Shown piece by piece: positions 1 to 64,000 of a stretch of 64,000 nucleotides of DNA. Numbering within the stretch: the stretch's first letter is position 1; every line of letters starts with the position of its first letter. The notes under the pieces are model-generated. The model did not search any database. It saw only the letters and a program-made list of their open reading frames with translations, and was not told the DNA's origin. The stretch comes from Dermabacteraceae bacterium TAE3-ERU27 (GTDB taxonomy: Bacteria; Actinomycetota; Actinomycetes; Actinomycetales; Dermabacteraceae), in contig JAHUUL010000001.1 in assembly GCA_019218415.1 (NCBI GenBank), forward strand, positions 434,001 through 498,000, in the 5' to 3' direction. A program made the position numbers and the translations under genes.

Positions 1-123
1 AAGAGAGCCTGGCAGGTGGTAGGAGGATAGGGATAGGGGAGAAGCCGAAGCGAGGGGCAGAGGGAACGTGCGGCCCGAGGGGTATCAGCGCAGAATCGGC
101 CCCGTGCCTTGGGGTGATTACTT

Positions 124-1371
124 TTAGGCCGATGCCAGCCAGGTTTCTGCGACCGCCACCATCTGCGCGGTGGTTTCCTCCCAGCCGTCTTCTTGCTGCC
201 GGTGCGGCCCGGTGGCCAGGCTGAGCGCCACCCCGGCGCTGCGCACGGCCAGCTCGCGGCGATCCACGCGCCGCTCAAACACGCGCCGCCATTCGCGCAC
301 ACACTGCGCGATATTCTCTTGCGCCTCGCGGCTTACGCCGCCGCGCTCCCCGAAAGAGGCCCAAATGCTCAGGTGACCCATCATGCAGGCCAGATCGTCC
401 ACGCGCCTGCCCGCCCCCAGCGTGTCTATGTCCAGTAATCCGCTGACGCGGCCCTGAGAAACGAAAAGCTGCGCCTCGTAGAAGTCGCCGTGCACTACGT
501 CCGTAGCGGGAACATCCCGGTAGGCGGCCAGCCCGTCGGCGATTCCGCCCGCCAGCTGCTGCACCCTGTCGGCCAGGGAGGGAACGGCGCGGGCGATCAC
601 GTCGGCGTAGAAATCGCCGGACTCTGTCCAGGGCACGTTCTGCCTGGCAGACGCCAGGAAAGGGGGAAGGGAATCGAGCAGATTTATCAGACTGGCCGGA
701 TGACAGGCGGCGGCCCCGCGGCGCACTATCTCGTCCGTCAGGGGTCCGCCCGAAAGCTGAGCGAACACGAGCAGCCCCGGCCCGTGCGCCAGCACCTCGG
801 GCACGGGGACCCCGGCAGCGCGGAGCTGGGCATGGCGAAAAGCCAGCTCATCGGCCCGCGAGGGCGGCATGACTTTCAGAAATACCTGCTGCTCGGGAAG
901 TTTGGCCGACAGCACGGCGCGCCTTCCCGGCCGGTAGGAAAGCACCTTGACGGGAACCTGCTTCGGCACCGCGAAACCCAGCCCGCGCAGCACGCCGATT
1001 AATTGCGCGGGGTAGCAAACCTCCGCCAGGCAGGGCAGCCAGGGATCGCGCGGAAAACGCCAGACCCGCACGGGCAGGCCGTCCTCCTGGAGCACCAGGG
1101 AAGCGTCGGCGCTGGCCACGGCGGGTTCCGGTTCGCCGCCGTGCACGGCGGCGCCGAGCATCTCTTCGCGCGGTGGCGCGCCCTCGCCGTCCAGCTCCGG
1201 CCAGCAAACCCGTGCCCGGTAAAGCGCCTTGGTGGAGCGTCCGGGGCGATGATCTACGTGGTCTAGTTCCCAACCGATCAGCCGCCCGCCGCCGGAGGCC
1301 ACGGCGCGCGCCAACAGGCCGCGTGCGCGCGCGGTAGTGAGCAGGGCGTAGCCGTCCGGTGAAATATTCAT
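124..1371 (-). CDS. Phosphotransferase of the APH/choline-kinase-like family
   Basis: A 415-aa protein with a kinase-like fold. The C-terminal half has the catalytic-loop motif VVHGDFYEAQ (HGD at about residues 294-296) and a DFG-equivalent LLDIDTLG (DID at about 314-316), as in aminoglycoside phosphotransferases. A candidate ATP-binding Lys lies in VFLKVM near 166. The N-terminal 130 residues are not recognised. The ATG at 1371 leaves only 34 bp to the divergent DUF3151 gene, so the two promoters must overlap. The substrate cannot be told from sequence; resistance is not implied, because such proteins are common in actinobacteria with metabolic or unknown substrates. Confidence 0.75.
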   Translation of the reverse strand: MNISPDGYALLTTARARGLLARAVASGGGRLIGWELDHVDHRPGRSTKALYRARVCWPELDGEGAPPREEMLGAAVHGGEPEPAVASADASLVLQEDGLPVRVWRFPRDPWLPCLAEVCYPAQLIGVLRGLGFAVPKQVPVKVLSYRPGRRAVLSAKLPEQQVFLKVMPPSRADELAFRHAQLRAAGVPVPEVLAHGPGLLVFAQLSGGPLTDEIVRRGAAACHPASLINLLDSLPPFLASARQNVPWTESGDFYADVIARAVPSLADRVQQLAGGIADGLAAYRDVPATDVVHGDFYEAQLFVSQGRVSGLLDIDTLGAGRRVDDLACMMGHLSIWASFGERGGVSREAQENIAQCVREWRRVFERRVDRRELAVRSAGVALSLATGPHRQQEDGWEETTAQMVAVAETWLASA

Positions 1372-1405
1372 TCCCCCTTTCCTATCAGGTCGATAGGCTT
1401 AACGC

Positions 1406-1843
1406 ATGACTGTTAATCCGCAAAACCTGCTCGGCATCCCCGAAACCCTGCTGCCGCAGAGCCACCCCGACACCGCCGTGGCTGCCGTGCTGGGCACGGA
1501 AGAAAGCCCCGCCGTAGCGCGGGAACAGGCGGCGCTTCACCCGGCCTCGAGCCTGGCCTGGGCCGTGCTGGCAGAGGACGCCTTGGCGGGAGATGAGCCC
1601 ATCGCCGCCTACGCCTACGCGCGCGTCGGCTACCATCGCGGCCTGGACGCGCTGCGCCGTTCCGGCTGGCGGGGACAGGGCCCCGTACCCTACCGTCACC
1701 CGCAAAACCGGGGCTTCCTGCGCTCACTGGCGGCGCTTGGCAGGGCCGCGGCCGCGATCAACGAGGAAGAAGAAGTCACCCGGATTGCCGCGTTCCTGCA
1801 CGATTGCGATGCCGCCTACGCGCAGGAAAACCCGCTCGCGTAG
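1406..1843 (+). CDS. DUF3151 family protein
   Basis: A 145-aa soluble protein recognised as the actinobacterial DUF3151 family by its Ala-rich tetratricopeptide-like helices, the segment AYAYARVGYHRGLDALRRSG (about residues 68-87) and the acidic C-terminal helix ending in HDCDAAY. Its function is unknown. In many actinobacteria this family sits next to purA or fba, and here it lies 139 bp upstream of purA in the same direction. There are no membrane segments and no signal peptide. The family call is firm; no role should be inferred from it. Confidence 0.8.
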   Translation: MTVNPQNLLGIPETLLPQSHPDTAVAAVLGTEESPAVAREQAALHPASSLAWAVLAEDALAGDEPIAAYAYARVGYHRGLDALRRSGWRGQGPVPYRHPQNRGFLRSLAALGRAAAAINEEEEVTRIAAFLHDCDAAYAQENPLA

Positions 1844-1982
1844 CGCCGGGTAAAGCCCCCAATCGCGTTCCGCCAACCCGAAGCGTTCGCGCCTGTGCCC
1901 CCGGTAGCCCGGGGAGCCGGGACGTTTTTCTAACCGGTTGGTAGGATCTAGTGGTTCATCTCGAAAGGACCAGGAATCTGAT

Positions 1983-3269
1983 ATGCCTGCAATCGTGATC
2001 GTCGGCGCCCAGTGGGGCGACGAAGGCAAGGGTAAGGCCACCGACCTGCTCGGCCCCCACGTCGACTACGTGGTGAAGCCGAACGGCGGCAACAACGCCG
2101 GGCACACCGTGGTCGTCGGCGGGGAAAAGTTTGAGCTGAAGCTCCTGCCCGCCGGGATCCTGTCCGAAAACGCCACCCCCGTCATCGGTAACGGCGTGGT
2201 GGTGAACCTGGAGGCGCTCTTCCAGGAGATGGACGCGCTGCAGGCGCGCGGCCTGGACGCGCAGCGGCTCAGGGTCAGCGCCGACGCGCACCTGGTCGCC
2301 CCCTATCACCAGACCCTGGATAAGGTGACGGAACGCTTCCTCGGCAAGCGCGCCATCGGCACCACCGGGCGCGGGATCGGGCCGACCTACATGGACAAGG
2401 TGGGCCGCCTCGGTATCCGTGTGCAGGACGTATTCGATCCGTCTATCCTGCGCCAGAAGATCGAGGGCGCGCTGCGCCAAAAGAACGAACTCCTGGTCAA
2501 GCTGTACAACCGCCGTGCCGTGGACGTCGACGAGATGGTCGAATACTTCCTCAGCTACGTCGATCGCCTCCGCCCCCTCGTGGTGGATTCCTCCCGTCTG
2601 CTCAACGACGCGCTGGATCGCGGCGAAACCGTCCTGTTCGAGGGCGGTCAGGCCACCTTCCTGGACGTCGATCACGGCACCTATCCGTTCGTGACCAGTT
2701 CTAACCCGACGGCGGGCGGTGCCTGCACCGGGGCCGGAGTCGGGCCGACCCGCATTGACCGCGTAATCGGCATCGTTAAGGCATACACGACCCGCGTCGG
2801 CGCGGGGCCGTTCCCGACGGAACTGTTCGACGAATGGGGCGAGTTCCTGCAAAAGACCGGCGGCGAGTTCGGGGTAAACACCGGCCGTCCCCGCCGCTGC
2901 GGCTGGTACGACGCCCTGATGGCGCGCCACGCGAGCCGCGTCAACGGCTTCACCGACCTCTTCCTGACCAAGCTCGACGTGCTGACCGGCATCGACGAGA
3001 TCCCGATCTGCGTCGGTTACGACGTGGACGGCAAGGTCTACGATCAGATGCCGATGACCCAGACCGAGTTCCACCACGCCAAGCCCGTTTACGAAACCAT
3101 GCCGGGCTGGAGCGAGGACATTACCGGGGTGCGCGAGTTCTCCGACCTGCCGCAAACGGCGCAGGACTACGTGCTGCGCCTGGAGGAGCTCTCCGGCTGC
3201 CGCATCTCCGCCATCGGCGTCGGCCCCGGCCGCGAGGCCATTGTGCAGCGGCACCCGCTGCTGCCGTGA
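1983..3269 (+). CDS. purA: Adenylosuccinate synthase
   Basis: GTP-dependent ligation of IMP and aspartate to adenylosuccinate, the first committed step to AMP. The 428-aa length is normal for the family. The N-terminal motif QWGDEGKGK carries the catalytic Asp13, and NNAGHTVV carries His41; further on [10 protein letters not shown] and GRPRRCGW are typical. An upstream in-frame start at 1938 is possible, but the ATG at 1983 begins exactly at the conserved [12 protein letters not shown] and has GAAAGGA upstream. The stop overlaps the next gene by 4 nt, so it heads a translationally coupled purine cluster. Confidence 0.97.
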
Positions 3270-3634
3270 GCAGAAAACAGATAGAACCGCAGGGCGGCCG
3301 GGCCGCGTTGCGCGCCTGGGCCGAGGGGGAAACCTCCCGCAGCGTCACCGCCACGGCGGTGCGTTATACCCTGCAGCTCCTCTCTGAGCAGCATCCCGGC
3401 GGGGCTGTGGAGGTTCGCGTGCCGCCCTACGGCGTAACCCAGGCGATAGCCGGGGTGCGCCACACGCGCGGCACCCCGCCGGCGGTCGTGGAATGTGATC
3501 CGCAAACCTGGCTGGAACTGGCGCTGGGCAATGTTTCTTGGGCCGACGCGGTGGGCGCGGGCCGGGTAAGCGCGAGCGGAGAACGCTCTGACCTGGGCGA
3601 CAAACTACCCCTGATAGGAAGGAACGCGGCATGA
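3266..3634 (+). CDS. Sterol carrier (SCP-2-like) family protein
   Basis: A 122-aa protein starting at a GTG that overlaps the purA stop (GTGA). The C-terminal half, [18 protein letters not shown] followed by [15 protein letters not shown], has the pattern of the SCP-2/bacterial sterol-carrier fold, in which a hydrophobic cavity binds lipids. A gene of this type near purine genes is a recurring actinobacterial arrangement; its ligand is unknown. It also overlaps the following membrane gene by 4 nt (ATGA), so all three are probably translated from one message. Confidence 0.72.
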
Positions 3635-3915
3635 GCGACGGCCGAAAGAAGAGCGCGGGCGCAAACGTGTATATGGCGACCGGCAGGCGCTCGCCGCGCA
3701 TCGGCACCTTCGCCCTGGTGGGTGCCCTGCTGGGGGCCGTGGGCATGCTGGCGTGGGGCTTTGCGGTGGGCGAACCGCACGGCACGACGGTGCTGGTGTT
3801 GCTGCTCACCGGCGCGTTCGTCGGCTCCCTAGTGATCGGTGCGCTGGCCGCCCTCTGGGATTATTTGGCGGAGCGTATGTCTAAGCGGGCAGCGGGCGAA
3901 CAAAAATCTGCATAG
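3631..3915 (+). CDS. Small two-helix membrane protein
   Basis: A 94-aa protein with two predicted transmembrane helices (about residues 27-48 and 54-77) and a charged, Lys/Arg-rich C-terminus. The start overlaps the preceding stop (ATGA). It sits between purine biosynthesis genes in the same operon, but nothing in the sequence ties it to purine metabolism. No catalytic motif was seen. Family not recognised with certainty. Confidence 0.6.
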   Translation: MSDGRKKSAGANVYMATGRRSPRIGTFALVGALLGAVGMLAWGFAVGEPHGTTVLVLLLTGAFVGSLVIGALAALWDYLAERMSKRAAGEQKSA

Positions 3916-3953
3916 CCGCCCCGAGCCGCCGTTCCCTGTGGCATGATTAACAT

Positions 3954-5417
3954 GTGCCACGAGGTGACGGACTTTTAACGCACGACCTTCTCCCCGGCGA
4001 AAAAGGGCCCCAGGATGCCTGCGGCGTCTATGGCGTCTACGCACCCGGTGAGGAAGTCTCGAAACTTACCTACTACGGCCTGTACGCCCTACAGCATCGC
4101 GGCCAGGAATCCGCCGGGATCGCGACCGGAAACGGCAGCCACATCCGCGTCTATAAAGACATGGGCCTGGTGTCCCAAGTGTTCGACGAGGCCGCCCTCG
4201 GCTCCCTCAACGGGCACGTTGCCATCGGCCATGTGCGATATTCGACCACGGGCGGCTCCACCTGGCAGAACGCCCAGCCGACCCTGGGAACCAGGGGAGA
4301 GGGCACGGTGGCGCTGGCCCATAACGGGAACCTGGTTAATACGGCCGAACTGCGCGCCATGTTGGAGGCGCGCGGCGGCGCGAGCCGACGGGGCGAGATC
4401 GCCCGCGGCAACACCACCGACACCGCCCTGGTTACCGCCCTGCTCGATGCCCCCGGCCCGCTAGAAGATGTTCTGGCGGGCCTTTTGCCATTCTTGCGCG
4501 GCGCCTACTGCTTCGTGGTGATGGAGGAAGACTGCCTTTACGCCGCCCGCGACCCGCAGGGGATCCGGCCGCTGGTGCTCGGCAAGCTGGAACGCGGCTG
4601 GGTGGTGGCGAGCGAGAGCGCCGCCCTGGACATTTGCGGTGCCACCTACGTGCGCGATGTGGAACCCGGCGAAATGCTGGTGATCAACGCTTCCGGGGTG
4701 CGCTCACGGCAGGTGCTGGTGCCGGAACCGCGCGGCTGCGTGTTCGAACATGTCTACCTGGCGCGGCCCGACACCCAGCTGGGCGGGCGCAGCGTGAATG
4801 AGTCCCGCGTGGAGATGGGGCGTCAGCTGGCGCGAGAACACCCGGTTGCGGCCTATCTGGTAATCCCCACCCCCGAATCTGGGACCCCCGCTGCCATCGG
4901 CTACGCCCAGGAATCGGGCATCCCCTACGGGCAGGGCATGGTGAAGAACGCCTACGTGGGCCGCACCTTTATCCAGCCGTCCCAGACGATCCGCCAGCTC
5001 GGTATCCGCCTCAAACTTAACCCGCTGCGCGAAGTCATCGCGGGAAAGCGGCTGGTGGTGGTGGACGATTCGATCGTGCGCGGCAATACGCAGCGGGCCG
5101 TGGTGAAGATGTTGCGGGACGCGGGAGCGAGCGAGGTGCACGTGCGGATCTCGTCCCCGCCGGTGCTCTGGCCCTGCTACTACGGCATCGACTTCGCCGA
5201 CCGTAAGGAACTGGTTGCGAACGGTGCCGACGTGGACGAGGTCTGCGCCATGATCGGCGCGGATTCCCTGGGCTACATCAGCCGTCAGGGAATGGTGCGT
5301 GCAACCCGGCAGGAGGAAAAGTCGCTCTGCACCGCCTGCTTTAGCGGCAGCTATCCGATACCGCTGCCGGAACCGACCCTGCTGGGCAAGAACGTTTTGG
5401 AACGGAAAGGCTGCTAA
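3954..5417 (+). CDS. purF: Amidophosphoribosyltransferase (glutamine PRPP amidotransferase)
   Basis: First step of de novo purine synthesis: PRPP plus glutamine to phosphoribosylamine. 487 aa. The N-terminal glutaminase domain begins with the nucleophile Cys23 in DACGVYGVY, implying a cleaved leader, and has the glutaminase motif ALQHRGQESAGIA. The C-terminal phosphoribosyltransferase motif VVVDDSIVRGNT lies near residues 366-377. CxxC in LCTACFSGSYPIP near the C-terminus matches the Fe-S ligand pair of the Bacillus-type enzyme. Start taken as GTG 3954; the ATG at 3952 is out of frame. The next gene begins immediately after the stop. Confidence 0.95.
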   Translation: MPRGDGLLTHDLLPGEKGPQDACGVYGVYAPGEEVSKLTYYGLYALQHRGQESAGIATGNGSHIRVYKDMGLVSQVFDEAALGSLNGHVAIGHVRYSTTGGSTWQNAQPTLGTRGEGTVALAHNGNLVNTAELRAMLEARGGASRRGEIARGNTTDTALVTALLDAPGPLEDVLAGLLPFLRGAYCFVVMEEDCLYAARDPQGIRPLVLGKLERGWVVASESAALDICGATYVRDVEPGEMLVINASGVRSRQVLVPEPRGCVFEHVYLARPDTQLGGRSVNESRVEMGRQLAREHPVAAYLVIPTPESGTPAAIGYAQESGIPYGQGMVKNAYVGRTFIQPSQTIRQLGIRLKLNPLREVIAGKRLVVVDDSIVRGNTQRAVVKMLRDAGASEVHVRISSPPVLWPCYYGIDFADRKELVANGADVDEVCAMIGADSLGYISRQGMVRATRQEEKSLCTACFSGSYPIPLPEPTLLGKNVLERKGC

Positions 5418-6536
5418 ATGGCTATCACCTACCGCGATGCGGGTGTGGACACGGAGGCTGGCGACCGCGCCGTGGCCCTCATGCGGGAGGCCGTGGCGCG
5501 CAGCCATGACGCTAACGTGCTGGGCGGCATCGGCGCTTTCGCCGGGCTGATCGATGCGAGCGCGCTCAAGAACTATGCGCGCCCCCTGCTGGCCTCCAGC
5601 ACCGATGGCGTAGGCACCAAGGTGGCGCTGGCGCAAGCCCTGGACGTGCACGACACGATCGGCCAGGATCTGGTGGCGATGGTGGTGGACGACATCGTGG
5701 TGTGCGGGGCCCGCCCCCTGGCAATGACCGACTACATTGCCTGCGGCAAGGTGGTGCCGGAACGCATCGCCGACATCGTGCGCGGTATCGCCACCGGTTG
5801 CGAAATGGCGGGCTGCCCGCTGGTGGGCGGCGAAACCGCCGAGCACCCAGGGCTGCTTGCCGCCGACGAATACGACGTTGCCGGCGCGGCGTTCGGCGTG
5901 GTTTAAGCCGCCGCGTTGCTCGGCCCCGAGCGGGTACGCGCGGGGGACGTAGTTTTGGGCATGGATTCTTCCGGCCTGCACTCGAACGGCTATTCGCTGG
6001 TGCGCGCCACCCTCGCGGAGGCCGGAGTCTCCCTGGAAAAGCACCACGACGGCTTCGGGCGCACCGTGGGGGAGGAGCTGCTGCAACCCACCCGTATCTA
6101 CACCCGCGACATGCTGGCTTTGCTGGAAGCGGGAGTCGAGGTGCACGCCCTCAGCCACATCACCGGGGGCGGCTTGGCCGCCAACCTCGCCCGGGTGATC
6201 CCGGCGGGGCTGTGCGCCCGCATCGAAAGGACCGCCTGGCAGCCGGGGGAAGTGTTCGCGGCAGTCTCCGGTTGGGGCGGGGTACCCCAGCTTGATCTGG
6301 AACAGACCCTCAACATGGGAATCGGCATGGTCGCGCTGGTGCCGCAGGAAAGCGCCGATGCCGCGCTGCGGCTGCTCGCCGAGCGCGGCCTGCCCAGCCG
6401 GGTGATCGGCCGGGTAAGCGCCGACGATGAGGCCGACGTATCGGCGGCCAGCGATCCGCTGCGCCTGCACGTGCGGGGAGCCAAGGGCGTGAACGGCGGC
6501 AGCGTGGTGGTCACGGGGCAGCACGCGGGCTGGTGA
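5418..6536 (+). pseudogene. purM: Phosphoribosylformylglycinamidine cyclo-ligase, interrupted by an in-frame TAA
   Basis: AIR synthetase, the fifth step of purine synthesis. Both halves are well conserved and in one frame. 5418-5903 encodes the N-terminal ATP-binding half (STDGVGTK, GETAEHPG). After TAA at 5904-5906, 5907-6536 encodes the C-terminal half (GMDSSGLHSNGYSLVR, THITGGG-like SHITGGGL). Reading through gives about 372 aa, the normal length. The stop lies after AFGVV, where homologues commonly have a charged residue such as Glu, so one G-to-T change (GAA to TAA) would explain it. No good ribosome-binding site precedes a restart at TTG 5916. It could be a recent nonsense mutation causing purine auxotrophy, or a base-calling error. 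Confidence 0.88.
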
Positions 6537-6537
6537 C

Positions 6538-6568
6538 GAGAGCGGGCGGTCCCCGGCGCTCTCTTATT
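6538..6568 (+). terminator. Possible terminator after purM
   Basis: Arms GAGAGCG (6538-6544) and CGCTCTC (6557-6563) are followed by TTATTT. The hairpin starts right after the purM stop. The T-run is short, so it is a weak intrinsic terminator at best; a stronger one follows at 6633. Confidence 0.45.
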
Positions 6569-6632
6569 TCGCCGGAGCCTTCCGGGGATCTCCTAGGCGC
6601 GGGTGGATTGCCTTCGGTGAGGTGCCCGAACG

Positions 6633-6668
6633 CATGAAAAAAGCGGCCGTTAGGCCGCTTTTTTCATG
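6633..6668. terminator. Bidirectional terminator between purM and DUF3073
   Basis: The near-perfect inverted repeat AAAAAAGCGGCC-gtta-GGCCGCTTTTTT has an A-run on one side and a T-run on the other, so it can terminate both the purine operon from the left and the minus-strand DUF3073 gene from the right. Confidence 0.9.
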
Positions 6669-6679
6669 CTGCGTGGGCG

Positions 6680-6856
6680 TTAGTCTTCGTCGTCAGCGTA
6701 CCGATCCGCGTAATCGTCGTACAGACGATCGTCGGAGGCGGCAGCCTTCTGGCCCTGGAGCTCACGCTGAAGAGCGGTGAGATCGGTGGGAGGGCTGTAA
6801 TACTTGAGGTCCCGCGCAACCTTGGTCTGCTTGGCTTTCTGCCGGCCACGCCCCAT
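6680..6856 (-). CDS. DUF3073 family protein
   Basis: A 58-aa protein beginning MGRGRQKAKQTKVARDLKYY and ending in an acidic tail DDRLYDDYADRYADDED, which is the full actinobacterial DUF3073 pattern: basic N-terminus, SPPTDLTALQREL middle, Asp-rich tail. The function is unknown; the charge layout suggests a nucleic-acid or ribosome partner, which is inference. The gene is very often found beside purM/purF in actinobacteria, and that synteny holds here. It is shorter than most gene-calling cut-offs and a longer overlapping reading frame on the same strand is a shadow. Confidence 0.92.
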   Translation of the reverse strand: MGRGRQKAKQTKVARDLKYYSPPTDLTALQRELQGQKAAASDDRLYDDYADRYADDED

Positions 6857-6957
6857 AGGTCAGACCCCCTGTCATTAAAGACTACGTTAGCTGCTCGTAT
6901 CAGTCTCTAAGGTTACCGCATATCTGCGGATGTGGAAAACATTCCCAGAGAAACGTT

Positions 6958-8187
6958 TCACTTATCGCGTAAAGGGGTGCGGGAGAGCCTGAGCGCTGCC
7001 GCCCCGCATAGGGTGAGCGTGGCGGCGCAGGCGGCGGGAGTCCAGGCCGCCGTCGCAACCCCGGCCACGTCCACGATGCGCCCCGCGATGGGAGCGGCAA
7101 AGGCCTGCCCGGTGACCAGCGCGGCGGACATCAACGTCAGCGCCAGGCTGTAGCGCTGCGGCGGAGAAACCTCGCTCACCAGCGAAAACATGGTTACCAT
7201 GACCGGCCCGATACCTATGCCGATCAGCGCCATGATGATGCCCAGGGTGGATACCTGATCCACCAGCGGCAGCAGGCAGGCGGCGGTGCCGATGAATGCC
7301 GCCGTGACGAGCCAGCGCAGCGGATAGGGCACGGAATCGGGCACCTTCACCATCGCCAGAGCGAACACCGCCGACGTGATTCCCATGGCCCCGTACAGTA
7401 GGCCAGCCTGGGAGGCGTCCCCGTGGCTCTTCGCGAAAGCCGAAACCACCGTCAGCATGGAGCCAAAGAACGCTCCCAGCGTCAGCATGCCCAGCACGGG
7501 AACGTAGGCCGCCAGGGGGAGGCGTGGCTTCGCGGCCGCTTCCGCCCCCGGCTCCGGGCGCGGCGCGGGCTTCGGCGCGGTGCGGTGCAGCGCAAACCAG
7601 GCGGTCCCGGCGGCGGTCAGTACGGCGGCCACTGTTAGCGGCCCGCCGAGGGAACTAAGCGAGGCGATCACGCCGACCAACACCGGGCCGGCCACGTAGC
7701 TGAGTTCGTCGGCCATGGATTCGTAGCTGAGCGCGGCGGAGGTGGTTTTTGTGCCCCACTGCGTCCCGCCGAGCGGGTGCTCGGCGATCAATGCCAGCCA
7801 GCGGGCGCGCACCATCACCGGGATCTGCGGGGTGGTGAACCCGGCCAGGAAACAACCGGCGACGGTGAACGGGAAGGCCCAATTAAACACGGTGGCGCTC
7901 ACCGTGAGCAGCAGTGCCAGTGCCGACAGCAGGCCGACGGGCAACAGCACGCGCCGCTGCCCCCACCTGTCTACCGCCATGCCGAGCAGGGGAGCGCCGA
8001 CAGCGGTGCCCGCCCCTACCGCGCCCGAGGCGATTCCCGCCAGGGTGGCGGAATCGGTCGCCGTATAGACCAGGGTGAGAGAGCCGATGGGCAGCATCGC
8101 GGAAGGCAGCCGCGCGAGCCAGGAAAGGGGCAGGAACGACCAGCCAGCGATTCGCGGTAGCGCCGGGTAGCCGTGGGCCTCGCTCAA
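6958..8187 (-). CDS. MFS permease
   Basis: A 409-aa protein with about 12 hydrophobic segments. The loop DRWGQRR after the second helix matches the MFS signature between TM2 and TM3. Starts at TTG 8187, overlapping the stop of the upstream flippase-like gene (TTGA), so it is the third gene of a tightly coupled operon with the GH15-type hydrolase. The C-terminus is short and basic. The substrate is unknown; context suggests a sugar or glycan-derived compound, which is only inference. Confidence 0.82.
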   Translation of the reverse strand: MSEAHGYPALPRIAGWSFLPLSWLARLPSAMLPIGSLTLVYTATDSATLAGIASGAVGAGTAVGAPLLGMAVDRWGQRRVLLPVGLLSALALLLTVSATVFNWAFPFTVAGCFLAGFTTPQIPVMVRARWLALIAEHPLGGTQWGTKTTSAALSYESMADELSYVAGPVLVGVIASLSSLGGPLTVAAVLTAAGTAWFALHRTAPKPAPRPEPGAEAAAKPRLPLAAYVPVLGMLTLGAFFGSMLTVVSAFAKSHGDASQAGLLYGAMGITSAVFALAMVKVPDSVPYPLRWLVTAAFIGTAACLLPLVDQVSTLGIIMALIGIGIGPVMVTMFSLVSEVSPPQRYSLALTLMSAALVTGQAFAAPIAGRIVDVAGVATAAWTPAACAATLTLCGAAALRLSRTPLRDK

Positions 8188-9233
8188 TTCTTCACCACCG
8201 GGCGTAGCCCGGTAGCGGCTCCGACGATGCCGCCGAGCAGCGCCTGCACGCCGAGGTTAACCAGCGCGAACAGCAGCAGCGCGGCCACCGCGGTGGCGGG
8301 GGCGAAACCGAGCGCCACCAGCGCGGCGGCGGTGCCGGTTTCGGAGAAACCCAGGCCGTGCGGGGTGAGCGGCACCAGGGCCAGCAGGCGTCCCAGCGAG
8401 AACACCGCCAGCAGCGTGAGCGGGTCCGGGGCCACCCCGTAGATGTGCAGGCAGAGCCAGAACATGACGAACTCTGCCGCGCGCACCAGCAGCGGGCCAG
8501 CGAACAGCTCGGGGAGCCTGCCCTGCACGGTGGCGTAGGCGTGTTCGCGCGCGCTTAGCAGGGCGCTACTGTTCTTTTGGTTGTCGGCACCCGCGTCGGC
8601 CAACCGCGCCAGGGCGGTGAAGCAGCGGCGCGAGAACACGGCAGCGGAAAGCACCCCGACGAGCAGCAGGGTCAAGAGGGCGAAAGCGAGGGCGGCGAAT
8701 GTAACGCCCCCCTGCAAATGCGGATTGTCCCCGAGCGCGAGCGCGGCCAGACCCAGCAGCGGCAGCAGCGCCGTGATGCAGAGGTCTGCCAGGGAAGTCA
8801 TGATGATGCCGGTGGCGATGCGCAACTTACCGAGCGGACGCAGGATGACCACCGTGTAAAACAGGGCGAACACGCTGCCCATGGGGAGCGCCACGGCCAG
8901 CGCCGACGCGCCCGCCTGCTGGCGAAATGCCTGCGGATAGGTGAGGCCGAAGCCCGCGCGAATCGTGATCGAGTAGGCGAGCGGGGTGGCCAGCGCGAGC
9001 AGTAACAGCAGCGATAGTTCGGGAAGCGAGACGGTTGCCAGCGCCGCGCCGATCTCCGTCCAGTTAGCGCCGGTCAGCGCGGGCAGCGCCCAGACGAAAA
9101 ACACGGCCAGGAGGGCCAGGGTCAGGCAGGCGCGCACCACCAGCCGTGCGCGGGAGGGGGCTTCCTGGGAAAGAACCGAGGTGAGCAGCTTCTCCGCGTG
9201 CGGTGCCGGGTGCGGATCGTGAGAAAAAGTCAT
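8184..9233 (-). CDS. Flippase-like / lysylphosphatidylglycerol synthase TM-domain (UPF0104) protein
   Basis: A 349-aa integral membrane protein with about 8 helices. LTYPQAFRQQAGASALAVALPMGSVFAL and the C-terminal LTPHGLGFSETGTAAALVALG resemble the UPF0104/AglD-like family, whose members are the membrane domain of MprF or act in polyprenyl-linked glycan transfer or flipping. There is no soluble lysyltransferase domain, so it is not a full MprF. Overlaps the upstream glycosidase gene by 4 nt and the downstream MFS gene by 4 nt. A role in envelope glycan or lipid handling is inferred from family and neighbour. Confidence 0.72.
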   Translation of the reverse strand: MTFSHDPHPAPHAEKLLTSVLSQEAPSRARLVVRACLTLALLAVFFVWALPALTGANWTEIGAALATVSLPELSLLLLLALATPLAYSITIRAGFGLTYPQAFRQQAGASALAVALPMGSVFALFYTVVILRPLGKLRIATGIIMTSLADLCITALLPLLGLAALALGDNPHLQGGVTFAALAFALLTLLLVGVLSAAVFSRRCFTALARLADAGADNQKNSSALLSAREHAYATVQGRLPELFAGPLLVRAAEFVMFWLCLHIYGVAPDPLTLLAVFSLGRLLALVPLTPHGLGFSETGTAAALVALGFAPATAVAALLLFALVNLGVQALLGGIVGAATGLRPVVKN

Positions 9234-10603
9234 CCCGAAAATGATGGCACGGGTAGCCGGGCCTTTCCCAATGTGTGTGCGCAGATGATCACGTTTGCGC
9301 AGGTCCAGGTGAGCGGTGCTACCCCGGCAGGCAGGCCGGAGGCGTTTATCTTCTCCGGCAGGCTCCCGGCGGCGGTCAAATGTTCAGCCAGGAAAGAAAG
9401 GTTCGCCAGGGCCTGGGCGCGCATTTGCGTTTCTTGCGCCTGCGCCACGGTAAGCAGGCTGAGCGCGGGAGTCCAGGAAGTGGCGCGGTCGTGCCAGAAA
9501 GTGCCGGGGCGTACGCCGCCCACCGGCACGGCGATCTCTTTCAGGGTTGCCCGCAACGCCGCCAGGCGTTCCGGGCTGGCCGCCGCGAAAGGCGGCAGCA
9601 GGGTCGCTACCACCGCGTCGTGCCCCGAAAGGAAACGCGCCCGCCGCCGGTAGCCGTAGGGGGCAAAATCCCTATCCAGCGCCTCCCGGCTGCGCGCCGG
9701 GAGATCGCCCAGGGCGTTACCGCCGCCCAGCAGGTGGGCGGTCGCCGCGCATGAGGCCACCCCCGCCGCGTAGGGTCCGGCGATCCCCAGCGTGAGGTGT
9801 TTTTCCGGCACCTCCCAGTAGTCGGGAGAAGAACGCGGCAGGTACTGTCCCGGTGCGCGCAGCGCTAGCAGCGCGGCCGCGAATGTTTCTTGCAGCGCCA
9901 GCAGGCGGGGGCGCAAGCGGAACCGGTTCTCCGGCGTCAGGGCCGCCGCCACCTGGAACAGCGCCCAGGCGCTCCAGCCGGGGCCGTCGTTCTGTGCGGG
10001 GCGGGAGTCCGGAACGGCGCAGGAGCCGGGGTCGGCCAGCCTGGCGGGCATCTCTCCGCCGGGGCCGACGCAGGCCGCGGAAGTCTCCAGGATTTTCACC
10101 GCTCTGTCGGCCTGCGCAGGCGCGCCCGGCGCGAGCAGCGCGTGGGCCACCGCCGCGAAAGCGGCGTCTCGCGGCCAGTGATAGCGCCAGTAGGAGGGCC
10201 AGGAGGCGTAAACGAAGCCGCTGGGCAGGGTGAGCGCGTCCAGATCGGCCACGGCCCGGTGCAGCATCGGCTGTAGCGCGGCGGGCAGGTTGGGGAATTC
10301 AGAGGCTGCGGCCAGGGCGGAATCCGCCACGTTTTCGCGCTGCTCAGGCGCCAGATCGGAAACGGTGCCGCCGTATGCGTTGCGGGGATCGTAGTCCCCG
10401 AGCGAACGGCCCCGCAGGGGCGCGAGAGAGCCGTCGCGTAAGCGCGCCACCCCGCCGCTGCGCAGCAGCCACTGCCTGGCCTCGGCAGCCCTGCGCGCGG
10501 TGGTCGGCTGCACCAACAGTGAGGCCACTCCCAGCGTGACGGTGAGTTTGCCGACGCGAGAGAGCATCTCTCTGCGAGACTCGCTGAACGGGGCCATACC
10601 CAA
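9230..10603 (-). CDS. GH15-type glycoside hydrolase (glucoamylase-like), exported
   Basis: A 457-aa protein with an (alpha/alpha)6-barrel glucoamylase pattern: WPSYWRYHWPRDAAFAA (about residues 148-165) is the GH15 substrate-binding segment, SPDYWEV supplies the candidate acid Glu and GSLPEKINASG the candidate base Glu. The N-terminus SRREMLSRVGKLTVTLGVASLLV has a paired Arg and a hydrophobic stretch, consistent with Sec or Tat export or membrane anchoring. First gene of a three-gene operon with the flippase-like and MFS proteins, which suggests an envelope glycan target rather than nutritional starch; that target is inferred. Confidence 0.72.
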   Translation of the reverse strand: MGMAPFSESRREMLSRVGKLTVTLGVASLLVQPTTARRAAEARQWLLRSGGVARLRDGSLAPLRGRSLGDYDPRNAYGGTVSDLAPEQRENVADSALAAASEFPNLPAALQPMLHRAVADLDALTLPSGFVYASWPSYWRYHWPRDAAFAAVAHALLAPGAPAQADRAVKILETSAACVGPGGEMPARLADPGSCAVPDSRPAQNDGPGWSAWALFQVAAALTPENRFRLRPRLLALQETFAAALLALRAPGQYLPRSSPDYWEVPEKHLTLGIAGPYAAGVASCAATAHLLGGGNALGDLPARSREALDRDFAPYGYRRRARFLSGHDAVVATLLPPFAAASPERLAALRATLKEIAVPVGGVRPGTFWHDRATSWTPALSLLTVAQAQETQMRAQALANLSFLAEHLTAAGSLPEKINASGLPAGVAPLTWTCANVIICAHTLGKARLPVPSFSG

Positions 10604-10621
10604 ACCCTAGACTAGGTAGCT

Positions 10622-10975
10622 ATGAACGTTCTTCTAGGTATCTTTGTTTCCCTGCACCTGATCTGTTGGGCCATCACCCTCGGCGCCTGGGCCGTCGCGG
10701 TGAAAACCCGCAAGCCCTCGCCCGCCATCGCTCACGCCGCGGGTGGCGCGCTGGTATTTGGCATCCTGGCCATGATCGTCGCGATGTCGCTCGGCCCGAT
10801 CAGCGGCAGCGGCCACCTGTTTTACACCATCAAACTGCTGTTCGCCCTCATCACGACCGGCGCGGCCTTCGTGGCTAAGAGCCGCCAGGAAGAAACCCCG
10901 AACCTGGTTTGGTACGCGATCCCGGCGGCCATCGTCGCCAACGTGTTCGTGGGCGTTTTCCAGCTCGGAATGTGA
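10622..10975 (+). CDS. Small four-helix membrane protein
   Basis: A 117-aa protein that is almost entirely hydrophobic, with about four transmembrane helices (residues 3-24, 38-58, 65-83, 94-115). No family motif recognised with confidence. Begins only 18 nt from the divergent GH15 gene start and ends 9 nt before pcrA, so it probably shares the pcrA transcript. No functional claim is justified. Confidence 0.6.
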   Translation: MNVLLGIFVSLHLICWAITLGAWAVAVKTRKPSPAIAHAAGGALVFGILAMIVAMSLGPISGSGHLFYTIKLLFALITTGAAFVAKSRQEETPNLVWYAIPAAIVANVFVGVFQLGM

Positions 10976-10984
10976 TTTAACGGC

Positions 10985-13450
10985 ATGCCATCCCTGTTTG
11001 ACGACCTCTCCCTGCCGGACAACCTGGCCCACCTGGGCCGGGAACCGGAAGACGACGGCTGGCAGCCGCCGGAAGAAGAATGGCTGCCGCCGGACGAGAT
11101 GCAGTCTCCGCGCAGCGTCGGCCAAAACCTAGCGGCACTGGTGGAGGGACTTAACGGGCCGCAGAGGGAGGCCGTCGAACACAGGGGTGGCCCGCTGCTC
11201 ATCGTGGCCGGCGCGGGATCGGGAAAGACCCGCGTCCTCACCCACCGGATCGCCCACCTCCTGGCCACCGGCGAAGCCTACGCCGGGCAAATCCTCGCGA
11301 TCACCTTCACCAATAAGGCCGCCGCAGAAATGAGGGAAAGGGTGGCCGCCTTGGTGGGGCCGGAAGCCCGCCACATGTGGGTTTCCACCTTCCACTCCGC
11401 CTGCGTGCGCATCCTGCGGGCCGAAGCCGCCGAGCTCGATATGCGCAGCACGTTCACCATTTACGATTCCGCCGACTCCCTACGGCTGATCACGTCCATC
11501 TGCAAAGACCTGAACGTGGACAGCAAGCAGCACCCGCCGCGCGCCATCGCCTCCCGCATCTCAAGCCTGAAAAACGACCTCATCAGTAGCGATGACTACG
11601 TGGCCGAGGCGGAAAAGGCGAAGAACCCGTTCGAGCGGGTGCTTTCCCGCATCTACAGCCAGTACCAGGAACGCCTGCACCAGGCCAACGCGGTAGATTT
11701 CGACGACCTGATCGGCCTGGTCGTGCACCTATTTAGGCAGCACCCGGCAATCGCGGAAAACTACCGCCGCCGCTTCCCGCACGTACTGGTGGACGAATAC
11801 CAGGACACCAACCACGCCCAGTACACCCTGATCCGCGAACTAATCGGCCCCAGCCCGGACGTAGACCTGACCGTGGTGGGCGATTCCGACCAGTCGATCT
11901 ACGCCTTCCGTGGCGCGACTATCCGCAACATCGTCGAATTCGAACAGGACTATCCCGGCGCACGCACCATCGTTTTGGAACAGAACTACCGTTCCACCCA
12001 AAACATCCTCAGCGCCGCCAACGCCGTTATCTCCGTTAACCAGGGCCGCCGTAAAAAGAACCTCTGGACCGATCACGGCGAGGGCGAAAAAATCACCCTC
12101 TACGTGGCCGACGACGACCGTGGCGAAGCCCGCTACATCTGTCAGCAGATAGACGCCCTGCTGGACGAGGGACGCAAGGCCGGAGAGGTGGCGGTGTTCT
12201 ACCGCGCCAACGCGCAATCGCGCGCCCTCGAAGACCAACTGCTGCGCGTCGGGATTCCCTACAAGGTGGTAGGCGGCACCCGCTTCTACGAACGCCGCGA
12301 AGTCAAGGACGCGATCGCCTACCTGCGGGTGTTGCTCAACCCCGACGACGAAATCAACCTGCGCCGCATCCTGAACGTGCCCAAGCGCGGCATCGGAGAT
12401 AGGGCGGAGGCCGCGATAGCGGTCTACGCAGAGCAGCAACGCATCGGTTTCGCGCAGGCGCTCGCCGCCGCCGAACACGCCCCCGGCCTTGCCACCCGCT
12501 CCCTCGGCGCGATCCGTAAGTTCAACGAACTTATCGCGCAGCTGCGCGAAAAACTGCGCGAGGGCGTCGGCCCCTCCGAGCTGTTGGATGAGATTCTGCG
12601 CAGCAGCGGCTATTACGCGAGCCTGCAAAACAGCGATGATCCGCAGGACGAATCCCGGCTGGAAAACCTGGCCGAATTGGTTTCCGTGGCGGCAGAGTTT
12701 GAGGATCAGCTTCGCGCGGCAGAGGCCGCCGCGAGCGAGTTCGCCGGCGAGGAAGAAACGGAAGACGAACTGGGGCCGGTGGCGCAGTTCCTGGAAAAGG
12801 TCTCCCTGGTGGCAGACTCCGACCAGATCCCGGGGGAAGAGGAACAGTACGTCACCCTAATGACCCTCCATACCGCGAAGGGCCTGGAATTCCCGGTGGT
12901 GTTCCTGACCGGCCTGGAGGATGGCACGTTCCCGCACCAGCGAAGCCTGGCTGATCCGCAGCAGCTGGAGGAGGAGCGCCGACTGGCATACGTCGGCCTT
13001 ACCCGCGCGCGCCAGCGGCTCTTCATCACCCGTGCGCAGATGCGCAGCGCCTGGGGCGGTACGCAGTTCTTCCCGGCCTCGCGGTTCCTGGACGATATCC
13101 CGGAGGAAACGCTGCACGTGGCACGCGCCGGAGGCTCGTCCTACGGTGGCAGCTACGGCGGGTACGGTGAACAGCAGGCCCGGCGCGGCCCGTCGGTCAC
13201 CGGCGTCACCCCCGGTTTTGGCAGGCGCGACGTCTCGCGCCCCTCGTTCGGCTCCGGTCGTCCCGCCAAGCGCGCCGACGCGATAGTTTCGCTCGCGGTC
13301 GGCGATCGCGTGACGCACGATTCGTTCGGCATGGGAACCGTCGCCGCCGTTAGCGGCCAGGGAGAAAAAACCCAGGTTGAGGTCGTGTTCCGGGAACCGC
13401 ACGGGCGAAAGCGCCTGCTGCTGCGCTACGCGCCGCTGACCAAGCTGTAG
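10985..13450 (+). CDS. pcrA: ATP-dependent DNA helicase PcrA/UvrD (SF1A)
   Basis: A 3'-5' helicase for nucleotide excision and mismatch-type repair and for clearing replication obstacles. 821 aa. Walker A GAGSGKTRV near residue 76, motif Ia ITFTNKAAAEMRERV, Walker B VLVDEYQDTN, motif III VVGDSDQSIYAFRGA, motif IV VFYRANAQSRALE, motif V MTLHTAKGLEFPVVF, motif VI EEERRLAYVGLTRA. The Gly/Ser-rich linker (about 715-760) leads to the usual PcrA C-terminal Tudor-like domain DRVTHDSFGMGTVAAVSG. An extra 50-residue acidic N-terminal extension precedes the helicase core, as in actinobacterial PcrA. Confidence 0.96.
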   Translation: MPSLFDDLSLPDNLAHLGREPEDDGWQPPEEEWLPPDEMQSPRSVGQNLAALVEGLNGPQREAVEHRGGPLLIVAGAGSGKTRVLTHRIAHLLATGEAYAGQILAITFTNKAAAEMRERVAALVGPEARHMWVSTFHSACVRILRAEAAELDMRSTFTIYDSADSLRLITSICKDLNVDSKQHPPRAIASRISSLKNDLISSDDYVAEAEKAKNPFERVLSRIYSQYQERLHQANAVDFDDLIGLVVHLFRQHPAIAENYRRRFPHVLVDEYQDTNHAQYTLIRELIGPSPDVDLTVVGDSDQSIYAFRGATIRNIVEFEQDYPGARTIVLEQNYRSTQNILSAANAVISVNQGRRKKNLWTDHGEGEKITLYVADDDRGEARYICQQIDALLDEGRKAGEVAVFYRANAQSRALEDQLLRVGIPYKVVGGTRFYERREVKDAIAYLRVLLNPDDEINLRRILNVPKRGIGDRAEAAIAVYAEQQRIGFAQALAAAEHAPGLATRSLGAIRKFNELIAQLREKLREGVGPSELLDEILRSSGYYASLQNSDDPQDESRLENLAELVSVAAEFEDQLRAAEAAASEFAGEEETEDELGPVAQFLEKVSLVADSDQIPGEEEQYVTLMTLHTAKGLEFPVVFLTGLEDGTFPHQRSLADPQQLEEERRLAYVGLTRARQRLFITRAQMRSAWGGTQFFPASRFLDDIPEETLHVARAGGSSYGGSYGGYGEQQARRGPSVTGVTPGFGRRDVSRPSFGSGRPAKRADAIVSLAVGDRVTHDSFGMGTVAAVSGQGEKTQVEVVFREPHGRKRLLLRYAPLTKL

Positions 13451-13472
13451 CAGTTACGGCGAACAGAAACAT

Positions 13473-13512
13473 AAAAGGGCCGCCCCGGTGTGATACCTGG
13501 GCGGCCCCTTTG
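13473..13512. terminator. Terminator between convergent pcrA and MFS gene
   Basis: Inverted repeat AAAGGGCCGCCC / GGGCGGCCCCTTTG with a 12-nt loop. The A-rich left flank and T-rich right flank suit termination from both directions between convergent genes. Confidence 0.85.
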
Positions 13513-13529
13513 TCGCGTTTGTGCGCAGG

Positions 13530-14936
13530 TCAGGCTTCCTGCTGCTCCCGCTTGGAGCGCTGGTGCGAGCCGTGCCCGTCCTCCCCGAGCTTTATCAGGG
13601 AGAACATTGCCAGGCCAACGGCCATGACCACCATGATACCGACGATGCCCATGCGGGTCGCCCCGAAGAGCGAGACGGTGATCGCGAATGCGGAGGTGCC
13701 GAGGAATCCGAGCGCGCGCCCCGTGGTGGCGTAGAGGCCGAAGTCTTCGGTTTCGTGTCCCGGCAGAGAAAGGCGGGTGAGCAGGGTACGGGAGGCCGAC
13801 TGGATCGGACCGACGAAGAAGCTCAGCATGAGGCCACCGACCCAGAACATGGCCTTCGCGTCGATAGCCAGAATCATGATGCCAACGGCGAGGATGGAGA
13901 CCAGACCGCCGATGATCACGATGCGGGGGCCGAGCAGATCGTCGATCTTGCCGCCCAGGTAAACGCCGAAGCCGGCCACCAGGTTGGCGGCGATACCGAA
14001 CAGGATGGTTTCGGTGGTATCAAAGCCGTAGGCGGCCGCCGCGATGACGCCTGCCAGGCTGAAGATCGCCCCCAGGCCATCGCGGTAGACGGCCGAAGCG
14101 ATTAGGTATTTCAGGGTTACGGGCTCTTCACGCGCCATGCGCTTGAGGTGCCTTGCAATCTGTACGTAGCCATCGATGGCATTCCAAGACGGAGCGTTCG
14201 GGTCCCTGGGGGAGGCCGGAGCGCGCAGCATCAGCGGCAGGGTGAATACCAGGATCCACACCGCGACAAAGAGCGGGATGGCGCGCAGGTTCCAGGATTC
14301 GTCGGTAGTGATGCCGAGCAGACCGTCGTTGGGCATGACAAAGCCGATCAGCACCAGCACCAGGCAGATGATGGAACCGAAGTAGCCGAGTGCCCAGGCA
14401 TTACCGGAAACGCGGCCCCGATTGCTTTCGTCGGAAATCTGCGGCAGCACGGAGTTAGAGAAAACAGCCGCGAGCTCGGAGAACACGAGCGCGAGCGAGA
14501 TCAGGATGCATCCCGACAGCAGATACGACGGATGCGGCGCAATGAAAGCCATCAGCGCGATGCTGCCCGCCGTGCCGACTGTGAACAGGTTAAGGAACAC
14601 GTTGCGCATGCCGCCCGTGTCGGCCAAGCCGCCCAGCAGGGGAGCGAGTAGCGCGATCAGCAGCGAACCGACCATCTGGCTGGTGGCGAGGGTGGTGGAG
14701 GCGCTATCTTTTGCGGCGGTGATCGCCTCCGGGTCCGTCAGCCCCGAGGTAGAGACCGCGTTCGTCAGATAGGTGACGAACACGAACGTCAGGATCACCG
14801 AATTGAATGCTGAGATTCCCCAGTCCCAAAGACCGAACGCGCGTACCTGACGCTTAACCACGGGGTCGTTCGGATCGACCTCGGGCAGGCTCGGGACAGA
14901 CGAATAGGGAGGCGTTGCCATCGACATAGTGCTCAC
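13530..14936 (-). CDS. UMF1-type (Atg22-like) MFS transporter
   Basis: A 468-aa protein with about 12 TM helices. The N-terminal FGLWDWGISAFNSVILTFVFVTYLT and the segment NSVLPQISDESNRGRVSGNAWALGYFGSI are characteristic of the UMF1/Atg22-like branch of the MFS. The Atg22 relation suggests efflux of amino acids or small molecules, but bacterial members are largely uncharacterised. The C-terminus is a charged tail GEDGHGSHQRSKREQQEA. It is a stand-alone gene, convergent with pcrA and upstream-divergent from nothing: fhs follows on the same strand. Confidence 0.82.
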   Translation of the reverse strand: MSTMSMATPPYSSVPSLPEVDPNDPVVKRQVRAFGLWDWGISAFNSVILTFVFVTYLTNAVSTSGLTDPEAITAAKDSASTTLATSQMVGSLLIALLAPLLGGLADTGGMRNVFLNLFTVGTAGSIALMAFIAPHPSYLLSGCILISLALVFSELAAVFSNSVLPQISDESNRGRVSGNAWALGYFGSIICLVLVLIGFVMPNDGLLGITTDESWNLRAIPLFVAVWILVFTLPLMLRAPASPRDPNAPSWNAIDGYVQIARHLKRMAREEPVTLKYLIASAVYRDGLGAIFSLAGVIAAAAYGFDTTETILFGIAANLVAGFGVYLGGKIDDLLGPRIVIIGGLVSILAVGIMILAIDAKAMFWVGGLMLSFFVGPIQSASRTLLTRLSLPGHETEDFGLYATTGRALGFLGTSAFAITVSLFGATRMGIVGIMVVMAVGLAMFSLIKLGEDGHGSHQRSKREQQEA

Positions 14937-15037
14937 TTTACGTTGCGGAGGGCTAATTACCCGGTAGTAAGTGGAGCCTATTTAGTTAACGAAAAGGTTA
15001 ATAATTCTGCTCTTGGGGAGGTGACCGGAGCATGGAA

Positions 15038-15067
15038 CGGGCGGGCAAGATTGCTCCCGCCCGCCCG
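15038..15067 (-). terminator. GC-rich hairpin downstream of fhs
   Basis: CGGGCGGG (15038-15045) can pair with either of two CCCGCCCG copies ending at 15063 and 15067. It lies just past the fhs stop on the minus strand; no clear T-run follows, so the terminator role is tentative. Confidence 0.4.
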
Positions 15068-15085
15068 AAAATGCTTGCCCGCGCC

Positions 15086-16759
15086 TTAGAACAAGCCGAT
15101 GGCCTGCCCGTTCTCATCCACGCCCATGCGCAGCGCGGCGGGTTCCTTGGGGAGCCCCGGCATCGTCATGATCGATCCCGTGATGGCGACCACAAACCCG
15201 GCGCCAAGTTTCGGCACCAGATCGCGCACGTGCAGGGTGTGCCCGCTTGGAGCGCCGCGCAGGGACTGATCGTCGGAGAACGAATACTGCGTCTTGGCCA
15301 CGCATACCGGCAGACGGTCCCAGCCGTGCTTCTTGAGCTGGCGCAGTTTCAGCGGCGCGCTGTCGGTGAACTGCACCCCGTCCGCGCCGTAGACCTCGCG
15401 GGCCAGGGTGTTCAGCGAAGCCTCCACGCCCTCGGCCGGATCGTACAGGTGCCGGAAAGCGTGCTTTTGCGCGGCTACCTCAAGCACCTGGTCGGCCAGT
15501 TCCAGGCCGCCCTCGCCGCCCTTGGCCCAGACCTCGGTCAGGGCCGCCCGCACGCCGCGCTCGCGGCACCAGTTCAGCAGCGCATCCAGCTCCGCCTCGG
15601 TATCGCTAGGGAAACGATTCACGGCAACCACCGGTTCCAGGCCAAACTTGCCTACCGTTTCCAGGTGGCGCGCCAGGTTAGCGGTGCCCTCCAACATGGC
15701 GGGTACGTTTTCCTGCGTCAGTTCGTCCTTCGCCACGCCGCCGTGATGCTTGAGCGCGCGCACCGTCGCCACCACAACCACCGCGTCGGGAGCAAAATCG
15801 CCGTAGCGGGCCTTAATGTCCAGGAACTTCTCTGCGCCCAGGTCGGCACCGAAGCCGGCCTCCGTAACCACCGTGTCGGCCAGGCCCCGCGCCAGGTTGG
15901 TGGCGCGAATGCTGTTGCAGCCGTGCGCGATGTTTGCAAACGGGCCGCCGTGCACCAGCGCGGGGGTTCCGCCCAGCGTTTGCACCAGGTTCGGGTTGAT
16001 CGCGTCCTTCAGCAGTAGGGTGAGCGCACCCTCCACCTTGAGATCCTTCACCTGTACCGGGGTGCGGTCGTAGCGGTAGCCGATCAGGATTTCCCCTAGG
16101 CGCCGCTGGAGGTCGTTGATATCGCTGGCCAGGCAGAGCACGGCCATGATCTCGGAGGCCACGGTGATGTCGAAACCGTCCTCGCGCGGCACGCCCTGCA
16201 AAGGCCCGCCGAGGCCCACCGTGACGTGGCGCAGCGCCCGGTCGTTGATGTCCACCACGCGCTTCCAGGTGATGCGGCGCGGGTCCAGGCCCAGCTCGTT
16301 GCCCTGGTGTAGATGGTTATCGATCAGGGCCGACAGGGTGTTGTTCGCCGCGGTGATCGCGTGCAGATCCCCGGTGAAGTGGAGGTTGATGTCCTCCATC
16401 GGCACCACCTGCGCGTGGCCGCCACCTGCCGCGCCGCCCTTGATACCCATGACGGGGCCGAGCGAGGGTTCTCGCAGCGCCACCATCGTGTTCCGGCCAC
16501 GCAGGTTCAGGGCATCCGCAAGGCCGACGGTAACGGTGGATTTGCCCTCTCCCGCCGGGGTGGGGGAGATGGCCGTGACCAGTACCAGGGAACCCGCGTG
16601 GGTCCCCGCTGTGAGGGCTAGTTCTGCGTCCACCTTGGCTTTGGTCTTGCCGTAGGGGATTAGGGCTTCGGCGGGTATTCCCGCGCGCTCAGCGATTTCG
16701 GTAATGGGGCGGACATCCGCCGCCTGGGCGATAGCTAGATCGGGGTTTTCGTGACTCAT
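15086..16759 (-). CDS. fhs: Formate--tetrahydrofolate ligase
   Basis: ATP-dependent activation of formate to 10-formyl-THF, supplying one-carbon units for purine and fMet synthesis. 557 aa, family length. The P-loop-like [18 protein letters not shown] lies near residues 67-84, followed by [24 protein letters not shown] and [13 protein letters not shown], all hallmark segments. ATG 16759 gives the conserved N-terminus. It stands alone on the minus strand. Its presence suggests formate recycling in a fermentative metabolism and would normally support the purine steps encoded at 2-6.5 kb. Confidence 0.96.
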
Positions 16760-16874
16760 CTGCGCTCCTCGCTACGGGGGTGTGACCCAGCATACGCGAG
16801 GGGGAGAGTCGCCGCCCTAAAGATTACAAAATGGGCGCACCCGAGTGCGGCCAGCGCGGAGGCCTAGCGCTGGC

Positions 16875-17516
16875 CTAGAGCGTTGGCGAGGAGGCGCGGG
16901 CGGTGCGATTTTGGCGCAGGGAACGCAGAGTGCGTCGGATCATCAAGAACAGGAATACCGCCGCGACCACCAGGACTATTCCGAGCAGCGCCGCGAGCAG
17001 CGGGGCCAGCACCGCAGTCACCACCAAAACCAGGGCGGCGGCGTCCTCGCCCAGGCTGCGCAGCACCTGGCTTATCGGCTCCGGCAGGATGGCGGTCATT
17101 CCCGCTGTGACGGCGCCCTTGCCAATGCTGACGGGGGCTGCCGCGCCGCCACCGAGCAGGGCCGTCACAACGGCCATCGTCGGCCCCGCCTCCGCCCCGA
17201 GTTGGGCCCCCAACAGCGCTCCGAGGATCGGGCGCAAGAACTGATTAATCGCCTCCATCGGCAGGTTAATGCCCAGGATCTTGTCGATCACCAGATCGGC
17301 GAAGGCCAGCGCGCCGCTGATTCCTAAAACCCAGGGGTTGGCGATCGTTTCGGGAATGCTGCCGGCGGTGCTTTGCAAAAACTCCGGCCCGTAGGCGGGG
17401 ACGGCCATGCCGAACGCGGCGAGCACGAACGCGGTGAAATAGGGGCGCAGCCCGGCCGCGGAACCGACGCCGATGGCCATGAGTGAAGCGGTGAGCGGGG
17501 ACAAGGTGGCCTCCAA
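16875..17516 (-). CDS. DUF4126 domain membrane protein
   Basis: A 213-aa membrane protein with about five hydrophobic segments. The N-terminal LMAIGVGSAAGLRPYFTAFVLA and the middle INPVLG-like segment WVLGISGALAFADLVIDKI match the DUF4126 family pattern. The C-terminal tail after about residue 190 is basic and Arg-rich. Function unknown. Single gene, 115 bp downstream of the fhs start on the same strand, so it may share a transcript with fhs. Confidence 0.7.
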   Translation of the reverse strand: MEATLSPLTASLMAIGVGSAAGLRPYFTAFVLAAFGMAVPAYGPEFLQSTAGSIPETIANPWVLGISGALAFADLVIDKILGINLPMEAINQFLRPILGALLGAQLGAEAGPTMAVVTALLGGGAAAPVSIGKGAVTAGMTAILPEPISQVLRSLGEDAAALVLVVTAVLAPLLAALLGIVLVVAAVFLFLMIRRTLRSLRQNRTARASSPTL

Positions 17517-17676
17517 ACTGAGTGATCCTGTTTTTACAGGATAGTGCCGGACTAGGGGAGAGCGGGGTTTCCCTGTGCGTTCTGATGGGCGTTTACCGGC
17601 CTGCCTTGCGGGGGAGGGGGACTGGGGCGAGGAAGGGACTGGGAGGGAGGGCGCGGAAAGGAGTAATTAGGGAGCG

Positions 17677-17808
17677 ACGTTGAGGTGCACTAACTGCTGT
17701 TTACCCCCGCCCCCTTACGTTTGGGTGCACTAAACGCTGTGAAAACGCGGTTTAACCCCCAGGAAGTGCACCCAAACGTAAGGCGCAACCAAAACTGCAC
17801 CTGAGCGT
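17677..17808 (+). repeat. 132-nt four-site repeat, copy R1
   Basis: Four copies of a 14-nt site, consensus ACGTTTRGGTGCAS: A at 17677-17690 and B at 17717-17730 on the plus strand, C at 17766-17779 and D at 17795-17808 inverted. The inner pair extends to perfect 19-nt arms, CCTTACGTTTGGGTGCACT at 17713-17731 and its reverse complement at 17765-17783. Start-to-start spacings are 40, 49 and 29 nt, identical in copies R2 and R3. The segment contains no plausible ORF. It makes up most of the 454-nt gap between DUF4126 and tRNA-Phe; the rest (17517-17676 and 17809-17932) shows nothing recognisable. Confidence 0.9.
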
Positions 17809-17932
17809 TACGGCAATGTCTAGCGCCAGAAGGCGTGGGGAGCGATTGGCGCGCGGTGTGCGCGAGAAAGGGATGCGATATTGCCTGAGGTATCGCGGAG
17901 AAGGCGGGGGAATGTCCGGTTTTGGGCAAAAG

Positions 17933-17968
17933 AAAACCCCCGCGATGTAGAAGCTACGCGAGGGGTTT
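17933..17968 (-). terminator. Terminator downstream of tRNA-Phe
   Basis: Hairpin AAACCCCCGCG / CGCGAGGGGTTT immediately 3' of tRNA-Phe on the minus strand, with a TTTT run on its exit side. Confidence 0.85.
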
Positions 17969-17971
17969 CAG

Positions 17972-18044
17972 TGGCTCCGACCGGCGTCGATCCGGTGACC
18001 TTTCGATTTTCAGTCGAACGCTCTACCAACTGAGCTACAGAGCC
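17972..18044 (-). tRNA. tRNA-Phe (GAA)
   Basis: A 73-nt cloverleaf on the minus strand: acceptor GGCTCTG/CGGAGCC with discriminator A, D-arm AGCTCAGTTGGTAGAGC, anticodon stem-loop TTCGA-CTGAAAA-TCGAA with anticodon GAA, and T-arm CCGGATCGACGCCGG. CCA is not encoded. It lies between inverted copies R1 and R2 of the 132-nt repeat. Confidence 0.96.
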
Positions 18045-18413
18045 GTGCTCGCCGTGGCGAACAAAGAAAACTGTACACGACTACTCGGCGGAGACAAAAC
18101 CCGTGTGACGCACGTAAATAATCGCAGCGCGGTAACGCCGAAACCTGGGGCGTGGGCGAGCGAAGTTGCTGGGTGGATTAGGTGGGCAGGGGGTGAAGCG
18201 GAGGGGTGATGCGCAGAGAAAACGCACGACAAAGCGCGGCGAAAGAGGCGTTGCGGTGAGGGCGCAATGAGTGGGGAGGAGCGCGTGAGGGAATGAGGGG
18301 GTGTTAGGGGAAGTTGACGAGGAGCAGGGGACGGGGCGGAGGAAGAGGGGGCGGTGCGGGGTGAGCGTGGCATGGGCATTGGCATTGGCGTGGGTGAGAG
18401 AGGCGTGGGGGTT
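18045..18413. other. Intergenic stretch without a recognisable gene
   Basis: Between tRNA-Phe and repeat copy R2. The first 100 nt should hold the tRNA-Phe promoter on the minus strand. From about 18160 the plus strand is strongly G-rich and purine-biased (GAGG, GGGG runs), unlike coding DNA here, with no ORF having a ribosome-binding site. I see nothing else. Confidence 0.6.
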
Positions 18414-18545
18414 ACGTTTAGGTGCAGTTTTGGTTGCGCCTCACGTTTGGGTGCACTTCCTGGGGGTTAAACCGCGTTTTCGCAGCGTTTAGTGCACCCA
18501 AACGTAAAGGGGCGGTAGTAAATAGCAGTTAGTGCACCTAAACGT
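18414..18545 (-). repeat. 132-nt four-site repeat, copy R2 (inverted relative to R1)
   Basis: On the minus strand this copy matches R1 with about eight or nine substitutions and no gaps in 132 nt. Sites on the plus strand: D 18414-18427, C 18443-18456, B 18492-18505 and A 18532-18545, the same 29/49/40 spacing read backwards. The loop region GCTGYGAAAACGCGGTTTAA is shared with R1. R1 and R2 face each other across tRNA-Phe. Confidence 0.9.
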
Positions 18546-18647
18546 GAGAGTGGCGGGAGGCGGGTGCCCCCCGGTGGCGCAGGCTGGAAAAGATTCAGGA
18601 GAGAGCGTGGGGGTGTGCGGGGAACGCGGTGCGGCGCAGTGGGTAAC

Positions 18648-18681
18648 GAAAAAGCCCCGAACTTCCGTTCGGGGCTTTTTC
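18648..18681 (-). terminator. Terminator downstream of tRNA-Asp
   Basis: Perfect hairpin GAAAAAGCCCCGAAC-ttcc-GTTCGGGGCTTTTTC just 3' of tRNA-Asp; the left A-run gives the U-tract for minus-strand transcription. Confidence 0.9.
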
Positions 18682-18687
18682 TGTCAG

Positions 18688-18761
18688 CGACCCTGACCGG
18701 GCTTGAACCGGCGACCTCCGCCGTGACAGGGCGGCACTCTAACCAACTGAGCTACAGGGCC
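18688..18761 (-). tRNA. tRNA-Asp (GTC)
   Basis: A 74-nt cloverleaf on the minus strand: acceptor GGCCCTG/CAGGGTC with one G-T pair and discriminator G, D-arm AGCTCAGTTGGTTAGAGT, anticodon stem-loop CCGCC-CTGTCAC-GGCGG with anticodon GTC, and T-arm GCCGGTTCAAGCCCGGT. CCA is not encoded. Confidence 0.96.
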
Positions 18762-18929
18762 TTTCTTGCTTCGCGATCTCTCGCTTGCCTGATCAATATT
18801 ACAGGGTTTTTGCGGCGCTGCAAATTCGTGGCGCGTGACGCTGCTCACGAGGTTGTTTCGCATCCCCTAGAGGCGGCCCAAAACCCGTTTTGGACAGGGG
18901 TTTTGCCGGGTTGTGGCGGCTGTTGGCGG

Positions 18930-19802
18930 TCACACCTTGCCGATGTCCAGCTTCTTTTCGGCCTGGAACTCCTGCTCTATGCGCCCGTATGCCCAGTATC
19001 CAGAAAGGGACAGATTTTCTTTTGGCAGACCCAGCCTGCTCGCGAGTTTGCGAATGGGCTTCATGGCTTCGCGCTCCCCGTGGGCGAACACCGCGATGTC
19101 GGCCACCGTCAGCTCCGGGTCTGCGGATAGCTGCCCTTCGATGGCTTCTGCGAGCGCGTTAGAAAGTAGGAGGATGTCTTCTTCCGTGCGCCCCGCGCCG
19201 GTGTTTCCTTCCAGCCAGACGACCTCGATCCCCTTTGGGTGATCGAGCGGAATGCGTTCCTCCTGAGTGTTCGCTTCGAGCAGCGCCACTCCTGCGGCGT
19301 CCTCGGGGAGTGCCTCCAGGGAGCGGGCGATGGCGGGGAGGGCTGAGGCGTCACCAACGAAAGCGTGCCAGCGGGTTTCGGGCCGGGGGTAGTAGGCGCC
19401 GCCGGGGCCGATGAACTGCACCATGTCTCCCGCCTTGCATGACTTGGCCCAGGGGCTGGCCACGCCGGTTTCCCCGTGGGTTACCAGATCGATGGTGAGG
19501 GTCTGTGCCTCCTTGTCTACCCGGCGCAGCGTGTACGTGCGGGTGATCGGCCATTCCTCGGCGGGCCGCTCCTTGCGCAGCGCCTCCGCATCGACCGGTT
19601 CTGTGAGCGGGGTGCCGTCGTGGGAGAACAGGAGTTTCACGTAGGCGTCGGTGCATTCGTTGTGCAGGATGTCTGGGAACTCATCGCCACCGGCAACGAT
19701 GCGCACCATATCCTTGGTGACCCAGGTTTTTTCGATGATTCGCAGGTGGTGAGTGGGGCGCTGCCCTTTCGGCGGGCGTGCGGGACGCTTCGGGTCCGAC
19801 AT
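18930..19802 (-). CDS. Siderophore-interacting protein (FAD-dependent ferric reductase)
   Basis: A 290-aa cytoplasmic flavoprotein of the SIP/ViuB family, which reduces Fe(III)-siderophores to release iron. The flavin-binding motif is RTYTLRRVD (RxYT, about residues 87-95) with GETGVASPWAKSCKAGD and the FIGPGGAYYPRPETRWHAFVGDASALPAI segment typical of SIPs; C-terminal GYWAYGR-IEQEF. A DtxR-like box lies 22-37 nt upstream of the ATG, so iron repression is expected. Functionally it pairs with the iron-box-controlled ABC pair at 35.5-39 kb. Confidence 0.9.
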   Translation of the reverse strand: MSDPKRPARPPKGQRPTHHLRIIEKTWVTKDMVRIVAGGDEFPDILHNECTDAYVKLLFSHDGTPLTEPVDAEALRKERPAEEWPITRTYTLRRVDKEAQTLTIDLVTHGETGVASPWAKSCKAGDMVQFIGPGGAYYPRPETRWHAFVGDASALPAIARSLEALPEDAAGVALLEANTQEERIPLDHPKGIEVVWLEGNTGAGRTEEDILLLSNALAEAIEGQLSADPELTVADIAVFAHGEREAMKPIRKLASRLGLPKENLSLSGYWAYGRIEQEFQAEKKLDIGKV

Positions 19803-19823
19803 TGGCCTCCCTTTCCGTATTGG

Positions 19824-19839
19824 TTAGGTAAAGCTAACT
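19824..19839 (-). promoter_or_regulatory. DtxR/IdeR-like iron box upstream of the SIP gene
   Basis: TTAGGTAAAGCTAACT agrees with the left and right halves of the DtxR/IdeR consensus TTAGGTTAGSCTAACCTAA at most positions. Its place just upstream of a siderophore-utilisation gene supports the call. Confidence 0.75.
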
Positions 19840-20047
19840 GTATCGCTTGCCGCGTAGGCGTGACAGGAATGCAAGTTTCGTTCTGTGAACGTGCCCACTT
19901 TATTTTTCTGGGGCTATCCTGATTGCTACCTGCATGTAGGCTGGGATCGAGAGGTTCTCTGAGTTATAGAACTAATTGCCTCCTGTGCTGCGGGTTTAAC
20001 GGCGTTGTGGCCGAGTGGGGCGCCAAACACGGTTAAGGAGAAGGACT

Positions 20048-20854
20048 TTGTCTGAAGACAAGCTGAACGAGGTTGAAGGTGGCGCTCTGACCCGTCGCGG
20101 CCTTGCCAAGGCCGCTGCCTGGGGTGCTCCGGCGGTTGTGATGATGGGGGCTGCTCCCTGTGTTGGGGCGTCTACCATTGATTTTCCCGAAAACCCCTTC
20201 GGTTCCAACTGGCTTTATGTTGACCAGCGTGATCCTGGCAGTAGCTCTCCGCTGGATCGGGGGGACTTCCACTACCTCTTCCCGGATAACGGTAAGGCTA
20301 TTACCGTTCCTAAGATGGAGTGGACTGTACGGGTCGTTCCGGTGCCGAACAATGACAATTTGGTACAGTCTGACCAGAGTCGTGAAGTCTGGATCGAGGA
20401 ATACCACACCAGTAACCTCGGAAATGCCGTAGCTTTCACTAAGACCACTCCGGTTAGCGGCTCTACCGGTGATTTTATCTCTCCGCTGAAGAAGAAGGCA
20501 GAGAAGAATGCGGACGGTAGTTACACGCTGAACTTCACCACTGCGGAGGTTACCGATACGCGTGGTAACCAGATCCGTAGCTTCGGTTTCAAGGTCTACA
20601 CCGGCGGCGCTTCGAAGCTGATTAGCCGTCGTGCGGACAAATTGGTGATCGAGGGACGCCCGGTACTTCCCAAGGATGACGAAGGCAATCCGATCTACCC
20701 TTGCAAGCCGGGAACCAATACCAGATTTGATCCGCTATGGGTGAAATACGACACTATCGAGAATGCTAGCCCAGATAAGCGGTGGACTGTTGGTCTGACC
20801 GAGGAAGAGAACCGCAGGCGTGGTTGGACCCAGGCTCAGGACGGTCGCATCTGA
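20048..20854 (+). CDS. Tat-exported protein of unknown function
   Basis: A 268-aa protein if started at TTG 20048, which has AAGGAGAAGG at ideal spacing; an upstream in-frame start at 20015 lacks this. The N-terminus MSEDKLNEVEGGALTRRGLAKAAAWGAPAVV contains the Tat motif TRRGLAK followed by a hydrophobic stretch and AAPCVGAS. A Cys at about residue 38 is not in a clear lipobox. The mature part is polar with several beta-rich segments and no recognised domain. Base composition is visibly lower in GC than its neighbours, a possible sign of transfer or of a fast-evolving surface protein. Single gene; hairpin at 20881 follows. Confidence 0.7.
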   Translation: MSEDKLNEVEGGALTRRGLAKAAAWGAPAVVMMGAAPCVGASTIDFPENPFGSNWLYVDQRDPGSSSPLDRGDFHYLFPDNGKAITVPKMEWTVRVVPVPNNDNLVQSDQSREVWIEEYHTSNLGNAVAFTKTTPVSGSTGDFISPLKKKAEKNADGSYTLNFTTAEVTDTRGNQIRSFGFKVYTGGASKLISRRADKLVIEGRPVLPKDDEGNPIYPCKPGTNTRFDPLWVKYDTIENASPDKRWTVGLTEEENRRRGWTQAQDGRI

Positions 20855-20880
20855 TCTTGGCCTAGCTCGATAGGAACCTT

Positions 20881-20914
20881 GCGAGGGCCACCTCAGTAAT
20901 GGGGTGGCCCTCGC
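20881..20914 (+). terminator. Hairpin after the exported-protein gene
   Basis: Perfect 12-nt arms GCGAGGGCCACC / GGTGGCCCTCGC with a 10-nt loop, 27 nt past the stop. The following ATTTACAT is only modestly U-rich. Confidence 0.7.
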
Positions 20915-20951
20915 ATTTACATAAGAAGATTTTAGGTTTAACGATAAACGA

Positions 20952-20997
20952 TAGGGGGTTAGCTACTCTTCTTTACCAGAAAGTAGCTAACCCCCTA
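20952..20997 (-). terminator. Hairpin at the end of the oxamate operon
   Basis: Perfect 16-nt arms TAGGGGGTTAGCTACT / AGTAGCTAACCCCCTA with a 14-nt loop, 22 nt past the arcC stop on the minus strand. No strict U-run follows, but position and stem strength suit a terminator or 3' stabilising hairpin. Confidence 0.7.
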
Positions 20998-21019
20998 GAG
21001 CATTATTTTGGATTTGCCC

Positions 21020-21955
21020 CTAGTTCAGCGTGATCCGCGTGCCGGTCTCGCCGCGCAGAGCCTGTGCCAGGCAGTCGATGCTGGTAATCAGCGCCTCACC
21101 ATTCGGGTTGTTCTCCACGAAGTTCAGCGCCGCCTCCATCTTCGGCAGCATCGAACCGGCGGGGAACTGGCCCTGCTCGATGTACTCCAGTGCCTCCGCG
21201 CGGGTCATGTGATCCACCCAGCGCTGGGTCGGCTTGCCGAAGTCCACGGCCACCTGCGGCACGCCCGTGACCAGGAACAGCGAATCGGCCTTCAGCTCGT
21301 GCGCCAGCAGCGCCGAAGCTGCATCCTTATCGATCACGGCCTCCACCGTCTCCTCGCGGCCATCCTTACGCACGGTCGGAATGCCACCGCCGCCGCAGGC
21401 CAGCACGATGTGCCCGGCGTCCATCAGGGTGCGCACGGAACGGAACTCGAGGATCTGCTGCGGCTTCGGGGACGGCACCACCCAGCGGTAGCCGCGGCCC
21501 GAATCCTCGATCACGGTGCGGCCCTCGGCGCGCATCCGCTCAGCTTCCTCTTCCGACAGGAAACGGCCGACGGGCTTGGTCGGATTCGCGAAAGCCGGAT
21601 CCTCGTGGTCCACCAGGGTGTGGCTGATAACCGAGGTCACCTTGAAGAACTTGTTGCGCTTGAGGCAGATGTTGCGCAGCGCGTAGCGCAGCAGCGAGCC
21701 GATCGAGCCTTCGCTCATCGCGCCGGTCGACGCCATCAGGATCTCCGAAATATCGGAATGCTTCTGGGCCAGATCCAGCATGCCCTCGTAGATCACGCCA
21801 ACCTGCGGGCCGTTGCCGTAGGTGAGAACAACATCCATGCCCTCTTCGGCGAAGTCGATCACCGGCTCCAGCATCTCTTCCAGGGCGGAAGTGTCGTGCG
21901 GGTTGACGGTGGGCAGGGCGTTGCCGCCGACTGCGATAACCAGCGTCTTAGACAT
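21020..21955 (-). CDS. arcC: Carbamate kinase
   Basis: Transfers phosphate from carbamoyl phosphate to ADP, yielding ATP plus carbamate (then NH3 and CO2). 311 aa, family length. Motifs: VIAVGGNALPTVN at the N-terminus, TYGNGPQVG at about residues 44-52, PSPKPQQI and the ACGGGGIP nucleotide-binding loop. Good ribosome-binding site AAAGGAG before ATG 21955. It is the last gene of the operon with FdrA/DUF1116/DUF2877. No arginine deiminase or ornithine carbamoyltransferase lies in the operon, so the carbamoyl phosphate source is inferred to be the FdrA-type transcarbamylase. Confidence 0.94.
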   Translation of the reverse strand: MSKTLVIAVGGNALPTVNPHDTSALEEMLEPVIDFAEEGMDVVLTYGNGPQVGVIYEGMLDLAQKHSDISEILMASTGAMSEGSIGSLLRYALRNICLKRNKFFKVTSVISHTLVDHEDPAFANPTKPVGRFLSEEEAERMRAEGRTVIEDSGRGYRWVVPSPKPQQILEFRSVRTLMDAGHIVLACGGGGIPTVRKDGREETVEAVIDKDAASALLAHELKADSLFLVTGVPQVAVDFGKPTQRWVDHMTRAEALEYIEQGQFPAGSMLPKMEAALNFVENNPNGEALITSIDCLAQALRGETGTRITLN

Positions 21956-22062
21956 TGAAACTCCTTTGGGTATTAAGCGGTAATAATGGCCCCGCCGCCC
22001 CGGCTGGATAGCAAGGCCGGGACGGCGGGGAAAGGGAGGCGAGGGGGGGAAACCCGGCTACC

Positions 22063-23313
22063 TCACATCCCCAGCTCTTTTGCGTACTTCTCGGCGAACG
22101 CCTCGAGTGCTTTCTCGAAGCAGGCCAGCGGCGGGAACACGACGCCCGCCCCGACCTGGCCGACCCCCGGTTCGCGGTGCGCGATACCGGAGTTGATGTA
22201 GGGCCGAATGCCCGTCTCGACCACGCTCACCATGTCCACACCCACCGGGATGCCCTGGAACCCGATGGTCGGGGCCTTGTAGGTCTGGGACTTGCCCTCG
22301 GTGATGGTGAACATGCGCCGCGTGATGTCGTAAGCCGCGTCGGAACCGTCCAGGCCCACAAACTGGGTCACGGCGGGGGCGCAGGCCATGGCGACGCCGC
22401 CGAAACCGACACATTCCACGATCGCGGAGTCGCCGATGTCCGGGTTCGCGTCCTTCTCCGTGTAACCGGGGAAGTACAGGCCCTGCGGCATCTCCACCGG
22501 AGCCTCGAACCAGGTGTCACCGAGCGCCGCGATCTTGATACCGAAGTTCGTGCCGTTACGCGACATGGCCGACACCAACGTGCAGTGCTCGATGCCCTTG
22601 ATCGGATCGATGCTCGCCTTCGCGGACGCCATCGCCAGGTTCAGGAAGAACTGGTCGTTGGTGTACAGGAACGACGCGATTCGTTCGATCACGTCGCCGT
22701 CGTGGCAGGTGCGCGCGATCGCGGGCATGATCTCCCGGAAGAACAGGGCCGACGCCGCGATGTTGCGCTGGTGCAGCTCGTCGCCCATCGCCAGGGCCTT
22801 CGCGATGATGACCCGCAGGTCGATCCCGCCCACCTGGGCGATGGCGCGCTTCACAACCGGCGCGAACTCGTCGGCCAACCAGCGCAGACGATCCAGCACC
22901 TCGGCGTCGTTAGCGCCGAAACGCATCACCTTGCCGATGCCCTCGTTAAAGGTCGAATAGGCGACGTTACCGAAAGCCTTGTTTTCCACCTTCACCAGGG
23001 GCATGGACGGCGAAACCATGCCTGTCATGGGGCCGACGATGTCCGCCGAATGGTTGTGCCGCAGCTCAACCCCGCCGGACTCCACCAGGGCGGCGGCGGC
23101 ATCAAGATCGCTTGCCCAACCCTCGTAGACGCACACGCCGAGGATCGCGCCACGCAGCGGGCCGCACATGTCGGCCCAGGCCAGCGGCGGTCCCGCATGG
23201 TAGATGACGCGGTCCCCCGCCGGGAGGACGTCGCGTGCGTACACGACGTCCACCAGCGTAGGTTCCGCAGCGTTGATACGGGCAAGCGCCCGCTCGTTCG
23301 CCTCGCGAATCAT
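22063..23313 (-). CDS. ylbE: DUF1116 (YlbE/AllG-like) protein, copy 1
   Basis: A 416-aa protein of the DUF1116 family: MIREANERALARINAAEPTLVDV at the N-terminus, HAGPPLAWADMCGPLRGA, the central ELRHNHSADIVGPMTGMVSPSMP and GDELHQRN. E. coli YlbE (AllG) is one of three subunits reported to form oxamate carbamoyltransferase together with FdrA and YlbF. It is clearly paralogous to the gene at 25108-26343 (same motif order, e.g. GDELHMRN there) but diverged. Starts 2 nt after the stop of the 59-aa FdrA-domain gene, so the two are translationally linked. Confidence 0.88.
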   Translation of the reverse strand: MIREANERALARINAAEPTLVDVVYARDVLPAGDRVIYHAGPPLAWADMCGPLRGAILGVCVYEGWASDLDAAAALVESGGVELRHNHSADIVGPMTGMVSPSMPLVKVENKAFGNVAYSTFNEGIGKVMRFGANDAEVLDRLRWLADEFAPVVKRAIAQVGGIDLRVIIAKALAMGDELHQRNIAASALFFREIMPAIARTCHDGDVIERIASFLYTNDQFFLNLAMASAKASIDPIKGIEHCTLVSAMSRNGTNFGIKIAALGDTWFEAPVEMPQGLYFPGYTEKDANPDIGDSAIVECVGFGGVAMACAPAVTQFVGLDGSDAAYDITRRMFTITEGKSQTYKAPTIGFQGIPVGVDMVSVVETGIRPYINSGIAHREPGVGQVGAGVVFPPLACFEKALEAFAEKYAKELGM

Positions 23314-23315
23314 TT

Positions 23316-23495
23316 TCAGCCCAGCTCTTTCAGCCGCTCGATGATCTCGATCAGACGCAGGTTGCCACCGGCCGGCGGACGCCAGTCGATGTGCACACCG
23401 GTTGCGCCCTGCATGTTCACGGCGTCGTTGAACACCTCGAGGCCGAGGTTAAGCACGGTCATGTTTTCCTGCTCAAATAGCGGAGTGGTTTCCAT
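23316..23495 (-). CDS. FdrA-domain small protein
   Basis: A 59-aa protein, METTPLFEQENMTVLNLGLE ... QGATGVHIDWRPPAGG ... IERLKELG, with a proper ribosome-binding site (AGAAAGG) before ATG 23495. The short pattern of a hydrophobic N-terminal strand followed by VDWRPPAGG-type text is that of the short proteins annotated as 'FdrA domain protein' in other FdrA clusters. FdrA here (516 aa) is shorter than E. coli FdrA (about 555 aa), so this may be a detached C-terminal module. It sits between fdrA and DUF1116 copy 1. Too short for most gene callers. Confidence 0.8.
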   Translation of the reverse strand: METTPLFEQENMTVLNLGLEVFNDAVNMQGATGVHIDWRPPAGGNLRLIEIIERLKELG

Positions 23496-23528
23496 GATGA
23501 ATTACCTTTCTGCTGGCGTGAGCAGGGC

Positions 23529-25079
23529 TCACTTGACGACTGCGACGGCGGCGCGTGCGCAGTGCTCGTTCGTTTCGAATACGCGGATACCGGCCTCTTC
23601 CAGGATCTGCTCCTGGGCGCGGTAGTCCTGGTAGTCCTGGTAGGAGCCGCAAATGTTGGCGAAGAACGCTACCTCGCGGCCCACCTTTGCCAGCTCGGCG
23701 CGGGCCTCGCGGACCTCGTCGGCCAGGATCTTGCCGGCCTCATCGTGCGCGCCGTAGCCCGTCTCGATGTCGAGCACGATAACGGCGGTCTCCGGATCAA
23801 GAGCCTCCTGCAGGAGACGCTCGCCGCGCAGCGACGGCTCGATCATCGGGTGCGGCTTGCCGACGGTGAAGGCGTCGTCGCCGAGGTCGAGCACGGTGTG
23901 GCCCTCGGAACGGGTGACGTCCTTCAGCGCGTAGTCGTAGTTCAGCGGTGCGTTCGAGAATGGCATGCCGATCTCGTCGGCAATAATCAGCTGCGTCTCG
24001 TAGGAGAGCGTGCCGCCGCAGTACAGGCCGCGAATGTAGCGCTGGCCCTCGCTGAGGGCGGCGCGCGCCGCGGAAACGATTTCCTCGGTGTCCGCGCGGC
24101 CGATGACCTGGCTGGCCTCGGCATCGCCCGCGGCCATATCCAGGCAGAGCTGCGCGGTGTCGGTCAGGGTGTGGCCGACCTTCGCTTCGGTGCCGCCGAG
24201 CAGGTTCGAATCGTCACCCAGCAGGCAGGCCACGACGGGCTTGCTGAGGGAATCGATCTTACGGGCCAGCTTCTCCACCACGGCCGGGGCCGGAGGCTTG
24301 GAGACGATGGCGATGATGTCGGTCTGCGGATCCGCTTCGAGCATGTCGATCGCGTGCAGCATCATCTTGCCGCCGACGGCCTCCTTCAGGTCACGGCCAC
24401 CGGTGCCGAGCGCCTGGCTGATACCACCGCCGAAGTTAGAAACCAGGGTCATGACTTCCTGCAGGCCGGTGCCGGACGCCGCCACGATGCCGACGTTGCC
24501 GCGCGAAACCTTGTTCGCGAAGCCCAGGCCGACACCGTTTACCACGGCGGTGCCACAGTCCGGGCCCATCATCAACAGGCCCTTTTCAATGGCGAGGTCC
24601 TTCAGCTGGTTCTCGTTCTCGATACTCATGTTGTCGGAGAACAGCAGCACGTTAACGCCGGCGTTGAGCAGACGCTTCACCTCGATATGGGCCATGTTGC
24701 CGGGCAGGGAAACGACCGCCATCTGCGGCTCGGGGTATTCCTCCAGGGCCTGCGCGGTGGTTTCGAAAACGGTCTGTGCGCCGGACTTAGCCGCCTTCTG
24801 CGACTGCTTGGCTTCCAGGATCTCCATCGCGTGTGCGATGGCGGCATCCACGGCGGCCTCGTCGTCGGCCTTCACAGCGAACACCAGGTCGTTCGGCGAA
24901 GCGTCTTCGCCCTCCTGCGCGAGCAGGCCCGAGTTGCGCATCAGGTCCTTGTTCATCTCGGAGGCCATCATGACGGCGATGTTGTGCGAACCGCCCACCT
25001 CCGGCGCGACCTTGCTGGTGAGCAGCATCAGCGTGGCCGAGTCGTAGTACGAGTTCTTCTTGATTACGTTCTTGAGCAC
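23529..25079 (-). CDS. fdrA: FdrA / AllF-like subunit, acyl-CoA synthetase (succinyl-CoA synthetase alpha-like)
   Basis: A 516-aa protein. N-terminal 110 residues are FdrA-specific (SYYDSATLMLLTSKV). Then comes a Rossmann/CoA-binding-like region, LPGNMAHIEVKRLLNAGVNVLLFSDN, GPDCGTAVVNGVGLGFANKV and GNVGIVAASGTGLQEVM, like the succinyl-CoA synthetase alpha fold. The ligase-like C-terminal half has IRGLYCGGTLSYE and VLDIETGYGAHDEAG. FdrA (AllF) is a subunit of E. coli oxamate carbamoyltransferase, which converts oxalurate and phosphate to oxamate and carbamoyl phosphate. Same-strand neighbours are the other subunits and carbamate kinase. Confidence 0.9.
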   Translation of the reverse strand: MLKNVIKKNSYYDSATLMLLTSKVAPEVGGSHNIAVMMASEMNKDLMRNSGLLAQEGEDASPNDLVFAVKADDEAAVDAAIAHAMEILEAKQSQKAAKSGAQTVFETTAQALEEYPEPQMAVVSLPGNMAHIEVKRLLNAGVNVLLFSDNMSIENENQLKDLAIEKGLLMMGPDCGTAVVNGVGLGFANKVSRGNVGIVAASGTGLQEVMTLVSNFGGGISQALGTGGRDLKEAVGGKMMLHAIDMLEADPQTDIIAIVSKPPAPAVVEKLARKIDSLSKPVVACLLGDDSNLLGGTEAKVGHTLTDTAQLCLDMAAGDAEASQVIGRADTEEIVSAARAALSEGQRYIRGLYCGGTLSYETQLIIADEIGMPFSNAPLNYDYALKDVTRSEGHTVLDLGDDAFTVGKPHPMIEPSLRGERLLQEALDPETAVIVLDIETGYGAHDEAGKILADEVREARAELAKVGREVAFFANICGSYQDYQDYRAQEQILEEAGIRVFETNEHCARAAVAVVK

Positions 25080-25107
25080 GGTTACTCCTTAAACAGGCTG
25101 GTGAAGG

Positions 25108-26343
25108 TCAGATGCCGAGTTCTTCGGCGAGGGCGATGAGGGCATCCTCGAACGGCTTGGCCGGAATGGTGGACATGCCCGCGCCGACCATGCCGACACC
25201 CGCCTTGTTGGAGGCGATGGCGGTGTTCAGGGTCGGGGTGATGCCGGTTTCTACCACGAGCGCGGCGTCGATAGCGGTCGGGGCCCCCTGGAAGTCCAGA
25301 ATCGGGATCTGGTACTTCGGGTTCTCGGCCAGGCACACCCGGTACATGCTCTGCGTGGTCTTCCAGGCCACGTCAACGCTGGACGCGCCGACGAAACGCA
25401 CGATGGCGGGGGCGGCCAGCATGGCACAGCCGCCCAGACCGCCGACCTCCATGATCGCGGAGTCGCCCAGGTCGGGGTTCGCGTCAGCCTCGGTGCGGCC
25501 GGGGAAGTACAGGCCGTCAACCATCGGGGCCGGAGCGGTGAACCAGCGTCCCGGCAGGCCCGAGATGCGCACGCCTACCTCGACGCCGTTACGGGCGATA
25601 GCGGTCACCACGGAGGAGCCGGGGACGCCGTCGGCGGCGTCGGCCGCGAGCTTCATGGCGGGCATAGCCAGGTTCAGGAAGAACTGGTCGTTGCCGACGG
25701 ACATGAAACGCATGATGTCGGCGGTGTGCTCGCCCGCGTGCTCCGCGATACCGGTGGTGAGGGTCTTGATGATGAGCGCGGTGCAGGCGAGGTTGCGCAT
25801 GTGCAGCTCGTCGCCCATCGCCAGGCCCTGGCCGATCATCGGGGCCAGATCCAGGCCGCCCATCTCGCGAATGACCTTCTGGAAGATCGGCTGCGCGACC
25901 TCCTCGATCCAGTCCAGGCGCTTCAGGGTCTTTTCCCCGTACTCACCGAAGCGCAGGCCCACGCCCTGACCCTCGGAGATGTTGCAGAACGCGCGCTGGC
26001 CCGTGTTGCGATCCTCCACTACCCAAACCGGCATGGAGTAGGTGGTCAGGCCGGTCATGGGGCCGACGGCCCCGTAGGTGTGGCAGGGGGAGAACTCGAT
26101 GCCGCCGTTCAGCGCCAGCTGCTCGGCCTCCTCCGGCGTCTCGGCGAGGCGTTCGTGCAGGGCCGCGCAGATCACGGCGCCCTTCATCGGCTCGCACATG
26201 TCGGCGAACGCGATCGGCGGGCCGGCGTGCAGGAACAGGTTCTTCTTCAGTTCGGGAATGGCCTCGTGGGCGGGGATGATATCCACCAGCACCGGGTCCG
26301 AGGCGAGCATCTTCTCGACTGCAATACGGTTTGCTTCTCTCAT
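25108..26343 (-). CDS. ylbE: DUF1116 (YlbE/AllG-like) protein, copy 2
   Basis: A 411-aa DUF1116 protein: MREANRIAVEKMLASDPVLVDI, LHAGPPIAFADMCEPMKGAV, EFSPCHTYGAVGPMTGLTTYSMP and MGDELHMRNLA are in the same order as in copy 1 at 22063-23313. The substitution HNHSADIVGPM versus CHTYGAVGPM at the equivalent place suggests different substrates or a heteromeric complex. Its gene lies directly upstream of fdrA. Which copy is the true AllG counterpart cannot be settled by eye. Confidence 0.87.
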   Translation of the reverse strand: MREANRIAVEKMLASDPVLVDIIPAHEAIPELKKNLFLHAGPPIAFADMCEPMKGAVICAALHERLAETPEEAEQLALNGGIEFSPCHTYGAVGPMTGLTTYSMPVWVVEDRNTGQRAFCNISEGQGVGLRFGEYGEKTLKRLDWIEEVAQPIFQKVIREMGGLDLAPMIGQGLAMGDELHMRNLACTALIIKTLTTGIAEHAGEHTADIMRFMSVGNDQFFLNLAMPAMKLAADAADGVPGSSVVTAIARNGVEVGVRISGLPGRWFTAPAPMVDGLYFPGRTEADANPDLGDSAIMEVGGLGGCAMLAAPAIVRFVGASSVDVAWKTTQSMYRVCLAENPKYQIPILDFQGAPTAIDAALVVETGITPTLNTAIASNKAGVGMVGAGMSTIPAKPFEDALIALAEELGI

Positions 26344-26350
26344 TGCTTAC

Positions 26351-27601
26351 TTAGCCTCCAATCAGCTTGGAAATGACGTTGTACAGTCCCCAGAACCCGA
26401 GGATGAACGAGAGCAGCACGGCCAGGCCGCCCACCACGTTCTGCCAGGGCTTGTTGACGTACTCCTTCATGACCTTCGAGTTGTTGGCCGCGATGATCAG
26501 CAGCGCGGCGATGAACGGCAGGATGAACCCGGAGGTGGCCTGCGCGAAGATGATGATCTGGATCGGCTTGGCGCCGGAGATCGCGAGGAACGCGCCGAAC
26601 GCGACCACGACCAGGCCGAGTCCCCCCAGGTAGGGGTTGGCGATGCCGCCCTCGGTGTGGAACACCTTGGAGAGGATCGCGCGCATCGAGAACGGCACGG
26701 CGATGGCCGACGACAGACCGGCGGCGAACAGGCCGAGGTCACCCACGATGCGAGCCCAGGAACCGAGCACCGGCTCGAGCGACTTGGTGAACACCAGCGG
26801 GCTGTTTACCTGGGTGCCGGTGCCGTGCAGCACCTTAGCGGCCACCACGATGATCGACATGGTGATCATGCCGCCGATGATGATGTTGAACAGGATGTCG
26901 AAACGGGCGTCCTTGACGGCGGTCTTGACGTCCTTGTCCTGGCCCCACTTCTCGCCGGAGGTGATGGAGTGCAGGATCAGGTTGATACCGATCAGGGTGG
27001 TGCCAACCAGGGCCAGGGCGCTAATTACGCTGCCTTCCGGCATCGACGGCACGACCATGCCGCCCAGGATGCCCGGGATCGACGGCAGCACCGCCACCAT
27101 GGTGACAACGAAGAGGATCGCCATTGCGCTCACGAAGAACTGCATGATGCGGCTCAGCGCGGTGTAGGAGGTCATGAACACGGTGGCGGCGGCGATTGCG
27201 GCGGTGATGACCGCGGCGGCCCAGATCGGCATCGAGGTGATGTCGGCCAGGCCCGCGCTAGCGCCGACGATGTTACCGGCCTCGAACGCGAAGCAGATCG
27301 CGAGGGTGCCGGCCACGATGATGGTCTGCACGAAGCGCTTCCAGACGACGCTGGAGGGGAACATGTCAATCGCGGCATCGATGACGTTCTTGCCGCCGGC
27401 GATACCGACGCGCGAGGACATCTCCATCAGTACCACCAGGGCGATTACCGCAAGCAGCAGCACCCACAGCAGGGCGTAGCTGAACTCGGTGCCGACCTTG
27501 GTGGCGGTAATAACGGTGCCGGGGCCAATGAACGCGCTGGTAATAATGGCCGCGGGGCCCATCTTTTGGAATCTGGCCTTGAGGCCGCTTTGCTGTTGCA
27601 T
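26351..27601 (-). CDS. Nramp-like (SLC11-family) permease
   Basis: A 416-aa protein with about 11 TM helices. N-terminal GPAAIITSAFIGPGTVITATKVGTEFSYALLW is the Nramp TM1 region, where classical metal transporters have a DPGN motif; here the equivalent is GPGT, so the metal-binding Asp and Asn are absent. TM6 region SITSGEKWG also lacks the MPH motif. It therefore belongs to the Nramp-related branch without metal ligands and probably moves a different substrate. Good AAAGGAG before ATG 27601. Its place in the oxamate operon suggests import of the catabolic substrate; that is inference. Confidence 0.8.
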   Translation of the reverse strand: MQQQSGLKARFQKMGPAAIITSAFIGPGTVITATKVGTEFSYALLWVLLLAVIALVVLMEMSSRVGIAGGKNVIDAAIDMFPSSVVWKRFVQTIIVAGTLAICFAFEAGNIVGASAGLADITSMPIWAAAVITAAIAAATVFMTSYTALSRIMQFFVSAMAILFVVTMVAVLPSIPGILGGMVVPSMPEGSVISALALVGTTLIGINLILHSITSGEKWGQDKDVKTAVKDARFDILFNIIIGGMITMSIIVVAAKVLHGTGTQVNSPLVFTKSLEPVLGSWARIVGDLGLFAAGLSSAIAVPFSMRAILSKVFHTEGGIANPYLGGLGLVVVAFGAFLAISGAKPIQIIIFAQATSGFILPFIAALLIIAANNSKVMKEYVNKPWQNVVGGLAVLLSFILGFWGLYNVISKLIGG

Positions 27602-27627
27602 GAGAACTCCTTTGTTGTTGAGTGCGG

Positions 27628-28473
27628 TTATTTCTGATTGAAACTTTTAGCTGCGAGCAGCACGCCGCGCGCCGTGTCGGCTCCCGACGAATGCCCGAGG
27701 GCCAGCAGCCCCGCGAGCGCGCCGGGCGCGGGAGCCCCCGCATAGCCGCGCAGCGTGCCGCTGAGGTGGGAAGAAAAATGCCCCGCGCAGGCCAGGCGCA
27801 GATAGTTCGCAGAGACATCGGTGGTCCTGGCCAGGAGCGGCGCGAGCGCGGTGACCAGGGACGCGAAAGCGGGCGCGGCGTAGCGGCGGGTGAAAGCCAG
27901 CGCGCCCAGCACGGAATCGTCGCCGGAGGGGGTCAGGCCGAAGCCCAGCCCGATCACCTCGCGCAGCAGCGCCGACGTCTGGTGGGTAGGCACGTCCTCT
28001 CCGCGCAGCAGGGGAGTCAGGGCTTCGCGCAGGCACTGGGCGATGCGTTCGCTAACCTCGGCGTAGCTATCCGGCAGGGAGGTTTCCTGCGCCGCTATCG
28101 CAGCGGCGATCTCGTCGCTGTAACCGGGGTGGGTGAAAGAGCCGCCCGTGGCCAACAGGGTGTCTACGCGCTGCGTGCTGGCAGAGAGGAGCAGCCCGAG
28201 CGGATCGCGCCGCAGCACGTCGGCATGGGAGGCGATGTGCACGCTGTCGCCGCTGTTGAGCAGCCCGGGCAGGTTCGTGGCGCGCCAGTGCGTGAGCGGC
28301 AGGGCGATGGAGAAGGACGCCGGGTAGTGTGCGCCGGTTGCGGGACCGACCCAGGCGAGCAGGCCGTCGGGCAGCTCCAGGTTGAACCCCGACGCGAACA
28401 CGGAATGTACGCGTGCCTGTTCGGGAAGCTCCGGCAGCGGGCCGTTCAGGTGGGAAACGGGCAGGTAGATCAC
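27628..28473 (-). CDS. ylbF: DUF2877 (YlbF/AllH-like) protein
   Basis: A 281-aa protein. The C-terminal signature REVIGLGFGLTPSGDDSVLGALAF and the following helices are diagnostic of DUF2877, the family of E. coli YlbF (AllH), third subunit of oxamate carbamoyltransferase. Starts at GTG 28473, overlapping the stop of the LctP-like gene by 4 nt. Soluble, with no membrane segment. It is the only DUF2877 in the operon, in contrast to the two DUF1116 copies. Confidence 0.88.
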   Translation of the reverse strand: MIYLPVSHLNGPLPELPEQARVHSVFASGFNLELPDGLLAWVGPATGAHYPASFSIALPLTHWRATNLPGLLNSGDSVHIASHADVLRRDPLGLLLSASTQRVDTLLATGGSFTHPGYSDEIAAAIAAQETSLPDSYAEVSERIAQCLREALTPLLRGEDVPTHQTSALLREVIGLGFGLTPSGDDSVLGALAFTRRYAAPAFASLVTALAPLLARTTDVSANYLRLACAGHFSSHLSGTLRGYAGAPAPGALAGLLALGHSSGADTARGVLLAAKSFNQK

Positions 28474-29996
28474 GCGCCCACCCCGATCCAGAGGCTAAGC
28501 GCCAGGCCAACCACGAGCGCCTGCGCCAGGCTGATGACCAGCAGTGGCCGCAGGATTTCGCCCTCGCGGCCCTGCACGCCCGCGGTGGTGGCACCGAGCA
28601 GGATCGTGGACGGGCCGATGACCGCGCCCGCCGCGCCGCCCGCCGTCTGCGCGGCGAGGACCAGCGGCGCGGGCGCTGCGAGCTGCGCCGCCACCTCGCT
28701 CTGGAACGCCGCCAGCAGAATGTTGGAGGACATGTTCGAAGAGGTCACGAATGCGCCGAACGTGCCCAGGGTGGCGGTGAAAGGCAGGTAGGCGATACCG
28801 GCGGTGGCCGCCACGCCCTGCGCCAAAATCTCGATCTGCCCCGTATTGAACAGCAGACGCGCCAGCACCAGCAGGGCGGCGATACCAAGGCTGGTCGGCA
28901 ACAGTTTGGCCAGCGCGGCGCGGCATGCGCGCACCGTCCCGGCGCGGTCCACGCCACCCTCGCGGCGCAGCAGAAGCAGCGCGAACACCGCCGTCAGGGT
29001 CAGCACGGTACCCGCGTGGTAGAACAGCGGTACCCCGAGCAGCCGCAACCCGGAGAGAGCCTCGTGCAGGCCGGGCAGCGTGAACAGCAGCAGGGAGGAA
29101 GCCGCCAGGAACAGGAACGGCGCGGCCGACGTGAGCACGTTTCCGGCGGCGGGAGCGGCGGGGGCGGTAGGAACATCGGCCTGGGAGGGAGCTGCGAGCA
29201 GCCGGGAGGGGCACGACCATTCGGAGGTGTAGATACCCAGCCGGAAAGCCCCCAGCACCAGCACGAACGCGGCCGCAGTCGGCACGAACGCGGCAATGGT
29301 CGGGTTTACCTGGCCAACCGCTATCTGGCCGCCCGCCATCACGGCGGAAACCGCCAGCACGAACGGCAGCGCGTGGCGCACGGCCGGGCCGCGCCCGTAA
29401 AGGAAGCACATGATAAGCGCGCCCGACAGGTTGATCAGCCACAGGAAAATGCCCGCGTAGAGCGAGGTGGCCGCAACGTCCTGCACGCCGCTCAGATCCA
29501 CCAGGGCGTCCCAGGCCAGGCCCAGGGTGCCGTAGGTATTAGCCCAGGCGTGCCCCAGCAGAGTGAGCATGACGGCGGCGACCGGGCGCACGCCGAGCGC
29601 GATCAGGAACGGCGCGCAAACCGCCACCGGGACGCCGAATCCGGTGATCGACTGCAGAAAACTGGAAAAAACCCAGCCGAACAGGAGGACCAGGATCATG
29701 CGGTCGCCGCTGAGCGAGGTGGCGGCGTCCTTCAACACGGTAAAGGACTCTCCCTCACGCATGAACTCGTACAGGAAGATGGCGGGCCAGACCGCGTAAA
29801 GGATCGACAGGGTGGCGGAAAGCCCACCGCCGACGCTGTCGGCAAGCACGGGCAGGGTGAGCGTGCCGAGCAGCGCGGCGGAGGCGAGCGCGGTGGCTAA
29901 ACCGAGCGCGCCCGCGCGGGGTATGCGCACGCGGAAGAAAGCAATAGCGCTAAACAGCACCGCGACGGGCGCGATGCTAGCGAGCCATTGCCACAT
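28470..29996 (-). CDS. LctP-type (L-lactate permease family) transporter
   Basis: A 508-aa membrane protein with about 12-13 helices. GWVFSSFLQSITGFGVPVAVCAPFLIALGV and LLGHAWANTYGTLGLAWDAL are characteristic of the LctP/lactate permease family, as is FGAFVTSSNMSSNILLAAFQ near the C-terminus. First gene of the oxamate operon; DUF2877 overlaps its stop. LctP carries lactate and glycolate; oxamate is a close structural analogue of pyruvate and lactate, so a role in oxamate or oxalurate transport is a reasonable inference, not shown. Confidence 0.85.
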   Translation of the reverse strand: MWQWLASIAPVAVLFSAIAFFRVRIPRAGALGLATALASAALLGTLTLPVLADSVGGGLSATLSILYAVWPAIFLYEFMREGESFTVLKDAATSLSGDRMILVLLFGWVFSSFLQSITGFGVPVAVCAPFLIALGVRPVAAVMLTLLGHAWANTYGTLGLAWDALVDLSGVQDVAATSLYAGIFLWLINLSGALIMCFLYGRGPAVRHALPFVLAVSAVMAGGQIAVGQVNPTIAAFVPTAAAFVLVLGAFRLGIYTSEWSCPSRLLAAPSQADVPTAPAAPAAGNVLTSAAPFLFLAASSLLLFTLPGLHEALSGLRLLGVPLFYHAGTVLTLTAVFALLLLRREGGVDRAGTVRACRAALAKLLPTSLGIAALLVLARLLFNTGQIEILAQGVAATAGIAYLPFTATLGTFGAFVTSSNMSSNILLAAFQSEVAAQLAAPAPLVLAAQTAGGAAGAVIGPSTILLGATTAGVQGREGEILRPLLVISLAQALVVGLALSLWIGVGA

Positions 29997-30111
29997 TTTC
30001 TTCCCCTGACCATTACCGATTAGTAACAGTGGCGGGGGTGCGGGAACGCCGCTCCTGCCGCCTCTGTGCCTATAGCCTAAGGCCGGATACTTAACGAAAA
30101 GGCCGTGAAAT

Positions 30112-30149
30112 AGATAGACTTTTCTCGCTATCTTTATCCACTTTAGATA
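30112..30149. promoter_or_regulatory. Candidate operator in the divergent LctP/PucR promoter region
   Basis: AGATAG (30112-30117), CTATCT (30128-30133) and AGATA (30145-30149) form overlapping inverted half-sites spaced about 11-16 nt apart, in a 164-nt region between the operon start (29996) and the PucR gene (30161). PucR-family binding sites vary between species, so the assignment rests on position and symmetry only. Confidence 0.4.
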
Positions 30150-30160
30150 AGGGGTTTGTT

Positions 30161-31771
30161 GTGTTCGCAGCGATGACGGTGCGCGAGATGCTGGACCTGC
30201 CCGCGCTCTCCGCAGCCAGGGTGATATCGGGGCAGGACAACCTCGAGGCCAAAGTGCAACAGCTAAACGTGCTCGAAGCCCCCGACCTCGCCCCCTGGCT
30301 GGCCCCCGGCACCGTCTTGCTGACCAGCTACTTCGCGCTCGCCAACTGTTACGACGAAGAGCTGGAACAGTTCATTTCGCAGATGGTGGAGGCCAAGGTG
30401 TCGGCCATCGTGATCAAACTTGACCGGCTTGTGAGCGAGGTACCCCCCGAGTTCTTGCAGCCCAGCAGGCGCTACGGCATGCCGGTTATCACCGTGGACA
30501 AAGACGTCCGCTACGAAACGATCATCATGGACACGCTGCTGCCGATGGTGAATCACAAGGCGGGGCTGCTCGATCGGCACTACCGCATGAACCTGGTGCT
30601 TGATCGCTGGCGGATAGGCAACCACTCCCTGGAGGAGACGCTGAGCTATTTCGCCGAACTGATCGGATACCAGCTCACCCTGGAGAACATTCCCAATCGC
30701 GGCCTGCTCACTACGCTGGAGGAGCCGCTGCAACAGCGCGTCATAGAGGTCAAGCGGCACGTCAGCGAAAACTTCGCCGGGTTCTCGTACGACGTGCAGC
30801 AGGTGGTGGAACGCGGCGGCGGTACGGAGGTCAGCACCAGGGTGGTGGCGCCGATTGAGCTGGGGACCTCCCCGCGCTGTGAACTGATCGTGCACGACGC
30901 CCCGCAGCAGAGCGATGAATTCCTGATCGTGCTGGAACACCTGGCCCGGCACCTGCACATCGAGCTGCTCAACCAGCGCAACATCGACAACCTGATGTAC
31001 TTCAACCGGCACAACCTGGTAGACGAACTGCTCACCAACACGGAACTGACCCCGCGTAACCTGGCGGCGGTGACCCGCGCCCTCGGCCTCGGCGTGTCCC
31101 CCCAATACCAGGTGGTGCAGGTGACCCTGCTGCCGCCCCCGGACGATTCCGTGGCCGACCGCGCCGGTGTGGGCATGGGGGACACCTACCATCGGGACAC
31201 GCTGCGTATCAGGCGGCACCTGAGCGAACACTTCCCGCACTCGGAATGTCACGTCACAACGCACCGCGTAGCCATGATCGTGAACCTGCCCCGCGACGGG
31301 CAGCCGGTGACGTCGGCCGAGGTGGCCGACTGCCTGCCGGGAGACATCGTGCCCTACGTGGCGGGAATCAGCCGGGTCGGCACCGTCAAGGAACTACCCA
31401 AGCTGCGCGAACAGACCCAGCAGGTGAAAGACATCCAGAAAGCGTTGCGCCGCTACAGCGACCCGATGAGCTACGACGAGCTGGGCATCTTCAAGCTGTT
31501 CCACAGCCAGGAACTGGTGGAAAACATCGAAGAGTTCATCCCCCAAAAGTTCGTGCTGCTGCACCGCGAACACCCCGTGCTGTTCGAAACGCTGGTGACC
31601 TACCTGGAACAGGGCAGAAACGCCCACCGCTGCGCGCAAGAGCTGGTGGTGCACCCCAAGACCGTGCAGTACCGGCTGGGCCGCATCCAGGATCTGGGGC
31701 TGGCCGATCTGGAAAACGTGGACGAAACCCTGCAACTCCTGTTCGCGGCCCGCGTGCTGCGCGGCCGCTAA
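30161..31771 (+). CDS. PucR-family transcriptional regulator
   Basis: A 536-aa regulator. N-terminal PucR domain: MTVREMLDLPALSAARVISG, VLEAPDLAPWLAPGTVLLTSY. The middle resembles the CdaR GGDEF-like domain. The C-terminus has the PucR-type HTH_30: LVTYLEQGRNAHRCAQELVVHPKTVQYRLGRIQ. The family controls purine, proline or other nitrogen catabolic genes. It is divergent from the oxamate operon, so it is its likely regulator. Start GTG 30161 with AAGGGG upstream; the internal ATG 30173 begins exactly at MTVREM and is an alternative. Confidence 0.9.
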   Translation: MFAAMTVREMLDLPALSAARVISGQDNLEAKVQQLNVLEAPDLAPWLAPGTVLLTSYFALANCYDEELEQFISQMVEAKVSAIVIKLDRLVSEVPPEFLQPSRRYGMPVITVDKDVRYETIIMDTLLPMVNHKAGLLDRHYRMNLVLDRWRIGNHSLEETLSYFAELIGYQLTLENIPNRGLLTTLEEPLQQRVIEVKRHVSENFAGFSYDVQQVVERGGGTEVSTRVVAPIELGTSPRCELIVHDAPQQSDEFLIVLEHLARHLHIELLNQRNIDNLMYFNRHNLVDELLTNTELTPRNLAAVTRALGLGVSPQYQVVQVTLLPPPDDSVADRAGVGMGDTYHRDTLRIRRHLSEHFPHSECHVTTHRVAMIVNLPRDGQPVTSAEVADCLPGDIVPYVAGISRVGTVKELPKLREQTQQVKDIQKALRRYSDPMSYDELGIFKLFHSQELVENIEEFIPQKFVLLHREHPVLFETLVTYLEQGRNAHRCAQELVVHPKTVQYRLGRIQDLGLADLENVDETLQLLFAARVLRGR

Positions 31772-31787
31772 GCGGAGCGCCGGGAAA

Positions 31788-32585
31788 CTAGTCGAACTGC
31801 ACGATCACCGGGGCGTGATCGGACGCACCCTTGCCCTTGCGTTCGTCCCTATCCACGTAGGCGTCGCTGACCAGCGGCTGTAGGGCGGGGGAGCCGAGCA
31901 GGAAGTCGATCTTCATGCCTTGCCGCTTGGGGAAACGCAGCTGCTGGTAGTCCCAGAACGTGTAGACGCCCTCTCCGGGGTGCAGCGGGCGCACCAGATC
32001 GGCGAAGCCGGTCTCGGTGATGGCGCGGAAAGCGTCGCGCTCCGGCTGCGTTACGTGGGTCTTACCGGCGAAGAAACCCATGTCCCAGACGTCGTAATCC
32101 TCCGGGGCCACGTTGAAATCGCCGCACAGCACGGCGCGGGCCTGGGGGTCTGCGGCCAGGGTAGCGGCGGCGTGCTCCCGCACGGCGGCCAGCCACTCCA
32201 GCTTGTAGGAATAGTGGGGATGGTCGATCTCGCGGCCGTTAGGAACGTACATGGAGGTCAGGGTTAGGCCGTCGGCGCCACCCACGCGGGCGCTCAGCAG
32301 GCGCGCCTCGGTCACCGCCGGTTCGCCCCACTGCGGCAGGCCGGGGATCTCCTGACGCACGTCCTCCAGGCCAATCCGGGAAACGATCGCCACGCCGTTC
32401 CACTGATTCAGGCCGTGCGCCGCCACCTCGTATCCGGCCTCCTCCAGCGGGGCGGTCGGAAACTGCGCGGGCTTGCACTTGATCTCCTGCAGCGCCAGCG
32501 CGTCAATGTTTTGGCGCTCCAGGAAATCGACCACCCGGTCGATGCGGGCACGGACAGAGTTAATGTTCCAGGTCGCGATACGCAT
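31788..32585 (-). CDS. xthA: Exodeoxyribonuclease III
   Basis: AP endonuclease/3'-exonuclease of base-excision repair. 265 aa. MRIATWNINSVRARIDRV at the start, LALQEIKC (metal-binding Glu), SMYVPNGR, LCGDFNVAPEDYDVWD, and the C-terminal GASDHAPVIVQFD (catalytic His). Start taken at ATG 32585 because the conserved strand begins there; an upstream in-frame ATG at 32651 would add a Pro-rich tail lacking homology. Divergent from pyrE. Confidence 0.95.
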   Translation of the reverse strand: MRIATWNINSVRARIDRVVDFLERQNIDALALQEIKCKPAQFPTAPLEEAGYEVAAHGLNQWNGVAIVSRIGLEDVRQEIPGLPQWGEPAVTEARLLSARVGGADGLTLTSMYVPNGREIDHPHYSYKLEWLAAVREHAAATLAADPQARAVLCGDFNVAPEDYDVWDMGFFAGKTHVTQPERDAFRAITETGFADLVRPLHPGEGVYTFWDYQQLRFPKRQGMKIDFLLGSPALQPLVSDAYVDRDERKGKGASDHAPVIVQFD

Positions 32586-32667
32586 GGGGAAGATTCTACG
32601 GGGGAGCGGGAAAATGGGCGGGGCGCGATGTGGAGGTGACCACACCGGCATGCGCTAATCTGAGAGC

Positions 32668-33222
32668 ATGACCGCTGCACGTAGCCGCCTCCTGTCCCTC
32701 ATCAACTCCCTGGCCGTGGTTCGCGGCCGCGTCACCCTGGCTTCCGGCAAGGAAGCCGACTACTACGTCGATCTGCGCCGGGTAACCCTGCACCACGAAG
32801 CCTCCCCGCTGGTCGGCCACGTCATGCTGGACCTGCTGGAAAGCAACGGCCTGCTGGAAGGCGTGGAGGCCGTCGGCGGCCTCACCCTGGGGGCCGATCC
32901 CGTCGCGGGGGCCATGCTGCACGCCGGAGCCCAGCGCGGCCTCAGCCTGGATGCGTTCGTGGTGCGTAAGAGCGAAAAAGCCCACGGCCTGCAGCGCCGT
33001 ATCGAGGGCCCCGACGTCGCGGGCCGCCGCGTCATCGCGGTGGAGGACACCTCCACCACCGGCGGTTCCGTGCTCACCGCGTGCGAAGCGCTAGAGGAGG
33101 CCGGGGCCGAGATTGTGGGCGTCGCCGTGATCGTGGACCGCGACACCGGCGCGCGCGAAAAGGTCGAGGCGGCGGGCTACCGCTACCTGTCGGCCTTCAG
33201 CGTGGAAGAACTGGACGTCTAA
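32668..33222 (+). CDS. pyrE: Orotate phosphoribosyltransferase
   Basis: Converts orotate plus PRPP to OMP in pyrimidine synthesis. 184 aa. The PRPP-binding motif is VIAVEDTSTTGGSVLTACEAL (about residues 122-142), preceded by the flexible loop VRKSEKAHGLQRRIEG, and ASGKEADYYVDLRRVTL at the N-terminus binds orotate. Stand-alone gene ended by a strong hairpin at 33255. Confidence 0.95.
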   Translation: MTAARSRLLSLINSLAVVRGRVTLASGKEADYYVDLRRVTLHHEASPLVGHVMLDLLESNGLLEGVEAVGGLTLGADPVAGAMLHAGAQRGLSLDAFVVRKSEKAHGLQRRIEGPDVAGRRVIAVEDTSTTGGSVLTACEALEEAGAEIVGVAVIVDRDTGAREKVEAAGYRYLSAFSVEELDV

Positions 33223-33254
33223 ACGGGAAGCCGGAAAAGCCACCGGCCAAAACA

Positions 33255-33296
33255 AAAATAGGTGCCGCCCCGAGAAACCGGGGCGGCACCTATTTT
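33255..33296. terminator. Bidirectional terminator after pyrE
   Basis: AAAATAGGTGCCGCCCC-gagaaa-GGGGCGGCACCTATTTT (with one C/G offset in the loop) is a near-perfect palindrome between convergent pyrE and the metallopeptidase gene. Confidence 0.93.
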
Positions 33297-33346
33297 GTTG
33301 CGCTCGTTATTGTTGCGCTCGTTTTGGATGTGCCTGCCTGTTGCGT

Positions 33347-34309
33347 TTAGACGCGATCCGCCGCGAAGGTGTCGCAGGTGCGGATCTCGCCGCTGTTGTA
33401 CCCCGTAACGAACCAGCGCTGCCGCTGCTGCGAGGAACCGTGCGTCCACGATTCGGGCTGCACCTGGCCACCGGCTACGTCCTTTTGGATATGGTCGTCG
33501 CCCACGGCGGCCGCCGCCGAAAGGGCGTCCTGCACGTCCTTCTTGGTGAGGGGCTTTAGCAGGGGAGCGCTGTTGCCGGGGCCGGGGGTGCTGGCCTCGT
33601 GGCGGGCCCAAACCCCCGCGTAGCAGTCGGCCTGCAGCTCCAGCCGCACCGCGTCGGACTGCGGGCCGGTGCTGCGACGATTGATGCCGCGCATGGCACC
33701 CTGCAGGTTCTGAATGTGGTGGCCGTATTCGTGGGCGATGACGTAACTCTTGGCTAACTGCCCGCTGCTGGAACCGAACCTAGCCTGTAGCTCCCGGTAG
33801 AAAGACGTATCGATATAGATGGTGGAATCCGCCGGGCAGTAGAACGGGCCGGTCGCCGCAGTGGCGTTGCCGCAGGCCGTGGCCACCTGGCGGCTGAAAA
33901 TGACCGTCTGCGGTTCACGGAAGTTGATCCCCGCCGCAGGAGCGATGCGCGACCACAGGCCGTCCGCGGATTCCACCGTGGCCTGCACCAGGCAGTCGTC
34001 GTTGCGGTTCGCATCGGCCCCGGTGCGGCACTCTGTGAGTGCGCCGCCGCGCGTGTGCGGCTGCACCGGCTGCTCGTAACCGCTCCCGGTGGTGCTACCC
34101 GCTCCGAGCAGCGAATCGAGCACGCTGGCCGGTACCACCCCGGTAGCCACCAGCACAAAGGCGACCAGGGCAACCCCTATGCCGCCGCCGGTCATGGGGA
34201 TGGCCACCCGGCCGCGCCGGGGGCCGCGAGGAAAGCCGCCACCGCTGCTGCCACCGCCCGCACGGCGCACGTTATCGGAGCGAATGTCGGCATTGGGATC
34301 AAACGTCAT
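33347..34309 (-). CDS. Putative neutral zinc metallopeptidase (YpfJ family)
   Basis: A 320-aa protein with one N-terminal TM helix (about residues 37-59) after a Gly-rich cytoplasmic part. The metal-binding motif HEYGHHIQNLQG (HExxH, about residue 195) and ADCYAGVWARHE supply zinc ligands; DTSFYRELQARFG precedes. Matches the neutral zinc metallopeptidase family DUF/PF04228 (YpfJ). Catalytic domain predicted extracytoplasmic. Substrate unknown. Confidence 0.9.
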   Translation of the reverse strand: MTFDPNADIRSDNVRRAGGGSSGGGFPRGPRRGRVAIPMTGGGIGVALVAFVLVATGVVPASVLDSLLGAGSTTGSGYEQPVQPHTRGGALTECRTGADANRNDDCLVQATVESADGLWSRIAPAAGINFREPQTVIFSRQVATACGNATAATGPFYCPADSTIYIDTSFYRELQARFGSSSGQLAKSYVIAHEYGHHIQNLQGAMRGINRRSTGPQSDAVRLELQADCYAGVWARHEASTPGPGNSAPLLKPLTKKDVQDALSAAAAVGDDHIQKDVAGGQVQPESWTHGSSQQRQRWFVTGYNSGEIRTCDTFAADRV

Positions 34310-34345
34310 GCGCTCAGCCTACTGGCTGGCGGGTAGCATGGCGCG

Positions 34346-35047
34346 GTGAGCACGCACGAAGATTCCCTCCCCGTTGCCGCTACCGCCACGCACACCGTGG
34401 GGGTCGGCCCCCACCCGCTGCCCTGGCCCGAGGGTGAGCACTACGACCCGGAACTGCTCGCGAACGGCGATCGGCGAAACGTGCTCGACCGCTACCGCTA
34501 CTGGCGGCGCGAAGCGATCGTGGCCGATCTTGACCTTTTCCGCCACCCCCTGGATGTGGCGATAGAAAACTTCGAGCACGACTTCAACATCGGCTCGGTG
34601 GTGCGCAGCGCCAACGCTTTCGGGGTCGGCCACGTCCACATCGTGGGGCGGCGGCGCTGGAACCGGCGCGGTGCGATGGTGACCGACCGCTACCAGCACG
34701 TGCTGCACCACCCCACGTCAGCCGACCTTGCCGCCTGGGCGAAAGAAAACGGCAAGCGCATCGTGGCGGTTGATAACACGCCGGGAGCAATCCCCATCGA
34801 ACACGCCGAACTGCCGCGCGAATGCCTGATGGTTTTCGGGCAGGAGGGGCCGGGGGTATCCCCGGAAACGCTTGAGGTTGCTGAGTTTGTAACCGGCATC
34901 AGCCAGTTTGGCTCCACCCGTTCGATAAACGTCGGCGCGGCAGCGGCGGTGGCGATGCACACCTGGATCATGCGCCACGCGGACATTCCCCGCACGCTGG
35001 CCTCGCCCGGCGGCCCCGGCCCGGCGATGGGCCCTGCCTTCCCGTAG
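34346..35047 (+). CDS. TrmH/SpoU-family RNA 2'-O-methyltransferase
   Basis: A 233-aa SPOUT methyltransferase. Motif 1 FNIGSVVRSANAFGVGHV, motif 2 MVFGQEGPGVSPETLE and motif 3 FGSTRSINVGAAAAVAMHTW form the SAM-binding trefoil knot. Methylates ribose 2'-OH of tRNA or rRNA; which site is not decidable. The N-terminal 60 residues are an actinobacterial extension. Followed directly by the 8-nt tandem repeat and repeat copy R3. Confidence 0.88.
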   Translation: MSTHEDSLPVAATATHTVGVGPHPLPWPEGEHYDPELLANGDRRNVLDRYRYWRREAIVADLDLFRHPLDVAIENFEHDFNIGSVVRSANAFGVGHVHIVGRRRWNRRGAMVTDRYQHVLHHPTSADLAAWAKENGKRIVAVDNTPGAIPIEHAELPRECLMVFGQEGPGVSPETLEVAEFVTGISQFGSTRSINVGAAAAVAMHTWIMRHADIPRTLASPGGPGPAMGPAFP

Positions 35048-35062
35048 AGCGGGTAGCTTTTT

Positions 35063-35110
35063 CTGGGTTTCTGGGTTTCTGGGTTTCTGGGTTTCTGGGT
35101 TTCTGGGTTT
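35063..35110 (+). repeat. Tandem repeat, six units of CTGGGTTT
   Basis: Six exact 8-nt units over 48 nt, starting 16 nt past the TrmH-like stop, ending in TGGGGCCC. G-rich on the plus strand (GGG every 8 nt), so it could form a quadruplex-like structure in RNA or slip during replication. Confidence 0.95.
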
Positions 35111-35138
35111 TGGGGCCCGTTTTGTCGGCCCACCATTA

Positions 35139-35270
35139 ACGCCTGGGTGCACTTTGTGCAGTTAACTTCCGCCCCCTAACGTTTGGGTGCACTAACCGCT
35201 GTGAAAACGGGGTTTGCGCCACCAAAAGTGCACCCGAACGTAACGCGTAACCAAAAGTGCACCTAAACGT
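35139..35270 (+). repeat. 132-nt four-site repeat, copy R3
   Basis: Third copy, more diverged (roughly 75-80 percent to R1 by eye). Sites A 35139-35152, B 35179-35192, C 35228-35241, D 35257-35270, again at 40/49/29 spacing with no gap. The core GTGCAC is kept in all four; site A starts ACGCCTGG instead of ACGTTTGG. The loop keeps CGCTGTGAAAACG. Fills most of the 444-nt gap between the TrmH-like gene and the ABC operon; 35271-35434 shows nothing recognisable. Confidence 0.88.
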
Positions 35271-35434
35271 CCAGGCATCACCAGGGATGAGCGCGGGCTA
35301 GGCGCAGGCGGGAAGGTGCTTCGGCGCGCGCCGAAGAAGGGGGTGTGCCGAAGAAGAGGGACGCCGGAGAAGTCTCGCCGTTTTATTCCTTCGCTCGCGC
35401 CCAGATCAGTGCCTACCTCTTGCCGCCGCAAAAA

Positions 35435-35452
35435 GGTAAGGATAGGCTTACC
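35435..35452 (+). promoter_or_regulatory. DtxR/IdeR-like iron box before the ABC pair
   Basis: GGTAAGGATAGGCTTACC has inverted halves GGTAAG/CTTACC with AGG-like centre, close to the DtxR/IdeR consensus. Lies 40 nt upstream of the first ABC gene. Confidence 0.65.
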
Positions 35453-35461
35453 CTCAAATAG

Positions 35462-35476
35462 TAGAACACTGTTCTA
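35462..35476 (+). promoter_or_regulatory. Perfect 15-nt palindrome before the ABC pair
   Basis: TAGAACA-C-TGTTCTA sits 10 nt after the iron box and 16 nt before ATG 35492. GAACACTGTTC-type palindromes are common operators of TetR-family repressors. It is not a LexA box: the spacer between GAAC and GTTC is 3 nt, not 4. No regulator gene is adjacent. Confidence 0.6.
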
Positions 35477-35491
35477 TGGGCTGGGGAGGAT

Positions 35492-37237
35492 ATGGCTAAA
35501 GAGATATCGGTGGCGCAGCTGATCGCGCCGGCCAAAAAAGACATGATCGTGACGGGGGTGCTCACCGCGATTGGCGCCGCCGTTTCGATAGTGCCCTACG
35601 TCTGCCTGACAGAGATCGCGGCGGCCTACGCGCGCGGTGAACGGGACGGCGTCATCTGGTGGTGGGTGTATCTGGCCATCGCCGCCATCGTTATCGCCCC
35701 GCTGCTTTACACGGTGGGCCTGGGACTGACGCATATTGCGGAAGCGAATTTGCGCTACAACCTGCGCCGCAGCCTGGTAGATGCGCTAGGCAAGATGCCG
35801 CTGGGACGGGTGTTTTCCACCCCGCCCGGCAAGGTGCGCAAGATCGTTGCCGACGATACCTCGGCTATTCATGTGCTGGTGGCGCACCTTTCCGGCGACG
35901 CCACCTATGCGGTGGTTAGCCTGGTGCTCGGGGTCGGTTATCTGCTCTGGGTAGATTGGCGTCTCACCCTGCTGCTGCTCCTCATCTGGGTGCTCGTGAT
36001 CGGGGGCCTGATGGTGACTTCGCAGTGGCGTTACGGGGAGAGCGTAAAAAGGTTTTCGCTGGCGCAGAACGAGCTTTCGGCCGCCGCCGCCGAACTGGTG
36101 GAAGGCATCCGCGAGGTAAAGACCTTCCAGGGAGCGCAGGCTCCCCGGACCCGTTTCAACGCCGCGTACAAGGCTTTCTCGGACCTTTCCTACGAGTGGT
36201 CGAAGAGCGTCGGCATGGCGATGGCGGTGCTGGCCGCGTTCCTTAAGCCCGGCGTTATTTTCGCTACGGTCGCTCCGCTCGCGGTTTGGTTTGTTGCCGA
36301 GGGCTGGACCGAACCCGCCTACACGCTGCCGTTCTTCATCCTCGCCCTGGGTATCCCCTCGGGCCTGCTGCAGCTGATGGTGCTGGCGCAGAGCCTGTAC
36401 GAGGCGCGGCAGGCGGCGCAGGACACCGTGAGCGTGCTGTCGGTCGCCCCGATCAAGGAGGGGGCAGAAAGGCAGGAAGTAGGCCCGAAGCCTGGCGAGG
36501 TGAGCTTTAGCGATGTGTCGTTCAGCTACACGGTTGACAGGGAACGCCCCCTGCTGCATGACCTCAGTTTCACCGCCCCGGCCGGTAGCGTGACCGCGCT
36601 GGTCGGCCCCTCCGGCGGCGGCAAATCCACTCTCGTGAAACTGATCGCCCGCTTCCACGACGTGGACTCGGGTAGCGTAAAGGTGGAGGGCCTGGACGTA
36701 CGCGAGGTCACCTCCCGCTGGCTGCTGTCCCGGGTAGCGGTAGTTTTCCAGGACGTAGCCCTGGTGCACGACACGGTGGCAAATAACATCGCGCTGGGGC
36801 GCGACGATGCCACCCGGGAAGAGATCGAGGCCGCGGCCCGCGCAGCCTGCCTGCACGAGCGCATCACCCGTCTGAAGGATGGCTACGACACGGTGATCGG
36901 CGACGATAACGGCATCCTTTCGGGAGGGGAAATGCAACGCCTGACCATCGCCCGCGCCTATCTACAAGATGCCCCGATCCTGGTGCTCGACGAAGCCACC
37001 GCCATGGCGGACCCGCGCAGCGAGCGGGAGATCCACCGTGCGCTCAGCGAACTGGCCCAGCAGCGCACCGTGATCGTGATTGCGCACCGGCTCTCTACGG
37101 TGCGGGAGGCCGACCAGATCCTGGTTGTGGCCGACGGCACCATCGCCGAACGCGGTAAACACGAAGAACTGGTCGCGGAGGGCGGCATCTACGCCTCGCT
37201 CTGGCACCGCCAGCAGGGGGAAGGAGACGAAAAATGA
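35492..37237 (+). CDS. ABC transporter, fused permease-ATPase (siderophore importer IrtA/YbtP-like), subunit 1
   Basis: A 581-aa half-transporter: six TM helices in about residues 1-310, then the nucleotide-binding domain with Walker A GPSGGGKST, signature LSGGEMQRLTIARA and Walker B ILVLDEATAMADP. The exporter fold with iron-box control and a partner of equal size matches the IrtAB/YbtPQ siderophore importers, which use an exporter fold. It lacks the N-terminal SIP domain of mycobacterial IrtA; the separate SIP gene at 18.9 kb could supply that function. Overlaps the next gene by 4 nt. Confidence 0.85.
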   Translation: MAKEISVAQLIAPAKKDMIVTGVLTAIGAAVSIVPYVCLTEIAAAYARGERDGVIWWWVYLAIAAIVIAPLLYTVGLGLTHIAEANLRYNLRRSLVDALGKMPLGRVFSTPPGKVRKIVADDTSAIHVLVAHLSGDATYAVVSLVLGVGYLLWVDWRLTLLLLLIWVLVIGGLMVTSQWRYGESVKRFSLAQNELSAAAAELVEGIREVKTFQGAQAPRTRFNAAYKAFSDLSYEWSKSVGMAMAVLAAFLKPGVIFATVAPLAVWFVAEGWTEPAYTLPFFILALGIPSGLLQLMVLAQSLYEARQAAQDTVSVLSVAPIKEGAERQEVGPKPGEVSFSDVSFSYTVDRERPLLHDLSFTAPAGSVTALVGPSGGGKSTLVKLIARFHDVDSGSVKVEGLDVREVTSRWLLSRVAVVFQDVALVHDTVANNIALGRDDATREEIEAAARAACLHERITRLKDGYDTVIGDDNGILSGGEMQRLTIARAYLQDAPILVLDEATAMADPRSEREIHRALSELAQQRTVIVIAHRLSTVREADQILVVADGTIAERGKHEELVAEGGIYASLWHRQQGEGDEK

Positions 37238-38970
37238 GGGCGCTGCTCGAAAAGACCGTGAACGCGCGAGAGGTGCGCACGGAGCTGGTTCTGTTCGTGC
37301 TCGGGGCTGCCGCGCAGGGGGTGGCGCTGGCCCTGATGATCCCGTTCCTGCGCTCCTTCCTCGGCACGCGTGAGAACCTGACGGCCTGGACCGTGGCCAT
37401 CGTCGCGGCGGGGGTAGCGGCCCTGCTGCTAAACATTTACGCCGCCCACCGCTCCTACCGCCTGAGCGTTTACGAAATCTGCGACACCCTGATGGCGCGC
37501 ATCCTGGAACGCACCCTGCGGCTGCCGCTCGGCTGGTTCAGCGCCAGTAATCAGGCGCGCGTGATCTCCGCCGTCTCGCGCGAACTGAACACGATCTCGC
37601 ACATCACCTCGATGTTGATCCCGAACCTGGTGGACGCCTTCGTGGTCCCGATCGTGATGCTGGTCGTGGTGTTCTTCGTGGATCCGTTGCTGTGCCTGGT
37701 TATGGTGCTCGCGATACCTCCGCTGGCGCTCACCTGGCGTTGGATGCTGCGGGTCAGCGACCGCGTTAACGAGGAAGAACTTGAGGCGGCGCGCGATACC
37801 GCCGGCAGGCTGGTGGAATACGCCAAACTACAGACGGTGCTGCGCGCTGCCGGCAAGGCATCGATCGACTGGCAGCCGCTCGGGGAGGAACTCGAACGCG
37901 AACACCGCGCGGTGATGGATTCGATGCAGAGCAAAGTCAAGCCCTCGATGACGTTCTCGTTCCTGCTGCAGGCAGCGTTCGGCATCGTGCTGCTGCTCGG
38001 GCTGTCCCAGGTAATCGGCGCGAAACTGGACATGGCCGCTTACCTGGCGATCATGGTGGTGGCGGCGCGCATGCTCGCTCCGCTCAGCACGGCGATCATG
38101 TACAACGCGGAAATGTACAAGGCCCGCATGGCGCTAGAGGCGGTGGACGGCATCCTGTCGGCCCCGACGCTGCCGGAACCGCAGGCGCCCGTGGCTTTCC
38201 CGCGCGAACACTCCCTCACGTTCACCGACATCAGCTTTGGTTACGACGGGGAACGGCCCGTGCTGAACGGCATCGATCTGCAGGTGGAGAGCGGCAGCGT
38301 CACCGCCCTGGTGGGCGAGTCCGGCTGCGGTAAATCGACCCTGTTACGCCTGGCCGGGCGGTTCTGGGACGTGAACGGCGGCAGCGTGCGCATCGGCGGA
38401 GTCGACGTGCGCGACATCCCCACCGAGGAACTGCTGGAGCAGATCTCGTTCGTGTTCCAGGACGTCTACCTGTTCGACACCACGATCCGGGAAAACGTGC
38501 GCCTGGCCCGCCCCGGCGCGACCGACGAAGAAATCGCTCACGCGGCGCGGCAGGCGCGCCTCGACAGCGTGATCGAAACGTTGCCGGATGGTTGGGAAAC
38601 GCAGGTTGGCCCCGGCGGAAAGCTGCTCTCGGGTGGTGAACGACAGCGCGTCGCCATCGCCCGCGCGTTCATTAAGGACTCCCCGATCCTGTTGCTGGAC
38701 GAGATCACGTCGGCGCTGGACGGCGAAAACGAGGCCGCGATCACCGGTGTTATCCGGGAATTGGCGAAGGGACGCACAGTGCTGATGGTCGCGCACAGGC
38801 TCACCACCGTGCGCACCGCCGACAAGGTAGTCGTGCTGCGCCCCGGAGAATCCGGGGAGGGGGCGAGCATCGCCCAGGTCGGCACGTACGACGAACTCGC
38901 CGCGCAGCCGGGGGCGTTCGCGCGGATGGTGGAGGCCGACGGGGCCGATAGACACTGGCGGCTGCGCTAG
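37234..38970 (+). CDS. ABC transporter, fused permease-ATPase (IrtB/YbtQ-like), subunit 2
   Basis: A 578-aa half-transporter with six N-terminal TM helices and an ATPase domain: Walker A GESGCGKST, Q-loop FVFQDVYLFDTT, signature LSGGERQRVAIARA, Walker B ILLLDEITSALDG. Starts at ATG 37234 overlapping the stop of subunit 1, so the two are made in equal amounts and should form a heterodimer. Iron-siderophore import is inferred from the upstream iron box and partner layout; multidrug export is the main alternative. Confidence 0.85.
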   Translation: MRALLEKTVNAREVRTELVLFVLGAAAQGVALALMIPFLRSFLGTRENLTAWTVAIVAAGVAALLLNIYAAHRSYRLSVYEICDTLMARILERTLRLPLGWFSASNQARVISAVSRELNTISHITSMLIPNLVDAFVVPIVMLVVVFFVDPLLCLVMVLAIPPLALTWRWMLRVSDRVNEEELEAARDTAGRLVEYAKLQTVLRAAGKASIDWQPLGEELEREHRAVMDSMQSKVKPSMTFSFLLQAAFGIVLLLGLSQVIGAKLDMAAYLAIMVVAARMLAPLSTAIMYNAEMYKARMALEAVDGILSAPTLPEPQAPVAFPREHSLTFTDISFGYDGERPVLNGIDLQVESGSVTALVGESGCGKSTLLRLAGRFWDVNGGSVRIGGVDVRDIPTEELLEQISFVFQDVYLFDTTIRENVRLARPGATDEEIAHAARQARLDSVIETLPDGWETQVGPGGKLLSGGERQRVAIARAFIKDSPILLLDEITSALDGENEAAITGVIRELAKGRTVLMVAHRLTTVRTADKVVVLRPGESGEGASIAQVGTYDELAAQPGAFARMVEADGADRHWRLR

Positions 38971-39095
38971 GGCGGAATGTGAGGGAGGGAAAATATCCCT
39001 ACCTGAAACTCCCGAAGGGGACCCCCCTATGAAAAGATATATGTGTCGGCACTAAGTATCGTGTCGCACCCCGACTTTGAAGGAGAATGCGCAGC

Positions 39096-40124
<1,029 letters not shown>

Positions 40125-40161
40125 TCTGCCGCAAGCAGCCTGAGCGCTAACGCGCACAGCT

Positions 40162-40205
40162 AAAAATGTCCCCCTCCACATCGCGTGGAGGGGGACATTT
40201 TTTTA
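40162..40205 (+). terminator. Terminator of fbaA
   Basis: AAAAATGTCCCCCTCCAC-atcgc-GTGGAGGGGGACATTTTTTT is a perfect stem with a long T-run. Confidence 0.95.
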
Positions 40206-40267
40206 ATTAGCGCCGACAGGAAAACCTGCCCTTTTCGCGCTTTGCTAACAACCTCGGCTACGGCAGC

Positions 40268-40597
40268 TCAACGGCGCCCGTAACGCCCCTGCGCATTCCC
40301 CATCACGCTGCGCAGCGCGGGGAGGACGTCGGCCAAGAAAACCCCTGCGGCGGTGACTGCGATGATCGGCATGATGCCCAGCACCGGCAACCTAAATGGC
40401 AAGATCGGCAGGGTGAGCAGACCCACCACGGCGCTGACGGCGCAGACGCCGCCCCAAAACAGCTTCGTGCGCTTCATCGCCGCATCGTACGCGGCGGCGG
40501 GGAAACGCACGGCGTTTATCAGCGCCCAGGCCTCGATGCCGAACATGAGGAACGCGGCCGCGCTGAAAATGAAAAATTCGATCTGCCAAACAAGCAT
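40268..40597 (-). CDS. DUF2516 family membrane protein
   Basis: A 109-aa protein with three TM helices. FMFGIEAWALINAVRFPAAAYDAAMKRTKLFWGG is the DUF2516 pattern of actinobacteria. Function unknown. ATG 40597; C-terminus is basic (QGRYGRR). Confidence 0.8.
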   Translation of the reverse strand: MLVWQIEFFIFSAAAFLMFGIEAWALINAVRFPAAAYDAAMKRTKLFWGGVCAVSAVVGLLTLPILPFRLPVLGIMPIIAVTAAGVFLADVLPALRSVMGNAQGRYGRR

Positions 40598-40647
40598 GGT
40601 GCCAGTCTAAACACAGGTGACGGCACTAATTGCGCCGGAGCGGGGTG

Positions 40648-41910
40648 TTAATCATCGCGGTGTTCGCCCAGGATGAGCGTTTCGATCATCGCGGTCGTCG
40701 TCGGCGGTTCCACCACGTCCAGTTCCTTCGTCACCGGGCGCGGCCCGACCACGTTCCCGTCGGAAACCACCATCAGACTCGGCAGGAACTTCTCCGCCTG
40801 GGTCGCGTTCAGGCCGGTCGCCTGCAGCAGGTCTACCGCGAGCGAACGCAGCTGCATCACCAGAGTGATCCCGGCGAAGTGCGCCACGCGGCCGGGAATC
40901 GTGCCGTCCTCGGTTTCCAGCAGGGTCTCCGGGGTTAGGTAGGCGCAGTATTGTCGCAGCGAACGGCGCGCCTGCGTGAAGTCTTCGCCCGTATCCACGC
41001 TGGTGCGCAGCTGGCCGACGGCATCGAATAGCTGCAGGTAGGCGTCGGCCAAGCGCGGCAGCGAAACGTCGGGGGCGGCGCGCTGCAGCTCTACCTGCCT
41101 GCGGGCCACCACGCGGGCGGTGCGCATGGCGCGGTCGGAACCGACCAGCAGCCCCTGCAGGCGCTGCACCTCTTTTGCGTGCTTGTGCCCGGTGGGGGAG
41201 AAACGCGCCAGTTCGTCCGCCGCCTCGTTAGCGAGCCGCCAGCGGTCCGTCGCATCCTGCGAGATCGCGCGTAACCGGTGCAGGGCGGCGCGGGAAACAT
41301 CCACGCTGCCGGAACGCGCCGCCAGCGAAAGGGAGGTGACGGTGGCCGCCAGGTCGGAAAAGAACTGCCGCGACGCAGCCTGCGGAGCGCGCCGGGGATC
41401 CTTCGCGAATAGCAGCAGTACCAGGATGGCCACCACCACGCCCACCAGTGCATCCAGGAAGCGGCCCATCGGGGAAAGCTGCGGGGTGGCGGGCAAGAGC
41501 AGCGCGATCAGCGACTGCACGCCGCTCTGTACCCCGAACACCACGCCCCGGTCCAAGAAACGGGCGGCCAGGGCGGCGCAAAGCACCAAAACCAGAATCT
41601 GCCAGGCACCGGGGCCGATCGTGTAGTGGGCAAGCTCGCCCAGCAGCACGCCGAACAGCACCCCGCCCGACATCTCGGCCACCTTGCGCATCTTCTTCTC
41701 TACCGTGAAGCCGATGATGATCCAGGCGGCTACGGCGGCGAAGAACGGTGCCCGATGCTGCCAGATCCAGCCCGCCGCGAGGTAGGCCAGGGAGGCCGCG
41801 AGGGCAGCCTGAAACACCTGCCACCAGGTGTCGCGGACGCGCTGCACGCCGTCCCTGAAATAGCGGCGCAGCCAGCTGTGCGGGTGGGTAGAGGGGGAGT
41901 GTGCGCTCAC
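40648..41910 (-). CDS. FUSC family (aromatic acid exporter-like) membrane protein
   Basis: A 420-aa protein when begun at GTG 41910, which overlaps the upstream stop (GTGA); an in-frame start at 42090 would add a low-complexity Arg/Gly-rich tail overlapping that gene. Six TM helices in about residues 25-160, FFAAVAAWIIIGFTVEKKMRK, then a long cytoplasmic helical part, the FUSC layout. Family members include aromatic acid exporters. C-terminal LGEHRDD. Confidence 0.75.
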   Translation of the reverse strand: MSAHSPSTHPHSWLRRYFRDGVQRVRDTWWQVFQAALAASLAYLAAGWIWQHRAPFFAAVAAWIIIGFTVEKKMRKVAEMSGGVLFGVLLGELAHYTIGPGAWQILVLVLCAALAARFLDRGVVFGVQSGVQSLIALLLPATPQLSPMGRFLDALVGVVVAILVLLLFAKDPRRAPQAASRQFFSDLAATVTSLSLAARSGSVDVSRAALHRLRAISQDATDRWRLANEAADELARFSPTGHKHAKEVQRLQGLLVGSDRAMRTARVVARRQVELQRAAPDVSLPRLADAYLQLFDAVGQLRTSVDTGEDFTQARRSLRQYCAYLTPETLLETEDGTIPGRVAHFAGITLVMQLRSLAVDLLQATGLNATQAEKFLPSLMVVSDGNVVGPRPVTKELDVVEPPTTTAMIETLILGEHRDD

Positions 41911-42317
41911 GAAATCACCGGTTCTTTCAGCCTGCGGGTGATTAGCTCGGATAGTTCGATGGCCTCCCCATCGCGGCCACCTTTGCCCACCACCAGCGGG
42001 GCGGGCTGCGGCTCCAGGCGGGCCCCGCGCAGTGTTTCGCGCAGCGTCCCCTCGGCTCGCATAACGTAAAAGTTGCCCTCGCGATCGCACGCCACGCTGC
42101 GATCGCTCTTGAGATACCAGCCGACTACCTGGGTTTTTACGGTGCGTCGGCCGTTAAAAGTGCGGGCGCGCAGCGGGGCGGGGGCGATTCCGGCGCGCTG
42201 AAAGGAATCTGCGGCGTCACGCAGCAGCGCGGTAGCGGCCGCGTGTTCCCGTTCGCGTTCGGCACGCAGGATACGCTCCTGCGCCGCAAACACCTCGTCC
42301 CGATCCACGCGCGGCAC
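41907..42317 (-). CDS. Hypothetical conserved actinobacterial protein
   Basis: A 136-aa soluble protein. N-terminal half is a charged helix (EERI-type RILRAEREREHAAATALLRDAADSF), then a beta-rich part: GWYLKSDRSVACDREGNFYVMRAEGTLRE and a final LVVGKGGRDGEAIELSELI. No family recognised. Start GTG-type at 42317, adjacent to the YgfZ stop (42318), and its stop overlaps the FUSC start, so all are co-transcribed. Confidence 0.65.
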   Translation of the reverse strand: MPRVDRDEVFAAQERILRAEREREHAAATALLRDAADSFQRAGIAPAPLRARTFNGRRTVKTQVVGWYLKSDRSVACDREGNFYVMRAEGTLRETLRGARLEPQPAPLVVGKGGRDGEAIELSELITRRLKEPVIS

Positions 42318-43379
42318 CTACAGTTTGGCCGTCTTGGGGCGCGGCGCGTGTTCGCGCTCGCGCACGATGACTTCCTGTAGCGCGGGCACCTCGGCGGAGG
42401 CGTCGGCGGCGGTAACCACCACCGTGAGCTGCGCATCCGTCGGCACCGAACGCCTGACCAGGGCCAGCGCGATAGTGCCCAGGTCGCAGTGCTGCGCACC
42501 GCTGGTAACGTGGCCGACTTCCCGGCCCTGCAACGTCACCCTATCGCCGTGAGAGGGCAGCAGATCGCTGCCGCCGTCCAGGTGCAAGAGCACCAGACGA
42601 CGCGGCGGCTGGCCCAGGTTAAGCACCTTCGCCACGGTCTCCTGGCCCCGATAGCAGCCCTTCGCGGTATGCACGGCGCTGCGCAGCCAGTCCAGTTCGT
42701 GCGGGATGCTGCGCTCGTCCACCTCGCGGCGCAGCCGGGGTCGGTGCGCGGCCACCCGCAGCGCCTCGGCGCTCAGGAGGCCCGCCCAGAGAGCGGCCGG
42801 AACCCGCGTTAGCTCGGTGCGCGCCAGCAGCGAAAGCCGCCAGTCCACGGCCTCCTCCGGGTCCGGCCCGTAGGCCACCCCGCCGGGGCAGACACCCGGC
42901 CAGGGATCGTCCCACTCCGCGAGCGGCGCGAGGTCAGGCTGGAAATTGTCTACCTCGGAAAGGGGGCCGACGCTACCGACGGCTGCCAGATCGGGGCGGG
43001 CCTGTACCTCCACCCGAGAAGCGAAACGCATCCGTTCCAGGTAGGCGATCAGCGCGGCGCCGCAGCCGGGATCGGTCACGAGCAGCACGCCGTCCTCGCG
43101 CACGAGTACGGCGCAGGCGTGTTCGATGCGCCCGTTCGGGGAGAGGATCAGCAGCTCGCGCGAATCGCCCGGGGCGGCGTCGAGCAGAGCCTGGGAGCTG
43201 AGCGTGTGCAGCCATTTCAGGGTGTCCGGGCCGGAAACCTCGACCGTGTCCAGGTGGGAAAAATCGACCACGGCGCGCGAATCGAGCAGCCGCCGTTGTT
43301 CGCGCAGCGGCGCGCCGTAGTGGGCGGGCACCGCCGCGTCGGGGCCGTCGCCCGCGACCGCGCCGGGCAGGTCAGGCAT
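42318..43379 (-). CDS. ygfZ: YgfZ-like folate-binding protein (Fe-S cluster assembly/repair)
   Basis: A 353-aa protein with the aminomethyltransferase-related fold. The hallmark motif KGCYRGQETVAKVLNLGQPPRRLVLL (K-G-C-Y-x-G-Q-E) is present near residue 225-235. YgfZ/IBA57 proteins maintain certain Fe-S enzymes using tetrahydrofolate. The N-terminus AVVDFSHLDTVEVSGPDTLKWLHTLSSQ is typical. Overlaps the upstream nitrobindin gene by 8 nt. Confidence 0.9.
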   Translation of the reverse strand: MPDLPGAVAGDGPDAAVPAHYGAPLREQRRLLDSRAVVDFSHLDTVEVSGPDTLKWLHTLSSQALLDAAPGDSRELLILSPNGRIEHACAVLVREDGVLLVTDPGCGAALIAYLERMRFASRVEVQARPDLAAVGSVGPLSEVDNFQPDLAPLAEWDDPWPGVCPGGVAYGPDPEEAVDWRLSLLARTELTRVPAALWAGLLSAEALRVAAHRPRLRREVDERSIPHELDWLRSAVHTAKGCYRGQETVAKVLNLGQPPRRLVLLHLDGGSDLLPSHGDRVTLQGREVGHVTSGAQHCDLGTIALALVRRSVPTDAQLTVVVTAADASAEVPALQEVIVREREHAPRPKTAKL

Positions 43380-44052
43380 CGCTGCTGCCGTCTCCGGAAA
43401 GATCGGCCTTTCCGAGCATTTCGTAGTCGGCCTCTTCCTCGTCGGCGGCGCGGCCCAGCTCTACCGACATGTAGCTGGAAAGCGGTTTGTCGTCCCGGCT
43501 CGTGTCGTAGGCCCACATCAGGTTGCCGCGCACCAGCCCGAACATGCGCATGGCGGCGGCGGGACCGGTGCCGGTCTCGGTGCGCGCCACGAAGTCGGTT
43601 GCCAGGTGGATACGCGGCCCGCGCACCTCGCCCAGGTAAACCTCGCAGTAGCCCTCCGGGTGGGAGAGCAGGAGTTCCACCTTGTGCGGGGACTGCGCCT
43701 CGGTCTCGCCCTCCTTGACCGGGCCGGTCACGCGCCAGTAGCCGCTTTCTTCGGTGAGCAGGCGGCGCTCGACCTCGCCCTCTTGCGGGGTTTCGGCCTC
43801 TTCTTCCGCGCCCTCCACGAAAGCGGCGGTGGGCGGGGCGGGCGGCGGCACGTCCAGCACCCAGGTGCGCATCTGCCACGCCAGGGTCTTGCTGTCGGAC
43901 GGCTTGATCTGGAGGGTCTGTTCGATTCGCTTGCCGACCTCTTCCCCGTCGTCGCTGGGGAGCTGCACGGCACCGCTGCCCTCCCAGCTGCCAACCAGCC
44001 AGGCGAGGGGGTAGAGCGAAGGATCTAGCGAGGAATCAAGAATGATCGGCAT
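43372..44052 (-). CDS. Nitrobindin-like heme-binding (FABP family) protein
   Basis: A 226-aa beta-barrel protein. LAWLVGSWEGSGAVQLP at the N-terminus is the GxWxGxG motif of nitrobindins (THAP4/DUF1794), which bind ferric heme and isomerise peroxynitrite. An insertion rich in Glu/Pro occurs at about residues 70-92, unusual compared with typical members. In actinobacteria it commonly precedes the YgfZ gene, as here. Confidence 0.82.
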   Translation of the reverse strand: MPIILDSSLDPSLYPLAWLVGSWEGSGAVQLPSDDGEEVGKRIEQTLQIKPSDSKTLAWQMRTWVLDVPPPAPPTAAFVEGAEEEAETPQEGEVERRLLTEESGYWRVTGPVKEGETEAQSPHKVELLLSHPEGYCEVYLGEVRGPRIHLATDFVARTETGTGPAAAMRMFGLVRGNLMWAYDTSRDDKPLSSYMSVELGRAADEEEADYEMLGKADLSGDGSSDA

Positions 44053-44086
44053 AGCCCAAGTTTAGCTATCCGCTCCGCGCGTGTCC

Positions 44087-44839
44087 CTAGAGCGGGATCA
44101 TCCTTACCGCGAGGAACACCACGAACCCGGTCACCGCCACCGGCGCGCAGGCGTTGGTAAGCACCGCGCGGGCCTCCCGGGCGCGAAAGACGGTGCTGAG
44201 AAGGTAGGTGATCGCCACCGAGAGGCACGCGATCACGGCCCCCACCCCGGCCCCGATAAGCAACGGGTGATCGCTGGGTAGCAGGAAATAGCTGGTGAAA
44301 GCGGGTACCAGGGTGCCGGTGAGGATGGCCGACGGCACGGCGGCCACCCCCGGCAGGGGCAGCGCCAATACGAACGAGGTGGCGACGAGCGCCGAGGCTG
44401 CGGTGATGATGAGCCCGATCCCGGCGGAGGCGTGCACCGCCTCCACCCAGCCCGCGGAAAGCGCGGCCAGAAGCGCGCCGGTAACGGTGCCGGTGAGCGA
44501 TTCGGTGAGCTGCCCTCGTTCCGAGCGCAGCATTTGCTGTAAGAAACTGGCGAACACGGCGAACACCATCACCAGGGCGATCCCTGCGGCGGCGTTGCTG
44601 ACGCTGGTGGAAAGGGCCAAGATAAGCCCGGCGGCGCCGGTCAGCGCCATCACCAGGCGGGTGCTGCGCGGGGTGGGCAGCTCCAGCAGATCGGGCCAGC
44701 CCGCCGTCAGCATTACGATCACGAACGCACAGGTGAGAGCCACCAGGTAGACGGCGTAACCGCCCCCCACTATCACCGCGAGCGCAATCAGAAGTCCGAG
44801 CGCTGCCCCGAGCGGCGTGCGCGCTGCCGATCCCATCAA
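44087..44839 (-). CDS. Multi-helix membrane protein of unknown function
   Basis: A 250-aa protein with about seven hydrophobic helices and few charges. No clear family; mild resemblance to phosphatidate cytidylyltransferase-like or permease proteins is not enough to name it. Located between nitrobindin and mshD, divergent from mshD. Confidence 0.65.
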   Translation of the reverse strand: MMGSAARTPLGAALGLLIALAVIVGGGYAVYLVALTCAFVIVMLTAGWPDLLELPTPRSTRLVMALTGAAGLILALSTSVSNAAAGIALVMVFAVFASFLQQMLRSERGQLTESLTGTVTGALLAALSAGWVEAVHASAGIGLIITAASALVATSFVLALPLPGVAAVPSAILTGTLVPAFTSYFLLPSDHPLLIGAGVGAVIACLSVAITYLLSTVFRAREARAVLTNACAPVAVTGFVVFLAVRMIPL

Positions 44840-44914
44840 AACTTAAAGTCCCTTCGCCGTGCTTAGTTACAGTTGAGTCTACGTGCTGTAAACGGGTAAG
44901 GGAGTGGCGTGCTG

Positions 44915-45856
44915 ATGCTAAAGAAGAATGTTCTCACCCCGGAAGAAAGCGACCTGGTGCGGCGTCTGCTGGCCGAGGTCTCCCGACACGACGGGGTTGC
45001 GCCGCTGGACGAGGCCGCCCTGCTCAGGCTCGCGCCGGGGGACACGGGGGCGCAGCATTTCCTGCTGCCGCAGGTTGAAGTGGACGGCGAAAATGCGGGG
45101 GAGGAACTTGCCGGTTACGTGAGCCTGCTTGCCGACGGCACGATCCAGGGCGCGGTAGCGCCCGCCCAGCGGCGGCGCGGGTTCGGACAAAAGCTGCTGG
45201 GCGCGGCCCACGCGCAGGCGCCGCAGGGGGGAGCCTGGGCGCACGGTGCGCTACCGGAAAGCGCGGCCTTCATGGCGCAGCAGGGGTGGGTAGCAAACCG
45301 GGAACTCCTGGTGATGAGCGCCGATCCGGCGGCGGCGCTGCGGGCGCTCGAAACCAACGGGAACGCAGCCCTCGATACGGAGGGCCTCTACCTGCGCGAG
45401 AGCAGGGGAGAGGCAGACCTCGAACTGCTGCACGGGCTCAACGCCGCCGCTTTCGCGGATCACCCCGAGCAGGGGAAGCTGAGCGTGAGCGACCTGCGAC
45501 AGCGCTTCGCGCAGCCTTGGTTTTCCGCCGCGCGCCTCCTTTTCGCGTTCAGGGCGTGCGCCGGGCAGGCGCGTCCGGAGCCTGCCGGGGAGGAAAGCGC
45601 TGCCGGGGGAATGACGCCCATCGGTTTCGTGTGGCTTAAAGAGGACGAACTCTACGTGCTGGGGGTGCACCCCGCCGCGCAGGGGGCCGGGGCGGGGCGG
45701 AAACTGCTCGCCGCGGCGCTGCGCCTGGCAGCAGACGAGGCGCTACCGGAGCTGAAACTCTACGTAGACGCGGCAAACACGGCGGCTGTCTCCCTGTATA
45801 AAAAGGCCGGTTTCCAGGTTGTGGAAAGCCATACTCGCTACGTTCCGGGCGCGTAG
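44915..45856 (+). CDS. mshD: Mycothiol synthase
   Basis: Acetylates Cys-GlcN-Ins in the last step of mycothiol synthesis. 313 aa with two GNAT domains: the N-terminal one to about residue 140 (AQRRRGFGQKLLGAAHA) and the C-terminal one at about 150-310 (VHPAAQGAGAGRKLLAAAL, LYVDAANTAAVSLYKKAGF). Start ATG 44915 chosen because it is 10 nt from GGGAG; GTG 44909 is too close. The presence of mycothiol supports actinobacterial origin. Confidence 0.88.
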   Translation: MLKKNVLTPEESDLVRRLLAEVSRHDGVAPLDEAALLRLAPGDTGAQHFLLPQVEVDGENAGEELAGYVSLLADGTIQGAVAPAQRRRGFGQKLLGAAHAQAPQGGAWAHGALPESAAFMAQQGWVANRELLVMSADPAAALRALETNGNAALDTEGLYLRESRGEADLELLHGLNAAAFADHPEQGKLSVSDLRQRFAQPWFSAARLLFAFRACAGQARPEPAGEESAAGGMTPIGFVWLKEDELYVLGVHPAAQGAGAGRKLLAAALRLAADEALPELKLYVDAANTAAVSLYKKAGFQVVESHTRYVPGA

Positions 45857-45917
45857 ACGGTAACCTCGTGCGGTGGGGCCGGATAACTTGACCGGAAGTA
45901 GCTAGAGAGGGACGCAA

Positions 45918-46862
45918 ATGCCGTTTCGGGAGTCGCTGCCGAGCGACGTGGTGGTTGCCGCCGGCGCCCTGGTGTGGCGCGAGGGCGAGGACGGGATAGA
46001 GATCCTGCTTGTGCACAGCCCCCGTTACGACGAATGGTCCTACCCCAAGGGCAAGGTGGACGCGGTAGAATCGCTGCCCGCCACGGCGGTGCGGGAAATC
46101 GCGGAAGAAACCGGCTGGAGCGTGCGCCTACACCAGCCCCTGCCCACCGCCGTCTACCTGCTGCCCGGCGGCCGCACCAAGATCGTGCGTTACTGGACAG
46201 CCACTGCCCGCGCGAAAACCTACGGCGGCCCTAAGAACCCGCGCGAGATAGACGACGTGCGCTGGGTGCCGCTGCCGGAGGCCAGGCGAATGTTGATCCG
46301 CCAGTCCCATCACGTGCAGCTCGATGCCTTGGAGCGCTTCATCGCCACCGGCACGCTGCGCACCAACCCGATCATTATTCAGCGCCACGCGGCAGCCCTG
46401 GGCAGGGCGAAGTGGCGTAAGGGGGAGGAGACGCGTCCCCTGAATAAGAAGGGGAAAAAGCAGGCCAAGATGCTGCCGCAGATACTGTCGGCATTCACCC
46501 CGCAGCGCATAGTCACCAGTCCCTGGAAACGCTGCGATACCACGATGACCCCGTTCGCCAAGCTGTCCGGGATAGACGTGCGGCGCAAGGATTCGCTGAC
46601 CGAGGCGGCGAACGCGCAGCGGCCCTCCCGTACCGCCGCCGTCATGGAACGCATCCTCGTCGGGGGCACCTCCTGCGTGGTGTGCACGCATCGCCCCGTG
46701 CTGCCCACCCTGATCGAAGTCGCCAAGCAGCACGCCACGGAAGAGGTGGCGCGCGAGCTGCCCAAGAAAGATCCCTACCTGGCAGCGGGGGAGATGCTGA
46801 TCCTGCACACCACCGTAAAAGGTCTGGTAGTCGCGCTGGAAAGGCACATTAGCGAACCGTAG
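45918..46862 (+). CDS. MutT1-like Nudix hydrolase with histidine phosphatase domain
   Basis: A 314-aa two-domain protein. Residues 1-140 hold a Nudix box GKVDAVESLPATAVREIAEETGW (residues 45-67, GX5EX7REUXEEXGU). Residues 150-310 form a histidine phosphatase domain (IIQRHAAALGRAKW; VVCTHRPVLPTL). This is the mycobacterial MutT1 layout, which hydrolyses 8-oxo-dGTP and related nucleotides. Just upstream of the pst operon, with which it shares an orientation but not a close gap (159 bp). Confidence 0.88.
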   Translation: MPFRESLPSDVVVAAGALVWREGEDGIEILLVHSPRYDEWSYPKGKVDAVESLPATAVREIAEETGWSVRLHQPLPTAVYLLPGGRTKIVRYWTATARAKTYGGPKNPREIDDVRWVPLPEARRMLIRQSHHVQLDALERFIATGTLRTNPIIIQRHAAALGRAKWRKGEETRPLNKKGKKQAKMLPQILSAFTPQRIVTSPWKRCDTTMTPFAKLSGIDVRRKDSLTEAANAQRPSRTAAVMERILVGGTSCVVCTHRPVLPTLIEVAKQHATEEVARELPKKDPYLAAGEMLILHTTVKGLVVALERHISEP

Positions 46863-46902
46863 CCGGGCGGGGGCTCCTGCCATTACCGCGCGGCCAGAGA
46901 AC

Positions 46903-46920
46903 ATTAACCGCGCGTTCACT
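46903..46920 (+). promoter_or_regulatory. Candidate PHO box upstream of pstS
   Basis: ATTAACC (46903) and GTTCACT (46914) are 11 nt apart, the spacing of PhoP direct repeats (GTTCACC-type) of actinobacteria; TTTTCAC at 46930 is off register. About 100-120 nt upstream of pstS. Confidence 0.45.
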
Positions 46921-47021
46921 CTTACTCGGTTTTCACGTCACCTAGGCTCCCTAGTGTCGTTTCCGACGGCGCCTTTGCGCCGGGAAACAACTACCGGGCC
47001 GACGCCCGCAGGAGGTAAGAC

Positions 47022-48137
47022 GTGAACGTCCGCACCCGCAAGATTGCTGTACTTGCCGCTACCGCCCTTATCGGCTCGCTAGGCCTCACCGCCTGCAGCG
47101 GGAATGACGGCGGCGTGAAGAAGGCCGACCCGGCTGGCAGCGCACCCGTAGCGGACCTGAGTGGCAGCATCGCCGGATCGGGAGCTTCGTCCATCGAATC
47201 CGCCACCACCGCCTGGACGCAGAACTTCAAGGCCCTCAACCCGCAGGCGCAGGTCACCTACGATGCGATCGGTTCCGGTAAGGGCCGCGATCAGTTCCTC
47301 GCCGGTGGCGTGGCCTTCGCAGGTTCCGACGCCGCGCTGAAGCCGGAAGAGATCGAAAAGGCAAAGCAGCGCTGCTTCGGTGGTAACGCGGTAGACATCC
47401 CCGTCTACATTTCCCCGATTGCGATCGTGTTCAAGCTCGATGGCGTGAAGGAACTGAACCTGGCCCCGGCCACCCTCGCGGGCATCTTCAACGGCAAGAT
47501 CACCACCTGGAACGATCCGGCCATCGCCGCCGATAACCCCGGCGTGGAGCTACCCGCCACCGCCATCGTGCCGGTGCACCGTTCCGACAAGTCCGGAACC
47601 ACCGAAAACTTCACCGAATACCTCTCGGCCACCGCCGGCGATGCCTGGGGGCACAAGGCCTCCGGTACCTGGCCGATGGACGGTGGCCAGTCCGGCGAGG
47701 GCACCTCGGGCCTGATCTCGGTGGTTGAGGGCGGCAACGGCACCATCGGCTACGCCGACGCTTCCAAGGCGGGTAACCTCGCCACCGCCAAGATCAAGGT
47801 GGGTGATGCCTGGGTCGGCCACAGTGCGGAGGGCGCCGCCAAAGCCGTCGAGGTTTCCCCGCGCGTGGAGGGGCGCAGCGAACACGATATCGCCCTTGAG
47901 CTGGATCGTAAGACCACCGAGGCTGGTGCCTACCCGCTCGTGCTCGTCTCCTACATGATCACCTGCGACACCTACGAGGACGCGAATAACGCCGAGCTGG
48001 TTAAGGGATTCGCCAAGTATGTCGTTTCCGAGGCGGGACAGAAGGCGTCCCAGGAGCTCGCCGGATCGGCCCCGCTTTCCGAGAAGCTGCGCGGAGAGGC
48101 CGACAAAGCCATCGACGCTATCAAAGCCAAGGGCTGA
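47022..48137 (+). CDS. pstS: Phosphate ABC transporter substrate-binding lipoprotein
   Basis: A 371-aa periplasm-equivalent phosphate binder. Lipobox LGLTACSG (Cys25) anchors it. Phosphate-contact segments: SGASSIESATTAW, GSGKGRDQFLAGGVAFAGSDAALKPEE and VPVHRSDKSGTTENFTEYL. A clean AGGAGG precedes the GTG/ATG start at 47022. First gene of pstSCAB. Confidence 0.95.
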   Translation: MNVRTRKIAVLAATALIGSLGLTACSGNDGGVKKADPAGSAPVADLSGSIAGSGASSIESATTAWTQNFKALNPQAQVTYDAIGSGKGRDQFLAGGVAFAGSDAALKPEEIEKAKQRCFGGNAVDIPVYISPIAIVFKLDGVKELNLAPATLAGIFNGKITTWNDPAIAADNPGVELPATAIVPVHRSDKSGTTENFTEYLSATAGDAWGHKASGTWPMDGGQSGEGTSGLISVVEGGNGTIGYADASKAGNLATAKIKVGDAWVGHSAEGAAKAVEVSPRVEGRSEHDIALELDRKTTEAGAYPLVLVSYMITCDTYEDANNAELVKGFAKYVVSEAGQKASQELAGSAPLSEKLRGEADKAIDAIKAKG

Positions 48138-48161
48138 TAGCGGCCGCGCTAAGGAAAAACC

Positions 48162-49106
48162 ATGACTGTTGAAGCTGCCGCCAAACGGCGGACGCGCACC
48201 AGGCCAGGCGACGCCCTGTTTTCGGGGCTGAGCCTGGCCTCGGGGCTGGTCATCTTCCTGACCCTGCTCCTGGTCGCCGTATTCCTCACCCTGCAGTCGC
48301 TCCCCGCGATCCAGGAAAGCCGCGAGGTCACGGGGAACGCGGACGCGGTATCCCTGCTCGAATACACCGGCCCGCTTGTTTACGGCACCGTCCTGGCTGC
48401 CGTCCTGGCGCTGCTGATGGCGGTCCCGATCTCCGTGGGAATCGCGCTGTTCATCTCGCACTACGCTCCCCGCAAGCTGGCGCAGACCCTCGGCTACCTG
48501 GTGGATCTGCTCGCAGCCGTGCCCTCGGTCGTGTTCGGCCTGTGGGGTGGTGTCTGGCTGGTGCCCAGGCTGGAGCCGCTCTTCATGGGGTTGCACAACT
48601 ACCTCGGTTTCATTCCCCTCTTCGGGGGCAACGTCACCGCCCCCATGCGTAACATCGCGGCGGCCTCCGTGGTCCTTGCGGTAATGATCCTGCCCATCAT
48701 CACCGCCGTCACCCGCGAGGTGTTCCTGCAGGTGCCCAGGCTGCATGAGGAGGCGGCGCTGGCGCTCGGGGCCACCCGCTGGGAAATGATCCGCATGTCG
48801 GTGCTGCCCTTCGGACGCTCGGGAATCATGAGCGCGTCCATGCTCGGTCTGGGCCGGGCGCTCGGCGAAACCATGGCCGTGCTGATGGTGCTCTCCGCAG
48901 GCAGCACCTTCTCCCTGCACATCCTTGAAGTGGGGATGCACAACACCATCGCCGCAAACATTGCCTCGCAAAGCGCGGAAAGCTCCGGCGTGCAAATGTC
49001 CCGCCTGATCTTCACCGGCCTGGTGCTGTTCATCATTACCTTCGTGATCAACTCGATCGCCCGCTGGATCGTGAATCGACGCAAAGAATTCTCGGGAGCC
49101 AACTGA
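48162..49106 (+). CDS. pstC: Phosphate ABC transporter permease
   Basis: 314 aa with six TM helices. EAALALGATRWEMIRMSVLP is the EAA loop that docks the ATPase; DLLAAVPSVVFGLWG and GLGRALGETMAVLMV are PstC motifs. Lies 24 nt after pstS; its TGA overlaps the pstA ATG by 1 nt. Confidence 0.95.
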   Translation: MTVEAAAKRRTRTRPGDALFSGLSLASGLVIFLTLLLVAVFLTLQSLPAIQESREVTGNADAVSLLEYTGPLVYGTVLAAVLALLMAVPISVGIALFISHYAPRKLAQTLGYLVDLLAAVPSVVFGLWGGVWLVPRLEPLFMGLHNYLGFIPLFGGNVTAPMRNIAAASVVLAVMILPIITAVTREVFLQVPRLHEEAALALGATRWEMIRMSVLPFGRSGIMSASMLGLGRALGETMAVLMVLSAGSTFSLHILEVGMHNTIAANIASQSAESSGVQMSRLIFTGLVLFIITFVINSIARWIVNRRKEFSGAN

Positions 49107-50236
49107 TGACCACTGCTATCTCCACCGGGGAACGCAGTCTGCCCTGGTACCACCTGGTGTTCACCGGCATCGCCGCGGTGCTGGTGAGCGTGCTGCTGCT
49201 GACCCTAACGTCGTCCCTCAGCATCGCCTCCGTGGTCGTGATCGGTTTCTTCGTGCACCTCGCGATCACCTTCGGGTATTCCCGTTACCGGGAAGGGCCC
49301 CGCTGGGCGCGCGACAGGGTGATGACCCTGCTCGTAATCGCGGCTTTCGCGCTGGCCATGCTGCCTCTCGTATCCCTGCTGTGGGAGGTCACCTCGCGCG
49401 GCATGAAGCGGCTGATCGCACCGTTCCCCGGCTACTTCTGGCAGACAGACATGGCGGGTGTCATCGGTGGGATGGAGGCCGGGGGCGTGCTACACGCCAT
49501 CGTCGGCACCCTGCTGATCACCGCGGCAGCCACCGTGATCTCCGTGCCCATCGGTCTGTTCACCGCGATCTTCCTCGTCGAATATTCGTCCGGCCCGCGC
49601 ACCAGGGTGCTTGCGAAGGGAATCACCTTCCTGGTGGACGTGATGACCGGTATCCCCTCCATCGTGGCGGGCCTGTTCGCGCTGGCGCTATTCGTCACCG
49701 TGACCGGCAACCAGGGGATCCGTATCGGCGCGATGGGCGCGGTCGCGCTCTGCGTGCTGATGATCCCCACCGTGGTGCGCTCCAGCGAAGAAATGCTGCG
49801 GCTCGTGCCGCACGAACTGCGCGAAGCCTCCTACGCGCTTGGCGTGCCGAAATGGCTGACCATCGTGCGCGTAGTGCTACGCACGGCGGTCGCCGGTATC
49901 ACCACCGGCATCACCCTGGCCATCGCCCGCGTGATCGGTGAAACCGCGCCCTTGCTGCTCACCATCGGCTTCGTCCCGGCGCTGAACAAGAATCTGTTCG
50001 AGGGCCGCATGGCCACCCTGCCCACCTATATCAATAGTCAGTTCAAGCTGGGTAACGCGGTCTGCAACTCGGATACGGTAACCAACCCGATTACGCAGCT
50101 CGCCTACAACTGCTCTACCTCAATCAACTATGATCGCGCTTGGGCCGCGGCCCTCAACCTCATCCTGATCGTGATGGTGCTTAACGTGATCGCCCGTCTT
50201 GTGAGCCACTACTTCGCCCCGAAGGCCGGGCGTTAA
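49106..50236 (+). CDS. pstA: Phosphate ABC transporter permease
   Basis: 376 aa. The N-terminal 90 residues hold two extra TM helices before the usual six. [36 protein letters not shown] (EAA loop) and [17 protein letters not shown] are PstA hallmarks. A loop of about 30 residues before the last helix has two Cys (VCNSDT ... NCSTS), which may form a disulphide outside the membrane. Confidence 0.95.
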
Positions 50237-50270
50237 GCTGCCTGACGGCCCCAGAAAGGACCGCCCCCAA

Positions 50271-51050
50271 ATGTCTCACCGTATAGATGTAGAAAACCTC
50301 AACGTTTTCTACGGCAACTTCCTGGCTGTCGAGGACGTTTCGATGACGATCGCGCCGCAGAGCGTGACCGCCCTAACCGGCCCCTCCGGCTGCGGTAAAT
50401 CGACTTTCCTGCGCACCCTCAACCGCATGCACGAGGTCATTCCCGGCGCGCGCGCCGAGGGCAGCGTCACCATCGCCGGACAAAATATTTACGCGCCCGG
50501 CGTGGACCCCGTAAACGTGCGCCGCCGCGTGGGCATGGTGTTCCAGCGTCCCAACCCGTTCCCCACCATGTCTATCGCGGAAAACGTACTGGCGGGCGTG
50601 CGGCTAAACAACCGGCGCATCTCTAAGGCTGAGGCGGACGAGCTGGTCGAATCCTCCCTCACCGGCGCGAACCTGTGGAACGAGGTCAAAGATCGGCTGG
50701 ATAAGCCCGGTTCCGGCCTTTCCGGCGGTCAGCAGCAGCGCCTGTGCATCGCCCGCACCATCGCCGTTAAGCCCGACGTGATCCTGATGGACGAGCCGTG
50801 TTCCGCACTCGACCCGATCTCCACCCTCGCCATCGAAGACCTCATCCATGAGATGAAGAACGACTACACGATCGTGATCGTTACCCACAACATGCAGCAG
50901 GCCTCGCGCGTTTCCGATAAGACGGCCTTCTTCAACATCGCGGGCACCGGTAAACCCGGCAAGCTCATCGAAATGGACGACACCCAGGTGATGTTCCAAA
51001 ACCCGAAGGAGAAGTCCACCGAGGATTACATCTCTGGACGTTTCGGGTAA
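50271..51050 (+). CDS. pstB: Phosphate ABC transporter ATP-binding protein
   Basis: 259 aa. Walker [10 protein letters not shown] (residues 37-45), Q-loop [18 protein letters not shown], signature [16 protein letters not shown], Walker [14 protein letters not shown] and H-loop VTHNMQQA. Completes the high-affinity phosphate uptake system. No phoU follows, unlike many pst operons. Confidence 0.96.
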
Positions 51051-51191
51051 GTACATCCGGGCTCACCGCACGGGGGCATGTCATCTCAGGGAGGATCAGA
51101 CCTGGGGATGATGTGCCCTCGTTCGTTTTTTCCTAGCATTAAGCGAGGTAAGAAAGCGATACCAAACCATTTCCTGCGGAAAGGAAAAGCT

Positions 51192-51284
51192 ATGAGTGGA
51201 GTACTGCTGGTGGTGGTGGCCGGGGGCTTCGTTTTGGCTGGTTCCGTGGCGGGGCTAGTCCTCTTTCTAACCCTAAAAGATTAA
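51192..51284 (+). CDS. 30-aa membrane peptide
   Basis: ATG 51192 preceded by GGAAAGG; encodes MSGVLLVVVAGGFVLAGSVAGLVLFLTLKD, one TM helix with a charged end KD. Lies 141 nt after pstB. Its size, RBS and hydrophobicity suggest a real single-span small protein, possibly a subunit or regulator. Homology unknown. In line with the second small ORF at 51317. Confidence 0.55.
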   Translation: MSGVLLVVVAGGFVLAGSVAGLVLFLTLKD

Positions 51285-51316
51285 GCAGATTTAATCCGTG
51301 TTTGTAGGAGGGCAGC

Positions 51317-51442
51317 GTGGGAACCGAATTGTTTCTGCCGAGCATTTCTGAAATCGTCTACGGGCTGATAATTCTGATCGGCATAATCGGTATTCCCACC
51401 GCGATAACCCTGGGAGTCATCTTCCTGACCAAGAAAAAGTAG
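51317..51442 (+). CDS. 41-aa membrane peptide
   Basis: GTG 51317 preceded by AGGAGGGC; encodes a 41-aa peptide with an amphipathic start TELFLPSISEIVYG, one TM helix of LIILIGIIGIPTAITLGVIF and the basic end LTKKK. Lies 32 nt after the 30-aa ORF. The strong Shine-Dalgarno and the matched C-terminal pattern (VLFLTLKD / VIFLTKKK) support a pair of co-expressed small proteins. Function unknown. Confidence 0.6.
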   Translation: MGTELFLPSISEIVYGLIILIGIIGIPTAITLGVIFLTKKK

Positions 51443-51444
51443 TC

Positions 51445-53409
51445 CTAGATCAGTTTCTTTCCGCGCAGGAAACGCACCAGGAACACCGCCATGTCGGCCC
51501 TGGTCACCGCGAGATCGGGGCGGAACGTGCGATCCGGCCAGCCGGTAGAGATACCGGTTTGCGCCAGGAACTCGATTTCCCGATAAAACAGGTGGCTGCG
51601 CGGCACGTCTTGGAAACTGGGGCGGAGCGGTGGGGCATATCCCGCAGAACCCCAGGCGCGGGTCAGGAACGCGGCCATTTCTAGGCGCTTCGACTGTGCC
51701 AGGCGGCGCATCTCAAAGCGTTCTTCGCCTACCTGCCAGCCGTTAATCAGCCCCTCAGCGCGAGCCCAACACATCTCCTTATAGAACTGATAGTGCGGTT
51801 CTACGTCCACGAACGGGGACTCTTCCGGTGGATTAAACGCCGGGTACCCGGCCATGCGGTACAGCATTGCCGCCACCGCGTCGCGGTTAATCGGCAGGGA
51901 CGGACGGAAAGTGCCGTCCGGCCAACCCGTAATTAACCCCAGTTCATAGGCCTGTTCGATCTCGGCAAAGAACATGTGCCTCGGCGGTACGTCGCTAAAG
52001 TGCTGAACCGGGTGAATATCCTCCTCGCCGACGGGCAGGAACGTCACCTTGCCGCTGCCCGCCTCGCGCACGGCGTCGCCGTTCTCAAAGGCCTGGCTGG
52101 GGGACAGCGAATCCTCCACCGGCATGCCCCACTCGGGCTGCCAATCAGCGGCGAAAGAACTCATCCAGGCGCTCGCCCGGTCGTTTTCCTCATGGAAAAT
52201 TAGGCCTCGGGTTAGGCGAGAAACCGTGAAATCGCCCGCCCGGTGAGCCAGCATATTCACGGTTCCCAGGAAGTACTCTCCCCGCTTAAACCCGTAGGCC
52301 TCGTAAGGGGCGCGGGAAAGCTTCCGCAATCGGGTACTCACCTTGTCCCGCAGCCGATCCAACTGCGCATATAGCGCGTCACCGCAGCAGTCGGTGTAGT
52401 TAACGTCCCGATGGGCCCCCAGTACGGGTACCTCTGCGATGCTGCGCTTCTTGAACGGCGTACCGCTCACGTTTACCCGCCAGTTAACTCTGTCCGTCAC
52501 ATCCCAGATGAAAGATCCCCCCAGTTTCCAGGCGATAACGTCGGCTGCGGCGTCCAGGGCCGGGGCGGGTGCGGGCTCGTCCACAAACGACCCGAGCAGG
52601 CAGACGCCGAAGGAACCGGTGTTAAATCCCAGCGCGTGGGAGCCCACGATGGGGCGTAGCAGGCCCCCCTTGCGGCCCTCAAAAATCTGGCCGTAACGGT
52701 CAATCAACACGTTATAGCCGACGTCCGACCAACCGCGCGCACCCGTATGGAAATAGTGGATGGCGCGCACGATCTGGGCGCTCTGCGCGGGCGTGTAATC
52801 GTTCGCGCCCTCGCTGTGGTGTACGAAGCAGGCGCGCAGATAACCTGCGGAGGAAGTTTCTCTGCCGCGGCTCTCATCGGCACCCCACGCCGCACGGCCG
52901 ATGACCGGCGGTGCACCCGGACCGGGGCGGATTGCCGTCGGGCCAGGACTAAACGGTGCGGTACCGCCGCTGCCCACCCCGCCATCCCCCGGGAGGGGGC
53001 GCGAATCCAACAGATGGACCGCGAGCTCGCCTGTGAAATCTCCGCCGTCCAGGCGCGCCTCTAGCTCGACGGCCACGGCATCACCCGTCCACACCGGGTT
53101 GGTGGCCGTATCCGTGTCACCCCTATCGGTGGGCAACGGATGAGGAGAGATCCAACCGGAAGCGCTGCCGTCGGCATAGCGGGCCCGTAGGCGTAGCACC
53201 TCGGGGGTGCGCAGACCGGGCCAGGAGAGCGCTACCAGGTTGAACGTTCCGGAAACACTGCGGAAGTCGGTTAGAGAACGTCGGCTGCGCCGACGCGAGG
53301 GCTTCTTGACGGTGTGCGTAACGCTTTCCGAATCACCCGCGTAGACGGTCATGGGAACGGCAGCGAGGGCAGCGGAAGCGAGCAGGGCACGGCGGGGAAA
53401 GCTGCGCAT
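51445..53409 (-). CDS. PGRP-type N-acetylmuramoyl-L-alanine amidase with three SLH domains
   Basis: A 654-aa exported wall hydrolase. The N-terminus MRSFPRRALLASAALAAVP is Tat/Sec-like. An amidase_2/PGRP domain spans about residues 165-350: zinc ligands in CFVHHSEG and LGAHRDVNYTDCCGD (His and Cys), with GWSDVGYNVLIDRYGQIFEGR. Three SLH repeats span about residues 465-650 (FSDVPP, PFVDVEP, SFQDVPRSHLF; each with TGWPDGTFRP-type strands). SLH domains bind pyruvylated wall polymers. Ends 2 nt from the small ORF stop at 51442, tail to tail. Confidence 0.92.
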   Translation of the reverse strand: MRSFPRRALLASAALAAVPMTVYAGDSESVTHTVKKPSRRRSRRSLTDFRSVSGTFNLVALSWPGLRTPEVLRLRARYADGSASGWISPHPLPTDRGDTDTATNPVWTGDAVAVELEARLDGGDFTGELAVHLLDSRPLPGDGGVGSGGTAPFSPGPTAIRPGPGAPPVIGRAAWGADESRGRETSSAGYLRACFVHHSEGANDYTPAQSAQIVRAIHYFHTGARGWSDVGYNVLIDRYGQIFEGRKGGLLRPIVGSHALGFNTGSFGVCLLGSFVDEPAPAPALDAAADVIAWKLGGSFIWDVTDRVNWRVNVSGTPFKKRSIAEVPVLGAHRDVNYTDCCGDALYAQLDRLRDKVSTRLRKLSRAPYEAYGFKRGEYFLGTVNMLAHRAGDFTVSRLTRGLIFHEENDRASAWMSSFAADWQPEWGMPVEDSLSPSQAFENGDAVREAGSGKVTFLPVGEEDIHPVQHFSDVPPRHMFFAEIEQAYELGLITGWPDGTFRPSLPINRDAVAAMLYRMAGYPAFNPPEESPFVDVEPHYQFYKEMCWARAEGLINGWQVGEERFEMRRLAQSKRLEMAAFLTRAWGSAGYAPPLRPSFQDVPRSHLFYREIEFLAQTGISTGWPDRTFRPDLAVTRADMAVFLVRFLRGKKLI

Positions 53410-53520
53410 GGCGTAACCTTTCCGGGCGGCAAACTAGGGGGAAGGGGCCGACCGTTGCCCACCATAATAACGTTTCCGCAGGTAGAAAGCAGGGCGCGGG
53501 CCTAGCGCTAGCATTGTCAC

Positions 53521-53841
53521 ATGGAGAACGTAAAAGTCACCGAAATCCCCGCAGACGCCACCCTGGTGGATGTACGCGAAGAAAACGAATGGGTAGCCGG
53601 CCATGCGCCGCAGGCCCGCCACCTGCCCGCCAGCGAACTGCTGGCCCGCTACGGCGAGATCGACCCCGACGAAACCACCTACCTCGTCTGCCGTTCCGGA
53701 GGCCGCTCCAGCCAGGCCGCACAGTGGCTGGCGGGCAACGGCTACAGCGTCGTTAACGTGACCGGCGGCATGGGCGCCTGGCTGGAAGCAGGCCTGCCGA
53801 TGGTGTCGGAAATCGACGGCGCGGAACCGACGGTAATCTGA
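53521..53841 (+). CDS. Rhodanese-like domain protein
   Basis: 106 aa. Catalytic loop YLVCRSGGRSSQAA has the active Cys (about residue 60) of a sulphurtransferase; VDVREENEWVAGHAPQARHLP is the conserved N-terminal part. Could act in sulphur transfer or cyanide detoxification. Stand-alone gene. Confidence 0.9.
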   Translation: MENVKVTEIPADATLVDVREENEWVAGHAPQARHLPASELLARYGEIDPDETTYLVCRSGGRSSQAAQWLAGNGYSVVNVTGGMGAWLEAGLPMVSEIDGAEPTVI

Positions 53842-53873
53842 CCCGTTTCCGGCAGGCCTGCCCGCTCAGCCAC

Positions 53874-56561
53874 TCAGTGCCTAGGCACGAAATCAGCCAC
53901 GGTCAGCGCCGCCCGGGCAGCTTCGAGCCGCGCGACGGGCACCCGGAACGGCGAGCAGGAAACGTAGTCCAGGCCCACCCAGTTGAAGAAGTGAATCGAG
54001 TCCGGATCGCCGCCGTGCTCGCCGCACACCCCCAGGTGGAGCTGCGGGTTTTCCCTGCGCCCGCGTTCCGCCGCGATCCGCACCAGCTCGCCCACACCGT
54101 ACTGATCCAGCGTTTCGAACGGGCTTAGCAGCAGGATGCCGCGCTCGCGGTAGGTGAAGAAGAACCCGGCCTCCACGTCATCGCGCGAAAAGCCCCACGT
54201 GGTCTGGGTGAGATCGTTCGTGCCGAACGAGAAGAACGCGGCTTCCTGCGCGATTTCGTCAGCCCGCAGCGCGGCACGGGGCAGCTCAATCATGGTTCCG
54301 ACGCTGGCGGCCAGCTCCATCCCCGTTTCCTCCCGCACTGCGGCGGCCACCGCAGCGATCTCCTTCTTGATCTCGCGCAGCTCGCGGATCGAAGCTACCA
54401 GAGGCACCATGATTTCCACGCGCGGTGTAAGCCCGCGCCTGCGGCATTCGGCCTCCGCCTCCAAGATCGCGCGGGTCTGCATCCCAAACAGGCCGGGAAT
54501 CGTCAGCCCCAAACGCACACCGCGCAGACCCAACATCGGGTTCTGCTCGTGCATTCGCTGCACCGCGTCCAGCACCAGGCGGTCATACTCGCTCACCTCG
54601 CCCTGCGCCAGGGCCGCCTTCACGCTCAGCTCCGTCAGATCGGGAAGGAACTCGTGCAGCGGCGGATCCAACAGCCGTACCGTCACGGGAGCGTCCGCCA
54701 TCGCGGTAAACAGCTCCACGAAGTCGTCCCGCTGTAACGGCAGCAAAGCGGCTAGCGCCGCCTCGCGTTCGTCGGCGCTCGCCGCCAGGATCAGCCTTTC
54801 GACCAGCGCGCGGCGCTGCCCCAGGAACATGTGCTCGGTACGGCACAGGCCGATCCCCTCCGCGCCCATCCTGCGCGCCCGGGCCGCGTCCGCCGGGGTG
54901 TCGGCGTTGGTGCGCACCCGCATCCGGCGATGCTTATCGGCCAGACGCATCAGCGTGTCCACGGCCCGCACCAGTTTGCTGCCCTCCGCCGGGTCCAGCT
55001 CGCCCTCGAAGTAGCTGACCACCTCGCTGGGGGCCACCGGCACCTCGCCCCGGTAGACGAGGCCGGTCGAGCCGTCGATGGAAAGCAGATCGCCCTCGCG
55101 CAGCACCACCTCTCCCGCTACCCGTACCACCCGCGCGGCTTCGTCCACGTCGAACTCCTCGACGCCGCAGACGCAGGTCTTGCCGAGGCCGCGTGCTACC
55201 ACGGCGGCGTGCGAGGTCTTGCCGCCGCGGGAAGTGAGCACGCCCTCGGCGGCGAGCATGCCCTCCAGATCATCCGGGTTGGTTTCCCGGCGCACCAGGA
55301 TCGTGGCTTCGCCGTTCGCGGCGGCCTCGGTCACGCTCGCGGAATCGAATACCACCCGGCCCACCGCCGCGCCGGGGGAGGCGTTCATGCCGCGCGCCAG
55401 CACGGCGGGGGAGGCGGAAAGATCGAAACGGGGAAACATGAGCTGCGTAAGCTGCTCCCCGGTGACCCGGCGCAGCGCCTCCGCCTCGTCTATCACTCCC
55501 TCCGAGAGCAGGTGGGCCGCGATCCGAAACGCCGCCGCCGCGGTGCGCTTACCCACCCTGGTCTGCAGCATCCACAGGCGGCCCGATTCGACTGTAAATT
55601 CGATATCGCACAGATCCCGGTAGTGATTTTCCAGGAGCGCCATGATCTCGGTCAGTTCGCGGTAGGCCTGCGGCAAAACCTCCGCCAGTTCCGGCAGCGG
55701 GCGGGTGTTGCGGATCCCCGCCACCACGTCCTCTCCCTGTGCGTTCACCAGGAAATCGCCGTACACCCCGGCCTCTCCGGTGGCGGGATCGCGCGTGAAC
55801 GCCACCCCGGTAGCGGAGTTTTCGTCCAGGTTGCCAAACATCATTGCGCACACGTTCACGGCCGTGCCGATATCGTGCGGAATCCGCTCCCGGTTACGGT
55901 AAATACGTGCCCGGTCGGTGTTCCAGGAGGCAAACACGGCCCGGATGGACATGGCGAGCTGTTCGTGCGGATCCTGCGGGAAATCGCGCCCCGTCTCCGC
56001 GCGGATAATCCGCTTGAATTCCTCCGTGATCTCCCGCAGCGCGGCGGCGTCAAGCTCCACGTCGGCACGCACCCCGGCGTTTGCCTTGGCCCGATCCAGC
56101 ACCCGCTCGAAAAGCTGTGCCTCGACGCCCAGCACGGTGCGGCCAAACATTTGCAGCAGCCGACGATAGGAATCGTAGGCGAAGCGCTCACTGCCGCTCA
56201 GCCTGGCCAGCGCGGGCACGGTCGCGTCGTTCAGGCCGACGTTTAGGACCGTCTCCATCATGCCGGGCATGGAAAACTTCGCGCCGGAGCGCACGGAAAC
56301 CAGCAGGGGGTTTTCCGTATCCCCGAAACTGCGGCCGAGTTCCCTAGCTACGTTCTCCAGCGCGGCCGACACCTGACCGGCCAGCTCCGGCGGTTCCCTG
56401 CCCTCGCTCAGATAGCTGCGGCAGGCGTGCGTGGTGACGGTGAAGCCGGGCGGAACGGGAATCCCGAGGCGGGTCATCTCGGCCAGATTGGCACCCTTGC
56501 CGCCTAGCAGATCCTTTTGCTCCCGGCTGCCTTCGCTAAACGGGTAGACGTACTGGGTCAT
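53874..56561 (-). CDS. ppdK: Pyruvate, phosphate dikinase
   Basis: Reversible ATP + Pi + pyruvate to PEP + AMP + PPi. 895 aa. N-terminal ATP-grasp LLGGKGANLAEMTRLGIPVPPGFTVTT, phospho-His domain GGKTSHAAVVARGLGKTCVCG (His about residue 455), C-terminal TIM-barrel LCRTEHMFL, FGTNDLTQTTWGFSRDD and VCGEHGGDP. Common in fermentative actinobacteria that use PPi-based glycolysis. A likely promoter is at 56615-56645. Confidence 0.95.
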   Translation of the reverse strand: MTQYVYPFSEGSREQKDLLGGKGANLAEMTRLGIPVPPGFTVTTHACRSYLSEGREPPELAGQVSAALENVARELGRSFGDTENPLLVSVRSGAKFSMPGMMETVLNVGLNDATVPALARLSGSERFAYDSYRRLLQMFGRTVLGVEAQLFERVLDRAKANAGVRADVELDAAALREITEEFKRIIRAETGRDFPQDPHEQLAMSIRAVFASWNTDRARIYRNRERIPHDIGTAVNVCAMMFGNLDENSATGVAFTRDPATGEAGVYGDFLVNAQGEDVVAGIRNTRPLPELAEVLPQAYRELTEIMALLENHYRDLCDIEFTVESGRLWMLQTRVGKRTAAAAFRIAAHLLSEGVIDEAEALRRVTGEQLTQLMFPRFDLSASPAVLARGMNASPGAAVGRVVFDSASVTEAAANGEATILVRRETNPDDLEGMLAAEGVLTSRGGKTSHAAVVARGLGKTCVCGVEEFDVDEAARVVRVAGEVVLREGDLLSIDGSTGLVYRGEVPVAPSEVVSYFEGELDPAEGSKLVRAVDTLMRLADKHRRMRVRTNADTPADAARARRMGAEGIGLCRTEHMFLGQRRALVERLILAASADEREAALAALLPLQRDDFVELFTAMADAPVTVRLLDPPLHEFLPDLTELSVKAALAQGEVSEYDRLVLDAVQRMHEQNPMLGLRGVRLGLTIPGLFGMQTRAILEAEAECRRRGLTPRVEIMVPLVASIRELREIKKEIAAVAAAVREETGMELAASVGTMIELPRAALRADEIAQEAAFFSFGTNDLTQTTWGFSRDDVEAGFFFTYRERGILLLSPFETLDQYGVGELVRIAAERGRRENPQLHLGVCGEHGGDPDSIHFFNWVGLDYVSCSPFRVPVARLEAARAALTVADFVPRH

Positions 56562-56614
56562 GGCGTACTCCCATCGCTCAACGCGAGAAAGGCGACGTTG
56601 CCTTCCTCACATTT

Positions 56615-56645
56615 ATTATAGGAGTCGGCTGCCACGGGTGCGCAA
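56615..56645 (-). promoter_or_regulatory. Promoter of ppdK
   Basis: On the minus strand a perfect -10 TATAAT (56615-56620) and a TTGCGC -35-like hexamer (56640-56645) with a 19-nt spacer, about 50 nt before the ppdK ATG. Confidence 0.55.
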
Positions 56646-56695
56646 ATGTGCGCAGGTCAGAATGCGTACAGATCGGGCCGGGGAGGGAGGAGTTT

Positions 56696-57013
56696 CTACT
56701 TGCCGCCCAGCTTGGCCAGGCGCTTAACCGCCTGCAAGATCTCGTCCATCTTCTGGTTGACCTCTTCTTCGCTGCCGCTCAGGGACGCGTGCTTTACGCA
56801 GGAGTGCAGATGATCGTCCACCAGCTCCAGGGAAACCGCCTGCAGTGCGGAAGAAACGGCGCTCACCTGATTTAGCACGTCTATGCAGTAGACGTCGTCG
56901 TTCACCATGCGCTGCAGGCCGCGCACCTGCCCCTCGATCAGCTTCAACCGGCGCAGATAGGCGGCCTTGCGTGGGGCGTAGCCGGGATCCTGGCTGTGGC
57001 AGCTATCGCTCAT
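56696..57013 (-). CDS. csoR: CsoR-family copper-sensing repressor
   Basis: 105 aa all-helical DUF156 regulator. Copper ligands Cys43, His68 and Cys72 (YCIDVL; DDHLHSCV) keep the exact C-x24-H-x3-C spacing of mycobacterial CsoR. The short N-terminus has an extra Cys5/His6. It starts 1 nt from the purB stop (TAATG) and precedes ppdK, with no copper transporter gene adjacent. Confidence 0.88.
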   Translation of the reverse strand: MSDSCHSQDPGYAPRKAAYLRRLKLIEGQVRGLQRMVNDDVYCIDVLNQVSAVSSALQAVSLELVDDHLHSCVKHASLSGSEEEVNQKMDEILQAVKRLAKLGGK

Positions 57014-58422
57014 TAGGCCTCCTGAATGCTCGCCGCCAGCTCGGGGGCGTAGCCGAGGTAGGTGGCGGGAGTCAGTGCAATCAGCCTCTGCTCCACATCT
57101 GCGGGCAGGCCCAGGGAGGCGACGAACTCGCGCATATCGTCGGCACCGATACGGCGTCCTCGGGTCAGTTCCTTGAGGCGTTCGTAGGGGTTCTCCATGC
57201 CGGGAACGCCCTGGATGGCCAGGGTGCGCATGACCGACTGCACGGCCTCTCCCAGCACTTCCCAGTTCCGCTCCAGATCGCCCGCCATTTGCTGCGGGTC
57301 GATATCTAGCCCGGCCAGGCCGCGGCGAATGTTACCGATCGCGAGCAGGGAATGACCGAACGCCGGGGCGATGTTGCGCTGCGTGGTCGAATCGGTCAGG
57401 TCGCGCTGGAGACGAGAGGTCACGAGGGTCTCGCTGAGCACGTTAAACAGCGCCCCCGAAATCTCCAGGTTCGCCTCTGCGTTCTCGAAACGAATCGGGT
57501 TCACCTTGTGCGGCATGGTCGACGAACCGGTTCCGCCCTGCGCGGAAAGCCGCTGGCGGAAATAACCGAGGGAAATGTAGGTCCAGACGTCGGTGGCCAG
57601 GTTGTGCAGGATGCGGCCGACGCGAGCGATGTCGGCGTAAAGCTCGCTCTGCCAGTCGTGCGATTCAATCTGCGTGGTGAGCGGGTTCCAGGTCAGGCCC
57701 AGGCCCTCCACGAAGGTACGGGAGATCTCCCGCCAGTCAGTGCCGGGAACGGAAATCGCGTGCGCGGCATAGGTGCCGGTAGCGCCGTTTATCTTGCCCA
57801 GGTACTCGGCTCCGGAAATGCGATGCTCCTGGCGGCGCAGACGCTGCACGAACACCGCCAGTTCCTTGCCCAGGGTGGTGGGAGTGGCGGCCTGGCCGTG
57901 CGTGCGCGACAGCATCGGGGTGTCGGCTGCCGCGGCGGAAAGGTTGGCGAGGTCGGCGATCAGATCCCGTAGCGCGGGCAGCCAGACTTGGGTCGTCGCG
58001 CCCTTCACCATCAGCGCGTAGGAAAGGTTATTGATGTCCTCCGAGGTGCAGAAAATATGCACGATCTCGGATAGATCCTCCAGCGAGGTGCCGGCCAGGC
58101 GGCGCTTGATGTAATACTCAACCGCCTTCACGTCGTGCACCGTCTCCCGCTCAATGGCGGCATGCTCCGCAATGCCCTCCGCGGAAAAGTCCAGGGGAAT
58201 CTGGCGCAGCAGTTCCCGCTCGTCCTCGCGCAGCTCGCGCACGCCGGGAATGGCGCGGGAATCGACCAGGTGAATCAGCCATTCGACCTCCACCTTGATG
58301 CGGTAACGGTTCAGGGCCGGCTCGGAGAGGTGATCGAGTAGCGGGGCAACGCTGGCGCGGTAACGTCCGTCGAGAGGGGTCAGGGCAATGGCGGGGGTGA
58401 TGTCAGCAAAGGAGGGGGACAT
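57013..58422 (-). CDS. purB: Adenylosuccinate lyase
   Basis: Acts twice in purine synthesis (SAICAR to AICAR; adenylosuccinate to AMP). 469 aa. Signature GSSTMPHKVNPIRFENAE, FCTSEDINNLSY, SRTHGQAATPTTLGKE. ATG 58422 gives the usual N-terminus TPLDGRYRASVAPL. csoR is coupled downstream. It belongs to the E. coli-like class of longer ASL. Confidence 0.95.
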   Translation of the reverse strand: MSPSFADITPAIALTPLDGRYRASVAPLLDHLSEPALNRYRIKVEVEWLIHLVDSRAIPGVRELREDERELLRQIPLDFSAEGIAEHAAIERETVHDVKAVEYYIKRRLAGTSLEDLSEIVHIFCTSEDINNLSYALMVKGATTQVWLPALRDLIADLANLSAAAADTPMLSRTHGQAATPTTLGKELAVFVQRLRRQEHRISGAEYLGKINGATGTYAAHAISVPGTDWREISRTFVEGLGLTWNPLTTQIESHDWQSELYADIARVGRILHNLATDVWTYISLGYFRQRLSAQGGTGSSTMPHKVNPIRFENAEANLEISGALFNVLSETLVTSRLQRDLTDSTTQRNIAPAFGHSLLAIGNIRRGLAGLDIDPQQMAGDLERNWEVLGEAVQSVMRTLAIQGVPGMENPYERLKELTRGRRIGADDMREFVASLGLPADVEQRLIALTPATYLGYAPELAASIQEA

Positions 58423-58549
58423 ACCCCCATTCTTTCACCCCGCGCGGCGGCGCGCTATCACCGTACGGGGACACGAAAACCTCTCCGCCGTCCCCGCAAT
58501 ACGCGGGCCTGCATTGGTGGCCCGGTGGCGACACCTTACGATTGGAGGC

Positions 58550-59629
58550 ATGACTACCCCCGAAGAACAGGTCCGTTTCCGACCCTGCCTAAGCAAACTT
58601 CCCGTGTACGCAGCGGGTAAGCCCGCCCCGGATGGTTTCAAGGTTTCCTCGAACGAATCTCCCTTCACGCCTCCCGCCAAGGTGCGTGAAGCGATCATCG
58701 CTCACATCGACGGACTAAACCGCTACCCGTCTCCCGCCGTGGAGCCGCTGCGGAGCGCGCTGGCGGCACGCCACGGGGTAGAACCGCACCAGATCGTGGT
58801 TTCCACCGGTTCCGTAGCGGTCCTGGGGGACGTGGTACGTGCGCTGGTGGACGAGGGAGACGAGGTCGTTTATGCCTGGCGTTCCTTCGAGGCGTACCCG
58901 ATCCTGGTCGGCTGCCACGGCGGCGAGTCCGTGCAGGTGCCGCTAACCGCCGGGCTGGGGCATGACCTGGACGCGATGGCGGCGGCGGTCACCGACCGCA
59001 CCCGCGCCGTCATCGTTTGCAACCCCAACAACCCCACCGGCACCGTGATCGGGCAGGCCGAGCTGGAGGAGTTCGTCGCGAAAATCCCCGCGCACGTCGC
59101 GGTCGTGATCGACGAGGCATACCTGGAGTTCATAGACGCCGAGGCGCAGATTGATGCCGAGGCGATTTTCCGGCGTCACGCCAACGTGCTGATACTGCGC
59201 ACCTTCTCCAAGGTGCACGGCATCGCCGGGCTGCGCATCGGGTACGCGATCGCGCACCCGAAGATGGCGGCCGCGCTACGCGCAGTGTCGGTCCCCTTCA
59301 GCGCCAACAGCCTGGCCCAGGCCGGTGCGCTCGCATGCCTGGACGATGAGGTGCACGCGGAGCTGATGAAGCGCGCCGCGCACATCCGCACGGAACGCGC
59401 CCGCGTCTATGCCGCGCTGGAAGAACAGGGATGGCACCTGCCTCCCCACAGCGAGGGCAACTTCGTTTACCTACCGCTGGCAGAACGCACCCAGGAATTC
59501 GCGGCATTCGCGGCGGAGCGGGGGCTCATCACCCGTGCCTACGCGAGCGACGGCGTGCGCGTCACCATCGGTGAGGACGAAGCAAACAGCCGCTTCATCG
59601 AAATCGCGCGTGAATGGCATAACGCCTAG
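58550..59629 (+). CDS. hisC: Histidinol-phosphate aminotransferase
   Basis: PLP-dependent step of histidine synthesis. 359 aa. VSSNESPFTPPAKV, VCNPNNPTGTVIG, VVIDEAYLEF and the PLP Lys in LRTFSKVHGIAGLRIGYA. Start ATG 58550 follows GGAGG; the upstream in-frame start at 58388 would run through the purB promoter region. Divergent from purB; no other his genes nearby, so aromatic aminotransferase activity is possible. Confidence 0.9.
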   Translation: MTTPEEQVRFRPCLSKLPVYAAGKPAPDGFKVSSNESPFTPPAKVREAIIAHIDGLNRYPSPAVEPLRSALAARHGVEPHQIVVSTGSVAVLGDVVRALVDEGDEVVYAWRSFEAYPILVGCHGGESVQVPLTAGLGHDLDAMAAAVTDRTRAVIVCNPNNPTGTVIGQAELEEFVAKIPAHVAVVIDEAYLEFIDAEAQIDAEAIFRRHANVLILRTFSKVHGIAGLRIGYAIAHPKMAAALRAVSVPFSANSLAQAGALACLDDEVHAELMKRAAHIRTERARVYAALEEQGWHLPPHSEGNFVYLPLAERTQEFAAFAAERGLITRAYASDGVRVTIGEDEANSRFIEIAREWHNA

Positions 59630-59665
59630 GAATAAAGACTAGGCACAGCTGCGCAACGGCAGCTT

Positions 59666-59705
59666 CGCCCGTTCCGGAGGGGGCCCCTCGCCGGAACGGG
59701 CGTTT
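59666..59705 (+). terminator. Terminator after hisC
   Basis: CGCCCGTTCCGG / CCGGAACGGGCG with a 13-nt loop, followed by TTT. Confidence 0.85.
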
Positions 59706-59836
59706 GCCATATTAAGAGCGTTTTTCGGCCTTTTAGCACAGAACTAACATTTGCCGGGTAGGGTTAGTGGACTTGCCCGTGACCTCGAAACGGCTGCGGG
59801 AAGACGTAAGGTTTCAATAGGAAATGGGGACGAAGC

Positions 59837-60415
59837 ATGGCTATTGAGCGCCGAGCCGACGACACCCGAATGCATACCGCTGAATTCGCGGCCCTCACAA
59901 CGGATGATCTTGATTACGAAGAAGACGTGATCGTAGCGGATTCGCCGTTACCGCTGCTGCTGGTACTTCTACTGGTAGCCGCAGGCGGTGCGCTGGGAGC
60001 AATATTGCGACTGCAGGTAGCGGTGCTCATGCCCGTGGTTGTGTCGTCGCAAATCATTGGTTTTCCCTGGCCGACCCTCGCGGTAAACATGGTCGGTTGC
60101 GTCGTCATCGGCTTTGTGGCGGTAGCGCTGGAACTTCGTCCTAGTAGCCCCGGCTGGATACGTCCGTTTTTGGTGACGGGTTTCTGCGGCGGCTTCACCA
60201 CGGTCTCCACTGTCGGCTTCGAGTTTGCCGAAATGGTCGGGGGAGGGTTCCCCAGCCTCGCGCTCGGCTATGCGTCCCTCACCATGATCGTCTCTCTCGG
60301 CGGCTGCGCATTCGGAATTAGCGCCGCCGAAAGCCTGTTCCTCAACGGTGAAAAACAGGATGTGAACGCGAGAAATAACAAACAGGAAAAGAACCGCAAG
60401 GGGGGTGGGAAGTAG
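59837..60415 (+). CDS. crcB: CrcB-like fluoride channel subunit (long form)
   Basis: A 192-aa protein with four TM helices (about residues 37-165) plus an acidic 35-residue N-terminal and a Lys/Asn-rich C-terminal extension. Fluc motifs: GGALGAILRL, TLAVNMVGC and TGFCGGFTTVSTVGFE. Fluoride export. Directly abuts a second crcB, so a heterodimeric channel is likely. No fluoride riboswitch was found upstream. Confidence 0.88.
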   Translation: MAIERRADDTRMHTAEFAALTTDDLDYEEDVIVADSPLPLLLVLLLVAAGGALGAILRLQVAVLMPVVVSSQIIGFPWPTLAVNMVGCVVIGFVAVALELRPSSPGWIRPFLVTGFCGGFTTVSTVGFEFAEMVGGGFPSLALGYASLTMIVSLGGCAFGISAAESLFLNGEKQDVNARNNKQEKNRKGGGK

Positions 60416-60826
60416 ATGGAAACGATGCCTCCCCTCAACGTCGTTATCGCCGTAGCGCTGGGCGGTGCCGCCGGTGCCTGCATGCGTTATCTGATCAGCC
60501 TGGTTGGGGCCCGCCTAGAAAGCGAAGAGGACCGGCCGCGTATCCCCTGGTACACGTTTGCTGCCAATGTGCTCGGCGCCCTCCTACTCGGATTTGTGCT
60601 GCGGGTTTCTGCGGAAGCGGAAATCTCTCCCGGCTCTCCCCTCTACATGGGGCTGGCGGTGGGCCTCTGCGGCGCGTTGACCACCATGAGCTCTTTCGCC
60701 CTCGAGGTGGTGCAGCTATTTAGGCGCAGCGCCACGGTGGAATCGATCGGTTACCTGCTGCTCACCCTCGGCTCGGTAATGGCCGCTTTCTTGTTGGCGA
60801 TATCGCTCCCCGGTTATTGGCTGTGA
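60416..60826 (+). CDS. crcB: CrcB-like fluoride channel subunit (short form)
   Basis: 136 aa, four TM helices. GGAAGACMRYLISL, TFAANVLGALLLGF and VGLCGALTTMSSFALEVV match the Fluc family, with the pore Asn and the TTxSSF segment. It starts right after the upstream crcB stop and overlaps the next gene by 4 nt (GTGA). Confidence 0.9.
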   Translation: METMPPLNVVIAVALGGAAGACMRYLISLVGARLESEEDRPRIPWYTFAANVLGALLLGFVLRVSAEAEISPGSPLYMGLAVGLCGALTTMSSFALEVVQLFRRSATVESIGYLLLTLGSVMAAFLLAISLPGYWL

Positions 60827-61626
60827 TCGCGCAGTTAATTGGGGACGACCTCTCCCGCACGCTAATAGTTGTTTCCCTGCTGCTTGTTTCCGCAGTAACT
60901 ACCTGGGTGCTGCGCGAAAAGCGTCTCACCGTAATTGCCGGTGCCACAGCGGCTGCCCTGCTCTTGCTTGCCCCCGCCCCGGCGCTGCCCGGCAGCGAAG
61001 CCGCCTTCCGGCTCGGTCCGCTGCTACTCGCGGCGTCTGCGTCGGCCCTGCTGCTATGGCCGCTACGCAAAATCCGTCAGCACCTGGCCGCGCGTATCGG
61101 GGCGTCGGCCCTACTGCTCCTGGCGGCCGCACCCCCGCTAAACGGCTGGCACGAAGTCATATTCACCGCGCGGCTGGGACGAGATGCGCTGGTGACGATG
61201 GCGGGCGTGCTCGCGGCCAACGCCCTCATGCCCGGCCTGGCGAAACTGAGCAAAAACCGGCTGCTGCTGCTCTCCCTGGCGGGCGGGATAGCCACCCTGC
61301 TGCTCTACCTGACCCCCGTTTTCGGGGCCTCCCTGCGCGATACCACGTTGCAAGCGATGAGCCTGGCAGTGCTGTTTTACGCCGGAGTGATCGCGCGCAG
61401 GCAGCTTTTCCCCGCGGCGTCGCTCTGGTGTGGGCTGGGCATCTACCTCTCGCTCAGCCCCCGGCTGCTCGCCGCCTCCTGGTACGGCGCCACCGGGCGT
61501 ACCTTTCGCCCCGATGCGCTCTTAGACCAGCAGCAGGGCGGGGCGATGCTGTTCGTGCTCGCCCTCGCCCTGGTGGTGGTAGGTAACGCTCAGCTCTCGA
61601 ACAGGCGGCGCGCGGTAGAAAGCTGA
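60823..61626 (+). CDS. Multi-helix membrane protein following crcB
   Basis: A 267-aa protein from GTG 60823 (overlaps the crcB stop). About eight TM helices rich in Leu and Ala, no charge motifs, no family recognised. Coupling to crcB suggests co-expression. Its 3' end overlaps the convergent monooxygenase gene by 37 nt. Confidence 0.65.
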   Translation: MIAQLIGDDLSRTLIVVSLLLVSAVTTWVLREKRLTVIAGATAAALLLLAPAPALPGSEAAFRLGPLLLAASASALLLWPLRKIRQHLAARIGASALLLLAAAPPLNGWHEVIFTARLGRDALVTMAGVLAANALMPGLAKLSKNRLLLLSLAGGIATLLLYLTPVFGASLRDTTLQAMSLAVLFYAGVIARRQLFPAASLWCGLGIYLSLSPRLLAASWYGATGRTFRPDALLDQQQGGAMLFVLALALVVVGNAQLSNRRRAVES

Positions 61627-62879
61627 GTCAGCAGCTCGGCACGCTCCCGCTGCGGCACGCGCAGGCTGTCGAGTTGGCCCTGCAGTCCGGGACCGGCGTG
61701 ACGGTTATCCTGGCGCATCTGACGGAACACCGTTGCCGCCGGGGAATCGTTAAACAGCGCCCGGAAATGGTACGCGGCGAGGTCCGCCTGCTGCGCCACC
61801 ACCGGAATGGTGCCGCCCACCAGAGAGAACTGGCCGAGGAACACCAGATCGTCCCTGTCGCGCGGGAACGTGCCCCAGGCCAGGGAGGAAAAGTCGGTCA
61901 GCTTGGAGCCGTCCGCGCTAGCCAGGAAAGAAAGATCGCTACGGTATCCGGTGGCGCAAATAATCAGATCCGGCTCCCAGTCGGTGCCGTCCACGAAGGT
62001 CACGCGATCCTCGGATAGCGCGCGCACGTCGGCGCACACGCCGATCCGGCCCGTTTCGACGTCCTGCAGCAGAGTGTCGGAAACGATCACCCTGTCACGG
62101 GTAACCGGAGCGGCTGGTGCGGGCATGCCAACCTCGCGCGGATCGCCGTGCAGGCGCGCCACGACCCGGTTCCCGATCTTGTCGTTCAACCTGCCCAGCA
62201 GTGACGGGCGAGCGGAGGCCGCCATGTCTCCCGGCAGGCCCCCGATATGGCGCGGCACCACCCAGTGACCGCTGCGCATGGAAAGCCGCGTCTCGTCGGC
62301 GCTATCGGCCACGCGGGTCGCGACGTCCGCCGCAGCCTGCCCCGCGCCGACAACCAGCACCTTCTTTTCGAAAAGATCCTCGCCACGGTATTCGTCGGAA
62401 TGAATCACTCGCGTTCCCGCGCCCTCCGCCCAAGCGGGCAGCAGGGGAGAGGCGCAAGCACCGGTCGCTACTACCAAAGCCCGGTAAGTGCCGATCTCGC
62501 CGTTAGAAAGCTCCACCTGCCAGCGCTGGTCGGCAAAGGCGGTGGCCTTACGCACCCCCACGCCCAGCCGGATATCGTCGGCCAGATCGTGCTTAGCGAC
62601 GTACGCGCGCAGATAGGCGACCATCTGCTCCCTGGTCGGGAAAGCGGGGAACGAAGCGGGAGCCACCATCTCCTCGAACTGGTTACCGTGACGCGAAGTA
62701 ACCGTGGCCAGATCGGGCCAGAGGGCATCGCGCACGTAAGCGCCCCCCACCTCGGAGGCGAAATCCACCACGCTAAAAGCGACCCCCGCCGCTTTCAGCG
62801 ATGCGGCAGCCGCCAACCCCGCCGGGCCGGCACCAATAACCAGTACTTTTTGCGAGCTCGCAGTAACCGCTTCGTGCAT
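61590..62879 (-). CDS. FAD-dependent oxidoreductase, flavin-monooxygenase-like
   Basis: A 429-aa protein. FAD motif VLVIGAGPAGLAAAASLKAAG (residues 12-32) and NADP-type second motif VLVVGAGQAAADVATRVAD, with DLIICATGYRSDLSFL (ATG motif). The layout is that of flavin-containing monooxygenases and related reductases; substrate unknown. Convergent with the membrane gene by a 37-nt overlap. Confidence 0.85.
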   Translation of the reverse strand: MHEAVTASSQKVLVIGAGPAGLAAAASLKAAGVAFSVVDFASEVGGAYVRDALWPDLATVTSRHGNQFEEMVAPASFPAFPTREQMVAYLRAYVAKHDLADDIRLGVGVRKATAFADQRWQVELSNGEIGTYRALVVATGACASPLLPAWAEGAGTRVIHSDEYRGEDLFEKKVLVVGAGQAAADVATRVADSADETRLSMRSGHWVVPRHIGGLPGDMAASARPSLLGRLNDKIGNRVVARLHGDPREVGMPAPAAPVTRDRVIVSDTLLQDVETGRIGVCADVRALSEDRVTFVDGTDWEPDLIICATGYRSDLSFLASADGSKLTDFSSLAWGTFPRDRDDLVFLGQFSLVGGTIPVVAQQADLAAYHFRALFNDSPAATVFRQMRQDNRHAGPGLQGQLDSLRVPQRERAELLTQLSTARRLFES

Positions 62880-62979
62880 GAAAATAGCCTATCGGGAAAA
62901 ACGGGCCGCTGTCGCTTTAAGCGAACTAATGGGCCCCGCACCCCAGAAAACTTCCTACTCCGCGTAGGCTGGTGAAGCG

Positions 62980-63657
62980 ATGAATAAAACTATCCGAGAA
63001 ACCTTCGCCGGCTTCACGCCGGCGGCCGCCCTGCTCGACTGCGACGGCCTGCTCGTAAACACGGAGCAGATCTGGCACGAATCGCAGGACAAGCTGCTGG
63101 CCCGCTACGGCGGCCAGATTGACGCCCCCACCCGCGCCGGGCTGGTCGGGAAAGCCCCCGAATTGGTGCTGCCGGTGCTTGCCGCGGCCACCGGACTCGA
63201 CCCCCAGCGCTGCCAGGAAGAACTAATCGCGCAGCACGTGGCCGACGTGCGCGCAAACCTCGCGCTGCTGCCCGGGGCGGCGGAAACCGTGCGTGCGCTC
63301 GCCGCCCGCGTGCCCGTTGCCGTGGTTTCCAACTCTCCCCGCGAATTCCTGCTCGGCAAGCTCGAAAAAGCGGGCCTACGCGAATACGTCACCGCGGCCG
63401 TCGGCCTGGAAGACGTAGCCGCAGGCAAGCCCGCCCCCGACATGTATCTAAAGGGAGCTGAGCTGCTCGGTGTGGCACCTGAACGGGCCATCGCTTTCGA
63501 AGATTCGGAGACGGGGGCGTGCGCCGCTCGCGCGGCCGGGGTGCGCCTAATCGCCGTCCCGTCCGTACCCGGACAGTGCCCGCAGGCCGATCACACCCTA
63601 GAATCTCTTGCTGACAAGGAACTTCACGAATGGATAGCGGAGTGGGAACAAGCGTGA
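62980..63657 (+). CDS. HAD-superfamily hydrolase (phosphatase-like), copy 1
   Basis: 225 aa. Motif I LLDCDGLLVNTE (nucleophile Asp), motif II VVSNSPREF, motif III Lys in AAGKPAPDMY, motif IV FEDSETGACAARAAG. Beta-phosphoglucomutase-like subfamily. Its stop overlaps the GTG of copy 2 (GTGA). Confidence 0.88.
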   Translation: MNKTIRETFAGFTPAAALLDCDGLLVNTEQIWHESQDKLLARYGGQIDAPTRAGLVGKAPELVLPVLAAATGLDPQRCQEELIAQHVADVRANLALLPGAAETVRALAARVPVAVVSNSPREFLLGKLEKAGLREYVTAAVGLEDVAAGKPAPDMYLKGAELLGVAPERAIAFEDSETGACAARAAGVRLIAVPSVPGQCPQADHTLESLADKELHEWIAEWEQA

Positions 63658-64000
63658 ACGGTATCGCGGCACTGACAGGATTTGCACCGGAAGCGGTCGT
63701 ATTCGACTGCGATGGGCTGCTGCTCGACACCGAAAGCCTGTGGTACGACACGCAGCGCGAAGTGATCGCCCGGCACAACATACAGCTCGACGAAGAACAG
63801 GAAGAACGCCTGATCGGGGCGAGTCTGAGCGTGGTCGGTGAGGTTTTCGCCGAGGCCTCCGGGCTCAGCTACGCACAGCTCACCGAAGAGGTGCGTGCAG
63901 GATTCCTGAAGCTGCTCTCCGGCCCGCCCTCCCTCATGCCCGGCGCGCTAGAGGTTGTGCAGCTTATATCGGCGCGCGTGCCCGTGGCGGTGGCCAGCAA
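63654..64000 (+). CDS. HAD-superfamily hydrolase, copy 2 (cut by window end)
   Basis: GTG 63654 overlaps the previous stop. Visible 115 residues: motif I VVFDCDGLLLDTESLWYDTQ, cap domain EERLIGASLSVVGEVFAEASG and the start of motif II (VPVAVAS). Clearly a paralogue of the preceding gene; continues past 64000. Confidence 0.85.
   Translation, partial: MNGIAALTGFAPEAVVFDCDGLLLDTESLWYDTQREVIARHNIQLDEEQEERLIGASLSVVGEVFAEASGLSYAQLTEEVRAGFLKLLSGPPSLMPGALEVVQLISARVPVAVAS

Follow-up and report, generated by a model that had tools for sequence, protein, structure and literature searches.

The stretch of DNA analysed in the current work (the window; 64,000 nucleotides of Dermabacteraceae bacterium TAE3-ERU27) carries on its minus strand an operon of eight genes (21020-29996) with a pucR gene placed divergently. 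All of these were recovered by profile and sequence searches, and with them, by profile matches, the complete gene list and divergent PucR of a preceding sequence-only reading. The operon begins with a gene for an LctP-like permease (28470-29996; Lactate_perm, Pfam PF02652, 189.6 bits, cut-off 27), which overlaps by 4 bases the gene of the AllH subunit, formerly DUF2877 (27628-28473; PF11392, 69.3 bits, cut-off 25, matched over the C-terminal half only). These are followed by genes encoding an Nramp-like permease (26351-27601; Pfam Nramp, 229.5 bits), an M-type AllG/DUF1116 protein with the motif GDELHMRN (AllG1; 25108-26343; PF06545, 271.7 bits), AllF, i.e. FdrA (23529-25079; NF004760, 458.9 bits, cut-off 433), a 59-aa FdrA-tail peptide here named p (23316-23495), a Q-type AllG/DUF1116 protein with the motif GDELHQRN (AllG2; 22063-23313; PF06545, 293.3 bits) and a catabolic-type carbamate kinase (21020-21955; NF009007, 307.2 bits, cut-off 266). 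The remaining gaps measure 2-33 bases, save for 107 bases before the kinase gene. The PucR-type regulator is encoded on the plus strand (30161-31771; PF07905, 95 bits; HTH_30, 57 bits), starting 1 base past the position (30160) at which the sequence-only reading had ended the locus. Near the pucR start, the intergenic control region (29997-30160) contains an inverted repeat, CTTATC...GATAA, which was also recognised, by eye and without statistics, in a second species of the same genus (L005/L210) and in an Actinomycetaceae MAG (L006), both sharing the gene order of the window. Promoter and terminator scans of 20850-30400 returned results no richer than those from shuffled sequence.

Because the scores of both AllGs lie far above the Pfam cut-off of 27, these matches are not due to chance, and the assignment of the set to the oxamate-carbamoyltransferase-type AllFGH enzymes with carbamate kinase is solid; the family-model scores thus support what had been proposed from the sequence, the two permeases included. 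According to the available text of PMC11326118, oxamic transcarbamylase activity has been demonstrated experimentally for the AllFGH of E. coli, to which a carbamate kinase is linked in the operon. The window resembles this system in having AllF, AllG, AllH and a linked kinase, yet differs in its two AllGs (a single AllG per operon being the E. coli arrangement), its two permeases and its pucR. The yah operon of E. coli (YahE-YahF-YahG-YahI-YahJ) similarly encodes FdrA-, DUF1116- and DUF2877-type proteins and a carbamate kinase, and the FdrA and kinase of the window are closer to its members (43% identity to YahF against 35% to E. coli FdrA; 41% to YahI against 33% to YbcF/AllK). In contrast to the window, the yah operon has one N-type AllG with p fused to its N-terminus and includes the amidohydrolase YahJ, while no Nramp- or LctP-like gene occurs in the region examined. 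The kinase scores 306.3 bits with the arcC model TIGR00746, under its cut-off of 358.25. AllF is the sole strong FdrA match in the genome of the window, and for AllH no sequence relative was found in the PDB at E 0.1.

Peptide p, described earlier as an FdrA-domain peptide, indeed matches the tail of FdrA: it aligns with E. coli FdrA residues 509-555 (45% identity), with residues 427-474 of the solved FdrA chain 3dmy and with the N-terminus of YahG (29%), being the module that ends the former E. coli protein and starts the latter. In the distribution survey, with 130 matches listed (5 being re-reads of the same contigs), p was found to occur free, as in the window, or fused to AllF, as in E. 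coli AllFGH, or to AllG. In three loci (L165, L192, L197) AllF, p and AllG constitute a single reading frame, which argues for a physical complex. Judged by its sequence matches, p is a conserved core module, free here and fused elsewhere, and not debris, which refines the earlier description.

AllG1 and AllG2 are 42% identical, AllG2 being 48% identical to E. coli YlbE/AllG. Two trees were built, one of 67 rows (from 109, with 33 enterobacterial loci, L005 and identical copies excluded) and one of 60 rows, from which further distant rows were dropped and to which L192, L197, L198, L209, L225-L227, L232 and L234 were added. In the 60-row tree AllG1 falls in a clade of eight rows with support 100/99. 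AllG2 is bracketed by AllGs of allantoin clusters in both trees, although in the 60-row tree it forms no single supported clade with the Bacillota AllG2s and groups weakly with L025 (81/93). The two AllGs are, on this evidence, an old divergence; a recent duplication of allG was rejected in view of the 42% identity and the separate old clades in both trees. The AllG1 subfamily was seen in eight genomes, and a Q-type AllG is present in 8/8 of these, a constant pairing which would also fit a heteromer.

Position 182, the x of GDELHxRN, was compared across 133 AllG rows from which identical copies, but not near-identical species (such as Proteus), had been removed. It is Q in 27/27 allantoin-linked rows (YlbE having been assigned to these by hand from its annotated neighbourhood), N in 34/35 and S in 1/35 of the rows linked to xanthine dehydrogenase/cyclase, and M in 8/8 AllG1 rows, so the residue at this position follows pathway context. 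Furthermore, 11 residues do not vary among 11 allantoin-linked AllGs and do not occur in the eight AllG1s; AllG2, which had no part in the choice of these columns, possesses 10 of them. By tree position and residues, AllG2 would be of the oxalurate type; the oxalurate previously proposed as a substrate is thus a good guess for AllG2, yet it does not extend to AllG1 with its separate M-type subfamily. Across 128 other AllG rows, 70 columns show a conservation of at least 93%; at these positions the near-invariant polar residues are retained in AllG1, whose changes involve non-polar or small residues, with the exception of the missing N-terminus of the truncated L152 and an R at M176 in two rows; a dead second AllG is accordingly not supported. 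The single-chain model of AllG2 (mean pLDDT 94.8) superimposes on 3clq, a functionally uncharacterised protein from Enterococcus faecalis (Z 64.8, rmsd 1.0, 410 aligned), and since the next match has a Z of only 4.4, the fold provides no lead on mechanism.

The LctP-like permease scores 189.6 bits with the TIGR00795 lctP model, under its cut-off of 341.15. Relatives occur in four clusters that each contain at least two allantoin genes (L033, L048, L197, L198), corresponding to 4/26 distinct allantoin-linked loci (28 listed minus two same-contig re-reads), with none in the other 22/26 nor in E. coli. A tree of 15 rows splits all 13 cluster-linked permeases from E. coli LldP and GlcA, a split that is weak because there are only these two outgroup rows and the 13 others had been retrieved using the permease of the window as query. 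This permease is probably for small carboxylates resembling oxamate or oxalurate. In the Nramp-like permease the canonical metal-site motifs are absent, DPGN of TM1 having become GPGT and MPH of TM6 IGI; the same kind of change is found in L006, L225 and L226, and in TM1 only in L010. The metal-site role of these two motifs is described in the available text of PMC6398981. The protein passes the NF037982 metal-transporter model (81.6 bits, cut-off 50) and falls under the cut-offs of PRK00701 (148.6 against 430) and TIGR01197 (66.5 against 272.5). In 4/4 tree members (the window, L006, L225 and L226) the close AllG1 relative lies directly behind the Nramp-like gene, and import of the AllG1 substrate is the probable role of this permease.

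The earlier observation that allantoinase and ureidoglycolate genes are missing was borne out for the 64-kb window, in which a search for allantoin genes found none. It had also been proposed to look for such genes in the genome (98.05% complete), and the searches performed, which covered AllB, AllC and AllD, returned no AllD (PF02615, 0 matches), no convincing allantoinase AllB among three amidohydrolase matches (best NagA, dihydroorotase and AtzC/YahJ-like) and no match of E. coli AllC to any of three M20 loci. This is a difference from E. coli, and it makes the import of an already open, ready-made carbamoyl compound plausible, from which ATP would be gained. The AtzD-type ring-opening hydrolase (PF09663) likewise has 0 matches in the genome of the window (G000), with the same search giving matches in G395, G396 and G399.

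The doubled AllG occurs in 2/25 genomes of the same family, both of this genus, with one more having a single AllG. Among 394 genomes of the class, 88 have AllG and four have two matches, in tandem only in the genome of the window; in the other three, the second match is a 24.8-bit fragment (G007), lies on a different contig (G068) or is ~420 kb away (G383). In the trees, most AllGs from actinobacteria are N-type and xanthine dehydrogenase-linked, and together with the confinement of the tandem this led us to reject plain actinobacterial inheritance. The operon genes have a GC of 0.594-0.695 and a GC3 of 0.783-0.909, the corresponding values of 29 background frames being 0.658 and 0.794, which gives no clear compositional sign of transfer. 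Horizontal transfer is only suggested, by the patchiness and by the closest match in gene order being in a Bacillota genome.

Two-AllG clusters are otherwise found in Oscillospiraceae and L011 (L007/L151, L008/L152, L011, L225, L226). These share with the window AllF, p, AllH, a Q-type AllG together with AllG1, kinase, pucR and LctP-like or Nramp-like permeases, and L225 has the window's order LctP-AllH-Nramp-AllG1-FdrA-p. Unlike the window, three of them contain a cyanuric-acid-hydrolase-family ring opener and extra amidohydrolases within the cluster, and L225 has three AllGs and two FdrAs. One strong FdrA match was obtained in each of six AllG1 genomes searched, whereas the seventh (G1033, harbouring L225) has two, so a shared core is not universal. 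In the literature searched, AllG paralogues are absent from titles and abstract openings of papers naming DUF1116 or oxamic transcarbamylase, which does not exclude their publication, and no biochemistry of any two-AllG system was encountered.

Our preferred reading, held tentatively at a probability of roughly 0.45, is that one core of AllF, p, AllH and carbamate kinase serves two substrate-specific AllGs, one for oxalurate and one for another acyl-urea. The operon would then encode a carbamoyltransferase for the catabolism of acyl-ureas whose two AllG subunits are interchangeable, the products of the core genes found here presumably forming a complex. AllG2 would set specificity for oxalurate (oxalurate + Pi -> oxamate + carbamoyl phosphate), AllG1 would set it for the second acyl-urea, and the kinase would convert carbamoyl phosphate to ATP, CO2 and NH3. 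The Nramp-like permease would import the AllG1 substrate, the LctP-like permease would move oxalurate in or oxamate out, and PucR would control the operon. Biuret, carboxybiuret and ureidomalonate are candidates for the AllG1 substrate, a guess drawn from neighbours absent in this genome. The doubled DUF1116 had been taken earlier to indicate either a heteromer or two substrates, and the latter fits better, since AllG1 forms a subfamily that separated long ago, has its conserved residues intact and is accompanied elsewhere by a permease, ring-opening enzymes, a peptide or an FdrA of its own.

The heteromer, in which a mixed AllG1/AllG2 dimer would act with AllF, p and AllH on a single compound, is the weaker fit and seems unlikely to us. 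It would account for AllG1 never being found without a Q-type AllG in eight genomes and for the lack of an AllG1-specific peptide in the window, L006 and L151, and E. coli AllG is a predicted homodimer in the available text of PMC11326118, from which a heterodimer would be an easy step. Such an enzyme is difficult to reconcile with L011, where AllG1 is encoded on the opposite strand, next to a ring-opening amidohydrolase and with a separate peptide, with L225, where the close AllG1 comes with a separate FdrA and peptide, and with the conserved polar residues being kept in both paralogues. Similarly doubtful is that oxalurate is the substrate of neither AllG, the two acting instead, for instance, on carbamoyl groups removed in succession from a di-ureido compound or one of the biuret/triuret type. 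The failure of the AllB, AllC and AllD searches to reveal an oxalurate-forming enzyme in this genome and the ring openers clustered with three AllG1s would agree with this, as would comammox genomes, in which allFGHK adjoins biuret/triuret hydrolase genes (PMC12625717, available text). These and other nitrifiers resemble the window in that their allFGH and carbamate kinase genes are not part of an allantoin pathway, and differ in the hydrolases alongside, with no doubled AllG mentioned in that text. The allantoin-type residues and tree position of AllG2 speak against this explanation, as does an LctP-like permease of the kind present in four allantoin clusters.

An ordinary allantoin operon with its upstream genes elsewhere in the genome would be in keeping with E. 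coli AllFGH catalysing the final reaction in the degradation of allantoin and with a PucR, regulators of this type often controlling purine use. The genome searches described above make it very improbable, a missing stretch of genome being conceivable at 98.05% completeness. That the doubling reflects a duplicate which was acquired recently or is decaying and has no function of its own is hardly credible: the patchy occurrence within the family would suit it, but all frames are intact, the gene order is conserved in the second species of the genus and in the Actinomycetaceae MAG, AllG1 is 90% identical to that of the latter, and base composition is like that of the rest of the window.

Beyond the preferred reading of one core with two AllGs, a broader and rather speculative proposal, to which we assign little probability, is that AllFGH constitutes a modular platform, a single core of AllF, p, AllH and kinase taking up different AllG subunits that each set the acyl-urea, as read by x in GDELHxRN. 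Q would denote oxalurate, N a xanthine-dehydrogenase-linked compound and M a third class that phosphorolyses ring-opening products. AllG1 would then phosphorolyse biuret, carboxybiuret or ureidomalonate from a cyanurate- or barbiturate-like ring opening, such compounds yielding ATP by substrate-level phosphorylation, and the organism of the window would import the opened product via a former metal transporter.

Until 2024, oxamic transcarbamylase counted among the orphan enzymes. An operon with two AllGs and one FdrA offers a natural experiment to learn which subunit determines specificity, a question testable by exchange of AllG1 and AllG2 on one core or by changes at position 182, and the free 59-aa peptide reveals a fourth module that is hidden in fusions in E. 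coli. Cyanurate-type compounds are known mainly as nitrogen sources; if the third subfamily uses the products of cyanurate-type ring opening, there would be an energy-yielding route from such compounds. The operon is related to the gene set by which E. coli exploits a product of purine degradation as a source of energy and nitrogen, with two old and differing versions of AllG, and it probably draws ATP from two different imported carbamoyl compounds.

On the minus strand of the window, genes for an LctP-like permease, AllH (formerly DUF2877), an Nramp-like permease, AllG1 (a DUF1116 protein with the motif GDELHMRN, 25108-26343), FdrA/AllF, a 59-aa peptide resembling the FdrA tail (23316-23495), AllG2 (GDELHQRN, 22063-23313) and carbamate kinase are transcribed in this order (21020-29996), with pucR divergent (30161-31771, plus strand). 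Neighbouring genes are spaced by a 4-base overlap or gaps of 2-33 bases, the only exception being the 107 bases before the kinase. This bears out the sequence-only reading of an oxamate-carbamoyltransferase-type operon with two permeases and a doubled DUF1116: all genes are present, and their order is shared by the own genome (G000) and G804, both of one genus, and by the Actinomycetaceae MAG carrying locus L006. Among 25 genomes of the same family, own included, two possess the doubled set, one a single AllG and 22 no AllG. An inverted repeat, CTTATC...GATAA, lies near the pucR start (29997-30160) and recurs in L006 and in L005/L210 (Dermabacteraceae bacterium TAE3-ERU5), representing a candidate PucR operator. 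Beyond the operon, the plus-strand frame at 20015-20854 encodes 279 aa with an N-terminus of twin-arginine-like type (LTRRGLAKAAAWGAP) and has no Pfam or NCBIfam match.

AllG1 and AllG2 are two old AllG types: they share 42% identity, which is no more than each shares with YlbE (E. coli AllG; 46% and 48%, respectively). A 67-row tree unites AllG1 with L006, L011, L151 and L152 (support 100/99), and in a 60-row tree to which three rows from L225 and L226 were added this group comprises eight rows (100/99), splitting into L011/L151/L152 (100/99) versus window/L006/L225/L226 (100/100), with the position of L225_9391 within the group being less certain (90/85). In the latter tree AllG2 falls in the sister group, alongside YlbE and allantoin-cluster AllGs; within that group it is placed weakly with L025 (81/93), and a supported clade uniting it with Bacillota AllG2s was not recovered. 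Eleven residues are shared by all of 11 allantoin-linked AllGs and by none of the eight AllG1s; AllG2, which was left out when choosing these columns, has ten of them. Position 182, inside the near-invariant GDELHxRN, is Q in 72, N in 47, S in 8, M in 5 and V in 1 of 133 rows. With pathway linkage scored from neighbours within fetched stretches, it is Q in all 27 allantoin-linked rows; the 35 rows associated with xanthine dehydrogenase or the cyclase beside it have N in 34 cases and S in one, and all eight AllG1 rows carry M. In AllG1 the conserved polar residues are intact, with departures at a few positions (e.g. 139, 376, 379, 386 and 392). Since this residue pattern tracks phylogeny, it supports subfamily membership rather than a proven substrate contact. 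For the predicted AllG2 model (mean pLDDT 94.8) the fold search returned one good match, 3clq (Z 64.8), a DUF1116 protein whose function is unknown.

The peptide corresponds to residues 427-474 of the solved FdrA 3dmy. An iterated profile retrieved 125 distinct copies from fetched loci, of which 30 are free, 51 lie at an AllG N-terminus and 44 at an AllF C-terminus, three of the last belonging to fusions roughly 1000 residues long that unite AllF, peptide and AllG in one frame (L165:9315-12452, L192:9593-12592 and L197:7893-10904); the same profile found no copy in seven to eight AllG-bearing loci, some interrupted by a contig end. Because the peptide occurs free or fused to either partner and matches this part of FdrA, the enzyme is predicted to have a fourth module, which in E. 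coli is concealed within FdrA, whereas in the window it is free, with a single copy for two AllGs.

E. coli AllFGH converts oxalurate to oxamate and carbamoyl phosphate, from which AllK forms ATP (PMC11326118). For the window we infer one AllF-peptide-AllH core that would act on oxalurate with AllG2 and on another acyl-urea with AllG1, both reactions feeding one carbamate kinase. The shared core is supported by the single strong FdrA match in all six AllG1 genomes searched. Against it, or neutral to it, are the two FdrAs of L225 and the constant company of AllG1 and a Q-type AllG, the latter being present in all eight genomes in which AllG1 was found (G000, G804, G394, G395, G396, G399, G1033 and G989). 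L225 repeats the window order LctP-AllH-Nramp-AllG1-FdrA-peptide, and upstream of this it carries another FdrA-peptide-AllG-kinase set as well as a third AllG.

Biuret, carboxybiuret and ureidomalonate are candidate AllG1 substrates because they are acyl-ureas, like oxalurate, and because of ring-opening neighbours. A PF09663 protein shares the cluster with AllG1 in L011, L151 and L152, scoring above the cyanuric acid amidohydrolase cut-off of 360 in L152 (370.3) and narrowly under it in L011 (357.6); across 21 genomes searched, PF09663 matched only in those of these three loci, with none in G000 or G394. The three clusters also carry AtzC/YahJ-like amidohydrolases, L151 and L152 additionally 5'-deoxyadenosine-deaminase-like ones, and a formamidase-family gene occurs in L007 and L011. 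With AllG1, carbamate kinase, an LctP-like permease, the cyanuric-acid-hydrolase-family gene and two other amidohydrolases, L152:1-7626 and L151 may constitute an energy-yielding cyanurate-type pathway. In comammox genomes allFGHK is described as adjoining biuret genes (PMC12625717). N-type AllGs adjoin xanthine dehydrogenase, a cyclase-like protein and a purine permease (L026, L034, L182-L191, L216-L221 and others), a putative third pathway for AllFGH. In L009:12251-13615 and L226:7730-9208, membrane proteins without Pfam match (64% identical) adjoin a YahJ-like amidohydrolase.

Import of a ready-made carbamoylated acid, as proposed from the sequence, is consistent with, though not proven by, searches of the own assembly (2.0 Mb, 98.05% complete) for allantoinase, AllC and AllD, which found no allantoin pathway. 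There, AllD (PF02615) had no match. The three amidohydrolases best fit N-acetylglucosamine-6-phosphate deacetylase (217.5 bits, slightly below the 225.65 cut-off), dihydroorotase (725.9, above 538) and an AtzC/YahJ-like amidohydrolase (PRK05985, 375.6, below 408). One of three M20 proteins is DapE (497.8 bits, above 304.2), a second is near acetylornithine deacetylase (296.5 against 297.7), and E. coli AllC as query matched none of the three loci at E 1e-3. About 320 kb from the operon, L087 (C1:787140-788120) encodes an AtzC/YahJ-like amidohydrolase whose best solved relative is N-isopropylammelide isopropylaminohydrolase (6nbo, 247.7 bits), and which could feed or precede the operon.

Directly upstream of AllG1 in the window, L006, L225 and L226 lies the Nramp-like gene, in whose products GPGT replaces DPGN and, where the sequence extends that far, IGI- or VGI/IGV-type residues replace MPH; they nevertheless exceed the threshold of one NCBIfam metal-transporter model. 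In a model Nramp the metal is bound by three residues from these motifs, D56, N59 and M230, and changing D56 abolishes transport (PMC6398981). Besides L225, 17 fetched loci from 14 distinct genomes or contigs carry LctP-like genes. Their presence in four clusters holding at least two allantoin genes (L033, L048, L197 and L198) fits a permease for oxalurate or oxamate, against which stands their absence from 22 of 26 distinct allantoin-linked loci.

The window operon is a real and conserved two-AllG variant of a known enzyme class, and this variant makes the substrate specificity of the new transcarbamylase directly testable.
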